Positions 1 to 64,000 of a stretch of DNA of 64,000 bases are shown one piece after another. How positions within the stretch are numbered: position 1 is the stretch's first letter; each line of letters begins with the position of its first letter. The notes under the pieces are model-generated. The model did no database searches and was not told the origin of the DNA. It saw nothing but the letters and a program-made list of their open reading frames with translations. Origin of the DNA: Mitsuaria sp. 7 (lineage in GTDB: Bacteria > Pseudomonadota > Gammaproteobacteria > Burkholderiales > Burkholderiaceae_C); assembly GCF_001653795.1 (NCBI RefSeq), contig NZ_CP011515.1, forward strand, positions 186,001 through 250,000. The letters run 5' to 3'. The position numbers were made by a program, and so were the translations under genes.

Positions 1-2302
1 TGTCGATGACCAGCGCCTCGTCCTTGAACTGGGCGTGGAAGCGCGCCAGCGCGCTGTCGGCCAGCTCCGCGTGCGCATGCACGAGCGCGGACAGCGCGCC
101 CAGGCGGTCGGTCATGTTGGTCGCGTCCTTGAAGCGCTGGTACGCGCGGCCCGGCCACACGCCGTCGCCGCCGCGGGTCGCGTTCAGGACCAGCATCGCC
201 AGCGACAGGTTCACCAGCGCGCGCTTGCCGCTCTGCACCGGGTCCGGGTTGTAGCCGGTCGTCACCTGATGCGCGTCGAAGGCCCAGGCCCAGTCGGCCT
301 GCAGCGCCGATGCCAGCTGCGTCTGCGCCGCTTCGACGGCCGCGTGGATGGCTTGAGGATCGACAACGTCGAGCTGCTCGGCGATGTAGGCCTCGTCCGG
401 CAGTTGCAGCGCCAGTGCCTTGAAGGCGGGGTCCAGCTCCGCATGGCGCAGCACCGCCCGCATCGCGTCGATGTACGCGGCGTCCAGCACCAGCGGCTGG
501 CCCGAACGCACGGCGCCCAGGATGCGGTTCAGCGCCAGGCGCTGGCTGGCTTCCCAGCGGTTGAAGGCGTCGCTGTCGTGCTTGAGCAGGACCAGCAGCT
601 CGGCGTCGCCGAGGCCGTCGTCCAGCACCACCGGCGCGGAGAAGCCGCGCAGCAGCGACGGCACCGGCTCGGACGGCACGTTGACGAACACGAAGGACTG
701 CTCGGCCTGGTCCAGCACCAGCACGCGCTCGGTGTCGGTGGCGCCGGCGGCGCCGTCTTCACCTTGCAGCATCAGCGGCAGCGCCTGGCCGTCGCGCGAC
801 AGCAGGCCCAGCGACACGGGGATCACCTGCGGCAGCTTGGCGGCCTGGCCTTGCGCGGCGGCACTCGATTGCGTCAGCGTCAGCGTCCAGGTCTGACCGG
901 CGGCGTCGTACACGCCACGGGCCTGCAGACGCGGCGTGCCGGCCTGCGCGTACCAGCGCTTGAAGGCGTCCAGGCGCGTCGTCAGCGGCGAGCCCGGGTT
1001 CGCGTCCGCGATCGCCTGCGCGAAGTCGTCGCAGGTCACGGCCTGGCCGTCATGGCGCTCGAAGTACAGCGCCATGCCCTTGGCGAAACCGTCGCGGCCG
1101 ACCAGCGTCTGGTACATGCGGACGACTTCCGCGCCCTTCTCGTAGACGGTGGCGGTGTAGAAGTTGTTGATCTCGACGTACTCGTCGGGACGCACCGAGT
1201 GGGCCATCGCGCCGGCGTCTTCGGGGAACTGGCGGGCGCGCAGCGCGCGCACGTCCTCGATGCGGCAGACCGCGCGCGCGCTCGGCGTGGCGGCCATGTC
1301 CTGGCTGAACTCCTGGTCGCGGAAGACGGTCAGGCCTTCCTTCAGCGACAGCTGGAACCAGTCGCGGCAGGTGACGCGGTTGCCGGTCCAGTTGTGGAAA
1401 TACTCGTGCGCGACGATGGACTCGATGCGGGCGAAGTCCGCGTCGGTCGCGGTGGCGGGGGAGGCCAGCAGCGCCGAGGTGTTGAAAATGTTCAACCCCT
1501 TGTTCTCCATCGCGCCCATGTTGAAGTCGGACACGCCGACGACCATGAAGCGCTCCAGATCCAGCGGCAGGTTGAAGCGCGCCTCGTCCCACACGACCGA
1601 CGCGATCAGCGAGTTCATCGCGTGTTCCGTCTTCTCCAGGTCGCCCTGGCGGACGTAGACCTGCAGCAGATGGTCCTTGCCGCCGCGGGTGCGGATGCGC
1701 TGCTCGCGCGCGACCAGATCGCCGGCCACCATCGCGAAGAGGTAGCTGGGCTTGGGGAAGGGGTCGTGCCACTTCGCCAGGTGACGGCCGTTGTCGAGGG
1801 CAGCCGATTCGACCAGGTTGCCGTTGGACAGCAGCACCGGGAATCTGGCCTTGTCGGCGCGCATCGTCACCGTGTAGACCGCCATCACGTCGGGGCGGTC
1901 CAGGAAGTAGGTGATGCGGCGGAAGCCTTCGGCCTCGCACTGCGTGAAGAAGCTGCCGCCGGAGGTGTAGAGACCCGACAGCGTCGTGTTCTTGTCCGGG
2001 CAGCAGGTGTTGCGGATCTCGAGCGTGAAGTCCGCGTCCGGCACGTTGTCGATGATCAGCTCATGGCCTTCCTGGCGGAAGGACACGCTCTCGCCGTCGA
2101 TCAGCACGCGCAGCAGGTTCAGCTCCTCGCCATGCAGGCGCAGGGGGCCGTGGGGCACCGCGGCGTTGCGTTCCAGGCGCATCTTGCTGGCGACCAGCGT
2201 CTTCACCGGATCGAGGTCGAAACTCAGGTCGACGGTACGGATCCAGAAGATCGGCGCGACGTAATCGGCGCGGCGGATCAGGGTGGCAGTGCCTTCACGC
2301 AT
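1..2302 (-). CDS. pepN: Aminopeptidase N (M1 zinc metallopeptidase), 3' end cut by the window
   Basis: Cytosolic aminopeptidase that removes N-terminal residues from peptides in the last steps of protein turnover. Reading from the ATG at 2302, 767 residues are visible and the frame is still open at the window edge; E. coli PepN is about 870 residues, so the C-terminal part is missing. The family exopeptidase motif GAMEN is at residues 263-267. The zinc motif HEYFH is at 299-303 and its third ligand is Glu322 in KEGL, close to E. coli numbering. The start fits the family N-terminus (REGTATLIRRADYVAP). It lies downstream of prfB on the same strand with a possible terminator between them. Confidence 0.97.
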   Translation of the reverse strand, partial: MREGTATLIRRADYVAPIFWIRTVDLSFDLDPVKTLVASKMRLERNAAVPHGPLRLHGEELNLLRVLIDGESVSFRQEGHELIIDNVPDADFTLEIRNTCCPDKNTTLSGLYTSGGSFFTQCEAEGFRRITYFLDRPDVMAVYTVTMRADKARFPVLLSNGNLVESAALDNGRHLAKWHDPFPKPSYLFAMVAGDLVAREQRIRTRGGKDHLLQVYVRQGDLEKTEHAMNSLIASVVWDEARFNLPLDLERFMVVGVSDFNMGAMENKGLNIFNTSALLASPATATDADFARIESIVAHEYFHNWTGNRVTCRDWFQLSLKEGLTVFRDQEFSQDMAATPSARAVCRIEDVRALRARQFPEDAGAMAHSVRPDEYVEINNFYTATVYEKGAEVVRMYQTLVGRDGFAKGMALYFERHDGQAVTCDDFAQAIADANPGSPLTTRLDAFKRWYAQAGTPRLQARGVYDAAGQTWTLTLTQSSAAAQGQAAKLPQVIPVSLGLLSRDGQALPLMLQGEDGAAGATDTERVLVLDQAEQSFVFVNVPSEPVPSLLRGFSAPVVLDDGLGDAELLVLLKHDSDAFNRWEASQRLALNRILGAVRSGQPLVLDAAYIDAMRAVLRHAELDPAFKALALQLPDEAYIAEQLDVVDPQAIHAAVEAAQTQLASALQADWAWAFDAHQVTTGYNPDPVQSGKRALVNLSLAMLVLNATRGGDGVWPGRAYQRFKDATNMTDRLGALSALVHAHAELADSALARFHAQFKDEALVID

Positions 2303-2329
2303 GGCGGACTTCCTTGTAGGAATGAAGAA

Positions 2330-2358
2330 GCCCCGGGCCGGGGATCGAGCACCGGGGC
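2330..2358 (-). terminator. Possible intrinsic terminator after prfB
   Basis: On the minus strand GCCCCGG (2352-2358) and CCGGGGC (2330-2336) can form a 7-bp GC stem, followed by a short TTCTTC stretch rather than a full T run. It sits between the prfB stop and the pepN start. Termination strength is uncertain because the loop is long and the T tract weak. Confidence 0.4.
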
Positions 2359-2376
2359 ATTTGTCTCTTGTTGTGC

Positions 2377-3481
2377 TTACACGCCCTGCTTGAGGGACGC
2401 GGTGATGAATGCGTCGAGATCGCCGTCCAGCACCTTCTGGGTGTTGGAGATCTCGACGTTGGTGCGCAGGTCCTTGATGCGGCTCTGGTCCAGCACGTAC
2501 GAGCGGATCTGGTGGCCCCAGCCCACGTCGGTCTTGCTGTCCTCGAGCTTCTGCTGCTCGGCCATGCGCTTCTTCATCTCATGGTCGTACAGGCGCGAGC
2601 GCAGGCGCTTCCAGGCGACGTCGCGGTTGCTGTGCTGGCTGCGGCCGTCCTGGCACTGGACGACGATGCCGGTCGGGATGTGGGTCAGGCGCACCGCCGA
2701 GTCGGTCTTGTTGATGTGCTGGCCGCCCGCGCCGGAGGCGCGGTAGGTATCGGTGCGCACGTCCGACGGGTTGATGTCGATCTCGATCGAATCGTCCACT
2801 TCCGGATACACGAACAGCGAGGCGAAGCTGGTGTGGCGGCCGCCCGAGGAGTCGAACGGGCTCTTGCGCACCAGGCGGTGCACGCCCGACTCGGAGCGCA
2901 GCAGGCCGAAGGCGTACTCGCCTTCCACCTTGATGGTGGCGCTCTTGATGCCGGCGATCTCGTCGTCGGTCTGCTCTTCGACGTCGGCCTTGAAGCCCTT
3001 GCGCTCGCAGTACTTCAGGTACTGGCGCAGCAGCATGCCGGCCCAGTCGCAGGCCTCGGTGCCGCCGGCGCCGGCCTGGATGTCGATGAAGCAGTTCAGC
3101 GGGTCGGCCGGGTTGTTGAACATCCGGCGGAACTCGAGTTCCTCGACCTTCTCGCTCAGCTTGACGGACTCCGCCTCGATGGTCTGGATGCCGGCGATGT
3201 CGTTGTCGTCCTTGGACATCTCGTACAACTCGAGGTTGTCGGTGATGTTGGACGTCAGGTGGTTGATCGTCTCGACGACCTGTTCCAGCGTGCGCTTTTC
3301 CTTGCCGAGCTCCTGGGCCCGCTTGGGGTCGTTCCAGACGTTGGGGTTCTCCAGGGCGGCGTTGACTTCGTTCAACCGCAGCGCTTTGCGGTCGTAGTCA
3401 AAGGTACCCCCTTAGCGCGTCGGTACGCGCTTGCAGATCGGACAGCGTGTTGCCGATCGCATTGATTTGTTCGATGTCCAT
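2377..3481 (-). CDS. prfB: Peptide chain release factor 2, expressed through programmed +1 frameshift
   Basis: RF2 recognises UGA and UAA stop codons and triggers peptidyl-tRNA hydrolysis. The gene has two overlapping frames. The first starts at the ATG at 3481 ([17 protein letters not shown]) and meets an in-frame TGA as codon 28 (3400-3398). Reading continues in the +1 frame from GAC at 3399 to the stop at 2377. The joined protein has 367 residues (E. coli RF2: 365). The anticodon-mimic SPF is at about residues 207-209 and the catalytic GGQ at 252-254. Annotating only the downstream frame would lose the N-terminus. The lysS gene that often follows prfB is absent; pepN follows instead. Confidence 0.97.
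3397..3412 (-). promoter_or_regulatory. RF2 programmed +1 frameshift site
   Basis: On the minus strand the sequence reads AGG GGG TAC CTT TGA C. It combines the internal Shine-Dalgarno-like AGGGGG, one spacer codon, the slippery CTT codon and a TGA followed by C, matching the classical bacterial prfB autoregulatory site. When RF2 is scarce, slow decoding of UGA allows a +1 shift and more RF2 is made. Confidence 0.95.
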
Positions 3482-3570
3482 GATTCGCTCGAATGGTGGA
3501 GCCCCCGAGAGGGGGCCCGAAGCCGGGTATTTTCTCATGCTGACGCGAACGGGCTCCCTAAGATGCCGGG

Positions 3571-3984
3571 ATGCGTCCGAAACCGCCTGTCCCCGATGCG
3601 GGTTACCCCTCCGGTACCCCCGTCGGCAGCCCTTCCGGCACCCCCTCCGGCACCCCCTCCGGCACGATACGCGCCCGGCGCCGCTGGGTGCGCCGTGGGA
3701 ACTGGCGGTTGACGCTGATGCTGCTCGTCGTGTGGGCGCTGGTGACCTTCGGGGTCGCTTACTTCGCGCGGGCGCTCAGCTTCGATTTCTTCGGCTGGCC
3801 GTTCAGCTTCTGGGTGGGGTCGCAGGGAGCGCTGATCGTGTACGTGGCGATCGTCGTCATCTACGCGACCGTCATGAACCGCCGGGAGGCGGAGGCAGGG
3901 GTGCAAGACCCGGCACCCTACTTCGACGACGTGGAGTCGAAACGGCCGGAGCGGGAGCGCTCCGGGCCGATCACGGGGTTCTGA
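3571..3984 (+). CDS. DUF4212 protein (putative solute:sodium symporter small subunit), orphan
   Basis: A 137-residue inner-membrane protein. Two hydrophobic segments (about residues 48-67 and 81-100) flank the sequence LSFDFFGWPFSFWVGSQGAL, characteristic of DUF4212 small subunits that normally accompany an ActP/PutP-like sodium:solute symporter. The N-terminal 35 residues are low complexity with a PSGT repeat, encoded by a short tandem repeat near 3625-3665, so the exact start is uncertain. No large symporter subunit lies on either side: prfB is divergent and a ParB-like gene follows on the opposite strand. Function is inferred from the family only. Confidence 0.8.
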   Translation: MRPKPPVPDAGYPSGTPVGSPSGTPSGTPSGTIRARRRWVRRGNWRLTLMLLVVWALVTFGVAYFARALSFDFFGWPFSFWVGSQGALIVYVAIVVIYATVMNRREAEAGVQDPAPYFDDVESKRPERERSGPITGF

Positions 3985-4022
3985 AGACCGCCGATCTGCT
4001 CGGGCCTGGGCGTTGGCCGCCG

Positions 4023-4063
4023 AGGTATGGGGCCCCAGCCGCAAGGGCTGAAACCCCACACCT
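4023..4063. repeat. Inverted repeat between convergent genes
   Basis: AGGTATGGGG (4023-4032) and CCCCACACCT (4054-4063) are complementary except for one position. The stretch between them contains a smaller AGCC/GGCT hairpin. It lies between the DUF4212 gene and the convergent ParB-like gene and may act as a bidirectional terminator, although it has no clear T run. Confidence 0.45.
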
Positions 4064-4117
4064 CACCGTCCCCGACCACTGCCGTCCTTCCACGGATCTG
4101 CTACCGAGGACTGCGGG

Positions 4118-4978
4118 TCAGAACGGGGAGCCGTCCTGCTTCGCGGCGGCGAGTTGCGCCTGAAGGTCCGCGACCTGCGCACGCAGCTTGATGTTCTCGT
4201 CCTGCAAAGCGCCGACCTGCGCACGCAGGAGGGCGACCGCCGGATCGGCTTCGAGTTCACCATCCTCGTTCGTCGGCACGCCCAGCAGCTCGACCGCCAC
4301 TTCGGCGACCGCATCGCCCGCAGCCTTCTTGCCGACCTTGGACTCGCGCACGCGCTTGGCGGCCTGGCGCAATTCCTTCTTGCCGCCAGCAGCGGCAGCG
4401 GCCTGCTCTTCAGCGGGCAGATCGGAGATGACGGCGGCGGCGCTGATCGACACCTCGCCCGAGCGCACGGCGGCGACGAGTTCCGGCGCGGCGGCCTTCT
4501 GGATCTTCTCGATCTGCGTCACGGTGGCGCTGCTGATGCGCGCGGCGCGCGCGATGGCTTCGCGGCTCTTCAGCGGCGGGGCTTCGGGCACCGGCGCGGC
4601 GCTGGCGTCGGCGGCGGGCGCTTCAGGCGCCGGATCGTTGAGCACGGCCAGCCGGCGCGCTTCCATGATCTCCTTCTTGCGCAGGGCGAGCACGCCGCGC
4701 TGGAAGTCGGAGACGCTGCGGCGGCCCAGATGCTGGTCGATCATCCACAGGTGGACGTCCTCCATGGACTTGAAGCGGGTGTTCTGCACCGTCTGGAAGG
4801 GGATGCCGTGCTTGGTGCAGATGCCGTGGCGGTTGTGGCCGTCCACGAGGATGTCGCCCCAGAGCACTAGCGCGTCGCGGCAGCCCTCGGCGAGGATGCT
4901 GCGCTCGAGCGCGGCATGTTCGTCCTCGGTCAGGGGATCGATGTAGGCCTTGAGTTCTTCGGTGACGATGATGTTCAT
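4118..4978 (-). CDS. ParB/Srx N-terminal-domain protein, plasmid replication/partition-like
   Basis: A 286-residue protein. Residues about 1-100 contain a ParB-like nuclease/NTPase domain with the core DGHNRHGICTKHGIPF. A long Ala-rich segment follows, with a helix-turn-helix-like stretch (SREAIARAARISSATVTQIEK), and a C-terminal coiled coil of heptad LRAQV/LKAQ type. The ATG at 4978 gives MNIIVTEELKAYIDPLTEDE, which matches the usual beginning of this domain; an upstream in-frame extension is low complexity and probably untranslated. No parA or parS-like repeats are nearby, so it is not the chromosome partition ParB. Homologues in Burkholderiales are often called plasmid replication/partition related, but the role is unknown. 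Confidence 0.75.
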   Translation of the reverse strand: MNIIVTEELKAYIDPLTEDEHAALERSILAEGCRDALVLWGDILVDGHNRHGICTKHGIPFQTVQNTRFKSMEDVHLWMIDQHLGRRSVSDFQRGVLALRKKEIMEARRLAVLNDPAPEAPAADASAAPVPEAPPLKSREAIARAARISSATVTQIEKIQKAAAPELVAAVRSGEVSISAAAVISDLPAEEQAAAAAGGKKELRQAAKRVRESKVGKKAAGDAVAEVAVELLGVPTNEDGELEADPAVALLRAQVGALQDENIKLRAQVADLQAQLAAAKQDGSPF

Positions 4979-5211
4979 GGGGACGGGCAGCGGGACGGCA
5001 GGAAGGCGGAGCCGACAGGGCATGACCCGGTCGGCGAGGTATTCGGAAGGCGCAGCTTGCGCAGGATGTGCGATAGGCGCGCGGGTCGCACGGGCGACGG
5101 ACGACGCCGGAAAAGGGCGGCATTCTGCCTGCCTCGCGACGCTACCCTGTCGCACACCGAGCACGAGCGTCGGATATCCCACGGAACCCACCCCCAGATG
5201 AGCGCCCCCAG

Positions 5212-5697
5212 ATGAGCGAGATGAACGAAGCGATCCCCGCGCCGGTCGACCCGTTGTCCAGCGGCTGGGACTACCCGTCCCCCCATCGATTGACGGTGAG
5301 CCCCCAACCGGCGGACATCGACGGCCTGAATCACACCAACAACGCGGTCTACGTGAAGTGGTGCGAGCAGGTGGCGTGGTCGCACTCGGTGGCGCTGGGC
5401 CTGGACATCGAGGACTACCGCCGCCTTGACCGCGCGATGGCGATCCGCCATGGCGGCTACGACTACCTGCTGCCTTCCTTCGAGGGTGAAGCGCTGGTGC
5501 TGGGCACCTGGCTGACGGCGGGTGACGGCAAGCTCGCGATGGAACGCCGCTTCCAGCTGCGCCGCGCGAGCGACGGCCAGACGCTGATGCGCGGCCGCTG
5601 GGAGCTGGTCTGCATCGACATCAGCGGCGGCCGCCCGAAGCGGATGCCGCCGGAGTTCATCGCGGCGTATCAGGCAGCGGTCGTCGCTACGGACTAG
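5212..5697 (+). CDS. Acyl-CoA thioesterase, 4HBT hotdog family (YbgC-like)
   Basis: A 161-residue hotdog-fold protein predicted to hydrolyse acyl-CoA thioesters in the cytosol. The family signature DIDGLNHTNNAVYVKWCEQ lies at about residues 35-53, with the Asp/His-Asn region typical of 4HBT enzymes. The start at 5212 could instead be Met4 at 5221. Just upstream the 12-nt string CCCCAGATGAGC occurs twice, and the upstream ATG opens a five-codon frame (MSAPR) whose TGA overlaps the ATG at 5212. Its stop shares the palindrome CTAG with the stop of the convergent hydrolase gene. Confidence 0.85.
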   Translation: MSEMNEAIPAPVDPLSSGWDYPSPHRLTVSPQPADIDGLNHTNNAVYVKWCEQVAWSHSVALGLDIEDYRRLDRAMAIRHGGYDYLLPSFEGEALVLGTWLTAGDGKLAMERRFQLRRASDGQTLMRGRWELVCIDISGGRPKRMPPEFIAAYQAAVVATD

Positions 5698-6620
5698 CCG
5701 AGGAACTCCTGCACCGCCTGCGCCAGCGCCTCGGGCTGGTCGTGATGCATCATGTGCGCCGCATGCTGGAGCGTGACGCGCCGCAGGTCCTTCACGACGC
5801 CGAGCCGGCTCTCGAAATCCTCACGCGGATAACGATCGCCCCACCATTGCGAAAGCTTGGTCTCGCTGCCCTCAACCCACAGCGTCGGCGCCTCGATGCG
5901 CGACCAGCAGGCGAGGGCCTCGGCCTTCTTGTAGAGCACCGGATTGGTCCGCTTATGCGCGGGGTCGCCGAGGATGTGCCAGCGCCCGTCGTCGCCCTGC
6001 TGCGACCATTGCGGCGCGAGCCACGCGGCCTTGTCGGCGGAGAGCCTCGGATTCGTCTTCATCAGCCGCTGCGCCACGCCTTCGACGCTGTCGTAGGTCT
6101 TGAGGCTCTGCGGCTCCTTGAGCTCATCGAGCCAGCTCGCGAGCCGCGTCGGCGCCATGTCGGGCGTCGTCTCCGGCAGCCCGAAGCCCTCGAGGTTCAC
6201 GAGCTTGCGCAGCCGCTGCGGCCGCACGCCGGCATAGGTCATCGCGATGTTGCCGCCCATGCTGTGGCCGAGCAGGTCCACAGGCGCATCCGGACTGACG
6301 GCGTCGAGCAACGCATCGAGATCGCCGAGGTAGTCGGGGAACCAGTACGCGTCGCCGCCGTTGGCGTCGGTGAGCCCGAAGCCACGCCAGTCGATGGCGA
6401 CGACGCTGCGGTCTTCGCGGAACGCATCGACCATGAACTGGAACGACGCGCCGACGTCCATCCAGCCGTGGACCATCACGAGCAGCGGCCGTTGCCCATC
6501 AGGCTCCGGACCCCAGCGCAGCACGTGATGGCGCAGACCGCGCAGCGTCAGGAACTCGCTGCGATGCGGACGGCGGACGGAGTACTCAGTGGCGGGCGTA
6601 AGACTCGTGTCGGTGCTCAT
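5694..6620 (-). CDS. Alpha/beta hydrolase
   Basis: A 308-residue alpha/beta hydrolase. The nucleophile elbow GHSMG places Ser120 as nucleophile. The oxyanion-hole motif HGW is at 51-53, and the likely catalytic His lies near the C-terminus in LQHAAHMMHHDQPEA. The ATG at 6620 was chosen because the protein then starts just ahead of the conserved SEFLTLRGLRHHVLRWG region; the in-frame upstream extension looks non-coding. The substrate cannot be told from sequence. Its stop codon overlaps that of the convergent thioesterase gene by four bases. Confidence 0.85.
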   Translation of the reverse strand: MSTDTSLTPATEYSVRRPHRSEFLTLRGLRHHVLRWGPEPDGQRPLLVMVHGWMDVGASFQFMVDAFREDRSVVAIDWRGFGLTDANGGDAYWFPDYLGDLDALLDAVSPDAPVDLLGHSMGGNIAMTYAGVRPQRLRKLVNLEGFGLPETTPDMAPTRLASWLDELKEPQSLKTYDSVEGVAQRLMKTNPRLSADKAAWLAPQWSQQGDDGRWHILGDPAHKRTNPVLYKKAEALACWSRIEAPTLWVEGSETKLSQWWGDRYPREDFESRLGVVKDLRRVTLQHAAHMMHHDQPEALAQAVQEFLG

Positions 6621-6700
6621 GAAGGGCGACTGTAGTGCGCTGCGGGGGAGGGCGCTTTCGCCATGGAGACAGTGTTCATTGCTTGCATTCGCAATGCGGA

Positions 6701-7105
6701 TCACTTGGGAAAGAGCTCGCCGCAGGTGATGTCCGGCACGAACGCCAGAAACCTGTCGCGATCAGTCTGGTGGGCGAAGAGCCACTCGTTGAAGCCGAAG
6801 TTGTAGGCGATCTTGGCAAGCCACTCCGTCCGCCAATTGCCCTCATGGCCGTGATCTCCGGTCTCGCGGCAGACTGGATACGAAGAGTAGCTCTGGTAGC
6901 AAGGGCCCGAGGCTGAACCGAATTGTTCCCAGCACCAGCGGTTGGCGAAGTCCATTTCCGGATACCTCACCTGAAGCACCACGCTGTACGGAAACTCTGC
7001 CAGGCGGCGTTGTCGTTCCTCGGTCTCCGCGTCACGCCCCGCCTGGGCGTCGACTTCGCCTTCGGGGTAGACCTCGTCGAGGAATTCTTCGAATGTGGAG
7101 AGCAT
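6701..7105 (-). CDS. Hypothetical protein rich in Trp, Tyr and Phe
   Basis: A 134-residue soluble-looking protein I do not recognise. It has an acidic N-terminus (LDEVYPEGEVDAQAGRDAE) and an aromatic, Cys-containing middle (ANRWCWEQFGSASGPCYQSY), and no signal peptide or membrane segment. The start is 11 bp downstream of the GNAT gene stop, so the two are probably co-transcribed. Composition and length suggest a real gene; function unknown. Confidence 0.65.
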   Translation of the reverse strand: MLSTFEEFLDEVYPEGEVDAQAGRDAETEERQRRLAEFPYSVVLQVRYPEMDFANRWCWEQFGSASGPCYQSYSSYPVCRETGDHGHEGNWRTEWLAKIAYNFGFNEWLFAHQTDRDRFLAFVPDITCGELFPK

Positions 7106-7116
7106 GGGCCGGCAGT

Positions 7117-7689
7117 CTAGGACCGCACCGCAGCGTAGATGCTGGTGCTTCTCGCGACGCCTTCAGGCGTGACGCGATCGTTGCGCAAGACGCCTTCCAG
7201 CTGCATGCCGATCGCTTCGCAGACGGCTCGGCTTCCCGCGTTGGCTTCGTCGGGAAATGCCTCGACGCGTCGCGCGCCGAGCCGGTCGAACGCGTAGCGC
7301 TTCAACGCCGAAGCGGCTTCGCTCATGAGGCCTTGACGCTGGCGACTGGCGCGGCACCAGAAGCCGAGTTCGAACTTGGGCACGACCCAGTCGATCGAAT
7401 GCAGGCTGAGACTGGCCACGAGCGAGTCCTGCGCATCGAACGCCAAGTACACCAGCGCCGAGCGCTTGATGAACGCGGCGGCGCTCTCCCTGCAGTACAC
7501 CTCGGAGGCGTCGACCGAAGGCTCGAACATGGCCCAGGGCAAGGACGCGGGCCAGGCTCTCAACGCATCGAGCGTTTCCACGACGGCCTCGTGGACGCGT
7601 GCACCGTCGCCGGGCCTCGGTATGCGGAGCAGCAGCCGGTCGGTCCTCAGTTCGGATGCGACTTCGCGAAGGATGGGGTCGAGAGGCAT
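7117..7689 (-). CDS. GNAT acetyltransferase, RimJ/RimL type
   Basis: A 190-residue N-acetyltransferase of the RimJ/RimL-like GNAT group, which transfer acetyl from acetyl-CoA to N-terminal amines or small molecules. The N-terminus ELRTDRLLLRIPRPGDGARV is the typical first beta strand of this group. The acetyl-CoA-binding region is around FWCRASRQRQGLMSEA (about residues 129-144), followed by the usual AFDRLGARRVEAFPDEANAGS segment. It is divergent from the next GNAT gene with a 59-bp spacer. Confidence 0.85.
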   Translation of the reverse strand: MPLDPILREVASELRTDRLLLRIPRPGDGARVHEAVVETLDALRAWPASLPWAMFEPSVDASEVYCRESAAAFIKRSALVYLAFDAQDSLVASLSLHSIDWVVPKFELGFWCRASRQRQGLMSEAASALKRYAFDRLGARRVEAFPDEANAGSRAVCEAIGMQLEGVLRNDRVTPEGVARSTSIYAAVRS

Positions 7690-7748
7690 GGGACTGTCGA
7701 AGCTGGCGAGAATGAACCCCGAATCTTCACCGAATCCGGAACGTCTCC

Positions 7749-8243
7749 ATGACCGCCACGCCCGATCCCTACACCCTCCGCCCCGCGCGCCCCGACGACC
7801 TGACCGCGATCGTCGGCCTGATCGGCGAGCTCGCCGATTTCGAGAGCCTCTCCCACCTGATGGACGTGACGCCCGAGAAGCTGCTCCCGCATCTCTTCGG
7901 CGAGCGCCCCGTCTGCGAGGCCATGGTCGCCGAGCACGACAGCGGCGCGGTCGTCGCCTTCGCGCTGACCTTCACCAACTTCTCGACCTTCCTCGGCAAG
8001 CCCGGGATGTACCTCGAGGACCTGTACGTGCAGCCCGCGCATCGCGGCGCGGGCCTGGGCAAGCGCATGCTGACGCGCCTGGCGCAGATCGCGATCGAGC
8101 GCGACTACGGCCGCTTCGAATGGTGCGTGCTCGACTGGAACGAGGACGCCATCCGCTTCTACGAGAAGATGGGCGCCACCATCATGCCGGACTGGCGCTT
8201 GTGCCGTCTTGCCGGCGATGCGCTCGCGCGCTTCAAGAGCTGA
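7749..8243 (+). CDS. GNAT acetyltransferase, diamine/spermidine N-acetyltransferase-like
   Basis: A 164-residue GNAT protein. The acetyl-CoA pocket motif VQPAHRGAGLGKRML is at about residues 95-109, and the C-terminal WCVLDWNEDAIRFYEKMGA is characteristic of the SSAT-like branch, whose eukaryotic members acetylate polyamines. Substrate here is inferred only. Transcription diverges from the preceding GNAT gene, so regulation through the 59-bp shared spacer is possible. Confidence 0.85.
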   Translation: MTATPDPYTLRPARPDDLTAIVGLIGELADFESLSHLMDVTPEKLLPHLFGERPVCEAMVAEHDSGAVVAFALTFTNFSTFLGKPGMYLEDLYVQPAHRGAGLGKRMLTRLAQIAIERDYGRFEWCVLDWNEDAIRFYEKMGATIMPDWRLCRLAGDALARFKS

Positions 8244-8269
8244 TCAGCTCAGGCCGATCGCCTCGACCA

Positions 8270-8620
8270 TCACTTCAACCAGTCGTTCAGCAGCTCCGGC
8301 GGACGCGCGATCAACGCGCGGTCGCCCTGAACGACGATCGCCCGCTGCAGCAACTTCGGACGATCCGCAACCGCCTGCAGCAGCTGCGTGTCGCTCAGCG
8401 AGGCGTCCGCCAGGTTGAGCTCGCGATAGTCGTCCTCGTTGTCGCGCACCATCGCGCGCACCGGCGTGCCGAGCTGGCGGTGCAGCGTCTGCAGCTCGGA
8501 CAGCGTCAGCGGCGTCTCCAGATACTCGACGACCTCGGGCTGAAGGCCGCGGAACTCCAGCAGCGCGAGCGCCTCGCGCGACTTGGAGCAACGGGGGTTG
8601 TGCAGGATCTTGAGGCTCAT
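8270..8620 (-). CDS. ArsC/Spx-fold protein, arsenate reductase-like
   Basis: A 116-residue glutaredoxin-fold protein of the ArsC family. The redox Cys is residue 11 in HNPRCSKSREAL, and the family's ETPLTLSEL and later LIARPPELL segments are present. E. coli ArsC-type enzymes use glutathione and glutaredoxin to reduce arsenate, but many chromosomal homologues (YfgD/YffB types) do not, and there is no ars operon here. The start at ATG 8620 removes a non-homologous extension. It is divergent from the acyl-CoA synthetase. Confidence 0.85.
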   Translation of the reverse strand: MSLKILHNPRCSKSREALALLEFRGLQPEVVEYLETPLTLSELQTLHRQLGTPVRAMVRDNEDDYRELNLADASLSDTQLLQAVADRPKLLQRAIVVQGDRALIARPPELLNDWLK

Positions 8621-8807
8621 GCGGACGAGTGTAGGAGGCGCGATCCAGATATCGATATGCGGATCGCCCGCCGTTTGACCATGCACCTCTGGCGGGCATC
8701 GGGATCGTCCGCAGGCACCGACCTGGCGCTACGGGCTTTCCATGACGACCGCCCCGGACCCGGTCGCTAGCATCCACGCTCTTGTTCCAGTCCAGGATGG
8801 AGACACG

Positions 8808-10574
8808 ATGACCGGCAAGACCGTCAAGGAAGCCGGCCCGGCCAACGGCATGACCGTGCCACCCGCGGCGACCCGCGCCGCCCCCGATGCCTACGCGCTG
8901 ATCCACGGCGCCTTCCGATGGCAGGTGCCCGAACGCCTGGCCATCGCCGAGCTCTGCTGCGGCCGCTGGGCGCGCGAGACGCCCGACGCGCCCGCCGTGT
9001 ACTTCGACAGCGACAGCGGCTGCCGCGCGCAGTACTCCTTCGGACAACTGCAGCGCGCCGCCAACCGGCTCTCCAATGCGCTCAAGCGCCTGGGCGTCGA
9101 AGCAGGCGACCGCGTCGCGCTCGTGCTGCCGCAGCGCTTCGAGACCGCCGTCGCGCACATCGCCATCAACCAGCTCGGCGCGGTCGCGATGCCGCTGTCG
9201 ATGCTCTTCGGGCCCGATGCGCTCGAGTACCGGCTCAAGGACAGCGAAGCCACGGTGGCGATCGTCGAGGGCGGGGCGCTGGACGCGCTGCGCTCGGTGC
9301 GGGCCTCCTGTCCGTCGTTGCGCCACGTGCTGGTCGTCGGCGAGTCCGATGCCCGCGAGGGCGAAGCCGGCTGGATGGCCGCGCTGCAGGCCGAGGACGC
9401 GCGCTTCGCCGCCCGCGACAACGCGGCCGAGGACCCCGCGATCCTCATCTACACGAGCGGCACGACCGGCGCACCCAAGGGCGCCTTGCTGCCGCAGCGC
9501 GCGCTGCTGGGCAACCTCACCGGTTTCATCGCGAGCCAGAACTGGTTCGGCTTCGATCCCCACGATCCTTCCGTGCGCAGCGAGGCCGTGTTCTGGAGCC
9601 CCGCCGACTGGGCCTGGACCGGCGGCCTGATGGACGCGCTGCTGCCGTCGCTGTGCTTCGGCCGGCCCATCCTCGGCTACCAGGGCCGCTTCTCGCCGGA
9701 GAAGGCCTTCGAGTTGATGCAGCACTACCGCGTCAGCCACACCTTCCTGTTCCCGACCGCGCTGAAGGCGATGATGAAGGCCGTGCCGCATCCCGCCCAG
9801 CGCTACACGCTGCACCTGCAGGCCATCATGAGCGCGGGCGAGGCCGTCGGCGACGCGGTGTTCGACTGGGGCCAGCGCGAACTCGGCGTGACGATCAACG
9901 AGATGTTCGGGCAGACCGAGATCAACTATGTCGTCGGCAATTGCGCGCGGCTGTGGCCGGCCAAGCCCGGCAGCATGGGACGCGCCTATCCGGGCCACCG
10001 CGTCGCGGTCATCGACGACGAGGGTCAGGTCTGTCCTCCCGGGCAGATCGGCGAAGTGGCGGTGCATCGCCGCGACGCGCATGGTGCGCCGGATCCCATC
10101 TTCTTCCTCGGCTACTGGCGCAACGACGCGGCCACGGCCGCGAAGTTCTCCGGCGATCCGGCGGACAGCTGGTGTCGTACCGGCGACCTCGCGCGCACCG
10201 ACGAGGACGGCTATCTCTGGTATCAGGGACGCTCCGACGACCAGTTCAAGGTCGCGGGTTATCGCATCGGACCGGGCGAGATCGAAAACTGCCTCGTGCG
10301 CCATGAGGCGGTCGCCAACGCCGCGGTCGTGCCCAAGCCCGATGCCGAGCGCGGCGCGCTGGTGAAGGCTTTCGTCGTGCTGGCGCCGGGTCGGACGCCT
10401 TCGGCCGCGTTGACCGCGGAGCTGCAGGACTTCGTCAAGCAGCGGCTCGCACCCTACGAGTACCCGAAGGAGATCGAGTTCCTCGACGCGCTGCCGATGA
10501 CTACGACGGGGAAAGTGCAGCGGCGCGTGCTGCGTCAGCTGGAAGCGGACCGCGCATCGGGACCGGCTGTCTGA
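8808..10574 (+). CDS. AMP-forming acyl-CoA synthetase, medium-chain ACSM-like
   Basis: A 588-residue adenylate-forming enzyme predicted to activate a carboxylic acid to its acyl-CoA. The P-loop-like motif YTSGTTGAPKG is at about residue 215. The hinge region FKVAGYRIGPGEIE and the C-terminal catalytic-Lys motif TTTGKVQRRVLR are also present. The ATG at 8808 is preceded by GGAG at good spacing, better than the upstream in-frame ATG at 8742. It resembles medium-chain acyl-CoA synthetases rather than acetyl-CoA synthetase Acs. It ends just before a 47-bp palindromic repeat shared with the convergent lipoprotein gene. Confidence 0.9.
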   Translation: MTGKTVKEAGPANGMTVPPAATRAAPDAYALIHGAFRWQVPERLAIAELCCGRWARETPDAPAVYFDSDSGCRAQYSFGQLQRAANRLSNALKRLGVEAGDRVALVLPQRFETAVAHIAINQLGAVAMPLSMLFGPDALEYRLKDSEATVAIVEGGALDALRSVRASCPSLRHVLVVGESDAREGEAGWMAALQAEDARFAARDNAAEDPAILIYTSGTTGAPKGALLPQRALLGNLTGFIASQNWFGFDPHDPSVRSEAVFWSPADWAWTGGLMDALLPSLCFGRPILGYQGRFSPEKAFELMQHYRVSHTFLFPTALKAMMKAVPHPAQRYTLHLQAIMSAGEAVGDAVFDWGQRELGVTINEMFGQTEINYVVGNCARLWPAKPGSMGRAYPGHRVAVIDDEGQVCPPGQIGEVAVHRRDAHGAPDPIFFLGYWRNDAATAAKFSGDPADSWCRTGDLARTDEDGYLWYQGRSDDQFKVAGYRIGPGEIENCLVRHEAVANAAVVPKPDAERGALVKAFVVLAPGRTPSAALTAELQDFVKQRLAPYEYPKEIEFLDALPMTTTGKVQRRVLRQLEADRASGPAV

Positions 10575-10590
10575 TCCGTTGCCTGCCTAG

Positions 10591-10637
10591 GCCGCTGGCC
10601 CTCACCCCCGCCCTCTCCCGCAAGCGGGAGAGGGAGT
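10591..10637. repeat. 47-bp palindromic dispersed repeat, copy 1
   Basis: Reads GCCGCTGGCCCTCACCCC, then a palindrome with 11-bp arms (CCCTCTCCCGC and GCGGGAGAGGG) around AA, ending GAGT or AGT. It sits between the convergent acyl-CoA synthetase and lipoprotein genes. Other copies are at 14367-14413, 14449-14487 and 47776-47822. The form suggests a REP-like element that may also serve as a bidirectional terminator. Confidence 0.85.
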
Positions 10638-10645
10638 AAAGCCAA

Positions 10646-11482
10646 TCAGCTCGCGCGCGTGTTGCGCAGCTTCACGTAGAGCTTGGTGTTGGCACCCGGC
10701 TGCGGTTGCAGCAGCGCCGCATCGGGCCATTGCTCCTGGCCCGTCAGCACCGTGCAGGCGCGCGACGGCTTGTCCTTGGGCGTCTCGGGCTCGCGCTGCT
10801 GGGCCTCGGTGGGCAGGGGCAGGCGCAGGCGCTGGCCGCCCTCCGTCCAATCGAGATTCCACTGCGGCTGGTCGCTGCACACGATGACGCCGTCGATCTG
10901 CGGGAACATCCAGCGCACGTACCAGGGCAGCAGCTCGGTGCGCAGCCGCTGGCCGACGCCGACGATGCGGCGCACGGTGGCCATGTCCAGCATCTCCGGC
11001 GGCGTCGCGATGTCGATGCTGAGCCGCACGCCCAGTTCGCCCTTGGGCACGTTGGTGCCGAACTCCATGTCCTTCGCCTGCTTCTCGGGGAAGGTCGGCA
11101 GGTCGAAGCGGCCCTTGTCGTCGATGGGGATCGGGATGTAGTCGTCGTCGCTCATCAGCGCGAGCTTGGTACCGACCGGCGGCGGCTTGGCCATGTCCTT
11201 CGGGTCGGTCAGCACGAAGCGGCTCAAGAACAGGCCTTCGCCTTCGGTGCGCAGCTTCGACAGCAGCTCGTTGAGCCGCTTGTAGGGGAAGGAGGCGCCG
11301 CGCTTCATGTCGCTCTGGACAGTCGGCAGGGCGACCGCGTCTGAGGACGACGAGGCCGCAGCGGCCGGCACCGGCTCGGCAGCTGCAACCGGGTCGCACG
11401 CCGCCAAGGCGCCGATCATGGCCAATGCAAGCACGACGACTGGAACGCGGCGTGCCGCGGGGGTGAACTGCTGGGGCTTCAC
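10646..11482 (-). CDS. Putative lipoprotein of unknown function
   Basis: Read from the GTG at 11482 this is a 278-residue protein with a lipoprotein signal peptide: basic PAARR, a hydrophobic stretch VPVVVLALAMIGALAAC and lipobox Cys29, followed by Asp at +2. A Shine-Dalgarno GGGAG lies upstream. The longer frame from 11623 would bury the signal peptide 47 residues inside and is less likely. The rest contains a conserved-looking region with GVRLSIDIATPPEMLDM and TELLPWYVRWMFPQIDG. I do not recognise the family. It may be the last gene of the DUF2975/HTH cluster, although a 128-bp gap precedes it. Confidence 0.65.
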   Translation of the reverse strand: MKPQQFTPAARRVPVVVLALAMIGALAACDPVAAAEPVPAAAASSSSDAVALPTVQSDMKRGASFPYKRLNELLSKLRTEGEGLFLSRFVLTDPKDMAKPPPVGTKLALMSDDDYIPIPIDDKGRFDLPTFPEKQAKDMEFGTNVPKGELGVRLSIDIATPPEMLDMATVRRIVGVGQRLRTELLPWYVRWMFPQIDGVIVCSDQPQWNLDWTEGGQRLRLPLPTEAQQREPETPKDKPSRACTVLTGQEQWPDAALLQPQPGANTKLYVKLRNTRAS

Positions 11483-11610
11483 TTCGACTCTCTCCCTGTG
11501 TCGCAAGACTCTTGTCGCGAATGCGATCTGCGCTGAACGGTGCGCGGCCGGTATGCGTTGACGAGGCGTGTCCCGCGTCGGGGCTTCATCGGCCGCCAGA
11601 GCGCCCGCGC

Positions 11611-12306
11611 TCATCGCCGGCATTTGCCGCGCGCCTCGGCGAGCAGCCAGAACGGCACGCTCAGCAGGCCCGCGCCGGCGCCCGCGAACTCGCCTTTCAG
11701 GCAGTCGCCGCTGGCGCCTTTCATCATCTCGTTGCCGAGCTTCGTCGACGCGTCGACCCTGTCCGGCGCGAGGCTCGCGGTGTCCGCGCGCTCGGCGAGC
11801 AGCGGTTGTCCCTGCGTTCCCTGGCGGATCGCGCGCTGCGTCGCGGCGCCGTACATCAGGTCGCGGCCGGACGGTCCCGATGCGCCCGAAGCCGGCGCGG
11901 GCGCGGCGATGACGACCGTGGAGCGCGGCTCCTCCTCGTGGCGGTCGACCTCGGGCCGGGGCGCCTGCACGCGCGTGGAAGGAGGCGACGTCGATGCGCT
12001 CGCCTGCGTCGATACCCTGGGGTCAGGGCTTGCTCGACGATCCGGAGATCGCGCGACCGACGCCGCTTTCGGCGTCGTCTTCGGCAGCGGCGGCAACTGG
12101 ATCGTCACCATGCGGATGGAGGAGCTGCGTTGCTCGCGGTGCGAGTCGGCCCGGTGCCAGGCCTGCTGCAGCCAGCCGATTAACACGACGTGCAACAGCA
12201 GGACCGCGCCGATGGCGATCGCGCGCGGGCCGAGGCGGCGCTTTGATCCGGGAGTGCCAGGCGGATGAAGCGGATCGCAAGCATCGAGGGAATCAAGCGC
12301 CGCCAT
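11611..12306 (-). CDS. TonB-like single-span membrane protein of unknown function
   Basis: A 231-residue protein with one transmembrane segment near the N-terminus (AIAIGAVLLLHVVLIGWLQQ), then a long Pro/Ser/Ala-rich periplasmic linker, and a C-terminal region containing two Cys (GDCLKGEF, ARGKCRR). The topology resembles TonB or TonB-like proteins, but a TonB C-terminal domain is not evident. The ATG at 12306 is preceded by GGAGG at good spacing and overlaps the HTH gene end by 14 bp, indicating co-transcription. Confidence 0.65.
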   Translation of the reverse strand: MAALDSLDACDPLHPPGTPGSKRRLGPRAIAIGAVLLLHVVLIGWLQQAWHRADSHREQRSSSIRMVTIQLPPLPKTTPKAASVARSPDRRASPDPRVSTQASASTSPPSTRVQAPRPEVDRHEEEPRSTVVIAAPAPASGASGPSGRDLMYGAATQRAIRQGTQGQPLLAERADTASLAPDRVDASTKLGNEMMKGASGDCLKGEFAGAGAGLLSVPFWLLAEARGKCRR

Positions 12307-12535
12307 CGGCTCCTCCGTCCTCGGGCTCATCGCCCGGTTCCCAGGCGAGCAGGTCGCCGGGCTGGCACTGCAGCACCGCGCAGATCCGCGACAGCGTGTC
12401 GAAGCGCACCCCGCGCACCTTGCCGGACTTGAGCAGCGAGAGGTTGGCCTCGGTGATACCGATGGCCTCGGCGAGCTCCTTCGAGCGCATCTTGCGCTGC
12501 GCGAGCATCACGTCGAGTCGGACGACGATGGGCAT
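12293..12535 (-). CDS. Small Cro/CI-type (YozG-like) transcriptional regulator
   Basis: An 80-residue protein made almost wholly of one helix-turn-helix domain (RSKELAEAIGITEANLSLLK at about residues 17-36), ending in an acidic Gly-rich tail. Small YozG-type regulators are typically encoded with DUF2975 membrane proteins, as here: the DUF2975 stop is 25 bp upstream. It could autoregulate the operon through the palindrome at 13134-13158. Confidence 0.85.
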   Translation of the reverse strand: MPIVVRLDVMLAQRKMRSKELAEAIGITEANLSLLKSGKVRGVRFDTLSRICAVLQCQPGDLLAWEPGDEPEDGGADGGA

Positions 12536-12560
12536 GGGCGGGGTTTCTGCGCCGGTCCGT

Positions 12561-13112
12561 TCAGACGAACTCGGCGTTCTCCTGCGCCATGCGCTGGGCT
12601 TCGCGCATCACCATGGCCATCGCGATCAGCACCAGGCCCAGCAGCAGCACGACGTAGTGCTGGCTGCCCAGGTGCACGGACAGCATCCGCTGACCGGGCG
12701 GATTGCCGAGCGTCAGCGCGAGGATGGTGACCGTGTCGGTCAGCGGCATGACGAGCGCCATCGCGGTCACCGACTGACCCAGGCGACGCAGGTGGCGCGT
12801 CGCGCCATCGGTGAAGACCTCGCCGCGCAGGTAGGCGCCGAAGAGGCGCCACAGGCACAGCAGCGCGAACAGCGTCAGCAGTGCCTGCGGCAGGTTGACG
12901 GCCAAGCCCCAGGCGCGCGAGACGGCGTCGAATTGCATGGGGCAGTCCAGGCACCAGTCCTTGCGCGCGGTGCGTTCCACCAGGCCGCGGTCGGCCCAGA
13001 AGATCGCGTGGAAACCCACCACCACCGCCATCGCGATCAACGCCATCGCACGCACGCAGTGGGCAATCCAGCGGATGCGCTGCAGGCTGGCAGGGAAGGA
13101 GGCGTCGCTCAT
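12561..13112 (-). CDS. DUF2975 family membrane protein
   Basis: A 183-residue inner-membrane protein with about four hydrophobic segments: IAHCVRAMALIAMAVVVGFH, LAVNLPQALLTLFALLCLW, VTAMALVMPLTDTVTILAL and VVLLLGLVLIAMAMVM. The loop containing LRRLGQSVTAMAL is typical of DUF2975. The start at ATG 13112 gives MSDASFPASLQRIRW; an upstream in-frame extension would overlap the promoter. It is first in the cluster DUF2975 - HTH - TonB-like - possible lipoprotein. Function of the family is not known. Confidence 0.8.
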   Translation of the reverse strand: MSDASFPASLQRIRWIAHCVRAMALIAMAVVVGFHAIFWADRGLVERTARKDWCLDCPMQFDAVSRAWGLAVNLPQALLTLFALLCLWRLFGAYLRGEVFTDGATRHLRRLGQSVTAMALVMPLTDTVTILALTLGNPPGQRMLSVHLGSQHYVVLLLGLVLIAMAMVMREAQRMAQENAEFV

Positions 13113-13133
13113 GGTCTTACCGTCGGGTGGCAA

Positions 13134-13158
13134 GAAATTACTGTAAAACAATAATTTC
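13134..13158. promoter_or_regulatory. Candidate operator palindrome over the DUF2975 promoter
   Basis: GAAATTA (13134-13140) and TAATTTC (13152-13158) form perfect 7-bp inverted arms with an 11-nt spacer, in a markedly AT-rich patch. It overlaps the predicted -10 element of the minus-strand promoter. It is a plausible site for the HTH regulator encoded in the operon; binding is inferred. Confidence 0.5.
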
Positions 13159-13168
13159 ATCGATGCAA
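13140..13168 (-). promoter_or_regulatory. Candidate sigma-70 promoter for the DUF2975 operon
   Basis: On the minus strand TTGCAT (13168-13163) and TACAGT (13145-13140) are separated by exactly 17 bp, each matching four of six consensus bases. It lies about 30 bp upstream of the DUF2975 start codon. Confidence 0.5.
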
Positions 13169-13290
13169 TGGCGAGGCGCGTAAAGGCGGGGGCGGGTGCC
13201 CGCGCGGCGATCGCCCGGGCATCACCCGCACACACGGCGACGATGCGCGGGCTCATGCACACTGGCCGGTTGCACGTCACGGAGAACAAG

Positions 13291-14349
13291 ATGGAACGCA
13301 TCACCCTCGGACAGTCCGACCTCTCGGTCAGCCGCATCGGCCTGGGCACGATGACCTTCGGCGAACAGGTGGACGAGGCCGGCAGCCAGGCGCTGCTCGA
13401 TCGCGCGGTGGCCGCGGGGATCAACCTGCTCGACATCGCCGAGATGTACCCGGTGCCCGCGCGCGCCGACACCTTCGGCCGGACCGAGGAGATCATCGGC
13501 CGCTGGCTGAAGGCGCGACCCGGGATGCGGGAGCAGGTGGTCGTCGCGACCAAGGTCGCGGGGCCTTCGCGCGGCTATGACTGGATCCGCGACGGCAGCA
13601 TGGACCTCACGGGGGCGCAGATATTGCAGGCCTGCGAGGACAGCCTGAAGCGGCTGCAGCTCGACACCATCGACCTGTTCCAGATCCATTGGCCGGCGCG
13701 GCATGTGCCGATGTTCGGCCGCGTCTATTTCGAGCCGGCGAAGGACAAGCCGGTCGCGTCCATGCATGAGCAGCTGGAAGCGCTCGGGCAGTTGCAGCGC
13801 GCGGGGAAGATCCGCCATGTCGGTCTTTCCAACGAGACGGCCTACGGCGTCGGCGAGTTCGTCCATCTGGCCGCGCAGCACGGCCTGCCGCGCATCGCCA
13901 GCGTGCAGAACCCGTACAGCCTGGTGAACCGGATCGTGGAGAACGGCCTCGACGAGGCGCTGTACCGGCATCAGGTCGGGCTGCTGGCGTACTCGCCGCT
14001 GGGGTTCGGCTCGTTGACGGGGAAGTACGACGCGCTGGGTTTGAGCGACCCCGCCAAGCCGGGTCGGCTCGCGATCTTCGAGAGCATGAAGAAGCAGCGC
14101 TGGGCCCGGCCCGAGACGCTGGCTGCGGCGCGCCGCTACAACGCGCTGGCGGCGGAGCTGGGGATGTCGCCGTCGACCCTGGCGATCGCATGGGTGCACT
14201 CGCGGTGGCAGACGGCCAGCACGCTGATCGGCGTCACCACCGCGGCGCAGTTGGACGAGAACATCGCCGCCATCGGGCGGACCCTAGACGCCGACCCGCT
14301 GGCGCGCATCGATCGAATCCGCTGGGAGATCCGCGACCCGGCGCAGTGA
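13291..14349 (+). CDS. tas: Aldo/keto reductase, Tas-like
   Basis: A 352-residue NADP(H)-dependent aldo/keto reductase with the TIM-barrel AKR pattern. The N-terminal strand LSVSRIGLGTMTFGEQ comes first, then DIAEMYPVPARADTFGRTEE containing the catalytic Asp/Tyr, then VVATKVAGPSRGY with the catalytic Lys, then DLFQIHWPARHVPMFG with the active-site His. The C-terminal LIGVTTAAQLDENI binds cofactor. The MYPVPARADTFG segment and the overall length match E. coli Tas. The ATG at 13291 has GGAG nine bases upstream. The physiological substrate is unknown. Confidence 0.88.
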   Translation: MERITLGQSDLSVSRIGLGTMTFGEQVDEAGSQALLDRAVAAGINLLDIAEMYPVPARADTFGRTEEIIGRWLKARPGMREQVVVATKVAGPSRGYDWIRDGSMDLTGAQILQACEDSLKRLQLDTIDLFQIHWPARHVPMFGRVYFEPAKDKPVASMHEQLEALGQLQRAGKIRHVGLSNETAYGVGEFVHLAAQHGLPRIASVQNPYSLVNRIVENGLDEALYRHQVGLLAYSPLGFGSLTGKYDALGLSDPAKPGRLAIFESMKKQRWARPETLAAARRYNALAAELGMSPSTLAIAWVHSRWQTASTLIGVTTAAQLDENIAAIGRTLDADPLARIDRIRWEIRDPAQ

Positions 14350-14366
14350 GCCTCCGTACTTCCGCC

Positions 14367-14413
14367 GCCGCTGGCCCTCACCCCCACCCTCTCCCGCAAG
14401 CGGGAGAGGGAGT
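14367..14413. repeat. 47-bp palindromic dispersed repeat, copy 2
   Basis: Same 47-bp unit as at 10591-10637, differing at one position in the CCCCCACCC segment. It lies between the convergent aldo/keto reductase and AlkC-like genes and forms an inverted pair with the partial copy at 14449-14487. Confidence 0.85.
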
Positions 14414-14448
14414 CCGACCGGCCCCACTCGCAGCGCCCGCTTCTCTTG

Positions 14449-14487
14449 CTCCCTCTCCCGCTTGCGGGAGAGGGCAGGGGTGAGGGG
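14449..14487. repeat. Palindromic dispersed repeat, partial inverted copy
   Basis: Reverse-oriented copy containing the 11-bp-arm palindrome (CCCTCTCCCGC/TT/GCGGGAGAGGG) and the CAGGGGTGAGGG flank, but lacking the final GCCAGCGGC. Together with copy 2 it makes a head-to-head pair about 35 bp apart. Confidence 0.8.
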
Positions 14488-14514
14488 CGCGCGCAGCGCG
14501 CGGGGTCTAGGCAG

Positions 14515-15624
14515 TCATCCCACCAGCAATTCGAACGTCCCGTCAGCAAGCCGCTGACCGTTGACCATCACTTCGATCGCATGCGTGCCCGCGTAGTGCG
14601 TGCGCGTCGTGAAGTTGCGCAGCGCGCGGCGGATGCGGATCGTCGTCGACGCGCCGGCCGCGAGTTCCACCGTCTTCAGCTTGAAGACCTTCGGCGACGC
14701 GCGGCCGTTCTTCTTCACGTAGTGCACGGCGTAGTCGACGACCAGACGCTGCGTCGTCTCCGCGGTCGATCGCAGTTCGAAGGCGATCTCGATTTCTCCG
14801 CCGATGGCCACGCGTGACGGCTCGATCGCGAGCCGCTCCACGACGGCCAGCGCGCCTTCGCTGGCGCCGATCAGCTTCAGCGCCCGCGCGTCGCCCTGCT
14901 TGATCCGCGAGCGCAGCGCATGCTTGACGATCCACGCGCTGCGCTCGTCCTCGAGGTCCCAATGGGCTACATGTGCGAACACCCAATCCGCATGGTCCTT
15001 GGTGATGTCGTTCAGGTTGTTGGCGACGGAGCGCCGCACGTAGAGGCTGTCGTCGGCGCGCAGCGCCTGCAGGATCTCCGCCAGCGGCGCCGGATCTGCG
15101 ACCAGCGCGTCGAGCCGGAACGACCACGGCAGCCGCGGCCGGCAGCCCTCGCTGGCCAGGCGGCGGACGTGCTCGTCGCGGTCCGAGGCCCAGCGCGTCA
15201 TCGTCTTCAGCGTGCCGGCCTGATCCTGGCGCAGGAAGGGGCGGATCGCGAATTCAGCGGTGCCGTGCGCGGTCATCCGCTTGAGCGCCTTCAGCGACGC
15301 CGCGGGATCGTTCAGCCCGTAGCTCGCGACGAAATCGCACAGCCCCATGTTCACGAATGCGCCGCCGGTGTTCGGCGCCGCGGCGACCACCGCATCGAGC
15401 TTCGCCGCGAAGCTGCCCGGCAACGCGGCATCGAGCGCCTCGGCCACGCGGTGCACGCGCTGCATGATCGACAGCGGCTCGAGCCCGTCGGTCGCCACGG
15501 CCATGAAACGCTTGCGCTGGAAGCCCGGCGCCGATTCGGCGAACACGGACGCCAACGACCGCAGCGCGGTCTCGCCGATCAGGTCCTTGAGGTTGTAGCT
15601 GGAGGTCGAGGCGGCGTCCGTCAT
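14515..15624 (-). CDS. DNA alkylation repair protein, AlkC-type HEAT-like glycosylase
   Basis: A 369-residue protein. The N-terminal two thirds are alpha-helical HEAT-like repeats (for example LRADDSLYVRRSVANNLNDI, preceded by WASDRDEHVRRLASEG), as in AlkC/AlkD DNA glycosylases that excise N3- and N7-alkylated purines without base flipping. The last 95 residues (from GGEIEIAFELRSTAETTQR to TFELLVG) look like an immunoglobulin-like beta domain, the feature that separates AlkC from AlkD. The start at ATG 15624 drops a short non-homologous extension. Confidence 0.85.
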   Translation of the reverse strand: MTDAASTSSYNLKDLIGETALRSLASVFAESAPGFQRKRFMAVATDGLEPLSIMQRVHRVAEALDAALPGSFAAKLDAVVAAAPNTGGAFVNMGLCDFVASYGLNDPAASLKALKRMTAHGTAEFAIRPFLRQDQAGTLKTMTRWASDRDEHVRRLASEGCRPRLPWSFRLDALVADPAPLAEILQALRADDSLYVRRSVANNLNDITKDHADWVFAHVAHWDLEDERSAWIVKHALRSRIKQGDARALKLIGASEGALAVVERLAIEPSRVAIGGEIEIAFELRSTAETTQRLVVDYAVHYVKKNGRASPKVFKLKTVELAAGASTTIRIRRALRNFTTRTHYAGTHAIEVMVNGQRLADGTFELLVG

Positions 15625-15786
15625 GAGGGCTCGGTGAACTCGAAGTGCAGGGAGGGCGCCGGAGCGTAGCGCGGACCTTGCCATCGGTTGTCAGCAGGCG
15701 TTCCTCCGCGCTGCGGAAGGGCATCTCGTGCGACGCGCAGCAAGCTCGTACAAGCGGCGGGCGCGGCCAACGCGGAGAATCGCGCC

Positions 15787-16290
15787 ATGAGCAAGAAATC
15801 CGCCCATGTCAGCGAGACGCTGGCGACGCAGATGCTGCGCCAGCACAAGGTCGTGTTCGGCGAGCACGTCTACGACTACGTCGATCACGGCGGCACCGGC
15901 GAGTCCTCCAAGCAGCTCGGCGTGCCCGAGCACGAGGTCGTCAAGACGCTGGTGATGCAGGACGAGAAGGCGCAGCCGCTGATCGTGTTGATGCACGGCG
16001 ACTGCACCGTCAGCCTGAAGGAACTCGCCCGCCAGATCCCCTGCAAGAAGGTCGAGCCCTGCAAGCCCGACGTCGCGCAGCGCCATAGCGGCTACCTCGT
16101 CGGAGGCACCTCGCCGTTCGGGACGCGCAAGGCGATGCCGGTGTTCGTTGAATCCAGCGTGCTGGCGCTGCCCCGGATCCTGATCAACGGCGGGCGCCGC
16201 GGTTACCTGATCAGCCTCGAACCCCGGGTTTTGACGGAGCTGCTCGAGGCCCGTCCGGTCGAGTGCGCGCTGAAGTCCGGGGCAGAATAG
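15787..16290 (+). CDS. ybaK: YbaK-type Cys-tRNA(Pro)/Cys-tRNA deacylase
   Basis: A 167-residue trans-editing deacylase that hydrolyses Cys mischarged on tRNA(Pro). The family pattern is clear: GESSKQLGVPEHEVVKTLVM, then the conserved Lys-containing RQIPCKKVEP, and GGTSPFGTRKAMPVFVE. Reading from ATG 15787 (MSKKSAHVSETLATQML) gives a normal family length. It is six bases upstream of plsY and probably co-transcribed with plsY and the RidA gene. Confidence 0.92.
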   Translation: MSKKSAHVSETLATQMLRQHKVVFGEHVYDYVDHGGTGESSKQLGVPEHEVVKTLVMQDEKAQPLIVLMHGDCTVSLKELARQIPCKKVEPCKPDVAQRHSGYLVGGTSPFGTRKAMPVFVESSVLALPRILINGGRRGYLISLEPRVLTELLEARPVECALKSGAE

Positions 16291-16296
16291 CGCCCC

Positions 16297-17013
16297 ATGC
16301 AAAGTGTCCTGTTCCCCTTGTTGGCCGCGTTGGCCGTGTTGGCCGGGTATCTGATCGGCTCCCTGTCCTTCGCGGTGATCGTCAGCCGGCTGATGGGCCT
16401 GTCCGATCCGCGCAGCTACGGCAGCGGCAACCCGGGGGCGACCAACGTGCTGCGCTCCGGCAACAAGGCCGCCGCCATCCTGACGCTGGTCTTCGACGCG
16501 CTCAAGGGTTACGTGCCCGTGCTGCTGGTGCTGAAGTTCGGCCCGGCGTACGGCCTGGAGGAGGGCACCGCCGCGCTGGTCGGCCTGGCCGCCTTCGTCG
16601 GCCACCTCTGGCCGGTCTTCTTCAAGTTCATCGGCGGCAAGGGCGTCGCCACCGCGGCCGGCGTGCTGCTCGCGATCAACCCGTGGCTGGGCCTGTCCGT
16701 GCTCGGCGTGTGGATCGTGATGGCGGTCGTCTTCCGCTACTCGTCGCTGGCGTCGCTGGCCGCCGCCGTCGCCGCGCCGCTGCTGCAGATGCTGATCTGG
16801 GACGTCGGTCCCGAGCTGCCGGCCATCGCGCTGATGAGCCTGCTGCTGATCTGGCGCCACGCGCCCAACATCAAGAAGCTGATGGCGGGCACCGAGAGCA
16901 AGCTGGGCCAGAAGTCGGCCCCGGTCCCTCACGTGCCTGTCGCCAAGTCCCATCGCCACGAACAGTCGCGGGCGCACAAGTCTTCCCACAAACCCAAGCA
17001 CCCCAGCAAATGA
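16297..17013 (+). CDS. plsY: Acyl-phosphate glycerol-3-phosphate acyltransferase
   Basis: PlsY makes lysophosphatidic acid from acyl-phosphate and glycerol-3-phosphate at the inner membrane, the first step of phospholipid synthesis. The 238-residue protein has five hydrophobic segments and the three conserved loop motifs: SGNPGATNVLR, KGYVPVL and GGKGVATAAGV, with HLWPVF between them. It carries a basic His/Lys-rich tail of about 35 residues (HRHEQSRAHKSSHKPKHPSK) beyond the usual family end. Its TGA overlaps the ATG of the next gene (ATGA). Confidence 0.95.
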   Translation: MQSVLFPLLAALAVLAGYLIGSLSFAVIVSRLMGLSDPRSYGSGNPGATNVLRSGNKAAAILTLVFDALKGYVPVLLVLKFGPAYGLEEGTAALVGLAAFVGHLWPVFFKFIGGKGVATAAGVLLAINPWLGLSVLGVWIVMAVVFRYSSLASLAAAVAAPLLQMLIWDVGPELPAIALMSLLLIWRHAPNIKKLMAGTESKLGQKSAPVPHVPVAKSHRHEQSRAHKSSHKPKHPSK

Positions 17014-17360
17014 GCAACATCGAACGCTTCGACGTCGGCGCGCGTCTCTCCGAGATGGCCATCCACAACGGCGTGGTCTACCTGGCCGGCCAGGTGCCGG
17101 AAGACGCCACCGCCGACGTCAAGGGCCAGACCGAACAGGTGCTGGCGATGATCGACAAGCTGCTGGCCCGCGCCGGCAGCGACAAGACGAAGATCCTGCG
17201 CGCGCAGCTCTACATCGCCGACGTCAAGGACCTGGCCGGCATGAACGCCGCCTGGGACGCCTGGGTGCCGGCCGGCCACACGCCGCCGCGCGCGACGGTC
17301 GAGGCCAAGCTGGCGAAGCCGGAGTGGAAGATCGAGATCGTGATCACCGCGGCGGTCTGA
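17010..17360 (+). CDS. RidA/YjgF-family protein
   Basis: A 116-residue member of the RidA superfamily, whose archetype hydrolyses reactive enamine/imine intermediates to protect PLP enzymes. The typical LAGQVPEDATADVKGQTEQV and the C-terminal PPRATVEAKLAKPEWKIEI segment are present; the Arg of PPRATV corresponds to the substrate-binding Arg of RidA. It belongs to a divergent subgroup (COG0251-like), so enamine deaminase activity is likely but not certain. It overlaps plsY by four bases and ends before a strong bidirectional terminator. Confidence 0.88.
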   Translation: MSNIERFDVGARLSEMAIHNGVVYLAGQVPEDATADVKGQTEQVLAMIDKLLARAGSDKTKILRAQLYIADVKDLAGMNAAWDAWVPAGHTPPRATVEAKLAKPEWKIEIVITAAV

Positions 17361-17386
17361 GCCTCGTCGAGGCCACGGGCCTCTTC

Positions 17387-17419
17387 ATGAAAAACGCCGG
17401 CATCGCCGGCGTTTTTCAT
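17387..17419. terminator. Bidirectional intrinsic terminator
   Basis: A perfect hairpin with 15-bp arms (ATGAAAAACGCCGGC at 17387-17401, its complement at 17405-17419) and a three-base loop. It has a T run on both strands, so it can terminate the plus-strand ybaK-plsY-ridA transcript and the convergent YciO-type gene. The TGA of the latter (17416-17418) lies within the stem. Confidence 0.92.
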
Positions 17420-18063
17420 TCCTCCTCGGCTTCCTGGAGCTCCAGGCCCAGGCAGGCCGGATCGCCGCAGCCGCGCCGCACCAGGACCGGCGGCTCTGCC
17501 GTCAGGTCCACGACCGTGGTCGGCTTCATCGGGCAGGCGCCCGCGTCGATGATCAGCTGGATCAGCTTGTCGTAGCGGGCGGTGATCTCTTCGGGGTCGT
17601 TGATCGGCTCGTGCTCGCCGGGCGGGATCAGCGTCGTGGCCAGCAGCGGTCCGCCGATCAGCGCGAGCAGGTCCTGCGTGACGCGGTGGTCCGGCACGCG
17701 CAGGCCGATGGTGCGGCGCGACGGGTGCGACAGGCGCCGCGGCACTTCCTTGGTCGCCTCCAGGATGAAGGTGAACGGACCCGGCGTGGCGGTCTTGATC
17801 ATCCGGTACTGCTTGTTGTCGACGCGGGCGTAGCTGCCGAGCTCGCTGAGGTCGCGGCACAGCAGGGTCATGTGGTGCTTGTCGTCGACGCCGCGGATGC
17901 GGCGCAGCGCCTCGGCGGCGGCCTTGTCGTCGAGCTGGCAGACCAGCGCGTAGCTGGAGTCGGTCGGGATCGCGCCGATGCCGCCCTGGCTCAGGATCTG
18001 CGCCGCCTGGCGCAGGAAGCGGGCCTGCGGGTTGTCGGGGTGGACTTCGAAGATCTGGGCCAT
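17416..18063 (-). CDS. L-threonylcarbamoyladenylate synthase-type protein, YciO subfamily
   Basis: A 215-residue Sua5/YciO/YrdC protein. The start at ATG 18063 (MAQIFEVHPDNPQARFLRQA) is the hallmark YciO beginning. The nucleotide-binding KxR-type region is seen as EALRRIRGVDDKHHMTLLCRD, followed by PGPFTFILEATKEVP and RTIGLRVPDH. YrdC-type members form threonylcarbamoyl-AMP for the tRNA t6A modification; the YciO branch is weaker or of uncertain role. The neighbouring PHP gene parallels the E. coli rnm(yciV)-yciO pair. Confidence 0.85.
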   Translation of the reverse strand: MAQIFEVHPDNPQARFLRQAAQILSQGGIGAIPTDSSYALVCQLDDKAAAEALRRIRGVDDKHHMTLLCRDLSELGSYARVDNKQYRMIKTATPGPFTFILEATKEVPRRLSHPSRRTIGLRVPDHRVTQDLLALIGGPLLATTLIPPGEHEPINDPEEITARYDKLIQLIIDAGACPMKPTTVVDLTAEPPVLVRRGCGDPACLGLELQEAEEE

Positions 18064-18195
18064 GGTCCTCACCTGGGGCAATCGGCATGCGAGCCGATCA
18101 TGGAGCCGGTCTGCGCCGGCGGATGGTCCGGTGATCCCCGCCGCGACGCCCGTTGATCCCGAAGCGATCCGCGGAGATCCGCAGCAGACGGAGGG

Positions 18196-19170
18196 TCAGG
18201 CCGGCCAGTGGATGCGATGCTCCAGCGCGTCCCACACCGGTTTCAGCCGGCCGGAGAGATGCTGGTCGAGTTTGCCGACGTCCACGCGGCTTTCCTCCGG
18301 ACTGTGGAAGTCCGAGCCGCGGGAGGCGAGCAGGTCGAATTCAAGCGCCGTGTCGGTGTACTGGATCATGTCCGCCGCGGTGTGGCTGCCGGTGACGACC
18401 TCGATGCCGCGTCCGCCGTGCGCGATGAACTCGGTGATCAGCGCGTACTCCTCGGTCGGCGTGAAGCCGTAGCGGCCCGGGTGCGCGATGACGGCCACCC
18501 CGCCGGCATCGACGATCCAGCCGACCGCGTCGCGCAGCGCCGCCCAGCGGTGCGGCACGTAGCCGGGCTTGCCCTCGGTGAGGTAGCGGCGGAAGACCTC
18601 GGGCACGTCCGAGCACTGGCCGGTCTCCACCAGGAAGCGCGCGAAATGGGTGCGGGAGATCAGCTCCGGATTGCCGGCGAACTTGAGCGCGCCCTCATAG
18701 GCGCCGTGGATGCCCGCCTTGGCGAGGTCATCGGACATCTCCCTGGCCCGTCCGCCGCGACCGCCGCGCGTGGCGCGCAGGCCGGCGTCGATGCGCGGGT
18801 CTTCATGGTCGAAACCCAGGCCCACGATGTGCACGACCTTGCCGGCGAAGGTCACGGAGATCTCGACGCCTGTCAGGTAGGGCAGCCCCGCCGCTTTCGC
18901 GGCCGCCATCGCGCGCTGCTGGCCGCCGACCTCGTCGTGGTCCGTCAGCGCCCAGAGCTCGACGCCGTTGGCCTTGGCGCGCGCGGCCAGGGCCTCGGGC
19001 TGCAGGGTGCCGTCGGAGATGGTCGAGTGGCAGTGGAGGTCCGCGTTCGTCTGCGCGTGCAACGCCGCATGGCGCACGCTCGGCCCGGACGCGGCGGCGG
19101 AAGCCGGCGGCGCGTCGGTGGGGGCGGAGGATTCCGGCAGGACCGGTCGAACGGGGGGAGGGGTGTTCAC
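18196..19170 (-). CDS. PHP-domain phosphoesterase, RNase AM/YciV type
   Basis: A 324-residue PHP metallophosphoesterase. Metal-binding motifs are visible in order: DLHCHSTISDG, then LTDHDEVGG, then TGVEISVTFAGKVVHIVGLGFD, then GGVAVIAHPGRYG, and near the end SRGSDFHSPEE. This matches E. coli YciV (RNase AM), a 5'-3' exonuclease that also hydrolyses 3',5'-nucleoside bisphosphates. I chose the GTG at 19170 because it overlaps the upstream EAL-CBS-GGDEF stop as GTGA. The first 45 residues are Pro/Ala-rich and not part of the domain. Confidence 0.88.
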   Translation of the reverse strand: MNTPPPVRPVLPESSAPTDAPPASAAASGPSVRHAALHAQTNADLHCHSTISDGTLQPEALAARAKANGVELWALTDHDEVGGQQRAMAAAKAAGLPYLTGVEISVTFAGKVVHIVGLGFDHEDPRIDAGLRATRGGRGGRAREMSDDLAKAGIHGAYEGALKFAGNPELISRTHFARFLVETGQCSDVPEVFRRYLTEGKPGYVPHRWAALRDAVGWIVDAGGVAVIAHPGRYGFTPTEEYALITEFIAHGGRGIEVVTGSHTAADMIQYTDTALEFDLLASRGSDFHSPEESRVDVGKLDQHLSGRLKPVWDALEHRIHWPA

Positions 19171-21005
19171 CCCGCCGATTCTAGGAGCGGCGCCATGTCC
19201 GTGGCGCTGGCACTGGTTCGGCGGCGGTCGACGAAGTAGCGGCTCGGTCCCGTGCCGCACTTGGCGACGTGCTTGGGCTCGGCCAGCGCGGCGGACAGCG
19301 CACGCACGCTGTCGAAGGCGCCGGGTTGCACCTGGATCACGCCGGCGCTCAGCGTCGGCAGCGGATTGAAGGATTCCTGGTTCTGGCGGTTCAGCGTCAC
19401 GTAGCCGCCCAGCGCCTGATGCTCCGCCGAGAAGAACGGGCGGATCTGGCGGTCGAACTCGCGGCAGACGCGGGTGACGCGGGCGGTCCAGTCGGGCGAG
19501 CCCAGCACCATCACGAAGTCGTCGCCGCCGATGTGGCCGACGAAGTCCAGCGCCGGGTCGGCGGCGTCCTGCAGGATCTGCGCGCAGAGCTTGATGATGT
19601 CGTCGCCCGCGGCGTAGCCGTAGACGTCGTTGAAGGGCTTGAAGTGGTCGATGTCCCAGGCGACGACGACGAACTCGCGCGCCTCGTGCAGCAGCGCGTC
19701 CAGGTGCTGGTCGGTCGGCACGTTGCCTGGCATCAGCGTCAGCGGGTTGGCGTAACGCGCGCTGTGGACCTGCAGGTCGGAGACGGCCTTCAGCAGGTCG
19801 GTGCTGCGGCCGGTGCCGAAGTACTCGCCGTTGCGGGTGACGATGAAGCCGTCGACCATCAGCCGGTCGTCCAGGCTGGAGATCGCGTCGCTCATCTCGC
19901 GCAGCGAGGTGCCCGCGTCGAAGATCAGCGGCTGCGGATCCATCAGCGCGGTGCAGGAGCGCTTCTCGTGGATGTCCATGAAGTAGCGCTCGGCGCTGCG
20001 CTTGAGCACCTGCAGCGAGCGCAGGATGCCGATGGGGCGGTTCGATTCGTCCAGCACCGGCATGGAGAACAGCTGCTCGTCGCGCTGGAACATGTCGGCG
20101 ACGGTCTGGCAGTTGAGCTTGGGCGTGACGGTGTGGCTGCGGCGGGCCAGTTGCGCGGCGGTGGTGATCGCGTCGGGCGGCAGGCGCATCCAGTCGGCGT
20201 TGCGGCGGCGGTGCTCGGGCGCGAGCAGCGCGTCCACCTCGGCGCGCAGCGCGGCGCGCGGGGCGGCGCTCGGACGCGCGAGCAGGTAGCCCTGGCAGAC
20301 CGGCACGCCGAGACGGCGCAGCACGGTGAGATCGCTGAACTGTTCGAGGCCTTCGGCGACGACGGTGCAGCCGGAGGTGGCCGCCATCTCGAGGATGGAG
20401 CGCACGAACTGCTGCTTGAGCGGATCCTGCGCGATGCCGTCGATGAAGTGCCGGTCGATCTTGACGAAGTCGGGCCGGATGTCCATCCAGCGCTTCAGGC
20501 TCGCGAAGCCCTCGCCCAGGTCGTCCAGCGCGACGACGAAGCCCAGCTCGCGCAGGCTGCGCATGCTGTCCTGCAAGCGCTCGGGCTCGAGGATGGGTCG
20601 GGTCTCGGTGAGCTCGATGACCACGCGCGACGCGGGCAGGTCGAGCTGCGCGAACTCGCGGGCGATCAGCGCGCCGCGGTCGCTGGTGGCGAGCAGCGTG
20701 TCGGCGGTGAGGTTGAGGAAGAGCTGGCCGGGGAGATTGAGTTCCTTGAAGCGGCGCAGCGCACGGCGTACGACGATGCGTTCCAGCTCCACGAGCCGGC
20801 CCAGCCGCGCGGCGGTCTCGAACAGCACCAGCGGCGAATGCAGCGGCGTGTCCGCCGGCCCGCGCGTGAGCGCCTCGTAGCCCAGGATGTTCGCGCGTTC
20901 GACCTCGACAAGGGGCTGGAAGTGGATGTCCAGCGCGCCGTCTCGAATGATGGCGGACAGGGCGATGCTGAGCGGGTCGGGCGGTTGCAGGTGGGTGGTC
21001 GGCAT
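19167..21005 (-). CDS. EAL-CBS-GGDEF signalling protein (cyclic di-GMP)
   Basis: A 612-residue soluble protein. The N-terminal EAL domain (about 15-245) has EAL at 44-46, Asn98, ELTE at 131-134, the DD pair at 161-162 followed by LG instead of FG, Lys182 and Glu218, so phosphodiesterase residues look intact. Two CBS-like units follow (about 285-410). The C-terminal GGDEF-type domain (about 418-585) has NPLTLMPGN and DIDHFKPFNDVYGYAAGDD but a signature of GGDDF (493-497) and no RxxD inhibitory site just before it. Diguanylate cyclase activity is therefore doubtful; the domain may sense GTP. It is translationally coupled to the PHP gene. Confidence 0.88.
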   Translation of the reverse strand: MPTTHLQPPDPLSIALSAIIRDGALDIHFQPLVEVERANILGYEALTRGPADTPLHSPLVLFETAARLGRLVELERIVVRRALRRFKELNLPGQLFLNLTADTLLATSDRGALIAREFAQLDLPASRVVIELTETRPILEPERLQDSMRSLRELGFVVALDDLGEGFASLKRWMDIRPDFVKIDRHFIDGIAQDPLKQQFVRSILEMAATSGCTVVAEGLEQFSDLTVLRRLGVPVCQGYLLARPSAAPRAALRAEVDALLAPEHRRRNADWMRLPPDAITTAAQLARRSHTVTPKLNCQTVADMFQRDEQLFSMPVLDESNRPIGILRSLQVLKRSAERYFMDIHEKRSCTALMDPQPLIFDAGTSLREMSDAISSLDDRLMVDGFIVTRNGEYFGTGRSTDLLKAVSDLQVHSARYANPLTLMPGNVPTDQHLDALLHEAREFVVVAWDIDHFKPFNDVYGYAAGDDIIKLCAQILQDAADPALDFVGHIGGDDFVMVLGSPDWTARVTRVCREFDRQIRPFFSAEHQALGGYVTLNRQNQESFNPLPTLSAGVIQVQPGAFDSVRALSAALAEPKHVAKCGTGPSRYFVDRRRTSASATDMAPLLESAG

Positions 21006-21009
21006 TGGA

Positions 21010-21044
21010 GGACACCACGGCGGACGGAGCGCCGCGTGGTGTCC
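21010..21044. repeat. Inverted repeat in the leader of the EAL-CBS-GGDEF gene
   Basis: GGACACCAC (21010-21018) and GTGGTGTCC (21036-21044) are perfect inverted arms. On the minus strand this hairpin ends four bases before the ATG at 21005, where a ribosome-binding site would be expected; no clear Shine-Dalgarno is seen there. The remaining bases up to the next gene start (about 21045-21299) hold no gene I can support and are visibly less GC-rich. Confidence 0.5.
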
Positions 21045-21299
21045 CCATTCTGGGTGGCCTCTATGTCATAGCTTTGACAAACTGTTACAGCAGGGGTCAG
21101 GTGTGAAGTCTGGCGCGGTCTTGCCGAACACCGATGTCTGGTTCGCTCTGCGGGCGACGGATCAATTTCGATCTCGAATCCGTCAAACAAAGAGATCGTT
21201 GACGCGACGAAGGCGAAGCGGAGGGCCGCTTTTGAATTTCGCCACGGGCAAGTGGATTTCAAATCGGAGACCGGTCCCAGAGCTACCAGGACGGTAAGA

Positions 21300-21701
21300 A
21301 TGGATGTTGTCTCCGAATACAGTGAAGCGCCGCCTGCCGAAGCCGGACGCGTGAAGATCTCCGGTCCGATCTATGCGTTGGATCGCGTGCAGAGACTCGC
21401 GGAAGATCCGGAGAGGATCCTGATGTGGACGCTGAAGAGCCAGCGTGATATCGAGGTGCTCTTTGAAAGCGACACCGAAGAATTGGCTCGCGTTGTCCGA
21501 ACCTTGGCGCCGCAGCATTACCTGAACTCTGAGTGGTGCACGGACGGGCGGAATCGGATCGCCGCTTGCGACGCCTACTGCCTGGATCGCAGGGAGACGA
21601 CTGCGGCAGGATCGACGATTCAGGTCCAGTACTTTCTGAAGTTCGCCATAGACGTTGAAGGCATGCTGCTCCTGTTGGTGTCATGTCATCTGTCGAATTG
21701 A
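21300..21701 (+). CDS. Putative MqsR-like toxin (uncharacterised)
   Basis: A 133-residue protein directly ahead of an MqsA-like antitoxin gene, in the toxin-first order typical of mqsRA. Weak similarity in layout to MqsR (a RelE-fold mRNA interferase) is seen in YALDRVQRLAEDPERIL, the central HYLNSEWC, then CDAYCLD, and the final strands VQYFLKFAIDVEG and LLLLVSCHLS. The start is uncertain: ATG at 21300 or GTG at 21252. Its codons are less GC-rich than those of neighbours, consistent with transfer. The toxin role rests mainly on context. Confidence 0.55.
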   Translation: MDVVSEYSEAPPAEAGRVKISGPIYALDRVQRLAEDPERILMWTLKSQRDIEVLFESDTEELARVVRTLAPQHYLNSEWCTDGRNRIAACDAYCLDRRETTAAGSTIQVQYFLKFAIDVEGMLLLLVSCHLSN

Positions 21702-21711
21702 AAGGATGACC

Positions 21712-22278
21712 ATGGAGGCTCTGAAAACCTGCCCCTTCTGCGGCAAGGAGGCTGTTCAACAACGGTCCGAAATGCGGGAGACGGAATACAAGGGACATCG
21801 AGCACAACTGCCATTGCACTACCTGGTGTGCGAAGCATGTGGCGCCGATTTCGGTTCTGCCCACGAGGCGAAGTTGACTCGCCGCGCAACCCTCGCATGG
21901 CGCAAGCAGATCGATGGACTGCTTCCTGGTTGCGACATTGCCGCGCTGAGAAAGCGCTATGGCCTGACGCAGGCTCAGGCTGCCACGCTGTTTGGCGGTG
22001 GGTCCGTCGCCTTCAGCAAGTATGAGAACGATGAGGTCATGCAGTCCGAGGCCATGGACGCGTTGCTCAGGCTCGTCGCCGATGACGCCCGAGCGTTTGA
22101 GACGCTCGTTCACGAGAAGGGAATGGGAGGTGAGATTCGTGGCCAGGGTGATGAACCTGCCATCCGGCAAGCCGCCCATCACAGCGAACGCAAGGCGACG
22201 GATCAGACAGCGCTTTACGAACCCAGGCAATTCCGTTTGACCGAAGAGGACCGCGCGCTAAAAGGGAAGAAGCCCTGA
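21712..22278 (+). CDS. MqsA-like antitoxin: zinc-binding domain plus HTH
   Basis: A 188-residue protein. Four Cys (7, 10, 40, 43) in CPFCG and CEACG form the N-terminal YgiT/MqsA-type zinc domain. The C-terminal HTH region reads ALRKRYGLTQAQAATLFGGG followed by FSKYENDEVMQSEAMDALLRL, the typical MqsA/HTH_3 pattern with the GGG turn. A C-terminal extension of about 45 residues goes beyond the usual MqsA length (131). The ATG at 21712 has AAGGA at good spacing; the ATG at 21706 would be too close. It is 10 bp downstream of the putative toxin. As in other MqsA proteins it likely autoregulates the operon. Confidence 0.8.
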   Translation: MEALKTCPFCGKEAVQQRSEMRETEYKGHRAQLPLHYLVCEACGADFGSAHEAKLTRRATLAWRKQIDGLLPGCDIAALRKRYGLTQAQAATLFGGGSVAFSKYENDEVMQSEAMDALLRLVADDARAFETLVHEKGMGGEIRGQGDEPAIRQAAHHSERKATDQTALYEPRQFRLTEEDRALKGKKP

Positions 22279-22314
22279 AGTGACGGCCGGCCGCTTTCGC
22301 GGCCGCCCCCATCC

Positions 22315-22776
22315 TTACGGCTTCTGCTTGCTGAAATCCCGCTCCGGGAACAGGCGCGTGGTCAGCGCGCCCAGGCTTTCGTGGACGACGTCGACGTTGG
22401 TCTCGTCGATGACCAGCTTGGCGATCTGCGGGCTCATCGCCTTGCGCAGCAGGCCCAGGAAGCGCGGCGCGGCGACGACGCGCAGCTGCGTCACTTCGCC
22501 GTTGTTGTAGCCGTCGTCCAGCGTCTTGGCCACGCGCGAGGCGAAGCTGATCGCCTCCTGGTGCGACGCGTCGACGCTGGCCGACGAGGTCACGCTGTTG
22601 CCGCGCCGGCCTTCGGCATCGCGGCGCAGGTCCGAATTGTTCGCATGGGCGGCGGCATCGGTCAGCGTCGTGACGTCCTCCAGGTCGCCGCCTTCCTCGG
22701 GCAGCTTCAGCAGGCGCGCCACGCCCTCGTCGGCCACCAGCACCCAGAGCTTCCCGTCATCCTTGTATGCAGTCAT
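22315..22776 (-). CDS. Host attachment family protein
   Basis: A 153-residue protein of the Host_attach family (named from a protein needed for Rhizobium/Agrobacterium attachment to plant cells). The typical start KLWVLVADEGVARLLKL is followed by the SFASRVAKTLDDGYNNGEVTQLRVVAAPRFLGLLR region. It lacks a signal peptide and is expected to be cytosolic; the molecular function is not established. The start at ATG 22776 has GGAAG upstream. A longer in-frame extension reaching 23004 overlaps trxC and is rejected. Confidence 0.82.
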   Translation of the reverse strand: MTAYKDDGKLWVLVADEGVARLLKLPEEGGDLEDVTTLTDAAAHANNSDLRRDAEGRRGNSVTSSASVDASHQEAISFASRVAKTLDDGYNNGEVTQLRVVAAPRFLGLLRKAMSPQIAKLVIDETNVDVVHESLGALTTRLFPERDFSKQKP

Positions 22777-22965
22777 CCGGCTTCCTTCAGCAGAGTTGTC
22801 GTTGAAGGAAGGGTGGCAATCGCCGTACCTCGCGCGGGTCGCTCGGGTCGCTCGGGTCACGCGAGGCATTGCGCCGCTCGGCAGCGGTGCCCGACGTCGG
22901 GCGCAGAGCAGGGAACATGGCTTGCCCGCCGGTACATTGCACCGGCTCCCCGACATGAGACCGCC

Positions 22966-23424
22966 ATGGACACCGACCACTCCTCCGCCGCCGTCAGCCT
23001 CCACATCGTCTGCCCGTCCTGCGGCGCGAAGAACCGCGTGCCGCGCGAGCGCCTGAGCGAGTCGCCTGACTGCGGCCGCTGCAGCACGCCGCTGATGCGG
23101 GCCGAGGCGCTGGACCTCACGCCGGAGGTGTTCGACAAGTTCGTCGCCGGCACGGAGCTGCCGGTCGTCGTCGATTGCTGGGCGGAGTGGTGCGGCCCCT
23201 GCCGGATGATGACGCCGCAGTTCGAGAAGGCCGCGGCGATGCTGCCCGAGGTCCGCTTCGTCAAGCTCGACACCGAGGCCGCGCCGCAGCAGAGCGCGCG
23301 CTACGGCATCCGCAGCATTCCCACGATGCTGCTGTTCCTCGACGGGCAGGAGATCGCCCGCGAGTCCGGCGCGATGCCGGCAGCGGCGATCGTGGAGTGG
23401 GTGCGCAAGCAGTTGCTCGGCTGA
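22966..23424 (+). CDS. trxC: Thioredoxin 2 (zinc-ribbon thioredoxin)
   Basis: A 152-residue thioredoxin 2. The N-terminal zinc ribbon has CPSC (16-19) and CGRC (36-39), and the thioredoxin active site WCGPC has Cys76 and Cys79. Conserved LDTEAAPQQSARYGIRSIPT includes the cis-Pro. It reduces cytosolic disulfides and in E. coli belongs to the OxyR regulon. The ATG at 22966 gives the full zinc ribbon. Confidence 0.95.
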   Translation: MDTDHSSAAVSLHIVCPSCGAKNRVPRERLSESPDCGRCSTPLMRAEALDLTPEVFDKFVAGTELPVVVDCWAEWCGPCRMMTPQFEKAAAMLPEVRFVKLDTEAAPQQSARYGIRSIPTMLLFLDGQEIARESGAMPAAAIVEWVRKQLLG

Positions 23425-23438
23425 GCGCGCCGGCCGAG

Positions 23439-25196
23439 CTATTCGGCCATCGCCTCCACGACCATCTGCACGCGCTGCTGCCCCTGGAATTCATCCAGGC
23501 TCAGGCGGTAGGCCAGCGTGACCTGCTCAGGCAACTGCTCGGTGTGGCCGAACCAGATGGCGTCGCGGATCCAGGCACCCTGGCGCAGGCGCAGCTTCAG
23601 GTGGCGCTCGCCGACGATGCGCTGGTTCACGACCTGCACACGGTCGCAGAACAGCGGCGCCTCGAAGGCCTGGCCCCAGACCTGGGCTTCCAGCTCCTGG
23701 ACCGTTTCGGCGCAGAAGGCTTCCGGCGGCAAGGGGCCGTCGGTGCGCAGCGTGCGGGTGAGCGAGGCCTCGTCCAGCCATTCCCGCGCGACGTCCTCGA
23801 AGGCGGTGCGGAAGGCGTCGACGCCGCCCGGCCCCAGCGTGCATCCCGCCGCCATCGCGTGGCCGCCGAATTTCTTCAGGAGTTCCGGATGGCGCTTGGA
23901 GACCAGGTCCAGCGCATCGCGCAGGTGGAAGCCGGGGATCGAGCGGCCCGAGCCCTTGAGCTGCCCGTCCGCGCCCTCGGCGAAGACGAAGACCGGGCGG
24001 TGCAGCCGGTCCTTGATCCGCGAGGCCACGATGCCGACGACGCCTTCGTGGAAATCGGCGTCGAACAGCGCGAGCGCGGGCGGCGGCGCGCCGTTCAGGC
24101 GCGGGTCCGTCATCAGGCGTTCGAGCAGCGCGAGCGCCTGCTCCTGCATGCCGGCTTCGATCTCGCGACGCTCGCGGTTGATGCGGTCGAGCTCGCGCGC
24201 CAGGGCCAGCGCCTGCTCGCTGTCGTCCGTCGTCAGGCAGGTGATGCCCAGCGTCATGTCGTCCAGGCGGCCGGCGGCGTTGATGCGCGGACCGAGCGCG
24301 AAGCCGAGGTCGAAACTGTTGGCGCGCGACGAGTCGCGGCTCGCCGCGGTGAAGAGCGCCTGCACGCCCGGCTGCATGCGGCCGGCGCGCATCCGGCGCA
24401 GGCCTTGCGCCACCAGGCGACGGTTGTTGGCGTCGAGCCGCACCACGTCGGCGACGGTGCCCAGCGCGACGAGGTCGAGCAGGCCGTCGAGGCGCGGCGG
24501 CACGCCATCACCCGGGGCGCCGAAGGCGCCGCGGCGGCGCAGTTCCCCGCGCAGCACCGTCAGCACGTAGAACGCGACGCCGACACCGGCCAGGCTCTTG
24601 CCGGGGAAGGGGCAGCCGGGCTGGTTGGGATTCACCAGCGCATCGGCGTCGGGCACCGTCGGCTGACCGTCGGCGGTGACCGCGGGAAGGTGATGGTCGG
24701 TGACGAGGACCTTCAGTCCGAGTGCGCGCGCGAAGGCCACGCCGGCATGGCTGGCGATGCCGTTGTCCACGGTCACGAGCAGCTTCGGCTCATGCTTCAT
24801 CGCCAGCTCGACGATCGTCGGCGTCAGGCCGTAGCCGTGCACCGCGCGGTCGGGCACGACGTAGCTGACCGTGCCCGGCTGCGCGCCGAGCAGCGCCAGG
24901 CCGCGCAGCATCACCGCGCAGGCGGTGGCGCCGTCGCAGTCGTAGTCCGCCACGATGCAGATGCGATCGCCCGCGGTGATCGCGTCGGCCAGCAGCACCG
25001 CAGCCTTGTCGATGCCGAGCATCCCCAGCGGGCCTTCGGGCGGGAGCAGGTGCTTCAGGTCCGGATCTAGCTCGTCGCGCGACAGCACGCCCCGCGCCGC
25101 GAAGAGCCGCGACAGCAGCGGCGAGAAGCCCGCCTCCTGCAGCGCGTGGGCGGAGTCCGGCGGGACGTCGCGGGTCAGGATGCGGGGACTGCTCAC
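23439..25196 (-). CDS. recJ: Single-stranded-DNA-specific exonuclease RecJ
   Basis: A 585-residue 5'-3' ssDNA exonuclease of the RecF recombination pathway and mismatch repair. DHH-family motifs are visible: VADYDCDGATA (about 82-92), TVDNGIASH (about 142-150), the DHH at 167-169, then GPRINAAGRLDD, and the DHHA1 motif GGHAMAAG. The C-terminal OB-like domain ends in HLKLRLRQGAWIRDAIWFG. The GTG at 25196 overlaps the preceding gene's stop (GTGA), so the two are translationally coupled. Confidence 0.95.
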   Translation of the reverse strand: MSSPRILTRDVPPDSAHALQEAGFSPLLSRLFAARGVLSRDELDPDLKHLLPPEGPLGMLGIDKAAVLLADAITAGDRICIVADYDCDGATACAVMLRGLALLGAQPGTVSYVVPDRAVHGYGLTPTIVELAMKHEPKLLVTVDNGIASHAGVAFARALGLKVLVTDHHLPAVTADGQPTVPDADALVNPNQPGCPFPGKSLAGVGVAFYVLTVLRGELRRRGAFGAPGDGVPPRLDGLLDLVALGTVADVVRLDANNRRLVAQGLRRMRAGRMQPGVQALFTAASRDSSRANSFDLGFALGPRINAAGRLDDMTLGITCLTTDDSEQALALARELDRINRERREIEAGMQEQALALLERLMTDPRLNGAPPPALALFDADFHEGVVGIVASRIKDRLHRPVFVFAEGADGQLKGSGRSIPGFHLRDALDLVSKRHPELLKKFGGHAMAAGCTLGPGGVDAFRTAFEDVAREWLDEASLTRTLRTDGPLPPEAFCAETVQELEAQVWGQAFEAPLFCDRVQVVNQRIVGERHLKLRLRQGAWIRDAIWFGHTEQLPEQVTLAYRLSLDEFQGQQRVQMVVEAMAE

Positions 25197-26125
25197 AGGT
25201 TCTCCAGGGCGGTGGCGACGACGGCGCTGGGGGCCGCGAATCGTTCCTTCAATCGCTGCCAGCCGCCGGCAGGCTGGCGTCTCCAGGTGCGCGCGAGACG
25301 CTCGCCGCTCAGCGTGAGCGAGACGGGCGCGTTCGCGCGCGCGGCGTCCAGCGCCTGCGCGATCGGGCCCTGGTCCAGCGCCTTCCAGCTCTCGCTCCAG
25401 CGGTAGAGGTCGCCGGTCAGCATCGGTGCGCGCAAGCGGTCATCGACGATGAGGTCGGCGGGCAGCGCATGACCCCGCTCCCGTGCGCCGCCGCCTATCC
25501 AGACGGCGTTCAGCGGGCGCAGCCTGCGTTCCTCGCGCGCCTGGTTGAGCGGGTGATCGTGCAGCAGCATCTGGGCCTCGTTGAGCAGCGTGCGCAGCCG
25601 GCGCGCGCGCGGGTACCAGGTCTCGACACCGCGATTGAGCACGCGATCCGCGCTGGCGGCTTCGAGGCCGTCGAGCGCGTCGTGCGCGACCGCCCACTCG
25701 CCGGTGGACAGCCACGCGGTCCGCCAGCCTTCGGCGGCGGGGAACAGCGCGGTCGACAGCGCGTCGAGGAAGGCGCGGGATTCGGCTTCATCCAGATCCA
25801 GCGTCTCGGGGCCGAGCGCGGTGACGCCCTCGGTGCCGATGGCGAAGTGGGCGGGCGTCAGCAGCGCCCAGGCGGCGTCGGCGGGATCCTGCCCGGCGGC
25901 GCGCACGCGCCAGGCGGCGATCGGGGGATGCGGGTCGGCAACGCCGCGCAGGCGCGCCAGGAATTGTTCGTGGGGAGGGAGCGGGGAGGTCTCGTCGGCA
26001 TCGCCGACGTCCTCCACCGGGGCCAGCAACCCGAGCAGGCGGCTCAGGTCGGGCAGCTCCAGCTCGCGCAGGGCGCCCTCGAAATGAGGGTCCAGCGAGC
26101 TGGCAAAGGGGATCATCAGATGCAT
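25193..26125 (-). CDS. RpfE-type/COG4255-like protein of unknown function
   Basis: A 310-residue soluble protein coupled to recJ by a four-base overlap. Homologues next to recJ in Xanthomonas and many betaproteobacteria are called regulatory protein RpfE type or are loosely labelled phosphoglycerate mutase (COG4255); no catalytic phosphoglycerate-mutase residues are evident. The region LLNEAQMLLHDHPLNQAREE followed by PLNAVWIGGGARE is the most conserved-looking part. No enzymatic activity can be assigned. The linkage to recJ is the main clue, perhaps only an expression arrangement. Confidence 0.75.
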   Translation of the reverse strand: MHLMIPFASSLDPHFEGALRELELPDLSRLLGLLAPVEDVGDADETSPLPPHEQFLARLRGVADPHPPIAAWRVRAAGQDPADAAWALLTPAHFAIGTEGVTALGPETLDLDEAESRAFLDALSTALFPAAEGWRTAWLSTGEWAVAHDALDGLEAASADRVLNRGVETWYPRARRLRTLLNEAQMLLHDHPLNQAREERRLRPLNAVWIGGGARERGHALPADLIVDDRLRAPMLTGDLYRWSESWKALDQGPIAQALDAARANAPVSLTLSGERLARTWRRQPAGGWQRLKERFAAPSAVVATALENL

Positions 26126-26188
26126 GGCGGGGGATTATCGGGGGTCCGGTCATCAAGCTTTCATCCGGCGTCGGCAACCTGTGGGGCC

Positions 26189-27067
26189 ATGCTGACCGAC
26201 ACCTTCATGGCCGCCGCGCTTTCGAACGAACCGCCCGTGGCCGGGGCGGCGGAACCCGACGAGGGCGGTTCGATCCGTGTGCGGACGGTGTGGATCTCCG
26301 ATCTGCACCTGGGCACGCCGGGCTGTCAGGCGAGGGCGCTCCTCGAGTTCCTGCGGGAAGTCGAGTGCGAGCAGCTCTTCCTCGTCGGCGACATCGTCGA
26401 CGGCTGGCAGCTGCGGCGCAGCTGGTACTGGCCGCAGGAGCACAACGACGTCGTCCAGAAGCTGCTGCGCAAGGCGCGCAAGGGCACCCGCGTGATCTAC
26501 GTGCCGGGCAACCACGACGAATTCGCGCGCAAGTACCTGCAGCACAGCTTCGGGGGCATCGAGGTCGCGCACGAGTGGATCCACGAGACCGCCGACGGCC
26601 GCAAGTTCTGGGTCACGCACGGCGACCTCTTCGACGGCGTCATCCAGCATGCCAAGTGGCTGGCCCACCTCGGCGACACGCTGTATGAGTTCACGCTGAA
26701 GCTGAACCGCCACCTCAACTCGCTGCGCGCGCGCCTGGGCCTGCCGTACTGGAGCCTGAGCAAGTACCTGAAGCTCAAGGTCAAGCGCGCCGTGTCGTTC
26801 ATCGGCGAGTTCGAGCAGGCGCTGGCCCGGGAGGCCCGCAAGCGCGGCGTGCAGGGCGTCGTCTGCGGCCACATCCACCACGCGGAGCTGCGCGACATCG
26901 ACGGCATCACCTACGCCAACGACGGCGACTGGGTCGAGAGCCTCACCGCGCTGGTCGAGCATCCGGACGGCCACCTCGAGATCCTGGACTGGGCCGAGCG
27001 CCAGCGCCAGATCGCGGCTCAGGGGACGGCCGATGCGCTGGCCGCCGCGATGCGCCAGCCGGCCTGA
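26189..27067 (+). CDS. UDP-2,3-diacylglucosamine diphosphatase-like metallophosphoesterase
   Basis: A 292-residue calcineurin-like phosphoesterase of the LpxH group. Metal motifs in order: SDLHLGTPGC (about 38-47), GDIVDGW (about 68-74), PGNHDEFARKY (about 106-116), THGDLFDGVI and CGHIHHAELRDIDG. LpxH cleaves UDP-2,3-diacylglucosamine in lipid A synthesis; this longer LpxH2-like form may act on the same or another substrate. The first 30 residues are poorly conserved, so translation could start at Met7. It is followed by a spacer with short tandem GATCGACCA repeats, then ppk. Confidence 0.85.
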   Translation: MLTDTFMAAALSNEPPVAGAAEPDEGGSIRVRTVWISDLHLGTPGCQARALLEFLREVECEQLFLVGDIVDGWQLRRSWYWPQEHNDVVQKLLRKARKGTRVIYVPGNHDEFARKYLQHSFGGIEVAHEWIHETADGRKFWVTHGDLFDGVIQHAKWLAHLGDTLYEFTLKLNRHLNSLRARLGLPYWSLSKYLKLKVKRAVSFIGEFEQALAREARKRGVQGVVCGHIHHAELRDIDGITYANDGDWVESLTALVEHPDGHLEILDWAERQRQIAAQGTADALAAAMRQPA

Positions 27068-27165
27068 TCGACCAGATCGACCAGATCGATCAAAGCGGTA
27101 GTCGGGAAACCGGGAAATCGGAACCCGGAAACCGGGCGAGACCCGCCCGAAAGAGGGTCATTGGG

Positions 27166-27183
27166 CTGTCACACCAGCTTCAT
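27166..27183 (+). promoter_or_regulatory. Possible Pho box upstream of ppk
   Basis: CTGTCAC - ACCA - GCTTCAT, that is two 7-bp half sites with a four-base spacer as in PhoB boxes. The first half site is a close match and the second is weak. It overlaps CATAGAAT, a possible -10. Phosphate control of ppk is common in the group, but this single weak box is only suggestive. Confidence 0.35.
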
Positions 27184-27194
27184 AGAATGGGTTC

Positions 27195-29255
27195 ATGACT
27201 CTGCCTGACGTCCCGCTGCTCAACCGCGAAAACGCGATCCTCGAGTTCAACCGGCGCGTCCTGGCCCAGGCCCAGCGCGTCGACGTGCCGCTGCTGGAGC
27301 GGCTGCGCTACATCTGCATCGTGTCCAGCAACCTCGACGAGTTCTTCGAGGTGCGTTTCGCCGACATGCTGGACGTGCAGCGCGACGGCAGCGGGCTGGT
27401 GACGCCGCGCGACGTCGAGCGGGTCGGCCGCGCCGCCCACGACCTGATCGACGAGCAGTACGCGATCTTCAACGACCAGGTCATGCCCGCGCTGCGCGAG
27501 CACAACATCCAGATCCTGAACCACGCCGACCGCACCGACGAGATCCGCGCGTGGGTCGCCAAGTTCTTCGAGCGCGAGGTGCGTCCGCTGCTGGTCCCCG
27601 TGGGCCTGGACCCGGCGCATCCGTTCCCGCAGGTCGGCAACAAGTCGCTGCACTTCATTGCCCGGCTGTCGGGCAAGGACGCGCTCGGCCGCGACAACCG
27701 CATCGCCATCGTCAAGGTGCCGCGCGTGCTGCCGCGCGTGATCAAGGTGCCGTCGGTCATCAGCGGCGGCAAGCAGAGCTTCGTGCTGCTGACCAGCGTC
27801 ATCCGCGCCCACCTGGAAGAGCTGTTCCCGGGGCGGCATGTCGAGGCCTTCTCGCAGTTCCGCGTCACGCGCGACTCGGACCTCGAAGTCGACGAGGAGG
27901 AGATCGCCAACCTGCGCCACGCGCTGCGCTCCGGCCTGACGACCCGCCACTTCGGACGCGCGGTGCGGCTGGAGGTGGTCAACACCTGCCCCGAGGAGCT
28001 CTCGCGTTTCCTGCTCCAGCAGTTCGATCTGCCGGAGGCGGCGCTGTATCGCGTCAACGGGCCGGTGAACCTCGTGCGCCTGAACGAGCTGATCGACCAG
28101 ACCGACGCCGACGACCTGCGCTTCCAGCCCTATGAGCCGAGCTGGCCCAAGGGCCGGCTGCCGCGCGGCAAGTCCATCTTCGACAAGCTGCGGACCAAGG
28201 GCGACGTGATGCTGCATCACCCGTTCGAGAGCTTCGATCCGGTGGTGCAGCTGCTGCGCGAGGCGGTCGAGGATCCGGACGTGCTCGCGATCAAGCAGAC
28301 GATCTACCGCACCGGCAGCCAGTCGGTACTGGCGGACCTGCTGATCGAGGCGGCGCGCCGCGGCAAGGAAGTGCTGGCGGTGGTCGAGCTCAAGGCGCGT
28401 TTCGACGAGGAGGCCAACATCAACTGGGCGGAGCGGCTGGAGGCTGTCGGCGCGCAGGTGGTGTACGGCATCGTCGGCCTGAAGACACATGCGAAGCTGA
28501 TGCTGATCACGCGCCGCGAGGGCGGGAAGCTGCGTCGCTACGGGCATCTGTCCACGGGCAACTACAACCCCAAGACGGCGCGCTTCTACACCGACCTCGG
28601 GTATCTGACGGCCGACGCCGAGATCACGGCTGACATGGACCTGGTGTTCAGCCAGCTGGCGTCGCTGTCGAAGTTCAAGGCGCCGAAGAAGCTGCTGCTC
28701 GCGCCGTTCAACCTGCACCGCACGATGTGCGAGCTGCTGACGCAGGTCGAGGAGGCGGCCAGTCGCGGCGAGACCGCGCGCGTGGTGCTGAAGATCAATG
28801 CGTTGACCGATGCCGAGCTGATCAACGGCCTGATCCGCGCGGGCAAGGCTGGCGCGAAGATCGACCTGATCGTGCGCGGTGCCTGCATGCTGCCGCCGGG
28901 GTTGCCGGGCGAGACGGACAACATCCTGGTGCGCTCGGTGGTCGGTCGATTCCTCGAGCACTCGCGGATCTTCTATTTCCGCTGGGGCAAGGACGAGCAG
29001 GAGGCGCTGTATCTGTCGAGCGCTGACTGGATGGCGCGCAACATGCTCAGACGCATTGAAGTGGCGTGGCCGATCACCGACGCGAAGCTGCGTCAGCGCG
29101 TGATCGACGAGGGCCTGACGCCCTATCTGTACGACAGCCTGGACGCGTGGCAACTGGGCCCGGACGGCACCTCGCAGCGCATCGGCACGGAAGACGACCC
29201 GAACAGCGTCTGCGCACAGCAGGCCCTGATGCGGCTCTACCGCGAAGACCTCTGA
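27195..29255 (+). CDS. ppk: Polyphosphate kinase 1
   Basis: A 686-residue Ppk1 that reversibly makes long-chain polyphosphate from ATP. The N-terminal domain begins LLNRENAILEFNRRVLAQA, and the SSNLDEFFEVRFADM helix region follows. The two phosphorylation-site His are His432 in GLKTHAK and His451 in YGHLSTGNYN, close to E. coli His435 and His454. The PLD-like C-terminal part has ICRGACMLPPG-like sequence (IVRGACMLPPGLPG) and FLEHSRIFYF. Length is normal. It is convergent with ppx; the spacer carries the structured repeat described below. Confidence 0.97.
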   Translation: MTLPDVPLLNRENAILEFNRRVLAQAQRVDVPLLERLRYICIVSSNLDEFFEVRFADMLDVQRDGSGLVTPRDVERVGRAAHDLIDEQYAIFNDQVMPALREHNIQILNHADRTDEIRAWVAKFFEREVRPLLVPVGLDPAHPFPQVGNKSLHFIARLSGKDALGRDNRIAIVKVPRVLPRVIKVPSVISGGKQSFVLLTSVIRAHLEELFPGRHVEAFSQFRVTRDSDLEVDEEEIANLRHALRSGLTTRHFGRAVRLEVVNTCPEELSRFLLQQFDLPEAALYRVNGPVNLVRLNELIDQTDADDLRFQPYEPSWPKGRLPRGKSIFDKLRTKGDVMLHHPFESFDPVVQLLREAVEDPDVLAIKQTIYRTGSQSVLADLLIEAARRGKEVLAVVELKARFDEEANINWAERLEAVGAQVVYGIVGLKTHAKLMLITRREGGKLRRYGHLSTGNYNPKTARFYTDLGYLTADAEITADMDLVFSQLASLSKFKAPKKLLLAPFNLHRTMCELLTQVEEAASRGETARVVLKINALTDAELINGLIRAGKAGAKIDLIVRGACMLPPGLPGETDNILVRSVVGRFLEHSRIFYFRWGKDEQEALYLSSADWMARNMLRRIEVAWPITDAKLRQRVIDEGLTPYLYDSLDAWQLGPDGTSQRIGTEDDPNSVCAQQALMRLYREDL

Positions 29256-29306
29256 CCTGACCTCACCTGACCTGACCCTCGACAACGTCCTCGTTGCCGG
29301 TGGACG

Positions 29307-29442
29307 GGCATGGCCCGAGCTGGCGACGAAGTCGAGCTTCAAGAAAACTGACTTGGGCGCCGTCTGTCCGAGAGCAGCGAACCGAAGGTGAGCGAATCGA
29401 GTTGGCGCCCGCTCGACGCCCGGCGCCGGCTCGGGCCATGCC
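29307..29442. repeat. Structured dispersed element, copy A (imperfect inverted arms)
   Basis: The outer arms GGCATGGCCCGAGC (29307-29320) and its exact complement (29429-29442) and the inner arms GTCGAGC (29331-29337) and GCTCGAC (29411-29417) enclose a core of about 73 nt. The core starts TTCAAGAAAACTGACTTGG and contains GGGCGCC near its left and GGCGCCC at its right end, which can pair. The core is highly similar to that at 61149-61223, but the arms are different in sequence. It lies in the spacer between convergent ppk and ppx. No protein-coding potential is convincing. Confidence 0.85.
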
Positions 29443-29457
29443 TGTCGCGCCCGGTCT

Positions 29458-30972
29458 TCAGGCCTCCAGCGCCAGCTGCACCTTCCCGACCTTCGCCCAG
29501 GCGTCCAGCTCCTCCCGGAGCAGGAAGTGCGCCCGCGGGTGGGTATCGGCCCAGCCCTTGCGCATCTCGATGGTGACGTCCATGCCTTCGCGTCGGATCT
29601 TGATGTCGGCCGCGTCGACGTTCGTGCGTGCGTGGCATTTGATGGCTGCGAGCCGTAGCGCGAGCAGCTGCCAGACCATGGGTTCTTCCTGCAGCTGTTC
29701 TTCCAGCTTGCGCAGCCCGCCGCGCTGACCGAGCGCGAGGTCGCCGAGGCGGCGCAGCTGGTTCTGCGAGAAGCCCGGCGCATCGACATGCGACAGCAGG
29801 TAGGCGCTGTGGCGATGGTGGTCGTGATGGGAGACCATCATGCCGATCTCATGCAGGGCCGCGGCCCACCCGAGTTCGCGGCGATGTTCTTCCTCGGCCT
29901 TGGGCGACAGCTGCGCGTGCAGGCGCTGCGCCAGCGACTGCACGCGGCCGGCCTGGTCGCGATCGACGGCGAAGCGGTGCTGGAGCTCGATGACGGACTG
30001 TTCGCGCATGTCGCGGCCGGCGGCGAGCAGGCTCGGGTCCAGGCGCTCCGCGAGGTCGAAGATCACCCCTTGGCGCAGGGCGCCCTTGGCGGGGTAGAGG
30101 CGCTCGATGTCGAAGTGCGTGAGCAGCGTGTAGAGGATGCACAGGCCGCCGCCGACGACGGCGCGGCGATCTTCCTTCAGGCCGGGGAGCTTGAGTGCGT
30201 CGACGCGGCCCGCGACCAGGCACTGCTCGATGCACCAGCGCAGGCCGTCGAGGGTGATGGAGCCATCCGGGCTCACGCCGCTGGCGGCCAGGATCTGCGA
30301 GACCGCGCCCACGGTGCCGGACGAGCCCAGCGCCTGCTTCCAGCGCGGTTGGGCCGACTGGCGGGAGAACTCGGTGATGGCTTCCTCGAGCTCGGCGCCC
30401 GCGGCGACCTGCGCGGCGCGGAAGGCTTCGGCCGTGAAGCGGCCGTCGGGGAAGAAGCGCATCGACAGGCTGACGCTGCCGATCTGGAAGGATTCGGCGC
30501 TGACCGGCTGCGGACCGCGGCCGAGGATCATCTCGGTGGAGCGGCCGCCGATGTCGATCACCAGGCGCGGGTCCTCGGCCGTCTGCAGCCGGGCCACGCC
30601 GGCGTAGATGAGGCGGGCCTCCTCGCGGCCGGAGATCACTTCGATCGGATGGCCCAGCACCTCCTGCGCCCGCGCCAGGAAGGCGTTGCGGTTGCGCGCC
30701 TCGCGCAGCGTCTGCGTGGCGACCGCGCGCACCTGGCGGCCGGGCAGTCCCGACAGACGTTCCGCGAAGCGGCGCAGGCAGGCGAGGCCGCGCTCGGTGG
30801 CCTCTTCGGTCAGCATGCTCATCGCATCCAGGCCGGCGCCCAGGCGCACCGTTTCCTTCAGGTAATCCAGGCGGCGGTACTGCCCGTGATGCAACTGGGC
30901 GAGTTCCAGACGGAAGCTGTTGGAGCCCATGTCGATGGCGGCCAGGATCAGGGGAACTTGCGCTTGCGTCAT
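29458..30972 (-). CDS. ppx: Exopolyphosphatase, Ppx/GppA family
   Basis: A 504-residue sugar-kinase/Hsp70-fold phosphatase that degrades polyphosphate or pppGpp. Family motifs: AAIDMGSNSFRLEL (phosphate 1 loop), VRAVATQTLREARN, SGREEARLIYAGV with the catalytic Glu, VIDIGGRSTEMI (phosphate 2 loop), ALGSSGTVGAVSQ, and the C-terminal HD-like AALHEIGMMVSHHDHHRHSAYLL. The start at ATG 30972 gives MTQAQVPLILAAIDMG; the 147-residue in-frame extension is antisense to the next gene. Convergent pairing with ppk supports a polyphosphate role. Confidence 0.93.
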   Translation of the reverse strand: MTQAQVPLILAAIDMGSNSFRLELAQLHHGQYRRLDYLKETVRLGAGLDAMSMLTEEATERGLACLRRFAERLSGLPGRQVRAVATQTLREARNRNAFLARAQEVLGHPIEVISGREEARLIYAGVARLQTAEDPRLVIDIGGRSTEMILGRGPQPVSAESFQIGSVSLSMRFFPDGRFTAEAFRAAQVAAGAELEEAITEFSRQSAQPRWKQALGSSGTVGAVSQILAASGVSPDGSITLDGLRWCIEQCLVAGRVDALKLPGLKEDRRAVVGGGLCILYTLLTHFDIERLYPAKGALRQGVIFDLAERLDPSLLAAGRDMREQSVIELQHRFAVDRDQAGRVQSLAQRLHAQLSPKAEEEHRRELGWAAALHEIGMMVSHHDHHRHSAYLLSHVDAPGFSQNQLRRLGDLALGQRGGLRKLEEQLQEEPMVWQLLALRLAAIKCHARTNVDAADIKIRREGMDVTIEMRKGWADTHPRAHFLLREELDAWAKVGKVQLALEA

Positions 30973-31084
30973 GGGTCGCGATTGTCGCGGTGTTTGGTGT
31001 CCCTTCCGGGAACGAAGTGCTTTCATCTTCACTCGCGCTAGCATCCGGCGTTCCGTCCACAACGCATCCACCGAGGAGCCGCAG

Positions 31085-32014
31085 ATGACGAATTCCGATT
31101 CCCGCGCCGAGGGCGCCGCCGGCGTGTCCCCTGAACTGGCCGACGCGATCCGCGACGACATCGACGCGCTGACGCCGGGCCGGGCCTTCAGCCGCCGGGC
31201 GTTCGTCGGCACGGCGGTGGGCAGCGGGTTCGCGGCGGCGGTGCTGCCCGTCTCGGCGCAGACGATCACCACCGACACGCAAGGCCTGGATGCGGGGCCG
31301 GTGTCCATCCCGGTCGGCGACTTCAAGATGCCGGCGTACGTCGCCCAGCCGGCGGGCAAGAAGAACGCCCACGTGGTGCTGGTGATCAGCGAGATCTTCG
31401 GCGTGCACGAGCACATCGCCGACGTGGCGCGGCGCTTCGCGAAGCTGGGCTATCTGGCGATCGCGCCCGACCTGTTCGCGCGCCAGGGCAACGCCACCGT
31501 GTATTCGGACATCGCCAAGCTGCAGACCGAGATCATCCAGCGCACGCCTGACGCGCAGGTCATGAACGACCTGGACGCCGCCGTCGCCTGGGCGAAGCAG
31601 CAGGGCGGCGACACCTCGAAGCTGGCGATCACCGGTTTCTGCTGGGGTGGCCGCATCGTGTGGCTGTACTCGGCGCACAGCAAGGCCGTGAAGGCCGGCG
31701 TGGCGTGGTACGGCCGCCTGCAGGGGCAGACCAGCGCCATGACGCCGAAGCATCCGATCGACGTCGTCGGCCAACTGAATGCGCCGGTGCTGGGCCTGTA
31801 CGGCGCGCAGGACAACGGCATCCCGGTGGCGACGGTCGCTGCGATGCAGGAGGCACTCAAGCAGGGCAGCGCCGCCGCCAAGGCGAGCGAGTTCGTCGTC
31901 TACCCCGACACCGGCCACGCCTTCCACGCCGACTACCGCCCCAGCTACAAGCCCGAGCCCGCCAAGGATGGCTGGGCTCGGTGCCAGGCCTGGTTCAAGC
32001 AGCACGGCGTCTGA
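31085..32014 (+). CDS. Tat-exported dienelactone hydrolase-family protein
   Basis: A 309-residue alpha/beta hydrolase. A twin-arginine signal (FSRRAFVG, Arg37-Arg38, then a hydrophobic stretch to VSAQT) predicts export of a folded protein to the periplasm. The mature part has the DLH nucleophile elbow GFCWGG with Cys186, an Asp in YGAQDNG and His in DTGHAFH. Archetypal DLH opens dienelactones in chlorocatechol degradation, but no such pathway is here, and exported homologues have unknown substrates. The ATG at 31085 has GAGGAG upstream. Confidence 0.88.
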   Translation: MTNSDSRAEGAAGVSPELADAIRDDIDALTPGRAFSRRAFVGTAVGSGFAAAVLPVSAQTITTDTQGLDAGPVSIPVGDFKMPAYVAQPAGKKNAHVVLVISEIFGVHEHIADVARRFAKLGYLAIAPDLFARQGNATVYSDIAKLQTEIIQRTPDAQVMNDLDAAVAWAKQQGGDTSKLAITGFCWGGRIVWLYSAHSKAVKAGVAWYGRLQGQTSAMTPKHPIDVVGQLNAPVLGLYGAQDNGIPVATVAAMQEALKQGSAAAKASEFVVYPDTGHAFHADYRPSYKPEPAKDGWARCQAWFKQHGV

Positions 32015-32222
32015 ACGCCCAAGGCCCGAAGTCAGCGGGAGAGGCTGGGGCCGGAATGGGGCTTGGGGTTCGCGGACGCGAGGCCCCATGCCCCGTGGAG
32101 AGCCCGCGCTCACCGTCTCGAAGTCTTCCCCGGCCCCCGCGCTCACGGTCACGAAGTTGATGCCAGAGCCCGCGAAACCGGCGGGGCTTGACGAGTCTGA
32201 GACAATTTTGAGAACCCCATCC

Positions 32223-32250
32223 GGCGCACCCTCAGTGGTGCGCCTTTTTT
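32223..32250 (+). terminator. Intrinsic terminator abutting the ZIP start codon
   Basis: GGCGCACC (32223-32230), loop CTCAGT, GGTGCGCC (32237-32244), then six T: a textbook Rho-independent terminator. It ends four bases before the ATG at 32255. It may terminate the upstream hydrolase transcript, or act as an attenuator in the leader of the ZIP gene. The rest of the 240-bp spacer holds no gene I can support; TTGACG at 32188-32193 could be part of a promoter upstream of the hairpin. Confidence 0.88.
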
Positions 32251-32254
32251 ATCC

Positions 32255-33031
32255 ATGACCCTGACCTACATCCTGCTGGTGACCTTCGCCGGCGGACTTG
32301 CCTCCGTGACGATCGCGGCGATGCTGACGGTCGGCCTGCTGAGCCGCATCGTCAAGCATCTGGTGAGCCTGTCGACCGGCGTGCTGCTGTCGACCGCGCT
32401 GCTGCATGTGCTGCCGGAGGCGTTCGAGAGCGGGGCGGATCCGCACAACCTGTTCCTGGCGCTGCTGGGCGGGTTGATGTTCTTCTTCCTGCTGGAGAAG
32501 GCCGAGCTGTATCGCCACACGCACCACCATGAGGGGGACGGGCATCACCACCACCACCATTTCGACCAGGAGCAGGCGGGCCGGGGTGGGTTGTCGGTGC
32601 TGGTGGGGGATTCGATCCACAACTTCTGCGACGGGATCATCATCGCCGCGGCCTTCCTGGCCGATCACCATCTGGGGTGGGTCACCGCGATGGCGATCGT
32701 GGCGCACGAGATCCCGCAGGAAGTCGGCGACTACATCGTGCTGCTGAATGCCGGCTTCACGCGCAAGAAGGCCTTGTTCTTCAATGCGGTGTCGGGGATG
32801 GCGGCGGTGGTCGGCGGGCTGGTGGGTTACTACGTCGTGGGTCCGTGGCAGCAGCTGTTCCCCTACCTGCTGGTGGCGGCGTCGAGCAGCTTCGTCTACG
32901 TCTCGGTCGCCGACCTGATCCCGCAGCTGCAACGCCGGCTGCCGTGGAAGGACACCGTGCTGCAGCTGCTGTGGCTGGGCGTGGGGATCGTGTTCGTGCT
33001 GATCGTCGTGGGCGGCAAGCACGCCCACTGA
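32255..33031 (+). CDS. ZIP-family divalent metal transporter
   Basis: A 258-residue inner-membrane ZIP transporter for zinc or similar divalent metals. Eight hydrophobic segments are predicted. A His-rich cytoplasmic loop lies between TM3 and TM4 (residues 88-102, including a run of six His), the TM4 metal motif is HNFCDG (122-127) and the TM5 motif HEIPQE (151-156). TM1 begins at residue 4, so the ATG at 32255 is the right start even though a terminator lies directly before it and no Shine-Dalgarno is visible. Metal specificity cannot be told from sequence alone. Confidence 0.92.
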   Translation: MTLTYILLVTFAGGLASVTIAAMLTVGLLSRIVKHLVSLSTGVLLSTALLHVLPEAFESGADPHNLFLALLGGLMFFFLLEKAELYRHTHHHEGDGHHHHHHFDQEQAGRGGLSVLVGDSIHNFCDGIIIAAAFLADHHLGWVTAMAIVAHEIPQEVGDYIVLLNAGFTRKKALFFNAVSGMAAVVGGLVGYYVVGPWQQLFPYLLVAASSSFVYVSVADLIPQLQRRLPWKDTVLQLLWLGVGIVFVLIVVGGKHAH

Positions 33032-33048
33032 AGCGACTGCCCAGGCGC

Positions 33049-33501
33049 CTACTGCGGCGCGCCTTCGCCGTGCACCACCAGCACCGGGAAGGCGCAGTGC
33101 GTCAGCACCTTCTGCGTCTCGCTGCCCAGCAGCAGCGCCTGCAGCCCGCGCCGGCCGTGCGTGGCCATCACCAGCAGGTCGGCGTTGACGCGCTTGGCGT
33201 GTTCGATGATGGCTTCCCAGGGGTGGAGTGCCTCCACGCTGTGGGCCTCGATCTCCAGGCCCTGGGCCCGCGCCAGCGCGAGCACCTGCGTCAGGCGCTC
33301 CTGCGCGATGCGCTCCTGGGCGTCGAAGAATTCCTGCGGCGGCGTCGGCTGCATCTCCGATACGGCGCTGTAGGGGAAGGGCTCCTTGACGCTGATGGCG
33401 AACAGCCGGGCGTCGTGGAACTTCGCCAGCTTGATGGCGGTGTCTATCGCCTTGGCGGTGATGTCGGAACCGTCGGTGGGAATCAGGATGCGCTGGAACA
33501 T
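33049..33501 (-). CDS. Universal stress protein, UspA family
   Basis: A 150-residue single-domain Usp. It begins FQRILIPTDGSDITAKAID, and the ATP-binding signature G-x2-G-x9-G-S/T is present in THGRRGLQALLLGSETQKVL, so it probably binds ATP. It is convergent with the ZIP gene with a 17-bp gap. Confidence 0.93.
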   Translation of the reverse strand: MFQRILIPTDGSDITAKAIDTAIKLAKFHDARLFAISVKEPFPYSAVSEMQPTPPQEFFDAQERIAQERLTQVLALARAQGLEIEAHSVEALHPWEAIIEHAKRVNADLLVMATHGRRGLQALLLGSETQKVLTHCAFPVLVVHGEGAPQ

Positions 33502-33647
33502 GGCGAGCCTCCTTCGAGCGAACGGGGTAGGGCTGGGTAGACCCGGGCCCCACCACAGGCAGGGTCAGGACTTGCCTTCGCAGTCTGACCTCGCCATGGT
33601 GCTCGCGCCATGCGCAATGTCAATAAGGGCCGGCGTCAGCCCGCCGG

Positions 33648-34577
33648 TCAGCCCTTCGCGAGCGGGAAGCGCGGGTTCGCGCTCCATTCGCTCCAGGAGC
33701 CGGGGTAGAGCCGGCTGCCCGGCAGGCCGGCATGGTGCATCGCCAGCAGGTTGTGGCAGGCCGTCACGCCGGATCCGCATTGGTGCACCGTCCCGGCCGC
33801 GCCCTGCGGGCCGAGCAGTACGGCGAATTCCTCGCGCAGTTGCGCGGCGGGCTTGAACCGGCCTTCCGGCGTGAGGTTGGACTTGAAGAACCGGTTCGTC
33901 GCGCCCGGAATGTGGCCGGCCTGGGTGTCCAGCGGTTCGACTTCCCCCCGGAATCGCTCGCCCGCACGGGCGTCGATGAGGCGCACCCGGCCGAGGCCGG
34001 CGAGCAGTTCCTGCGCGGACCAGGGCGCTTCGAGCGGGGTGCCAGGCTGGAAGGTGGTGGAGGGGGTCGAAGCGCTGGCGGGGACGTCCGTCGTCACCGC
34101 GGCGCCGGCCTGCTGCCAGGCAGCGAATCCGCCGTCCAGCACCGCCACCTGCGCATGGCCCAGCCAGCGCAGCATCCACCACACGCGGGCCGCGTACATG
34201 CCGTCGGCCGCGTCGTAGGCGACGAGCTGCCGGCCCGGCGTCATGCCGAGTTCCCGCAGCCGCGCGGCGAAAGCCTCGCGTTCCGGCAAGGGGTGGCGGC
34301 CGCGGAAAGCGCCGAAGGCATCCTGCTTCGGGCCGCTGAGGTCGCGGTCGAGATTCAAGTAGAACGCGCCGGGCACATGGCCGGCCGCGTAGGCGCGCTC
34401 GCCGGCCGCGGTGTCGGCCAGGTCGAAGCGGACGTCGACGATCAGCGGCGGTGTCGACGAGCCCATCAGCGCCTGCAGCTGTTCGACCGTGACCAGACCG
34501 TCAAGACCTGACCCGGCGGGGGGAGTCTCGGGGGATGTCGAGGGAGAAACCGGGTGGGGCGTCGCTGGCGTCGTCAT
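33648..34577 (-). CDS. sseA: 3-mercaptopyruvate sulfurtransferase (two rhodanese domains)
   Basis: A 309-residue tandem rhodanese protein. The N-terminal inactive domain (about 27-160) ends AVLDGGFAAWQQAGA; the C-terminal catalytic domain has the active-site loop CGSGVTA with Cys267, the form typical of mercaptopyruvate sulfurtransferase rather than thiosulfate sulfurtransferase (CRKGVT). The first 25 residues are Pro/Ser-rich. The gene starts 6 bp after the stop of the upstream transporter gene and is likely co-transcribed with it. Confidence 0.9.
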   Translation of the reverse strand: MTTPATPHPVSPSTSPETPPAGSGLDGLVTVEQLQALMGSSTPPLIVDVRFDLADTAAGERAYAAGHVPGAFYLNLDRDLSGPKQDAFGAFRGRHPLPEREAFAARLRELGMTPGRQLVAYDAADGMYAARVWWMLRWLGHAQVAVLDGGFAAWQQAGAAVTTDVPASASTPSTTFQPGTPLEAPWSAQELLAGLGRVRLIDARAGERFRGEVEPLDTQAGHIPGATNRFFKSNLTPEGRFKPAAQLREEFAVLLGPQGAAGTVHQCGSGVTACHNLLAMHHAGLPGSRLYPGSWSEWSANPRFPLAKG

Positions 34578-34583
34578 GGTCGT

Positions 34584-35480
34584 TCAAGATTCCTGGACAG
34601 AATGCTGGGCGTCCTTGGGCGTGTTCCGGGCGCGCAGCAGCGTCGCCCCCAGGCCCGCGACGACGATCAGCAGGATGCCGAGCCACGAGAGCAGGCCCAG
34701 CAGGTCACCGAAGATCAGCACACCATACAACGCCGAGAACACGATGCCCAGGTACTGCAGCGATGCGTTCACCAGCGGCTTGCCGGTGCCGTAGGCGCGC
34801 GTCATCAGCAACTGGGCGGCGGTGGCCAGGACGCCGACGGCCAGCAGCAGCGCCGCGCCCGTCCAGGTGTGGCCGTGCCAGCCGCCGTGCGACACGATCG
34901 TCGTCAGCGCGCCCGCGACCACGCCGCCCATCGAGAAGTAGAAGACGATGCGGAACTCCGGTTCCCCCGCGCGGCCCAGCGAGGTCACCTGCAGGTAGGC
35001 CATCGCCGACAGCATCCCCGAGGCCAGCCCGGCCAGGCCGTGCCAGACCTGCTGGTCCTCCATCGCGGGCTGCAGCACCAGCCCGACGCCGACGAAGCCC
35101 AGCAGCACGGTGATGATCAGCCGCGGATCGACCTTGGCCGCGCCCATGAGCACCGCGCCGCCGATCAGGAACAGCGCCATCCACACCGAGGACATGTAGT
35201 TCAGCGTCATCGCCGTCGCGAGCGGCAGCTTGCTGATCGCGAAGAACCACAGCGACAGCGCGATCACCCCCGACAGGCTGCGCCAGAAGTGCATCGCCGG
35301 CACGGCGGTCTTCAGCGACAGCCCCTTGGCGCGCGACAGCGCGAACAGGAACAGCGTGCCGACCAGGCCGCGGTACATGACGATCTCGCCCGCGCCGTAG
35401 TAGGCCGAAGCCAACTTGACGCAGACACCCATGGTGGCGAACAGCAGCGTCGCCAGGACCATCAGAAGGGGTGCAGACAT
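34584..35480 (-). CDS. EamA/DMT-family transporter
   Basis: A 298-residue inner-membrane protein with ten hydrophobic segments in two EamA repeats; the first begins LLMVLATLLFATMGVCVKLA and the second near LAGLASGMLSAMAYLQV. DMT proteins export metabolites or amino acids; the substrate is unknown. The start at ATG 35480 removes a non-homologous extension. Confidence 0.9.
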   Translation of the reverse strand: MSAPLLMVLATLLFATMGVCVKLASAYYGAGEIVMYRGLVGTLFLFALSRAKGLSLKTAVPAMHFWRSLSGVIALSLWFFAISKLPLATAMTLNYMSSVWMALFLIGGAVLMGAAKVDPRLIITVLLGFVGVGLVLQPAMEDQQVWHGLAGLASGMLSAMAYLQVTSLGRAGEPEFRIVFYFSMGGVVAGALTTIVSHGGWHGHTWTGAALLLAVGVLATAAQLLMTRAYGTGKPLVNASLQYLGIVFSALYGVLIFGDLLGLLSWLGILLIVVAGLGATLLRARNTPKDAQHSVQES

Positions 35481-35530
35481 GCCGCCGATTCTCGCGCCGA
35501 AGGCCGGTCCGTCCTGTGGGGGGCAGCCGC

Positions 35531-35561
35531 AAAAACGAACGCCCCGCAAGAGCGGGGCGTT
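35531..35561 (-). terminator. Intrinsic terminator after the Rieske oxygenase gene
   Basis: On the minus strand AACGCCCCGC, loop TCTT, GCGGGGCGTT, followed after two bases by a run of five T. The 10-bp stem is perfect (arms 35538-35547 and 35552-35561). Confidence 0.9.
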
Positions 35562-35618
35562 GTGCGCACCTGGGCGGGTGCGAAGGCGACGGCGCGTCAG
35601 CGCACCGTCGATGCGGCG

Positions 35619-36749
35619 TCAGCGCTTCATCAGCCCGCGGTACCACTCGTGGAAATGCTTCATGCCGTCTTCCATCGGCGTCTGGTACGGGCCGACCTCG
35701 TTGTCGCCGCGTTCCATCAGCGCCTTTCGGCCGGCATCCATGCGCAGCGCGATCTCGTCGTCCTCCACGCAGGTCTCCATGTAGGCGGCCTGCTGGGCGT
35801 CGATCATGTCGCGCTCGAAGGCGATGACCTCTTCCGGGTAGTAGAACTCGACGATGTTGGTCGTCTTCTGCGGCCCCTTGGGGAACAGCGTCGACACCAC
35901 CAGCACGTTGGGGTACCACTCCACCATGATGTTGGGGTAGTAGGTCAGCCAGATGGCGCCCTGGTCCGGGGACTGGCCGCCGGAGAATCCCAGCACCTGG
36001 TCGTGCCACTTGGCGTAGACCTCGGAGCCCGGCTTCTCGAGCGCCTTGTTCACGCCGACCGTCTGCACCGAATAGTCACGGCCGAACTCCCACGCCAGGT
36101 CGTCGCAGGTGACGAAGTGGCCCAGGCCCGGGTGGAACGGACCGACGTGGTAGTCCTCCAGATAGACCTCGATGAAGGTCTTCCAGTTGTAGTCGCACTC
36201 GTGGACGTGGACCTTGTCGAGCTGGTAGCCGCTGAAGTCCAGCGCGCCGCGCGGGCCCAACTTCGCCAGGTCGGCGGCGATGTCGCGGCCGTTGTCCTCG
36301 AACAGCAGGCCGTTCCACTCCCGCAGCTTGTAGCGGTTCAGGTGCAGGCAGGGGTCCTGCTTGAAGTGGGGCGCGCCCACCAGCTCGCCCTTGAGGTCGT
36401 AGGTCCAGCGGTGCAGCGGGCAGACGATGTTGCTCTGCGTGTTGCCGCGGCCGCGCAGCATCACCGCCTGCCGGTGACGGCAGACGTTGGAGATCAGTTC
36501 CAGGCCTTGCGCGCTGCGCACGATGGCGCGGCCTTCGCCTTCCTGCGGCAGGGCGTAGTAGTCCCCGACCTCGGGCACGGCAAGTGCGTGGCCGAGGTAG
36601 CGGGGGCCGTGCTGGAAGATCAGTTCCTGTTCGCGGCGGAACAGGTCCTCGTCGAAGTAGGAGGTGACCGGTAGCTGGGGGGTGTTGGGGGCCGTGCTGC
36701 CCGTGCTGCTGCGCTCAAGCGCGCTGAGAGGGATGCTCAGGTCGGACAT
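35619..36749 (-). CDS. Rieske [2Fe-2S] ring-hydroxylating oxygenase, alpha subunit
   Basis: A 376-residue oxygenase alpha subunit. The Rieske cluster is bound by CRH (Cys90, His92) and CPLH (Cys110, His113). The mononuclear-iron motif EDYHVGPFHP places His201 and His206 as ligands, with the C-terminal catalytic domain complete. It is a single-component-like alpha subunit of the GbcA/YeaW/choline-monooxygenase-like branch; no beta subunit or reductase is adjacent, so the substrate is unknown. The ATG at 36749 is supported by domain boundaries. It is divergent from xseB-ispA-dxs, an order seen in other Burkholderiales. Confidence 0.9.
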   Translation of the reverse strand: MSDLSIPLSALERSSTGSTAPNTPQLPVTSYFDEDLFRREQELIFQHGPRYLGHALAVPEVGDYYALPQEGEGRAIVRSAQGLELISNVCRHRQAVMLRGRGNTQSNIVCPLHRWTYDLKGELVGAPHFKQDPCLHLNRYKLREWNGLLFEDNGRDIAADLAKLGPRGALDFSGYQLDKVHVHECDYNWKTFIEVYLEDYHVGPFHPGLGHFVTCDDLAWEFGRDYSVQTVGVNKALEKPGSEVYAKWHDQVLGFSGGQSPDQGAIWLTYYPNIMVEWYPNVLVVSTLFPKGPQKTTNIVEFYYPEEVIAFERDMIDAQQAAYMETCVEDDEIALRMDAGRKALMERGDNEVGPYQTPMEDGMKHFHEWYRGLMKR

Positions 36750-37053
36750 GATCCAAGAGGGTCTCCAAGACTCCAATGTCAACCGTGACGGCCGCCCCCC
36801 AGATTGGACGGACCGGCATGTGGGGGCTGAAGTGAAACAGTGCCCGCCGGACCCCCTTTTAGGGCATCGCAGTGGGCAAAGGAACCGGTGATTGTACCCG
36901 GCCCGCCCGTGGAGGGGAAATCGATGGGTGTCAGGTGTCCCCCAGCGCCCGAAACACCCGCTGACGCCTGTGGCGGCGCGCTCACATCCCCCGACGGTCG
37001 GACGGCGGACGGGGTGGTGACGGTGCTTACAATCAGCCTTTTCGCGTTTTGAA
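36750..37053. other. 304-bp divergent intergenic region, Rieske gene / xseB
   Basis: No gene is supported here. It should hold promoters for both directions. A -10-like TACAAT is at 37028-37033, 20 bp before the xseB ATG, with no strong -35. No clear Shine-Dalgarno precedes xseB (the leader reads TTTTCGCGTTTTGAA). Confidence 0.5.
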
Positions 37054-37314
37054 ATGAGCAAGCCTTCCGCCAGCGCCAAGACGGCGCAGCCCACGATCCA
37101 GGAGCAGGAGCCTGCCAGCTATGAGCTGGCGGTCGAGGAGTTGGAACGTCTGGTGCAGGCCATGGAGGCCGGGCAGCTGCCGCTGGACCAGTTGCTGGCC
37201 AGCTACCAGCGGGGAGCCGCCTTGCTCAAATACTGCCGCACCCGACTTCAGGCCGTCGAACAACAAGTACAGGTCATTGAAGGTGGGAGCGCGCAGGCTT
37301 GGGGAGATGAATAA
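37054..37314 (+). CDS. xseB: Exodeoxyribonuclease VII small subunit
   Basis: An 86-residue XseB. The conserved [20 protein letters not shown] and [19 protein letters not shown] helices match the family, which binds XseA to form the exonuclease VII ssDNA nuclease. The first 20 residues are variable. Its TAA is immediately followed by the ispA start codon, so the genes are co-transcribed. Confidence 0.93.
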
Positions 37315-38202
37315 GTGGATGCGGGTATTTTCGAACGTTGGGTGAGTCAGTCGCTCGAGGACGTCGAGCGTGCGCTGGAGGCCTGGGTGCCCGAAGCGGC
37401 ACCGGCCGGTCTCGGCGAGGCCATGCGGTATGCCGTCCTCGGTGCGGGCAAGCGTCTGCGTCCGCTGCTGGTGCTGGCCGCGGCCGATGCCGCCGCCGGC
37501 CGGCGCGAGGCGGCGATGCGTGCGGCGTGCGCGGTGGAGCTGATCCACGCGTATTCGCTGGCGCATGACGACATGCCCTGCATGGACAACGACGTGCTGC
37601 GCCGCGGCAAGCCGACGCTGCACGTGCAGTACGGCGAAGCCCAGGCGATGCTGGCCGGTGACGCGATGCAGGCGCTGGCCTTCGACGTGCTGACGCCGGA
37701 CGAGGGCGTCGAGCCCGCGTTGCAGGCCCGGCTGTGCCGGCTGCTGGCGCGCGCCAGCGGCTACGACGGCATGGCCGGCGGTCAGGCGATCGACCTGGCC
37801 AGCATCGGCAAGCCGCTGGACGAAGCCAAGCTGCGTGACATGCACCGCCGCAAGACCGGCGTGCTGCTGCAGGCCAGCGTCCTGATGGGCGCGGCGTGCG
37901 GCGAGTTGACGCCCGCCGCGTGGGCGTCGCTGAGCCGCTACGGCGCGGCGATCGGCCTGGCCTTCCAGGTCGTCGACGACATCCTGGACGTGACGCAGGA
38001 CAGCGACGTGCTGGGCAAGACCGCCGGCAAGGATCAGGACAACAACAAGCCGACCTACGTCAGCGTGCTGGGCCTGGAGCCCGCCCGCGCGTATGCGCTC
38101 CGCCTGCGGGACGAGGCGCATCAGGCGCTCGCCGGCAGCGGCCTGGCCGACACCGCCTGGCTCAGCCTGCTGGCTGACAAGGTGGTCGAGCGCGACAACT
38201 GA
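37315..38202 (+). CDS. ispA: Farnesyl diphosphate synthase (polyprenyl synthetase)
   Basis: A 295-residue prenyl transferase making geranyl and farnesyl diphosphate from IPP and DMAPP. The first Asp-rich motif DDMPCMDND starts at residue 85, GAGKRLRP at 43-50 binds IPP, and the second Asp-rich motif is in FQVVDDILD. The start is GTG at 37315, directly after the xseB stop. The xseB-ispA-dxs order is the classic isoprenoid precursor operon. Confidence 0.95.
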
Positions 38203-38262
38203 GATCCTCGTCGGACCCGGCAAGGTTCCGACAAGGCTCCGGCAAAAGAGAGAGGCGACGCC

Positions 38263-40218
38263 ATGAGCGAGAACCCATCGAACGCGACAGCCGCGCAGAC
38301 GCTGCTGTCGACCATCGAGAGCCCCGCGGACGTGCGCCGGCTGTCGCGCGGTCAGCTCCCGCAGCTGGCGGACGAGGTCCGTGCGCACATCCTCAACAGC
38401 GTGTCCAAGACCGGCGGCCATCTGTCGTCGAACCTGGGCACCGTGGAGATGACGGTCGCGCTGCATTACGTCTACGACACGCCGCGCGACCGGCTGGTGT
38501 GGGACGTCGGCCACCAGACCTACCCGCACAAGATCCTGACCGGTCGCCGCGACGCGATGGCGACGCTGCGTCAGCAGGGCGGCATCTCCGGCTTCCCGCG
38601 CCGCGACGAGAGCGAGTACGACACCTTCGGCACCGCGCACTCGAGCACCTCGATCTCCGCCGCCCACGGCATGGCGATGGCCGCCCGGATCAAGGGCGAG
38701 TCGCGCCGCGTGGTCGCGATCATCGGCGACGGCGCGATGACCGCCGGCATGGCCTTCGAGGCCTTGAACAACGCCGGCGTCGCGCATGGCGGCCTGCTGG
38801 GCGACGTGCTGGTGATCCTCAACGACAACGACATGTCGATCAGCCCGCCGGTCGGCGCGCTGAACAAGTATTTCACCCGGCTGATGAGCGGCAAGTTCTA
38901 CGCCGCCGCGCGAGAAGGCGCGAAGTCGGTGCTCAAGCACACGCCGCTGTACGAGTTCGCGCGCCGCTTTGAAGAACACACCAAGGGCATGTTCGTGCCC
39001 GGGACGATCTTCGAGGAATTCGGCTTCAACTACGTCGGCCCCATCGACGGGCACGACCTGGACGCGCTGATCCCGACGCTGGAGAACCTGCGCGACAAGA
39101 AGGGCCCGCAGTTCCTGCACCTGGTCACGCGCAAGGGCCAGGGCTACAAGCTGGCGGAGGCCGACCCGGTCAAGTACCACGGCCCGACGCCGTTCAACCC
39201 GGCCGAAGGCATCAAGCCCTCGACCGCGCCGGCCAAGAAGACCTTCACGACGGTGTTCGGCGACTGGCTCTGCGACATGGCCGAGGCTGATCCCACGCTG
39301 GTCGGCATCACGCCGGCGATGCGCGAGGGCTCGGGCATGGTCGAGTTCCACAAGCGTTTCCCGACGCGCTACTACGACGTCGGCATCGCCGAGCAGCATG
39401 CGGTGACCTTCGCCGGCGGCCTGGCCTGCGAGGGCCTGCGGCCGGTGGTGGCGATCTATTCGACCTTCCTGCAGCGCGGTTACGACCAACTGGTCCACGA
39501 CGTGGCGCTGCAGAACCTGCCCGTGCTGTTCGCGCTGGACCGCGCGGGCCTGGTCGGCGCCGACGGCGCGACGCACGCCGGCAATTACGACATCGCCTTC
39601 ACGCGCTGCATTCCGAACATGAGCGTGATCACGCCGTCGGACGAGAACGAGTGCCGTCAGGCGCTGTACACCGGTCACGTGCACAACGGCCCGGTGACGG
39701 TCCGTTATCCGCGCGGCGCGGGCATAGGCGCGGAGATCCGCAAGGAGATGGTCGCGCTGCCCTGGGGCAAGGGCGAGATGCGCCGGACCTCGTCGCTGCC
39801 GGCGACCGGTGGCCGTGCCGGGTCGCATGCGCCGCGCGTCGCGATCCTGGCCTTCGGCACGCTGCTGCATCCGGCGCTGAAGGCGGCGGAGGCGCTCGAC
39901 GCCAGCGTCGCCAACATGCGCTTCGTGAAGCCGCTGGACGTCGAGCTGGTGAAGGAACTGGCCCGCACCCACGACGCGCTGGTGACCGTCGAGGACGGCT
40001 GCGTCATGGGCGGCGCCGGCAGCGCGGTGCTGGAAGCGCTGCAGGCCGAAGGCCTGTCGCTGCCGGTGCTGCAGCTGGGTCTGCCCGACGAGTACGTCGA
40101 GCACGGCGAACCCGGCAAGCTCATGGCCCAGTGCGGCCTGGATGCCGTCGGCATCGAGCGCTCGATCCGCGAGCGCTTCCTGTCGACCCTCGCGCCGGTG
40201 GCCGTCAAGGTCGCCTGA
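38263..40218 (+). CDS. dxs: 1-deoxy-D-xylulose-5-phosphate synthase
   Basis: A 651-residue thiamine-diphosphate enzyme condensing pyruvate and glyceraldehyde-3-phosphate, the first step of the MEP isoprenoid pathway. Motifs: [20 protein letters not shown], the cofactor-binding [32 protein letters not shown], and in the pyrimidine domain [20 protein letters not shown] with the catalytic Glu; then [15 protein letters not shown]. Full length. It lies 60 bp downstream of ispA. Confidence 0.97.
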
Positions 40219-40279
40219 GCGCGCGGCGCTCTCCTTCGAACGGCGCTCAAACGACGCTCAAACGACGCTGGCCTCGTGG

Positions 40280-41215
40280 TCAGCGCCGTTTTGCTTTGCC
40301 GGCCGGTCGTTGGCTGGCCATCGCGGGCGCGAGCGCACGCTTCACCGCATCAATGAAATCCTGCGTCAGCGCATGCATGGCGCGGTGCAGCGGCCACAAG
40401 GCCTGGATGCGGAAGGGCACCGACACCGAGAACGGCCGCAGGTGAAGATCCGGTCCGGCGCACGCCCGCGCGGTCAGCGGATTCACGAGCGCAATGCCCA
40501 GGTTTTTCTGAACCAGCGCGCAGACGGCGATCGCGCTGTGTGTCTCCATTTGCAGACGACGCCGCACGCCGGCACTTGCAAAGATGGCGTCGAACTGGCG
40601 GCGGTAGGGATCCTCCGCGGACAGGCTGACGAAGCGCTCGCCCTCGAAGTCCTGCGGGGTCAGGACTTGCCGCTCCAGCAGCCGGTGACCCGCGGGCAGC
40701 ACGCAGACCTCGTCGAGCTCGGCCAGCGTCTCGCTGCGCGTGCCGGGCACGGTGGTGGACACCTCGCTCAGGCCGATGTCGAAGCGCTGGGCGGCCATCC
40801 ATTCCTCCAGCAGCGGTGATTCCTGAGGCGTCAGCGTCAGTTCCGCCTGCGGATGCCGGGCGAGCCAGTCGGCGCTGGCGTCCGGCAGCAGCGCGTGCGC
40901 CAGCGCCGGCAGCGTCAGGACGCGCAGGCGTTCGTCCTCGGCGCGGCCCAGGGACTGGGCGCGGGCGACGACCTGATCCAGGCCCTGGTAGGCGCGCTGG
41001 ACTTCATCGAACAGCGCCAGCGCCCGCGCGGTCGGACGCAGCCGCCCCGGCGCGCGGTCGAACAGCGCGTAGCCGAGCAGCGATTCCATCCGTGCCAACT
41101 CCCGGCTGATGGTCGGCTGGGACGTGAACAACAGTTGCGCGGCGCCGGTCACGCTGCCGGCGGTCATGACGGCGCGGAAGACTTCGATGTGGCGATGCGT
41201 GATGGGCAGGGGCAT
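40280..41215 (-). CDS. lysR: LysR, transcriptional regulator of lysA
   Basis: A 311-residue LysR-type regulator. The winged-HTH is at about residues 6-62 (HIEVFRAVMTAGSVTGAAQL then SQPTISRELARME), and the effector domain runs from about 90 to 295. Its divergent arrangement with lysA matches E. coli, where LysR activates lysA in response to diaminopimelate. The ATG at 41215 gives the family N-terminus MPLPITHRHIEVFRAV. Confidence 0.92.
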   Translation of the reverse strand: MPLPITHRHIEVFRAVMTAGSVTGAAQLLFTSQPTISRELARMESLLGYALFDRAPGRLRPTARALALFDEVQRAYQGLDQVVARAQSLGRAEDERLRVLTLPALAHALLPDASADWLARHPQAELTLTPQESPLLEEWMAAQRFDIGLSEVSTTVPGTRSETLAELDEVCVLPAGHRLLERQVLTPQDFEGERFVSLSAEDPYRRQFDAIFASAGVRRRLQMETHSAIAVCALVQKNLGIALVNPLTARACAGPDLHLRPFSVSVPFRIQALWPLHRAMHALTQDFIDAVKRALAPAMASQRPAGKAKRR

Positions 41216-41223
41216 CCCGGCAG

Positions 41224-41239
41224 GATATCAGTGCATATC
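41224..41239. promoter_or_regulatory. Candidate LysR operator half, palindrome 1
   Basis: GATAT (41224-41228) and ATATC (41235-41239) are perfect inverted arms with a six-base spacer, nine bases upstream of the lysR start. It suits an autoregulatory LysR-type site. Confidence 0.4.
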
Positions 41240-41266
41240 AAAAATGAATTCGATCGGCAAAACAAA

Positions 41267-41282
41267 GCATTTGATTGAATGC
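41267..41282. promoter_or_regulatory. Candidate LysR operator, palindrome 2 upstream of lysA
   Basis: GCATT (41267-41271) and AATGC (41278-41282) are inverted arms around TGATTG, about 90 bp upstream of the lysA start in an AT-rich stretch of the 155-bp divergent spacer. It contains the T-N11-A pattern common at LysR-type sites. Confidence 0.45.
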
Positions 41283-41370
41283 GCCGTCCGATGGATGCTT
41301 GTGGCCATTGCAAGAACTTCCAGAAGCTTCCGGGGAGTTCCAAGATGCATTCGACGCAAGGATTCCTGAC

Positions 41371-42633
41371 ATGCCGCAAGCCCTGACCCCCGCCCGCGAA
41401 CAGCAGCTGCAAGCGCTCACCGCGAAGTACGGCACCCCGCTGTGGGTGTACGACGCCGCCGTCATCCGCGAGCGCATCACCGCGCTGGGTGGTTTCGACA
41501 CGGTGCGCTTCGCTCAGAAGGCGTGCTCCAACACCCACATCCTCCGACTGATGAGGGAGCGGGGCGTGAAGGTCGACTCGGTGTCGCGCGGCGAGCTGCT
41601 GCGCGCCTTCGCCGCCGGTTTCACCGTCGGCACCGGCGCGGATGCGGTCCATTCGGACATCGTGTTCACCGCCGACCTGCTGGACCGCGAGACGCTCAAG
41701 ACGGTCGTCGAGCACCGCGTCCCGGTGAACGCCGGGTCGATCGACATGCTGGAGCAGCTCGGCGAGGTCTCACCCGGCCACCCGGTGTGGCTGCGGCTGA
41801 ATCCCGGTTTCGGCCACGGCCACAGCAACAAGACCAACACCGGCGGCGAACACAGCAAGCACGGCATCTGGCATGAGCAACTGACCGATGCGCTGGCCGT
41901 GATCGCGCGCCGCGGGCTGACGCTGATCGGGCTGCACATGCACATTGGCTCGGGCGTCGACTACGAGCATCTTGGACGCGTCGGCAGCGCGATGGTCGAT
42001 CTCGTCCGGACCGTCAAGCAAAGCGGTCTGGATCTGCTGGCGATCTCGGCCGGCGGCGGGCTGTCGATTCCCTATCAGGAGGGCGGCGAGCGCATCGACA
42101 CCGCGCACTACTTCAGCCTGTGGGACGCCGCCCGGAAGGAGGCCGAGAACGTGGTCGGCCATCCGTTGGACCTGGAGATCGAACCGGGTCGCTATCTGGT
42201 GGCGGAATCCGGCGTGCTGCTGGCGGAGGTCCGCGCGGTCAAGGCGCAGGGCCGTCAGCACTTCCTGCTGGTCGACGCCGGCTTCAATGAGCTGATGCGG
42301 CCGGCGATGTACGGCAGCTTCCATGCGATGAGCCTGATTCCCGCGGACGGCCAACGCCGGACTCTCCAGGAGACGGTGGTGGCGGGTCCGCTCTGCGAAT
42401 CCGGCGACGTGTTCACGCAGGCTGAAGGCGGCGTGGTCCTGGCGCGGGAATTGCCGCAAGCGAAGGTCGGCGATCTGCTCGTCATCCACGACACCGGCGC
42501 ATACGGCGCGTCCATGTCCAGCAACTACAACAGCCGACCGCTGATCGCCGAAGTGCTGGTCGATGGCGCTTCGGACCGGCTGATCCGCCGCCGTCAGACC
42601 GTCGAGGAATTGCTGGCGCTGGAAGCGGTCTGA
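41371..42633 (+). CDS. lysA: Diaminopimelate decarboxylase
   Basis: A 420-residue PLP enzyme that decarboxylates meso-diaminopimelate to L-lysine. The PLP Lys is Lys50 in RFAQKACSNTHIL. HMHIGSGVDY and GGGLSIPYQ hold the phosphate-binding region, EPGRYLVAESG follows, and the substrate-binding CESGD comes from the dimer partner. The length equals that of E. coli LysA. The ATG at 41371 has AAGGA upstream; the longer in-frame start at 41275 would run through the operator region. Confidence 0.95.
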   Translation: MPQALTPAREQQLQALTAKYGTPLWVYDAAVIRERITALGGFDTVRFAQKACSNTHILRLMRERGVKVDSVSRGELLRAFAAGFTVGTGADAVHSDIVFTADLLDRETLKTVVEHRVPVNAGSIDMLEQLGEVSPGHPVWLRLNPGFGHGHSNKTNTGGEHSKHGIWHEQLTDALAVIARRGLTLIGLHMHIGSGVDYEHLGRVGSAMVDLVRTVKQSGLDLLAISAGGGLSIPYQEGGERIDTAHYFSLWDAARKEAENVVGHPLDLEIEPGRYLVAESGVLLAEVRAVKAQGRQHFLLVDAGFNELMRPAMYGSFHAMSLIPADGQRRTLQETVVAGPLCESGDVFTQAEGGVVLARELPQAKVGDLLVIHDTGAYGASMSSNYNSRPLIAEVLVDGASDRLIRRRQTVEELLALEAV

Positions 42634-42690
42634 TCGCTGTCATGGCGGTTTGATCGCGGTTGCAGCGCAGTACGGGGCGATCGGGTGGAT

Positions 42691-42775
42691 TTGACGGTGG
42701 TTTGACGGCGATATGACGTTTTTGCTATCGCACATCTAATTTTTGATAGCTTGGCTCAATAGGGATTCGCAATAG
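42691..42775 (+). promoter_or_regulatory. ahpC upstream control region with ATAG direct repeats
   Basis: Two TTGACG hexamers (42691-42696 and 42702-42707); the second has CTATCG 17 bp further on as a weak -10. Downstream, ATAG occurs at 42746, 42759 and 42772, exactly 13 bp apart, the last two within CAATAGG. OxyR sites are built from ATAG/CTAT, but the spacing here is not the classical one, so OxyR binding is only a possibility. Confidence 0.35.
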
Positions 42776-42863
42776 GCCGCATTGGGGAATTCAAACCCAC
42801 CGATAGCCTTCGCCCCCTATCATTCTTTCCATCCCATCAACCCCTGACTGCGAGAACGAAGCA

Positions 42864-43427
42864 ATGTCCCTGATCAACACCCAAGTCCAACCCTTCAAGG
42901 CCCAAGCGTTCCACAACGGCAAGTTCATCGAGGTCACTGAAGAGTCGCTCAAGGGCAAGTGGTCCGTGCTGATCTTCATGCCGGCCGCCTTCACCTTCAA
43001 CTGCCCGACGGAAGTCGAAGACGCGGCGGACAACTACGGCGAGTTCCAGAAGCTGGGCGCCGAGGTCTACATCGTCACGACCGACACGCACTTCTCGCAC
43101 AAGGTGTGGCACGAAACCTCGCCGGCCGTCGGCAAGGCCAAGTTCCCGCTGGTCGGCGACCCGACGCACGCCCTGACGAACGCCTTCGGCGTGCACATCC
43201 CGGAAGAAGGCCTGGCCCTGCGCGGCACCTTCGTGATCAATCCGGACGGCGTCATCAAGACCCTGGAAGTGCATGACAACGCGATCGCCCGCGACGTCAA
43301 GGAAACGCTGCGCAAGCTGAAGGCTGCCCAGTACGTCGCCAAGAACCCGGGCCAGGTCTGCCCGGCCAAGTGGAACGAAGGCGACAAGACCATCGCCCCG
43401 TCGCTGGACCTGGTCGGCAAGATCTAA
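42864..43427 (+). CDS. ahpC: Alkyl hydroperoxide reductase subunit C (AhpC peroxiredoxin)
   Basis: A 187-residue typical 2-Cys peroxiredoxin that reduces H2O2 and organic peroxides. Peroxidatic Cys47 is in AAFTFNCPTEVED (the common variant has VCPTE), and resolving Cys166 is in NPGQVCPAKWNEG. It is recycled by AhpF encoded downstream. Start at ATG 42864, giving MSLINTQVQPFKAQAF as in E. coli. Confidence 0.97.
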   Translation: MSLINTQVQPFKAQAFHNGKFIEVTEESLKGKWSVLIFMPAAFTFNCPTEVEDAADNYGEFQKLGAEVYIVTTDTHFSHKVWHETSPAVGKAKFPLVGDPTHALTNAFGVHIPEEGLALRGTFVINPDGVIKTLEVHDNAIARDVKETLRKLKAAQYVAKNPGQVCPAKWNEGDKTIAPSLDLVGKI

Positions 43428-43455
43428 AGGATCTCGCCCTCACGGGGGTGGAGGC

Positions 43456-43496
43456 GGTCCGTCCGGATCGTCTTTGCCCCCGGACCGGTGATCCGG
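43456..43496 (+). repeat. Interleaved inverted repeats between ahpC and ahpF
   Basis: GGTCCG (43456-43461) can pair with CGGACC (43481-43486), and CCGGATC (43463-43469) with GATCCGG (43490-43496). The two helices interleave, so they are alternatives or a pseudoknot. They lie in the 210-bp ahpC-ahpF spacer, which otherwise holds no gene I can support. Confidence 0.4.
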
Positions 43497-43637
43497 ATGA
43501 GGACGTTCCTCTCCCCCTCACTGCAAACGCGCCGCGCGTGGACCGATCCGGTCCGCGGGCGTGTGCTCGGCCGCCCCTCTGATCTGACAGGGAGGCCGGT
43601 TCTCGAAGTCGCTTAAGAAAATTGGAAGGAAGCAACG

Positions 43638-45191
43638 ATGTTGGACGACAACCTGAAGGCTCAGCTCAAGGCCTACCTGGAGCGGGTCACGCTGCCGTTC
43701 GAGATCGAAGCCTCGTTGAACGACTCCGAGAGCGCCGCAGAGCTCAAGCAGCTGCTGCAGGACATCACCGCGATGTCCGACAAGATCACGTTGAACCTGA
43801 ACGGCAACGATGCGCGCAAGCCGTCGTTCAGCCTGAAGCGCACGGGCACCGAGCAGAGCCTGCGCTTCGCCGCGATTCCCCTGGGCCATGAGTTCACCTC
43901 GCTGGTGCTGGCCCTGCTGTGGACGGGCGGCCATCCCCCGAAGGTGGAGCAGTCCACCATCGACCAGATCAAGGGCCTGGACGGCGACTACCTCTTCGAG
44001 GTGTACATGTCCCTGACCTGCCACAACTGCCCGGACGTCGTGCAGGCGCTGTCGCTGATGTCGGTGCTGAATCCGCGTGTGAAGACGGTGATCGTGGACG
44101 GCGCGCTGTTCCAGGACGAGGTCAATGCCCGCGAGATCATGGCCGTGCCCACGATCTACCTGAACGGCCAGGAATTCGGCTCGGGCCGCATGACCGTGGA
44201 AGAGATCGCCGCCAAGCTGGACACCGGCGCGGCGGAGAAGGACGCGGCCAAGCTGTCGGCCAAGGAACCGTACGACGTGCTGATCGTCGGCGGCGGCCCG
44301 GCCGGCGCGGCGGCGGCGGTGTATGCGGCCCGCAAGGGCATCCGCACCGGCATCGCGGCCGAGCGCTTCGGCGGCCAGGTCAACGACACGCTGGCGATCG
44401 AGAACTACATCTCCGTGCTGTCGACCGACGGTCCGAAGTTCTCGATGGCGCTGGAATCGCACGTCAAGGATTACGGCGTTGACGTGATGAACCTGCAGCG
44501 CGGTGAAGCGCTCATTCCGGCGACCACGCCGGGCGGCCTGGTCGAGCTGAAGCTGGCCAACGGCGGCTCGCTCAAGAGCAAGACCCTGATCATCTCGACC
44601 GGCGCGCGTTGGAAGAACGTCAATGTGCCCGGCGAGCAGGAATACAAGAACAAGGGCGTGGCCTACTGCCCGCATTGCGACGGTCCGCTGTTCAAGGGCA
44701 AGCGCGTGGCGGTGATCGGCGGCGGGAACTCCGGCGTCGAGGCGGCGATCGACCTGGCCGGCATCGTGGCGCATGTGACGCTGCTGGAATTCGGCGATCA
44801 GCTGCGCGCGGATGCGGTGCTGGTGAAGAAGCTGGAAAGCCTGCCGAACGTCGTCATCCTGAAGCAGGCGCAGACGAGCGAGTTCACCGGGACGGCGGGC
44901 AAGCTGGATGGTCTGAACTACGTGGATCGTGCGACTGGCGAGAGCAAGCGCGTCGAGGTCGAAGGCGTGTTCGTGCAGATCGGCCTGGTACCCAATACCG
45001 AGTGGCTGCGCGGCACGATCGAGCTGTCCAAGCACGGCGAAATCATCGTCGACGCGAAGGGTCAGACCTCGGTGCCGGGCGTGTTCGCTGCGGGTGATGC
45101 GACGACGGTGCCGTTCAAGCAGATCATCATCGCGGCCGGTGATGGCGCGAAGGCGGCACTCAGCGCCTTCGACCACATCATCAGAAACTGA
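43638..45191 (+). CDS. ahpF: Alkyl hydroperoxide reductase subunit F (AhpF)
   Basis: A 517-residue flavoprotein that passes electrons from NADH to AhpC. The N-terminal tandem thioredoxin-like domain has the CHNC redox centre (Cys128, Cys131). The FAD domain starts with [22 protein letters not shown], the catalytic disulfide is CPHC at about 344-347, and [19 protein letters not shown] binds NADH. The ending [20 protein letters not shown] is typical. Length close to E. coli AhpF (521). Confidence 0.97.
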
Positions 45192-45230
45192 CCCTCCCCC
45201 TACGCGCTTCGCGCACCCCCTCAAGAGGGC

Positions 45231-45267
45231 GAGCCCAGAGGACCGGCAGAGTCCGGTCCTCGGGCTC
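45231..45267. repeat. Hairpin between convergent ahpF and rarD
   Basis: GAGCCCAGAGGACCGG (45231-45246) and CCGGTCCTCGGGCTC (45253-45267) form a long stem with one bulged base and a six-base loop. No T run follows. A smaller GCGC-TT-CGCGC hairpin is just upstream. Probably a transcription boundary or a REP-like intergenic element. Confidence 0.55.
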
Positions 45268-45287
45268 CGCTTGGTGGGTCTGGAACT

Positions 45288-46193
45288 TCAACGGCGTGAG
45301 CGCCAGAGGCTCTCCGCGCTGTAGACCGCGAGCGCCGACCAGATCAGCACGAAGCCGACGAGTCGCGCACCGGCGAGCGGCTCGTGATACAGCCACACCC
45401 CGAGCAGGAACTGGATCGTCGGGGACAGGTATTGCACGAGGCCGAGCGTCGTCAGCGTGATGCGGCGCGCGCCGGCGGCGAACAGCAGCAGCGGCACGGC
45501 CGTCAGCGGTCCGGCGAGCAGCAGCCACGCGATGTGGCCGGCATCGCCGGTCGCAAACGCACTGGTGCCCTGGCTGGTCCACCAGAACAACGCCACCGCG
45601 GCGAAGGGCGAGAGGATCAGCGTCTCCAGCGTCAGCCCCTCCAGCGCACCGAGATGCGCCGTCTTGCGCATCAGCCCGTAGATCCCGAAGCTCAGCGCGA
45701 GCACCAGCGCGATCCACGGCAGCCGTCCCGCGGTCACCGTCAGCCAGATCACGCCCGCCGCCGCAAGCCCGATCGCCAACCACTGCACGGGCCGCAGCCG
45801 CTCGCGCAGGAACACGAAGCCCAGCATCACGTTCACGAGCGGGTTGATGAAGTACCCCAGACTGGCTTCGACGACATGCCCCTGCTGTACTGCCCATACG
45901 TAGACCAGCCAGTTGGTCGACAGCAGCAGCGCCGACACCGCGCAGGTCCCGAGCAGCTTCGGCGAGCGCAGCACCGGACCGAGCCAGGCCCAGCGGCGCA
46001 GCGCCGTCAGCAGGATGGCGACGAAGACCATGGACCACAGCGTCCGGTGCGCGATGACCTCGAACGCGCTGACGTCGCTCAGCCGCTTGAAGTAGAGCGG
46101 GAACAAGCCCCACGCGATGTAGGCCAGCGCGGCGTAGAGCATGCCGGTGCGGGCGTGAGCGGGATCGGCGGCGGTGGAGGTGGCGTTGGTCAT
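45288..46193 (-). CDS. rarD: RarD-type EamA transporter
   Basis: A 301-residue inner-membrane DMT transporter with ten hydrophobic segments. The RarD signature is clear: GMLYAALAYIAWGLFPLYFK near the start, FEVIAHRTLWSMVF, and the VVEASLGYFINPLVNVMLG and LGLVQYLSPTIQFLLGV segments. RarD was linked to chloramphenicol sensitivity in Pseudomonas; substrate unknown. ATG 46193 was chosen because TM1 follows directly. Confidence 0.92.
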   Translation of the reverse strand: MTNATSTAADPAHARTGMLYAALAYIAWGLFPLYFKRLSDVSAFEVIAHRTLWSMVFVAILLTALRRWAWLGPVLRSPKLLGTCAVSALLLSTNWLVYVWAVQQGHVVEASLGYFINPLVNVMLGFVFLRERLRPVQWLAIGLAAAGVIWLTVTAGRLPWIALVLALSFGIYGLMRKTAHLGALEGLTLETLILSPFAAVALFWWTSQGTSAFATGDAGHIAWLLLAGPLTAVPLLLFAAGARRITLTTLGLVQYLSPTIQFLLGVWLYHEPLAGARLVGFVLIWSALAVYSAESLWRSRR

Positions 46194-46263
46194 GGTTCTT
46201 GGAGCGCGAGGGCCCGCGATTCTGCTCTTTTCAGGCGGCCCGCTTCGTCGCAGGATGGACACC

Positions 46264-46533
46264 ATGGCCCACGTCGAATTCACGTCGCAACTGCATCGCT
46301 TCGTCGATACCCCCAAGCTGGACTGCGACGCCGGCACGCTGGGGGAGGCGCTGACGCTCGCCTTCGACTGCAATCCGCGATTGCGCGGCTACATCCTGGA
46401 TGAGCAGGGGCACCTGCGGACGCACGTCGCGGTGTTCATCGACGGCCACCGCGCGCGGGACCGCCAGGCGCTCAGCGATCCGCTGACGGCGCAGTCCAAG
46501 GTCTACGTGCTGCAGGCACTGTCGGGCGGTTGA
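46264..46533 (+). CDS. MoaD/ThiS-like small sulfur-carrier-type protein
   Basis: An 89-residue beta-grasp protein (AHVEFTSQLHRFVDTPKLDC then LRGYILDEQGHLRTHVAVFI) ending in Gly-Gly (ALSGG), the feature by which MoaD and ThiS proteins are adenylated and carry sulfur. No molybdopterin or thiamine genes are close. The ATG at 46264 has AGGA at better spacing than the one at 46255. The next gene is a BNR-repeat protein, a pairing I have seen annotated in other bacteria, though the purpose of the pair is not known. Confidence 0.8.
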   Translation: MAHVEFTSQLHRFVDTPKLDCDAGTLGEALTLAFDCNPRLRGYILDEQGHLRTHVAVFIDGHRARDRQALSDPLTAQSKVYVLQALSGG

Positions 46534-46652
46534 TCGGAAGTCGATCGATCGGGCGTTGATCGGCCGGTTGCGCCTGTCGAGAACCGCGACGCTCGATCGT
46601 CGTGAGAGGTGAGATCCGCCATCGCAACACCAGCCATCGCAAGGAGACACCG

Positions 46653-47735
46653 ATGTCCACCACCGCCTGGGCCGCGACCCGCAAGGGCCTGTTCGAACTT
46701 CGGAACGATCCCGCCAAAGGCGGATGGTCGATAGGCCGTCACAGTTTCGTTGGGGATCCCGTCAGCATGGTGTTGCCCGCGCCGGCGGGCGGCGGACGGA
46801 TGTTCGCGGCGCTCAATCTCGGGCATTTCGGTTCGAAGCTGCAGGTGTCGGACGACGGCGGCGCCACCTGGCGCGAGCTCGCCGCGCCCGCGTTCCCCGA
46901 GCAGCCGCAAGGCGCGGAGGGGCCGCCGTGGAAGCTCCAGCAGATCTGGGCGCTGGAGCGCGGCGGCGACGGACGGCTGTGGGCCGGGACCATCCCCGGC
47001 GGTCTCTTCGTGAGCGACGACCAGGGCGAGTCCTGGCAACTCGTCGACACGCTGTGGGAGAAGCCCGAGCGGCTGGGCTGGTTCGGCGGCGGCTACGACG
47101 CGCCGGGCATCCATTCGATCAACGTCGATCCGCGCGATCCGAAGCGGCTGCTGCTCGGCATCTCCTGCGGCGGCGCCTGGCGCAGCGAGGATGGCGGCGC
47201 CAATTGGCACATCAGCGCCAGAGGCATGCGGGCCGACTTCCTCCCGCCGGAGCAGCAGGGCGAGGAGAACACCCAGGACCCGCATCGCATCGTCGCCAGC
47301 GCCGCCGATCCGGATGTGCTCTGGTGCCAGCATCACAACGGCGTCTGGCGCTCCGTCGACGGCGGCGCGAACTGGGGCGAGATCAAGCCGCCGCTGTCGG
47401 GCTTCGGCTTCGCGGTGGCCGCCCATGCCGGCGATCCCGACACGGCGTGGTTCGTGCCCGGCATCAAGGACGAGCGGCGCCTGCCTGTCGACGGCGCGCT
47501 GGTGGTGAACCGCACGCGGGACGGCGGCAAGACCTTCGAGACGCTGCGCAACGGCCTGCCGCAGGCGCATTGCTACGACCTTGTCTACCGCCACGGCCTG
47601 GCCGCGCACGACGACGGCCGACGTCTGCTGATGGGCAGCACGACCGGCAACCTGTGGGCGACCGATGATGCCGGCGATCGCTGGCAACTCGTGTCCGGGC
47701 ACCTGCCGCCGATCTACGCGGTGCGCTTCGGCTGA
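46653..47735 (+). CDS. BNR/Asp-box repeat beta-propeller protein (exo-alpha-sialidase-like)
   Basis: A 360-residue protein with at least five Asp-box or BNR repeats: SDDGGATW, SDDQGESW, SEDGGANW, SVDGGANW and TDDAGDRW, plus TRDGGKTF. These build a sialidase/VPS10/YCF48-like beta-propeller. There is no signal peptide, so it is probably cytosolic, and the catalytic residues of true sialidases are not evident. The ATG at 46653 has AAGGAG upstream. Function unknown; it follows the MoaD-like gene. Confidence 0.82.
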   Translation: MSTTAWAATRKGLFELRNDPAKGGWSIGRHSFVGDPVSMVLPAPAGGGRMFAALNLGHFGSKLQVSDDGGATWRELAAPAFPEQPQGAEGPPWKLQQIWALERGGDGRLWAGTIPGGLFVSDDQGESWQLVDTLWEKPERLGWFGGGYDAPGIHSINVDPRDPKRLLLGISCGGAWRSEDGGANWHISARGMRADFLPPEQQGEENTQDPHRIVASAADPDVLWCQHHNGVWRSVDGGANWGEIKPPLSGFGFAVAAHAGDPDTAWFVPGIKDERRLPVDGALVVNRTRDGGKTFETLRNGLPQAHCYDLVYRHGLAAHDDGRRLLMGSTTGNLWATDDAGDRWQLVSGHLPPIYAVRFG

Positions 47736-47775
47736 CTTTCTGCTTCTTCGCTTGCGGAAGTGCGCCGCCGTTTTT

Positions 47776-47822
47776 ACTCCCTCTCCCGCTTGCGGGAGAG
47801 GGCAGGGGTGAGGGCCAGCGGC
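47776..47822. repeat. 47-bp palindromic dispersed repeat, copy 3 (reverse orientation)
   Basis: Reverse complement of the unit at 10591-10637, containing CCCTCTCCCGC/TT/GCGGGAGAGGG and ending GCCAGCGGC. It lies between the convergent BNR-repeat gene and truC, again in a convergent spacer. Confidence 0.85.
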
Positions 47823-47844
47823 GGTGGCAGTGCTGTGACGGCGA

Positions 47845-48627
47845 TCAGAAGAATTGGCCCCACTCCGCGCCGGGCGCCGCTTCGATCTTGAGCAGCGCCC
47901 CGGTGATCGGGTGCGCCAGGGTCAGTCGCTGCGCATGCAGCCACAGCCGCTGCAGGCCGAAGTGCGCCGCGAGCGCGCGGTTGAGCGGTCCCTTGCCGTG
48001 GTTGGCGTCGCCGACGATCGGATGCGCGATGTGTTTCAGGTGTCTGCGGATCTGGTGCCGTCGCCCCTGGACCGGCTCGCAGGCGAGCAGCGCCAGTCGC
48101 GTCGTCGCGAAGCGCGGATCGGTGCTGACAGGCACCTCATGCCGTCGCAGGCAGGTCCACTCGGTCTGCGCCTCCAGGTGCGGCTGGCCGGCGGACGGCA
48201 GCTCGGGATCGCGCGCGAGCGGATGGTCGATGACGCCGCCGCCTTCGTCGTCCTGGCCGACGGGCCAGCCTCGCACCAGCGCCAGATAGCGCTTGTGGGT
48301 GCGGCGCTCGGCCAGTGCCCCGCCGAGCAGGCTTGCCACCTCGGCGCTCAACGCGAAGACGAGCACGCCCGAGGTGCCGCGGTCCAGGCGATGCGCCGGC
48401 CAGACGGGCCGGCCAAGCTGATCGCGCAGACGCTGCAGCGCGGCGTCTTCCTCGTGCGCGTCGATGGCGGTGCGATGCACCAGCAGCCCCGCGGGCTTGT
48501 CGATCACCGCGAGGTGTTCGTCCAGATGGAGGAGACGGAGCGCGCGCGACGGATCGATGGATGCCACGCTGGCATCGGCGGCGGGGTCGGTCAGGGCGAG
48601 GGAAGGGAGGTTGGAAGGAGATGTCAT
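47845..48627 (-). CDS. truC: RluA-family pseudouridine synthase, TruC type
   Basis: A 260-residue pseudouridine synthase. Motif I VIDKPAGLLVHRT and the catalytic motif HRLDRGTSGVLVF, whose Asp is the nucleophile, are followed by HKRYLALVRGWP and GRRHQIRRHLKHIAHPI near the C-terminus. There is no S4 domain, and size and motifs fit TruC, which modifies U65 of tRNA(Ile1) and tRNA(Asp) in E. coli. Start at ATG 48627 or the GTG at 48651. Confidence 0.88.
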   Translation of the reverse strand: MTSPSNLPSLALTDPAADASVASIDPSRALRLLHLDEHLAVIDKPAGLLVHRTAIDAHEEDAALQRLRDQLGRPVWPAHRLDRGTSGVLVFALSAEVASLLGGALAERRTHKRYLALVRGWPVGQDDEGGGVIDHPLARDPELPSAGQPHLEAQTEWTCLRRHEVPVSTDPRFATTRLALLACEPVQGRRHQIRRHLKHIAHPIVGDANHGKGPLNRALAAHFGLQRLWLHAQRLTLAHPITGALLKIEAAPGAEWGQFF

Positions 48628-48732
48628 CGCTGAAGGGGACGGTGTGCGCACGCCTGGAGCGTTTTTTGCCCTCTTTTCCCCGTTTGGGGGGAGAGGTCAG
48701 TCACAGGGTGCTTCGCCAAAATCCTGTCATGC

Positions 48733-48757
48733 GGCCTGCTCATCATCGCAGCAGGCC
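48733..48757. repeat. Hairpin in the truC/ychJ spacer
   Basis: GGCCTGCT (48733-48740) and AGCAGGCC (48750-48757) form a perfect 8-bp stem with a nine-base loop. The 303-bp spacer between truC and ychJ (48628-48930) contains this hairpin and the possible small gene at 48834; I see nothing else in it. Confidence 0.45.
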
Positions 48758-48833
48758 CTCAGCGCCATCGATGTCGGTGGCGGGACCCCCCGGTCCGCAG
48801 TCGTCGTTGTCGTCGCAGTCGCAGGAGTTCGCC

Positions 48834-48989
48834 ATGCCTCAGGAGTTTCACATCGGCCACCGGTCCTTCCTGGACCGGTTCGTCCAGGTCTTGGGCCGGA
48901 TGGTGCGCCGCACGCCGGCCGTGCGGCTGGTCAGTCGATCTGCCCGTCCACATACAGCCACGCCCCGTGCTCCCGCACGAATCGGCTGA
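48834..48989 (+). CDS. Possible small protein, 51 residues
   Basis: An ATG at 48834 preceded by AGGAG at seven-base spacing opens a 51-residue frame starting MPQEFHIGHRSFLDRFVQVL, basic and partly amphipathic. Its last third overlaps the 3' end of ychJ on the other strand. It is a candidate only: the ribosome-binding site and codon pattern support it, but I recognise no family. Confidence 0.35.
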   Translation: MPQEFHIGHRSFLDRFVQVLGRMVRRTPAVRLVSRSARPHTATPRAPARIG

Positions 48990-49389
48990 CTTCCTGCATG
49001 CGGTGCGCGCGCCCGCCGACCTTGCTGCGCGCGACGAAGGACACGGTCTCGTGGTCCGCGTCCTGGCGCGTGTGCGAGCGCACTTCCAGGCCCAGCCACT
49101 TCAGGTCGCGCTCGCCGCGATCCAGTGATGCCGGCCGGGTGCTCGGGTGCCAGGTCGCGAGCAGATAGTCGATCAGATCCATCGTGTAGGCCGTGTACCG
49201 CGAGCGCATCAGCGCCTGCGCGTCCGCCGCGATGAGCGCGCCGCTGTCGGCGAAGGCGCGGTGCAACGCGCCGCAACACGATGCGTAAGGGCGGCCGCTG
49301 CCGCAGGGGCACGGGTTTCCCTCTGAACCGGCGGTGATCGCCTTGCCGCTCGCGCTGTTCGCCGAGGTCTTTGATTTTTCTGGCTTCAT
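48931..49389 (-). CDS. ychJ: YchJ-family SEC-C motif protein
   Basis: A 152-residue protein. The N-terminal SEC-C zinc motif CPCGSGRPYASCC (about 27-39) is followed by the YchJ-type NTF2-like domain (LMRSRYTAYTMDLIDYLLATWH, then FVARSKVGGRAHRMQEVSRF). Function is unknown. The start at ATG 49389 leaves a spacer of 37 bp from the divergent uvrD. Confidence 0.88.
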   Translation of the reverse strand: MKPEKSKTSANSASGKAITAGSEGNPCPCGSGRPYASCCGALHRAFADSGALIAADAQALMRSRYTAYTMDLIDYLLATWHPSTRPASLDRGERDLKWLGLEVRSHTRQDADHETVSFVARSKVGGRAHRMQEVSRFVREHGAWLYVDGQID

Positions 49390-49426
49390 GGGGGCGGCAT
49401 CATGCCAGTCTCTCTAGAATGGCTGG

Positions 49427-51859
<2,433 letters not shown>

Positions 51860-51996
51860 GCGGACATCGTACAGAGCACGCCGTGAGGTCTGGCGACAGG
51901 CGCAGAATGGCGGTGAGGCGATAAAGATTCCAGCAAACAGGAATCAGTTTTGCCCTGGGAGGGAGATCCGAATAGGTCTTTGATTCTGGAATCTCC

Positions 51997-52317
51997 ATGC
52001 GAACTGTTGTACCGATCGATCCGCCCGACGACCCGATGATCGAGGACGCGCTGGCGCTGGGCGCCGCCGTCCGCGCCGCGCGCACCACGGCGCGCCTGCC
52101 GCTCGTCGAAGCCGCCGACGCGCTGGGCATGTCTCGTCAGACACTGATCAACATCGAGACGGGCCAGGGCGGCGTGAGCCTCTCCACCGTGCTCAAGGCG
52201 GCGAGGGCGCTCGGCGTGAGCCTCTTCGCCGTGCCGTCGCAGCAGCGCGAAGTCGTCCGGCGCGCGATCCGCACCGCGCGCGACTCGAAGTTCTCCGACC
52301 TGGATGACGATGCATGA
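51997..52317 (+). CDS. HipB-like XRE regulator/antitoxin
   Basis: A 106-residue protein with a Cro/CI HTH at about residues 25-78 (RLPLVEAADALGMSRQTLIN then IETGQGGVSLSTVLKAARAL), typical of HipB antitoxins, which bind HipA and repress the operon. It overlaps the HipA-like gene by four bases (ATGA), so the two are translationally coupled. Confidence 0.85.
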   Translation: MRTVVPIDPPDDPMIEDALALGAAVRAARTTARLPLVEAADALGMSRQTLINIETGQGGVSLSTVLKAARALGVSLFAVPSQQREVVRRAIRTARDSKFSDLDDDA

Positions 52318-53528
52318 ACGGTCTGGAGCTCTGGCTCGATGAACATGAAGTCGGCTGGCTGAAAGCCGCCGAGGCGTCCCCGATCTCGCTGGCTTATCTC
52401 GAACGATGGACGTCGGAAGTCCTGGCCTTCCCGCTGTCCCCGTCGCTGCCGATGCCTCCGCGCGGCGGACCGGGCAGCGAGTCCGCAGACGACGCCGTGC
52501 TCGCGTTCTTCGACCACCTGCTGCCTGTGGGCGAGGCGCGTTCGCGGATCTTCCCCGCGCTCGGGCTGAGACCCGAGGACAGCGTCGGCGCGCTGCGCCT
52601 GATGGGGCGGGATCTGCCCGGTGCCGTGCGCTTGATCGCGGACGGCCTTCAACGGCCGGCAGGTCCGGTGCAGCGGGCGATCCCGCGCGATGAGGTCTCC
52701 GAGCGCATCCGCCAGCGCGATGCCTTGCCCTTTGCGGTGTGGGACGGACAGGTGCGCGGCGCGCTCGGCGGCGAGCGGGACAAGCTCGGGATCTACGTCG
52801 AACGGGACGGTGGCTGGCACTTCGTCGACGGGCCGCAGATGGCCTCGACCCATGTGCTCAAGCCGGCGCCCGATGCGAACGGGTTGGGCGATCAGCCCTT
52901 CAACGAATTCTTCTGCCTGCGGCTCGCCGCGCGCGTGGGCCTGGACGTGGCGCCGGCGCAATTGCACCGCGTGCCGGAACCGGTGCTGCTGGTCGAGCGC
53001 TTCGATCGGCATCGCCTCGAGGACGGCCGCGTGCGGCGCGTGCATGCGATCAACGCCGGTCAGGCGCTCGGCGTACCGCCGGGCAATCAGGATGGCGTGT
53101 CGCTCGCGCAGCTGTTCTCGCTGCTGGGGCACAGCCCCACGCCGCTGGTCGACAGCCGGGCGCTGCTGCGATGGACGATGTTCCGCCAGCTCATCGGCTG
53201 CGAAGGCGCAGGCGCGAAGGACCTGTCCTTCTTCGTCGACCACGGCGGCCTGCGCGCGGCGCCGGCGCATGGATTCGCTGGCGGCACCGGCGATGCGGCC
53301 GCCTTCGACGCCGCGGCCTGGGCCGACTTCGCGCGGGACTGCGACATCGCGCCGCGCAGCGTCACGCTGGAATTGAAACGCCTGTGCGAGGCAGTGCTCG
53401 CACAGGCGCCAGTGTTGGCCGACGAGCTCGCGAACCACGTGCCGCGGCACGTGAGCGAAGCGATCCTCAGCCGTGTCCTCGGCGAGAGCGACCGTCAGGC
53501 CGCCCTCGCTCCGGAGATTTCCCGCTAG
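52314..53528 (+). CDS. HipA-like protein with degenerate kinase active site
   Basis: A 404-residue HipA-family protein. HipA toxins are Ser/Thr kinases that phosphorylate glutamyl-tRNA synthetase. Recognisable parts: an ATP-binding Lys in VLKPAP (Lys183), FNEFFCLRLAARVGLDV (196-212) and LVERFDR (226-232), all matching HipA. The catalytic loop, TDGHAKN in E. coli HipA (Asp309), reads CEGAGAKD at about 296-303, so the catalytic Asp and His are replaced by Gly and Asn by Asp. The later YDI metal-binding Asp is also absent. It is therefore probably a pseudokinase or a strongly diverged branch. Confidence 0.85.
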   Translation: MNGLELWLDEHEVGWLKAAEASPISLAYLERWTSEVLAFPLSPSLPMPPRGGPGSESADDAVLAFFDHLLPVGEARSRIFPALGLRPEDSVGALRLMGRDLPGAVRLIADGLQRPAGPVQRAIPRDEVSERIRQRDALPFAVWDGQVRGALGGERDKLGIYVERDGGWHFVDGPQMASTHVLKPAPDANGLGDQPFNEFFCLRLAARVGLDVAPAQLHRVPEPVLLVERFDRHRLEDGRVRRVHAINAGQALGVPPGNQDGVSLAQLFSLLGHSPTPLVDSRALLRWTMFRQLIGCEGAGAKDLSFFVDHGGLRAAPAHGFAGGTGDAAAFDAAAWADFARDCDIAPRSVTLELKRLCEAVLAQAPVLADELANHVPRHVSEAILSRVLGESDRQAALAPEISR

Positions 53529-53529
53529 A

Positions 53530-55737
53530 TCAGATGCCGATCTCGCCGCCGTCCTTGCGGGTGATGATGACCGTCGCGGAACGCGGACGCTTCTTCACCG
53601 TCTGGTCGGCCTGGTTGGCCGGCCAGTAGCTGCCGTAGGTCTTGGCCGCGAAGTCCGGCGTCGTTTCCTCGCCCGGGTGCTGGACGTTGAAGAACAGCGT
53701 CTTGTAGTCCGGCGTCATCGCGATGCCGGTGATCTCGCATTCCTTCGGGCCGACCAGGAAACGGCGCAGCGTGTCCGACGTCGCCTTGGCGCCCGCGCGG
53801 GTCTGCGTGCCGCCCGCGGCCGTCGCCACGCCGCCGTCGCCGACCTTGCCCGGCAAGGCCGCCAGCATCATGCAGTTGGTGATGTCGGTGTAGGCGCCGT
53901 CGTCGGTCTGGATCCACAGCATGCCGCGCTTGTCGAAGTACAGGCCGTCCGGGCTCGAGAAGTCGTTGCTGTCCGCCAGCCCCGACAGGTTCACGTCCGC
54001 GGCCGCATCGGCCTGCGCGCCGAACAGGTAGACGTCCCAGGTCAGCTTGGTGACGTCGGTCGCGTCTTCCTTCCAGCGGATGATGTGGCCGTTGGGGTTG
54101 CCCTTCTGCGAGGTCGTGCCCTTCAGGTCCTCGTAGTAGCGCGGGTTCGCGGCGTCCGGCTTGAGCTGGCTGCCGGTCGGCGTCGCGGTGGCGGGCACGC
54201 GGTTGCTGTTGTTGGTCAAGGTCATGTAGACCTCGCCGTTGGTCGGATGCACGGCCCCCCACTCCGGACGGTCCATCTTCGTGGCGCCGAGGATGTCGCC
54301 CGCGATGCGCGCATTGATCAGGACGTCGCCCTGGTCGGCGAAGGCGTAGGTCGCGTTGGCCGCGGTCAGGCCGTTGGCGCCGAAGGTCAGCGCCATCCAG
54401 TTGCCGGTGCCGTCGGCGTTGAACTTGGCCACGTAGAGCGTGCCCTCGTCCAGGTACTTCGCGCCGGCGGCCATGCCCTTGCCGACGTCGGCCGCATCCC
54501 AGTTGGCCTTGGAGACGAACTTGTAGATGTACTCGTTGCGCGAGTCGTCGCCCATGTAGAGGACGATCGGCTTGCCGGCGACCGCCTCGGCGGGCCAGGC
54601 GCCTTCATGGTTGAAGCGGCCCAGCGCGGTGCGCTTGGCGGGCACGGAGTCCGGCGCGAACGGGTCGATCTCGACCACCCAGCCGAAGGTGTTGATCGTG
54701 TTGCGGTAGTCGGCGGCCGCGGCGGCGCCCGTCACCGACGAGTTCCAGCGCACGAACAGGTCGTCGCTGCCGGCCGTTTCCCACAGGTAGGGGCTCTTGC
54801 GGTTCTGCGGCAGGCCGTAGCGGTTGAGGCCGGCCACTTCCTTGGGACCGCTGCGCAGCGCGTCGTCCCCGGCGGCACGGCTGATCACGTTGAGGTAGTT
54901 CTCCTCGCAGGTCAGGTAGGTGCCCCACGGGGTGTAGCCGTTGGCGCAGTTGTTGTTGGTGCCGCGGGTCTGCACGGCCGTCGGGCTGAACAGCGTCTGC
55001 AGCAGGGGGTGGCCCTTGGCCGGACCGGTGAAGTCCATCGTCGTGGCCGAGGTCACGCGACGGTTGAAGCGCGAGCCGCGCACCATCGCCATGCCGGTGC
55101 CCGTGGCCTCGCGCTTGACTTCGACCACGGAGATGCCGTGGGCGTAGATTTCCTTGGTCACTTCGGTCGCGTTGCGCGCGGCGCCGGCGGTGCGCCCGGC
55201 CGGGTGCAGGCTGTAGGGGGCGACGACGTACTCGTGGTTGACGGCCAGCAGGCCGCGGTCCGAGCGCTTGGCATCGAAGGCGCCGGCTTCGCTCAGGCCG
55301 AAGTAGTACATGCCGTCGTGGCCGTCGCCGATGCGGCGGTTGTAGGACTCGGCGGTTTCGGAACCGTCGTCCTTCCAGGACTCTTCACCGAATTGCAGCG
55401 GGTCGCCCAGCGCGTGCAGGATGCTGACGTTGTAGCCGTCGGCCACGGTCACCAGGTCGTTCTTGTTCTTGGCGACGGCGTTGAAGCCGATCTTCAGCGG
55501 AGCCGGGGTGGGGGCCGGGGCCGGCGAGTCGTCGCTGCTGCCGCAGGCGCTCAGGATGGAGCCGCCGAGCAGCGCGGAGGCCGCCGTGGTGATGCCGCCC
55601 TTGAGGGCGACGCGCCGCGACAGGCGCGCGGCCAGGATGTCTTCGAAATGCGGGTTGGCGGACGGATTGACGACCGCGTCCTCGTCGTACTCGTTGGCGT
55701 TGTCTTGGCTGGCAACGATGTCGTGCTGCTTGCTCAT
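53530..55737 (-). CDS. phoX: PhoX-type alkaline phosphatase (DUF839), Tat exported
   Basis: A 735-residue PhoX phosphatase, a calcium/iron phosphomonoesterase that releases phosphate in the periplasm. A twin-arginine motif SRRVALKG (Arg41-Arg42) is followed by a hydrophobic stretch and a Cys (ILSACG, Cys65) resembling a lipobox. Typical sequences include AVNHEYV, YLTCEENYLNV, FGWVVEIDPF, YMGDDSRNEYIYKFVS and the C-terminal SPDGLYFDKRGMLWIQTDDG. PhoX is normally Pho-regulated; I see no convincing Pho box upstream. The start at ATG 55737 fits the signal. It is convergent with the HipA-like gene, one base between stops. Confidence 0.92.
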   Translation of the reverse strand: MSKQHDIVASQDNANEYDEDAVVNPSANPHFEDILAARLSRRVALKGGITTAASALLGGSILSACGSSDDSPAPAPTPAPLKIGFNAVAKNKNDLVTVADGYNVSILHALGDPLQFGEESWKDDGSETAESYNRRIGDGHDGMYYFGLSEAGAFDAKRSDRGLLAVNHEYVVAPYSLHPAGRTAGAARNATEVTKEIYAHGISVVEVKREATGTGMAMVRGSRFNRRVTSATTMDFTGPAKGHPLLQTLFSPTAVQTRGTNNNCANGYTPWGTYLTCEENYLNVISRAAGDDALRSGPKEVAGLNRYGLPQNRKSPYLWETAGSDDLFVRWNSSVTGAAAAADYRNTINTFGWVVEIDPFAPDSVPAKRTALGRFNHEGAWPAEAVAGKPIVLYMGDDSRNEYIYKFVSKANWDAADVGKGMAAGAKYLDEGTLYVAKFNADGTGNWMALTFGANGLTAANATYAFADQGDVLINARIAGDILGATKMDRPEWGAVHPTNGEVYMTLTNNSNRVPATATPTGSQLKPDAANPRYYEDLKGTTSQKGNPNGHIIRWKEDATDVTKLTWDVYLFGAQADAAADVNLSGLADSNDFSSPDGLYFDKRGMLWIQTDDGAYTDITNCMMLAALPGKVGDGGVATAAGGTQTRAGAKATSDTLRRFLVGPKECEITGIAMTPDYKTLFFNVQHPGEETTPDFAAKTYGSYWPANQADQTVKKRPRSATVIITRKDGGEIGI

Positions 55738-55978
55738 TCGTGAATGCTCCGCTGCTATGGAAAGGCGGGCGGATTCTGCGAAGGACAAGTGACGAGGACG
55801 TGAAAAAGTCGTTAGGAATTACGTCCCGTCATCACGGTGCGAATGGTGGAGCAGATGGTGGAGCAGAGGGTGGAGCGAACGGCGGAGCCAGTCCCTGGGA
55901 GCGACGGGTGCTCGAAAGGGCAAGACCTGTCACCCACTTCCAGGTGACACGGGGCAGCGGCCCTGATCGAACCCGTGG

Positions 55979-56818
55979 TCAGACCGGCGTGACCGGCGTC
56001 TCGGGGAGGTCTTTCGGTGCGCCGAACATGAAGCAGTCGATGAAGGTGAAGTACAGCGAGCAGTAGAACGCCGTCGTCAGGATCATCGCCAGCGGCACCA
56101 GCAGGAAGGGCAGCAGGTTGGCCAGCCCCAGCAGCATGCCGACGATGGTGAGCACCATGGTCGCGCCGAAGGTCAGGCCGACCCAGACCAGGCCCGACAG
56201 CGCGAACGCGCCCTTGTTGCGCCACACGCCCAGCGTGCTGGAGAACAGCGCCTGCATCACGCCCTGGCCGCCCCAGTGGATCAGCGCCGGCGCGTGCCAG
56301 AACGGGATCGAGATCAGGCCCGTCAGCAGCAGCCGCAGGCCGATGCCGGTGGTCAGCGACGGATCGCCGATGGTGGCCTCGATGGCCTTCTGGTCGGGCT
56401 TGGCGGCGCTGCCCGCCGCGGCCACCTGTTCGACCGCGCGCACCAGGGCGCCGCCGTCCAGCCAGTGGGCGAGGAACATCACGGCGATCGTGCTGAAGGC
56501 GTAGAGGAACCCGAGGATCAACTGGTCGCGCCGGCGTTCCTTGGTCAGCTGCAGCGGCTGCGCGAAGATCGCCGCGGTCGGCGTGTGCGACTGCAGCACC
56601 TGGTGCGACGCCAGCATGAAGGACAGCGACACCAGCGGCAGCGCCGCCAGCACCACCAGCTGACCCAGCAGCGGCACCAGCTGCAGCACCGACGAGACCA
56701 GCAGGAACACGGCGAACAGGCCGACCAGCGCGATCGGCTTGCGCCGCAGCACCTTCAGCCCGTGGCGCACCCAGAGCAGACCGTTGCGCGGCGGGACTGT
56801 TTGCAGGTGCAGGATCAT
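55979..56818 (-). CDS. BPSS1780-family membrane protein
   Basis: A 279-residue inner-membrane protein with about six hydrophobic segments, beginning NGLLWVRHGLKVLRRKPIAL and continuing with LVGLFAVFLLVSSVLQLVPL, then WHAPALIHWGGQGVMQALFS, a hallmark of this family. It overlaps thrB by four bases (ATGA) and is likely translationally coupled. Function is unknown. Confidence 0.88.
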   Translation of the reverse strand: MILHLQTVPPRNGLLWVRHGLKVLRRKPIALVGLFAVFLLVSSVLQLVPLLGQLVVLAALPLVSLSFMLASHQVLQSHTPTAAIFAQPLQLTKERRRDQLILGFLYAFSTIAVMFLAHWLDGGALVRAVEQVAAAGSAAKPDQKAIEATIGDPSLTTGIGLRLLLTGLISIPFWHAPALIHWGGQGVMQALFSSTLGVWRNKGAFALSGLVWVGLTFGATMVLTIVGMLLGLANLLPFLLVPLAMILTTAFYCSLYFTFIDCFMFGAPKDLPETPVTPV

Positions 56819-57798
56819 GGCAGGGACTCCAGCGCATGCCAGGGCCTGGCGATGCGCTCGCGCAGGACGCGCTCGAAATGGGTGGGATCGTGGGGGGTGA
56901 GGAGGCTGGCCTCGCGCGGCAGGTGGAAGTCCCACAGCCGCGAGATCCAGAAACGCAGCGCGGCCGCGCGCAGGAGGCCGGGGAGCAGGCGATGCTCGGC
57001 GCCGGAGAGCGGGCGCACCGACTCGTAGGCCTTGACGAAGGCGCCGGCGCGCTGCTCGTCGAGACGGCCGCTGTCCAGGTCGATGCACCAGTCGTTCAAA
57101 CAGACGCAGAGGTCGAACAGGAAGCTGTCGACCCCGGCGAAGTAGAAGTCGAAGAAGCCGCTGAGCTTCTCGCGTCCGGGCAGGCCGTCGAACATCACGT
57201 TGTCGCGGAACAGGTCCGCATGGACGGGGCCGCGCGGCAGCGCCGCGGCGGCGTCGGCGAGCTGTTCCTGGAAGGCCAGTTCGGCGCGCAGCAGTTCGGC
57301 CTGCGCCGGCGTCATGTGCGGCAGCACGACCGGCACGGTCTCGCGCCACCAGGGCAGGCCGCGCAGGTTGTCCTGGTGCAGCGGGAAGTCCTGGCCGGCC
57401 AGATGCATGCGGGCGAGGCCGGCGCCGACCTGCTCGCAATGGAACACGTCCGGGGCCAGCTGATGGCCGCCGAGCAGCTTGTCCACGACCGCCGCCGGCT
57501 TGCCGGCCACGGTGTGCAGGATGCGGTCCTGCGCGTCGGGCTGCGGCGCGGGCACCGGCACGCCCTTGCGCGCGAGGTGGCGCATCAGCTCCAGGTAGAA
57601 CGGCAACTGCTCGAAGCTCAGGCGCTCGAAGATCGTCAGCACGTAGTCGTGCGTCTGGCCGTCGCGCGTCGTGGTGACGAAGTAGTTGGTGTTCTCGATG
57701 CCGGCGGTGATGCCCTTGAGCGACTGCAGCTCGCCCAGGGCCAGCGTGTCCAGCAGCGCTTGCGCCTGCTCGGTCGAGACGTCGGTGAATACGGCCAT
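56815..57798 (-). CDS. thrB: Homoserine kinase (APH-fold ThrB)
   Basis: A 327-residue homoserine kinase of the aminoglycoside-phosphotransferase-like type used by Pseudomonas and betaproteobacteria in threonine synthesis. It begins MAVFTDVSTEQAQALLDTLALG; LKGITAGIENTNYFV is the N-lobe, GPVHADLFRDNVMF the catalytic loop and GFFDFYFAGVDSFLFDL the metal-binding Asp region. Neighbours polA, DUF2782 and the BPSS1780-family gene are its usual context. Confidence 0.95.
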   Translation of the reverse strand: MAVFTDVSTEQAQALLDTLALGELQSLKGITAGIENTNYFVTTTRDGQTHDYVLTIFERLSFEQLPFYLELMRHLARKGVPVPAPQPDAQDRILHTVAGKPAAVVDKLLGGHQLAPDVFHCEQVGAGLARMHLAGQDFPLHQDNLRGLPWWRETVPVVLPHMTPAQAELLRAELAFQEQLADAAAALPRGPVHADLFRDNVMFDGLPGREKLSGFFDFYFAGVDSFLFDLCVCLNDWCIDLDSGRLDEQRAGAFVKAYESVRPLSGAEHRLLPGLLRAAALRFWISRLWDFHLPREASLLTPHDPTHFERVLRERIARPWHALESLP

Positions 57799-57852
57799 GA
57801 AAGGGAAAAGGAACGGACCGGGGGCCGACCGCGTCGGATCAGCCCGCCCAGG

Positions 57853-58197
57853 TCAGAAATTGAAGAGGCGCCAGACCCGCGCGCCCGCGTTGCCGCGGTC
57901 GGCGCCCTGGCGGGTGGGGATGTCGCGACCGGTGTCGCCGAGCAGGATCTCGTACTCGGGCGCCTTGCTGTCCTTGTTCTTGACCACGACCTTTTGGGTC
58001 AGGCCCCTCACCCGGGTTTCCTCGATGCGGACCTTGTCGTCTTCGTTGACGAGCTGTTCGACCTTCACCTCGGGCACGTCGCGGAACTTCGCGGCCTCGG
58101 CGGGAGCCGGGACCGGAGCCGGCGCGTCGGCCGCGTGAGCCTGGGACGCCAAGGCGGCCAGGACGGCGAACAGAGGGGCGAGGCGGATGGTTTTCAT
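57853..58197 (-). CDS. DUF2782 family protein, exported
   Basis: A 114-residue protein with a Sec signal peptide (MKTIRLAPLFAVLAALASQAHA, cleavage after AHA). The mature part EVKVEQLVNEDDKVRIEETRVRG through EYEILLG to the ARVWRLFNF end is typical of DUF2782 next to thrB and polA in betaproteobacteria. Function unknown; expected in the periplasm. Confidence 0.9.
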   Translation of the reverse strand: MKTIRLAPLFAVLAALASQAHAADAPAPVPAPAEAAKFRDVPEVKVEQLVNEDDKVRIEETRVRGLTQKVVVKNKDSKAPEYEILLGDTGRDIPTRQGADRGNAGARVWRLFNF

Positions 58198-58310
58198 GGT
58201 GAGGTCGATTCTAAGCTTGGCCCCAGGAAAACCCCGCCCCCCGGGCGGGTGCCGGTGTCAGGCGCGGCCTGCTGACAGCCGGGGTGGCGTGCGCCTGCAA
58301 CAATGTCGGG

Positions 58311-61088
58311 ATGAGCAAACCTCTGATGCTGCTGGTCGACGGATCCAGCTACCTCTATCGCGCGTTCCACGCCATGCCCGACCTGCGCGGTCCCGGCGGG
58401 CAGCCCACCGGCGCCATCCACGGCATGGTGGCCATGCTGAAGAAGCTGCGCGACGACTACGGCGCCGAGCATGCGGCCTGCGTCTTCGACGCGTCCGGCC
58501 CGACCTTCCGCGACGAGTGGTACCCCGAATACAAGGCCCAGCGCGCCCCGATGCCCGACGCGCTGCGCGAGCAGATCGACCCCATCCACGAGGTGGTGAA
58601 GCTGCTGGGCTGGCCGGTGCTGACGGTGCCCGGCGTGGAGGCCGACGACTGCATCGGCACGCTGTCGCGGGTGGCGGCGCAGGCGGGGCACCAGGTGGTG
58701 ATCTCGACCGGCGACAAGGACCTGGCGCAGCTCGTGACGCCGGACGTCTCGCTGATCAACACGATGAGCAACGAGAAGCTGGACGAGGCCGGCGTGGTGG
58801 CCAAGTTCGGCGTGCCCCCGGACCGGATCATCGACTACCTGACCCTCATGGGCGACACGGTGGACAACGTGCCGGGCGTCGAGAAGGTCGGCCCGAAGAC
58901 CGCGGCCAAGTGGATCGCCGAGCACGGCTCGCTGGACGGCGTGATCGCCAACGCGGACCAGATCAAGGGCGTCGCCGGCGAGAACCTGCGCAAGGCGCTG
59001 GACTGGCTGCCGATGGGCCGCAAGCTGGTGACGGTCAAGGTCGACTGCGACCTGTGCGTGCACGTCGCGGGCTGGCCGGCGCTGGAGGCGCTGGCCTTCA
59101 ATCCGGTCGACGAGGCGGGGCTGCTCGACTTCTACACGCGCAACGGCTTCAAGACCTGGAAGCGCGACCTGGAAGGCAAGCTCGGCGGCGACGCGCCCAA
59201 GCGCGCCAGGCCGGAAGCGGACGTCGGCGCGGCGAGCCCGACCGATTCCCCTGCGGAGCACCAGCACCCGGCGATCCCCGTCGACAAGCGCTACGAGACC
59301 ATCCTCGACATGTCCCGGCTCGATGCCTGGGTCGAGCAGCTGAACGCCGCGGAGCTGTCCGCCTTCGACACCGAGACCGACTCGCTGGATCCGATGCAGG
59401 CGCGGATCGTCGGCATCAGCTTCAGCGTGAAGCCGGGCGAGGCCGCCTACATCCCGATCCGTCACGACGGTCCGGACGCGCCCGAGCAGTTGCCGATGGA
59501 CGCGGTGCTGGCGAAGCTCAAGCCCTGGCTCGAGGATCCGCTGAAGAAGAAGGTCGCGCAGAACGTCAAGTACGACACCCACGTGCTGGCCAACCACGGC
59601 ATCGCGGTCCAGGGCACGGCCTTCGACACGATGCTGGAAAGCTACGTGCTGGAGGCGCATCGCAGTCACGGCCTGGAGGCGCTGGCCGACCGCGTGCTGG
59701 GCCGCAAGGGCCTGAGCTACGAGGACCTCTGCGGCAAGGGCGCGCACCAGATCCCGTTCGCGCAGGTCGAGGTGGCGAAGGCGTCGGAGTACTCCTGCGA
59801 GGACTCCGAGATGTGCCTGCACGTGCACCAGACGCTGATGCCGCGCCTGGAGGCCGACGCCGGACTGAAGTTCATCTACGAGCAGATCGAGATGCCGGTG
59901 TCGGCGCTGCTGGCGCGCATCGAGCGCACCGGCGTGCTGATCGACGCCGGTCGGCTGCAGGCGCAGAGCGCCGACCTCGGCCAGCGCATGGTGGCGGCCG
60001 AGCAGGCGGCTTACGAGATCGCGGGTCAGCCGTTCAACATCGGCTCGCCCAAGCAGATCGGCGAGATCCTGTTCAACCGGCTCGGCCTGCCGGTGGTGAA
60101 GCGGACCGCGACCGGCGCGCCGTCGACGGACGAGGAGGTGCTGGAGAAGCTGTCGGCGGACTTCCCGCTGCCGGCCAAGATCCTGGAGTACCGCTCGCTG
60201 GCCAAGCTCAAGAGCACCTACACGGACAAGCTGCCGTTGATGGTCAATGCGACGACGGGTCGCGTGCACACGACCTACTCGCAGGCGGTGGCCGTGACGG
60301 GTCGCCTGTCCAGCAACGAGCCCAACCTGCAGAACATCCCCATCCGAACGGCCGAGGGCCGGCGTGTGCGCGAGGCCTTCATCGCGCCGGCGGGGCATCA
60401 CATCGTGTCGGCGGACTATTCGCAGATCGAGCTGCGGATCATGGCGCACATGAGCGGGGACCCGGGTCTGTTGAAGGCCTTCCAGGAGGGGCAGGACGTG
60501 CATCGCGCGACGGCCGCGGAGGTCTTCGGCGGTGACGTGGATGCGGTCACGCCCGAGCAGCGGCGTTACGCGAAGACGATCAACTTCGGTCTGATCTACG
60601 GCATGGGCGCGTTCGGGCTGGCGCAGTCGCTGGGCATCGAGCAGAAGGCGGCGAAGGACTACATCGACCGTTACTTCACGCGCTTCGCCGGCGTGCGCAG
60701 CTACATGGACGACACCAAGCAGTTCGCCAAGGAGAAGGGCTACGTCGAGACGGTCTTCGGTCGGCGTCTGTGGCTGCCGGAGATCAATTCGGGCAACGGT
60801 CCGCGTCGCAGCGGTGCGGAGCGTCAGGCGATCAATGCGCCGATGCAGGGCACGGCGGCCGACCTGATCAAGCTGGCGATGATCGCGGTGCAGCAGGCGC
60901 TGGACGAGCAGGGCAAGAAGACGAAGGTCGTGATGCAGGTGCATGACGAACTGGTCTTCGAGGTGCCGGACGAGGAGCTTGACTGGGTGAAGGCCGAGGT
61001 GCCGACGCTGATGGCTGGTGTTGCCGCGTTGAAGGTGCCGTTGCTGGCGGAAGTTGGCGTTGGCGCCAACTGGGACGAGGCGCATTGA
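58311..61088 (+). CDS. polA: DNA polymerase I
   Basis: A 925-residue family A polymerase for repair and Okazaki-fragment maturation. The N-terminal 5' nuclease (about 1-300) begins LMLLVDGSSYLYRAFHAMPDL and has GVEADDCIGTL and GDTVDNVPGVEKVGPKTA. The 3'-5' exonuclease has AFDTETDSLDP (the DxE pair intact), QNVKYDTHVL and EDSEMCLHV. The polymerase has SADYSQIELRIMAHMS, RRYAKTINFGLIYGMGAFGL and VMQVHDELVFEVP. Start at ATG 58311, divergent from DUF2782. Confidence 0.97.
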   Translation: MSKPLMLLVDGSSYLYRAFHAMPDLRGPGGQPTGAIHGMVAMLKKLRDDYGAEHAACVFDASGPTFRDEWYPEYKAQRAPMPDALREQIDPIHEVVKLLGWPVLTVPGVEADDCIGTLSRVAAQAGHQVVISTGDKDLAQLVTPDVSLINTMSNEKLDEAGVVAKFGVPPDRIIDYLTLMGDTVDNVPGVEKVGPKTAAKWIAEHGSLDGVIANADQIKGVAGENLRKALDWLPMGRKLVTVKVDCDLCVHVAGWPALEALAFNPVDEAGLLDFYTRNGFKTWKRDLEGKLGGDAPKRARPEADVGAASPTDSPAEHQHPAIPVDKRYETILDMSRLDAWVEQLNAAELSAFDTETDSLDPMQARIVGISFSVKPGEAAYIPIRHDGPDAPEQLPMDAVLAKLKPWLEDPLKKKVAQNVKYDTHVLANHGIAVQGTAFDTMLESYVLEAHRSHGLEALADRVLGRKGLSYEDLCGKGAHQIPFAQVEVAKASEYSCEDSEMCLHVHQTLMPRLEADAGLKFIYEQIEMPVSALLARIERTGVLIDAGRLQAQSADLGQRMVAAEQAAYEIAGQPFNIGSPKQIGEILFNRLGLPVVKRTATGAPSTDEEVLEKLSADFPLPAKILEYRSLAKLKSTYTDKLPLMVNATTGRVHTTYSQAVAVTGRLSSNEPNLQNIPIRTAEGRRVREAFIAPAGHHIVSADYSQIELRIMAHMSGDPGLLKAFQEGQDVHRATAAEVFGGDVDAVTPEQRRYAKTINFGLIYGMGAFGLAQSLGIEQKAAKDYIDRYFTRFAGVRSYMDDTKQFAKEKGYVETVFGRRLWLPEINSGNGPRRSGAERQAINAPMQGTAADLIKLAMIAVQQALDEQGKKTKVVMQVHDELVFEVPDEELDWVKAEVPTLMAGVAALKVPLLAEVGVGANWDEAH

Positions 61089-61107
61089 CGGAGAGCTCGG
61101 TGCATCG

Positions 61108-61264
61108 CGGACGCCGGGGCGGGCCCCAGGCCGCTGTCGCATCGAGCCTTTCGAAAAAACTGACTTGGGCGCCGTCTGTTCGAGCACAGCGAACCGCAGG
61201 TGAGCGGCGCGAGTTGGCGTCCGGGCTCGATGCGACAGCGGCCTGGGGCCCGCCCCGGCGTCCG
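61108..61264. repeat. Structured dispersed element, copy B (perfect 41-bp inverted arms)
   Basis: The arms 61108-61148 and 61224-61264 are exact reverse complements over 41 bp, ending inward with ATCGAGCC/GGCTCGAT. They enclose a 75-nt core (61149-61223) starting TTTCGAAAAAACTGACTTGG. The core is highly similar to that of copy A at 29338-29410, differing at only a handful of positions after ACTGACTTGG, while the arms differ. GGGCGCC and GGCGTCC inside the core can extend the stem with a G.U pair. It fills most of the polA-lolC spacer; no convincing protein is encoded. Confidence 0.9.
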
Positions 61265-61323
61265 TCGCTCATCAGCCAGTCCTAAGCGGGAAGGGTGGGG
61301 CGAGCGGTTAGCATCCACCCCCT

Positions 61324-62592
61324 ATGAATTGGCCCTATGAGTTGCAGATCGGCTGGCGTTACACGCGAGCTGGGCGTGGAGGGCGCCGCAACCGCTTCAT
61401 CTCCTTCATCTCTGGTGTGTCGATGTTCGGCATTGCGCTGGGTGTTGCCGCGTTGATCATCGTCCTGTCGGTGATGAACGGCTTCCAGAAGGAGGTCCGT
61501 GAACGGATGCTGTCCGTGATCGCGCACGTTGAGCTGCTGAACGACACGGGTGAGGGCTTGCCGGATTGGCGGGCGGTGGCGGATCAGGCGAAGAAGAATC
61601 CTGAGGTTGCTGCCGCCGCGCCGTTCGTGTCGGGCCAGGCGCTGATCGCGCGGGGTTCCGACATGCGGGGCACGATCGTGCGGGGCATCGATCCGGCGCT
61701 GGAGCCGACGGTGACGCCGATCGCCGAGAAGCTGGCGAAGGACGGCCTGCTGGAGCGTCTGCAGCCGGGGCAATGGAACATCATCCTGGGCGTCGAGCTG
61801 GCGCGGCAACTGGGCGTGCAGCGCGGCGACAAGATCACGCTGGCGATCCCGTCGGGGCAGGTGACGCCGCTGGGCGTCCAGCCGACGCTGCGGCAGTTCA
61901 CACTGGTCGGCGTCTTCGAGGCCGGCCACTATGAGTACGACAGCGGCCTGGCGCTCATCCATGTGGGCGATGCCGCCAAGCTGTTCCGCACCGGCACGCC
62001 GAGCGGCGTGCAGTTGAAGCTGCGTGACGTGCAACTGGCCCGTCAGGTCGGCGCTCAATTGCAGCGCGACCTGCTGCAGGCGGGGCAGGCCATCTACGTC
62101 CGCGACTGGACCCGCACCAACGCCAACTGGTACGACGCGGTCCAGGTCGAGAAGCGGATGATGGGCATCATCCTGACGCTGATCGTCGCGGTCGCCGCGT
62201 TCAACCTGGTGTCGACGCTGGTGATGACCGTCACCGACAAGCAGGCCGACATCGCGATCCTGCGCACGCTGGGCGCGAGCCCGCGCTCGATCATGGGCGT
62301 GTTCATGATCCAGGGCGCGTTGGCCGGCGTGATCGGCACGCTGGGCGGACTCGGACTGGGCTTGGTCGTCGCGCACAACCTGGACGTGATCGTTCCGACC
62401 ATCGAGAAACTGCTGCACACCACCTTCCTGCCGGCCAGCATCTACGTCATCAGCCACATGCCGAGCGATCCGCAGTGGTCCGACATCGTGCCCATCACCG
62501 TGACCTCGCTGATCCTGGCCTTCGTCGCGACGGTCTATCCGAGCTGGCGCGCCAGCCGCGTCCAACCCGCGGAGGCGCTGCGCTATGAGTGA
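61324..62592 (+). CDS. lolC: Lipoprotein-releasing ABC transporter permease (LolC/LolE type)
   Basis: A 422-residue inner-membrane permease that extracts lipoproteins for delivery to LolA. The N-terminus [30 protein letters not shown] is a Lol hallmark; it is followed by TM1 ([21 protein letters not shown]), a large periplasmic domain and three C-terminal TMs (for example [24 protein letters not shown]). Only one permease gene is present, so the complex may be a homodimer of the LolF kind. The end overlaps lolD by eight bases. Confidence 0.93.
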
Positions 62593-63319
62593 CGTGAAGA
62601 AGAACACCATGCCGTCGGTCGCCCGCATCCCCGCCGGACAGGTGGTGCTGCAGGGCCAGGGCCTGGGCAAGCGCTTCGTCGAAGGGCCGCTGGACGTGCA
62701 GGTCTTCCACAACCTCGACGTCGTCGTGAAAGCCGGCGAGACGCTGGCGGTGCTGGGGGCCTCGGGCTCGGGCAAGAGCACGCTGCTGCATCTGCTCGGC
62801 GGCCTGGACAAGCCTTCCGCAGGCCGCGTCGAGCTGATGGGACGCGACCTCGGCGCGCTCGGCGAGAAGGCTCGCGGCGACTGGCGCAACCAGCACCTCG
62901 GGTTCATCTACCAGTTCCACCACCTGCTGCCGGAATTCAGCGCGCTGGACAACGTCGCGATGCCGCTGCGCATCCGTCGTGTGCCCCAGGAGCAGGCGCG
63001 CGCGCAGGCCGAGAAGGTGCTGACGCGGGTGGGGCTCGGTCCGCGCGTGCTGCATCGTCCCGGCGAGCTGTCCGGCGGCGAGCGCCAGCGCGTGGCGATC
63101 GCCCGGGCGCTGGTCACCGGCCCGGCCTGCGTGCTGGCCGATGAGCCGACGGGCAACCTCGACCGATCGACCGCCGCGACGGTCTTCGACCTGATGCTCG
63201 AGATGGCCCGCGAGCTGGGGACCGCCTTCGTCATGGTCACCCATGACCAGGACCTGGCGGCCCGTTGCGAGCATCAGCGGCGCCTGGTCGGCGGCGCGTT
63301 GCAACCGGTCGCGGCCTGA
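62585..63319 (+). CDS. lolD: Lipoprotein-releasing ABC transporter ATPase
   Basis: A 244-residue ABC ATPase. Walker [10 protein letters not shown] is at 58-66, the LolD-type [22 protein letters not shown] follows, the signature [15 protein letters not shown] comes next, and Walker B is [11 protein letters not shown]. It powers lipoprotein release with LolC. Overlapping starts and stops (ATGAGTGA) imply translational coupling with lolC. Confidence 0.95.
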
Positions 63320-63355
63320 GCGCTCCCTGAGGGCTGCATTACGATGCGGGTCATC

Positions 63356-64000
63356 ATGACCGCATCGAAGCCTTCCTCGGAATCCCCGTCCACCCGCTTC
63401 ATCCTGAAGCTCAGCTGTCCCGACCAGGCCGGCATCGTCCACGCCGTCACCGGCGTCCTGCTGGAGCAGGGCGCCAACATCCTGACCTCGGCCCAGCACG
63501 GCGACGCGGATCACCGCCGCTTCTTCATGCGCATCGAGTTCGAATGCGCCGAGGCCCGCCCGGCCGCCGCGCTGCGCGATGCGTTCGCGCCACTGGCCGC
63601 GCGCCTGGCGATGGATTGGGAACTGGTCGACGCGCAGCGCAAGACGCGCGTGCTGCTGCTGGTGTCCAAGCTCGGCCACTGCCTGAACGACCTGCTGTTC
63701 CGCGTGCAGACCGGCCATCTGGCCATCGAGATCCCGGCCATCGTCTCGAACCACCGCGACTTCTATCAGCTGGCCGCGTCGCACGACATCCCGTTCCACC
63801 ACCTGCCACTGCTGCAGGCGAGCGACGAGCAGAAGCAGGCGCAGGAACGCAAGATCCGCGAGCTGATCGAGGAACAGCAGATCGACCTCGTCGTGCTGGC
63901 GCGCTACATGCAGATCCTGTCGCCGGAGCTGTGCCGCTTCCTGGAAGGTCGCGCGATCAACATCCATCACAGTTTCCTGCCCAGCTTCAAGGGCGCGCGG
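63356..64000 (+). CDS. purU: Formyltetrahydrofolate deformylase, 3' end cut by the window
   Basis: PurU hydrolyses 10-formyl-THF to formate and THF, supplying formate for PurT. The ATG at 63356 opens a frame still running at the window edge; 215 residues are visible of about 285 expected. The N-terminal ACT domain (FILKLSCPDQAGIVHAVTGV, about 15-34) is followed by the formyltransferase fold starting VLLLVSKLGHCLNDLLFR. The active-site region INIHHSFLPSFKGA is at the very end of the window. Confidence 0.95.
   Translation, partial: MTASKPSSESPSTRFILKLSCPDQAGIVHAVTGVLLEQGANILTSAQHGDADHRRFFMRIEFECAEARPAAALRDAFAPLAARLAMDWELVDAQRKTRVLLLVSKLGHCLNDLLFRVQTGHLAIEIPAIVSNHRDFYQLAASHDIPFHHLPLLQASDEQKQAQERKIRELIEEQQIDLVVLARYMQILSPELCRFLEGRAINIHHSFLPSFKGAR

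Follow-up and report, generated by a model that had tools for sequence, protein, structure and literature searches.

A dispersed, structured intergenic repeat family of Burkholderiales with a conserved core and locus-specific stems

We analyzed a long inverted repeat in a 64,000-nt stretch of the Mitsuaria sp. 7 genome (the window) and found that it is one copy of a dispersed, chromosomal, intergenic, structured repeat family of Burkholderiales. Copies of the family share a core built of an unpaired CTGACT-like strand, a helix (P3) and a hairpin made up of short helices, with GA/GA motifs and C(GNA)G loops. The long stems around this core were rewritten on both sides between species, with pairing largely kept, and the mismatches within them are asymmetric between the strands.

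Results

A perfect inverted repeat between polA and lolC

The element lies in the spacer between two genes that we take to be polA and lolC, from the names given in the first-pass annotation (Table 1). Among the six inverted pairs with arms of at least 22 nt listed in the window (distance limit 300), that of the element is the longest and the sole perfect one. As the first-pass annotation had described, its 41-nt arms are 100% complementary with 75 nt between them; by a simple estimate at 68% GC, the chance expectation for a perfect 41-bp pair is approximately 6e-16. The region 61100-61270 had a predicted RNA folding energy of -136.1 kcal/mol (z -12.7), and none of 200 shuffled sequences folded as well. 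The proposed extension of the stem into the core also held: GGGCGCC can pair with GGCGTCC through a helix containing one G.T, and an A-rich strand with CTGACT at its end then stays unpaired.

Table 1. Features of the element, its neighbours and the second copy in the window.
Feature	Position	Strand	Basis
Whole element	61108..61264	+ (core sense = + strand = sense of polA)	sequence, inverted-repeat listing, fold, R1 match
Long stem, 5' arm, locus-specific sequence	61108..61148	+	inverted-repeat listing; paired change with 3' arm between species
Long stem, 3' arm, perfect complement of 5' arm	61224..61264	+	inverted-repeat listing; between-species comparison
Conserved core	61153..61224	+	covariance model R1, 79.6 bits
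CTGACT, unpaired in predicted fold, small variation across family	61160..61165	+	RNA fold, alignments
Helix P3, 5' strand GGGCGCC, partner 61216-61222	61167..61173	+	RNA fold; 80.6% of cells pair (29-copy Roseateles alignment)
Helix P3, 3' strand GGCGTCC	61216..61222	+	RNA fold, covariation count
Inner loop and hairpin P4 (CTGT..GAGTT), GA/GA motifs	61176..61215	+	alignments; P4 helices pair in 99-100% of cells
C(GCA)G loop of P4	61195-61199	+	alignments
Presumed polA ORF, upstream gene	58284..61088	+	ORF list; stop 19 nt before 5' arm
Presumed lolC ORF, downstream gene	61324..62592	+	ORF list
Second window copy, arms 29303-29328 / 29421-29446, core 29341-29412	29303..29446	+	between convergent ppk1-like and ppx-like genes

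The first-pass annotation had placed a recurrence of the core at 29338-29410. This is essentially right: R1, a covariance model of the core built from 48 copies, matched there with 82.5 bits. The inverted arms of this second copy are less perfect (88% complementary), and its fold has a z of -8.2. The window contains another intergenic hairpin of the CCCTCACCCCCACCCTCTCCCGC.. type at 14375-14486, with 38-nt arms that are 95% complementary and 36 nt apart, which we presume to belong to a separate repeat family.

Copies occur across the genus, the family and occasionally beyond

Searching the genome and its relatives with the core, as had been proposed, revealed many dispersed copies beyond the two in the window. 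BLAST with the core gave four clear copies in the source genome, which belongs to the Roseateles group, and R1 gave seven (E <1e-14; next candidate E = 0.56). R1 matches were found in 13 of 16 genomes of the genus and, with 12 candidates scored per genome, in 178 of 399 genomes and 68 of 141 genera drawn from the family. There were matches in 10 of 300 genomes drawn from the order, five of them outside the family, and in 3 of 369 drawn from the class, one of which (G922) lies outside the order. Eight carriers picked for high counts or interest had 14 to 81 copies per genome. A pattern scan of contigs recovered 30 stretches; 28 were from Burkholderiales or uncultured betaproteobacteria (Roseateles, Mitsuaria, Rubrivivax, Ideonella, MAGs), and R1 confirmed 28 of these 28 and neither of the other two.

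In G922 there were seven weak yet repeated copies of the same layout; the repeat there (L230, L232-L238) is related, with a shorter P4 followed by a CTTTCTTGGG..CAAGCAAGAAAG hairpin. Many copies in G158, G286, G352 and G679 lie approximately 2-400 nt from the end of a contig. The repeats probably interrupt short-read assembly, with undercounting as a result.

The plasmid collection had no match to the window element, and a paired unit from G130, a genome of another genus, gave one weak partial match there. There was no match in the phage collection, nor in viral contigs searched with one exact 21-mer. With next to nothing matched by the queries tried, we rejected an origin from plasmids, phages or viruses.

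In other genera the copies are larger and carry a GC-rich hairpin on the 5' side of the core, an additional stem and a 3' hairpin. Many of them form inverted pairs approximately 200-350 nt apart with the core strands facing outward; Ideonella pairs face inward. Tandem arrangements were seen as well. One locus (L161 554-1010, G002:C1) has the Roseateles element three times at a 184-nt spacing with few differences. In two G158 loci (L257 342-539 and L258 322-501) the inner domain is duplicated exactly inside one element, over 99 bp and 90 bp respectively, with the outer stem kept.

Covariation in the stems and the core

After removal of three pattern hits that did not have the structure (L057, L081, L093), we aligned 29 Roseateles copies over 24 stem pairs, P3 and P4. 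These positions pair in 93.5% of cells, and 28 of the 38 stem pairs have changes on both sides somewhere in the alignment. There were 171 cells with double changes, compared to 44.2 (sd 5.4) in shuffled alignments and at most 38 with the structure slid along the sequence. For the core structure, an alignment of 48 copies drawn from several genera had 49 double-change cells against 17.8. TGT..GA and GAGTT are invariant in these 48 copies and the unpaired strand commonly reads CTGACT; P3 pairs in 64.9% of cells, a low value because its register varies.

The covariation that the first-pass annotation had proposed to look for is strong, both in the stems and in the core. On this and on the rarity of the perfect pair estimated above, we rejected chance or local duplication as the origin of the element. 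The outcome under which the annotation would have been abandoned, with the core found nowhere else, no covariation and simple local duplication, was examined in substance and was not what we found.

Arms are rewritten while pairing is kept

We compared the 41 arm pairs of the polA-lolC copy between species. Genomes G000 and G010, whose polA stretches are 90.0% identical, have 25 pairs in common; at ten, both sides have been replaced by another Watson-Crick pair, and there are three G.U and three other mismatches. Double replacements relative to G000 numbered ten in G006, eight in G013 and one in G005; the G004 row, with seven double replacements and 17 other mismatches, is unreliable owing to alignment gaps. 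Perfect arms had been thought to suggest, among other things, recent formation. That is not needed, as this copy is common to six species and its arms have since changed in step.

Core and arms were also compared within a single genome, G158. Of 16 regions, three run into a contig end and 13 were aligned; L244, with a duplicated piece as its 5' side, was excluded and 12 were counted. Two further regions served the tandem test. One subtype of six copies differed at 1.8% of core sites, compared with 29.5% of arm pairs; there were 251 double Watson-Crick changes in the arms, 47 changes in which G.U took part and 78 with a mismatch. In a second subtype of six the values were 5.6% and 17.4%, with 122, 46 and 63 such changes. 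These counts are pairwise and not independent. Among the double changes, transitions and transversions were evenly split (132:119 and 63:59). A path through G.U pairs would not predict this split, whereas copying from one arm to the other would. Template switching is described as both making and mending hairpins (PMC8794818).

Mismatches in the arms are asymmetric between strands

Read on the core strand, the isolated arm mismatches of 33 Roseateles copies comprised 26 G.T, one A.C and ten others, with G.T and A.C given equal scores (L126 was dropped from 34 copies as the same element as L079). The G.T mismatches were carried by 19 copies and the A.C by one. The 26:1 ratio has p = 4e-7 if independence is assumed, which orthologous copies violate. 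For 74 larger elements, most of them from other genera (77 listed, three identical rows removed), the inner helices had 73 G.T, 27 A.C and 185 others, many of the last expected from G.A motifs. An earlier count in other genera, on 51 larger elements whose outer arms were badly bounded, gave 5 G.T, 4 A.C and 17 others. RNAalifold-chosen pairs in 44 larger copies gave 193 G.T and 52 A.C, with a choice of pairs that itself favours G.U.

These ratios bear on the reading that the inverted repeat is a by-product of template switching, with correction from arm to arm acting alone and the folded strand having no function. Transversions make up half of the double changes and the arms have diverged far more than the core, as this reading would have it. 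Correction of this kind is strand-blind, however, and would not produce the excess of G.T over A.C (26:1 and 73:27, if upheld with independent loci), nor a core whose short helices are conserved and covary; we consider the reading improbable. Strand-biased deamination could add to the bias and would hardly yield 26:1. From the mismatch pattern, the core-sense strand seems to be selected as a folded single strand.

Whether that strand would act as RNA or as DNA is not settled by the asymmetry. By context, the G.T:A.C ratio in the 74 larger elements was 25:5 in ++ elements (sense), 20:11 in -- elements (antisense to both neighbours) and 12:5 in +- elements, the rest being few or without assigned context. 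Since the lean to G.T is also present in elements antisense to both neighbours, RNA is not favoured over single-stranded DNA.

Copies lie just downstream of genes

The 33 Roseateles copies represent 15 loci by their neighbouring genes. With crude gene calls based on codon usage, the nearest stop codon was approximately 40-143 nt from the core at all 15 loci, and the core was in the sense of the upstream gene at 13. Five of the loci were co-directional and sense, two co-directional and antisense, and the rest convergent (one group mixed); none was divergent, and the difference between five and two lacks statistical significance. When 48 copies were taken under looser criteria, there were 19 convergent, 25 co-directional and no divergent contexts, with four without an assigned context. 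Among 14 paired loci in other genera, one was divergent, by a weak ORF. The neighbours (ppk1 and a ppx-like gene at the 29-kb copy, hemH, fdhD, genes resembling those for malic enzyme and a sigma-54 regulator, transporters) have no common theme, and we rejected a gene-specific riboswitch because they are unrelated.

Filled and empty sites

Comparing polA-lolC spacers across the genus, as the first-pass annotation had suggested, showed presence and absence at this site: 6 of 16 genomes have the element and 10 do not. Seven of the ten have short spacers; the other three either do not have the expected lolC start or have a long spacer with other repeats, and these three have zero R1 matches genome-wide. 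The polA tree is most simply read as a single gain followed by a single loss, in G009, with a weak placement of G004 (support 0.42). Since G009 has lost the copy and other species never had it, it is not essential at this site. In two genomes that do not have the element, the spacer 3' of polA contains a different hairpin repeat (G014, L197; G015, L203), in G014 as three near-identical tandem units.

A second site was found beside a stop codon in G130, where 610 nt containing an element pair correspond to 6 nt in the relative G366; in this comparison of two genomes, insertion and deletion are indistinguishable. There was no clear target-site duplication in the one pair examined, and the element termini are inverted and not conserved between loci. 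The family combines dispersed copies with filled and empty orthologous sites, as MITE-type elements do, which supports the earlier suggestion of a non-autonomous mobile element. The suggestion of a structured RNA is supported by the covariation and the strand-specific tolerance of G.T, and the two are compatible.

Comparison with known elements

No Rfam 15 family matched the window above its gathering cut-off, and ten loci gave only sub-threshold, chance-like hits. An intrinsic terminator of the classical kind was rejected for want of a U-tract behind the stem: none of 34 Roseateles copies had a run of at least four T within 25 nt of it. A motif in the 3' flank, GCTCGGTC, drew attention on visual inspection and is not claimed; CTCGGT occurs near the foot of the stem in only 9 of 34 copies, an uncontrolled count.

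An integron attC-like recombination site had been suggested on grounds of structure, and the family does resemble attC in its conserved structure and single unpaired strand. The R-box consensus is missing: neither RYYYAAC nor GTTRRRY occurs in the element or in the 25 nt to each side, whichever strand is read. The loci examined sit between ordinary genes. We rejected this possibility and regard it as scarcely credible.

The placement of the family, intergenic, near gene 3' ends and in convergent or co-directional contexts, is that of REP/BIME elements. REP, BIME and REPIN sequences are likewise described as dispersed intergenic palindromes so placed that form inverted dimers (PMC3733652, PMC2817692). 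REPs, however, are palindromes of 20-40 bp that have GTAG/CGTC tags and conserved stems and are often accompanied by a RAYT (PMC3733652, PMC2817692), whereas the window element is 157 nt with a conserved interior, and the family (150-300 nt) has a conserved core, variable stems and no RAYT association that we could find. The Y1 transposase domain PF01797 was present in 13 of 17 carriers and absent from G130, G146, G315 and G366; an R1 match (E<0.001) was near 1 of 20 Y1 loci, that one a 55-aa fragment. With no RAYT association in these 17 carriers and 20 loci, we rejected a RAYT-mobilised REP/BIME.

ERIC, NEMIS/Correia and RUP elements are non-coding, 100-200 nt long and dispersed in a MITE-like manner, can fold, and have termini or stems conserved within each family. 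The hairpin family is similar in size, non-coding nature, dispersal and folding; its termini are the variable part. All three are named as small intergenic repeats in PMC3110155. The 'Burkholderiales-1' motif (Weinberg et al. 2010, PMC2864571), listed as a candidate structured motif that is uncertain as an RNA, with no Rfam accession in the table, shares the order and a candidate structure with the family, a likeness judged by description.

The open-licence literature provided one close candidate, the Beta-proteobacterial repeat element BRE (Hot et al. 2011, PMC3110155). As described there, BRE occurs on Bordetella and Comamonadaceae chromosomes, mostly between genes, in tandem units of 75-91 bp with a GC content of approximately 69% and up to 29 copies per genome. 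None of 23 filled context entries in its Table 3 is divergent, loci are patchy between related species, and transcripts of approximately 80 and 200 nt are reported for the region of one copy. Compared by description, BRE and the hairpin family are alike in taxon, chromosomal and intergenic location, patchiness and absence of divergent contexts. Tandem units may be a further likeness, given the exact duplications of 99 and 90 bp at two G158 loci, though most copies examined are not tandem. BRE differs in being a tandem repeat of approximately 90 bp, and long locus-specific arms, covariation and strand asymmetry are absent from the excerpted description (PMC3110155). On this comparison of descriptions, the chances seem about evenly balanced that BRE would be the inner domain of the hairpin family.

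A stronger version would equate the core domain with BRE as a variable-number tandem repeat of approximately 90 bp that has no folded function. The taxa and the chromosomal, intergenic location agree, and the G158 tandem units of 90 and 99 bp may correspond to those of 75-91 bp (PMC3110155). Most copies examined are nevertheless single or in inverted pairs on long arms, not in tandem arrays, and the likeness is one of description; we see little chance that this version is correct.

Discussion

The explanation we favour, with roughly an even chance of being right, is a REP-like dispersed repeat acting as an RNA hairpin at the 3' ends of messages, with arms kept alike by selection together with copying from arm to arm. 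It is based on the covariation in 28 of 38 pairs, the double replacements at polA-lolC, the 26:1 and 73:27 asymmetry, the placement near stop codons at 15 of 15 loci, the 7 to 81 copies per genome and the rewriting of arms in G158. The core-sense strand would function as RNA towards the 3' end of transcripts, in this case the polA mRNA. It would most likely form a very stable end structure protecting or delimiting the message, and the core would be a putative protein-binding site. Dispersal would occur in the manner of REP or MITE elements. Pairing of the stem would be held by selection on the single strand and by template switching between arms during replication, in which one event could rewrite both arms.

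The main rival, which we consider unlikely, is that the folded core strand acts as single-stranded DNA that some enzyme recognises and moves, for example during replication, and that placement at 3' ends reflects tolerance. TnpA/RAYT enzymes act on IS200/IS605 ends and on REPs as single-stranded DNA, and GNA loops are stable in DNA. The inverted pairs whose core strands point outward, seen in many genera, the 610-nt filled site opposite 6 nt in a relative, the occurrence of copies in both orientations, the stable GNA loops, and the G.T excess in elements antisense to both neighbours (20:11) are all consistent with it. Against it, no transposase was found: PF01797 is missing from four of 17 carriers with many copies and adjoins an element at one of 20 loci. 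The polA-lolC arms, moreover, stayed paired through speciation without moving, and a selfish single-stranded DNA signal needs no such pairing.

Beyond the preferred RNA hairpin, we more tentatively propose that what is transmitted may be a shape: a nearly unchanged core, with stems in which both sides would be rewritten, locus by locus, through template switching under selection on one strand. We doubt this more than the hairpin itself.

Copies of the family are common at gene ends within one bacterial order, and no Rfam 15 entry matched them. Nearly identical cores with differently written, matching stems occur within one genome, which makes the maintenance of stem pairing directly testable, and the existence of species with and without the polA-lolC copy offers a clean comparison for the role of a 3'-end hairpin. 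If shape is indeed what is transmitted, the family would be a natural multi-copy system in which to watch stems evolve, and its core would mark an RNA- or single-stranded DNA-binding partner that is widespread in Burkholderiales.
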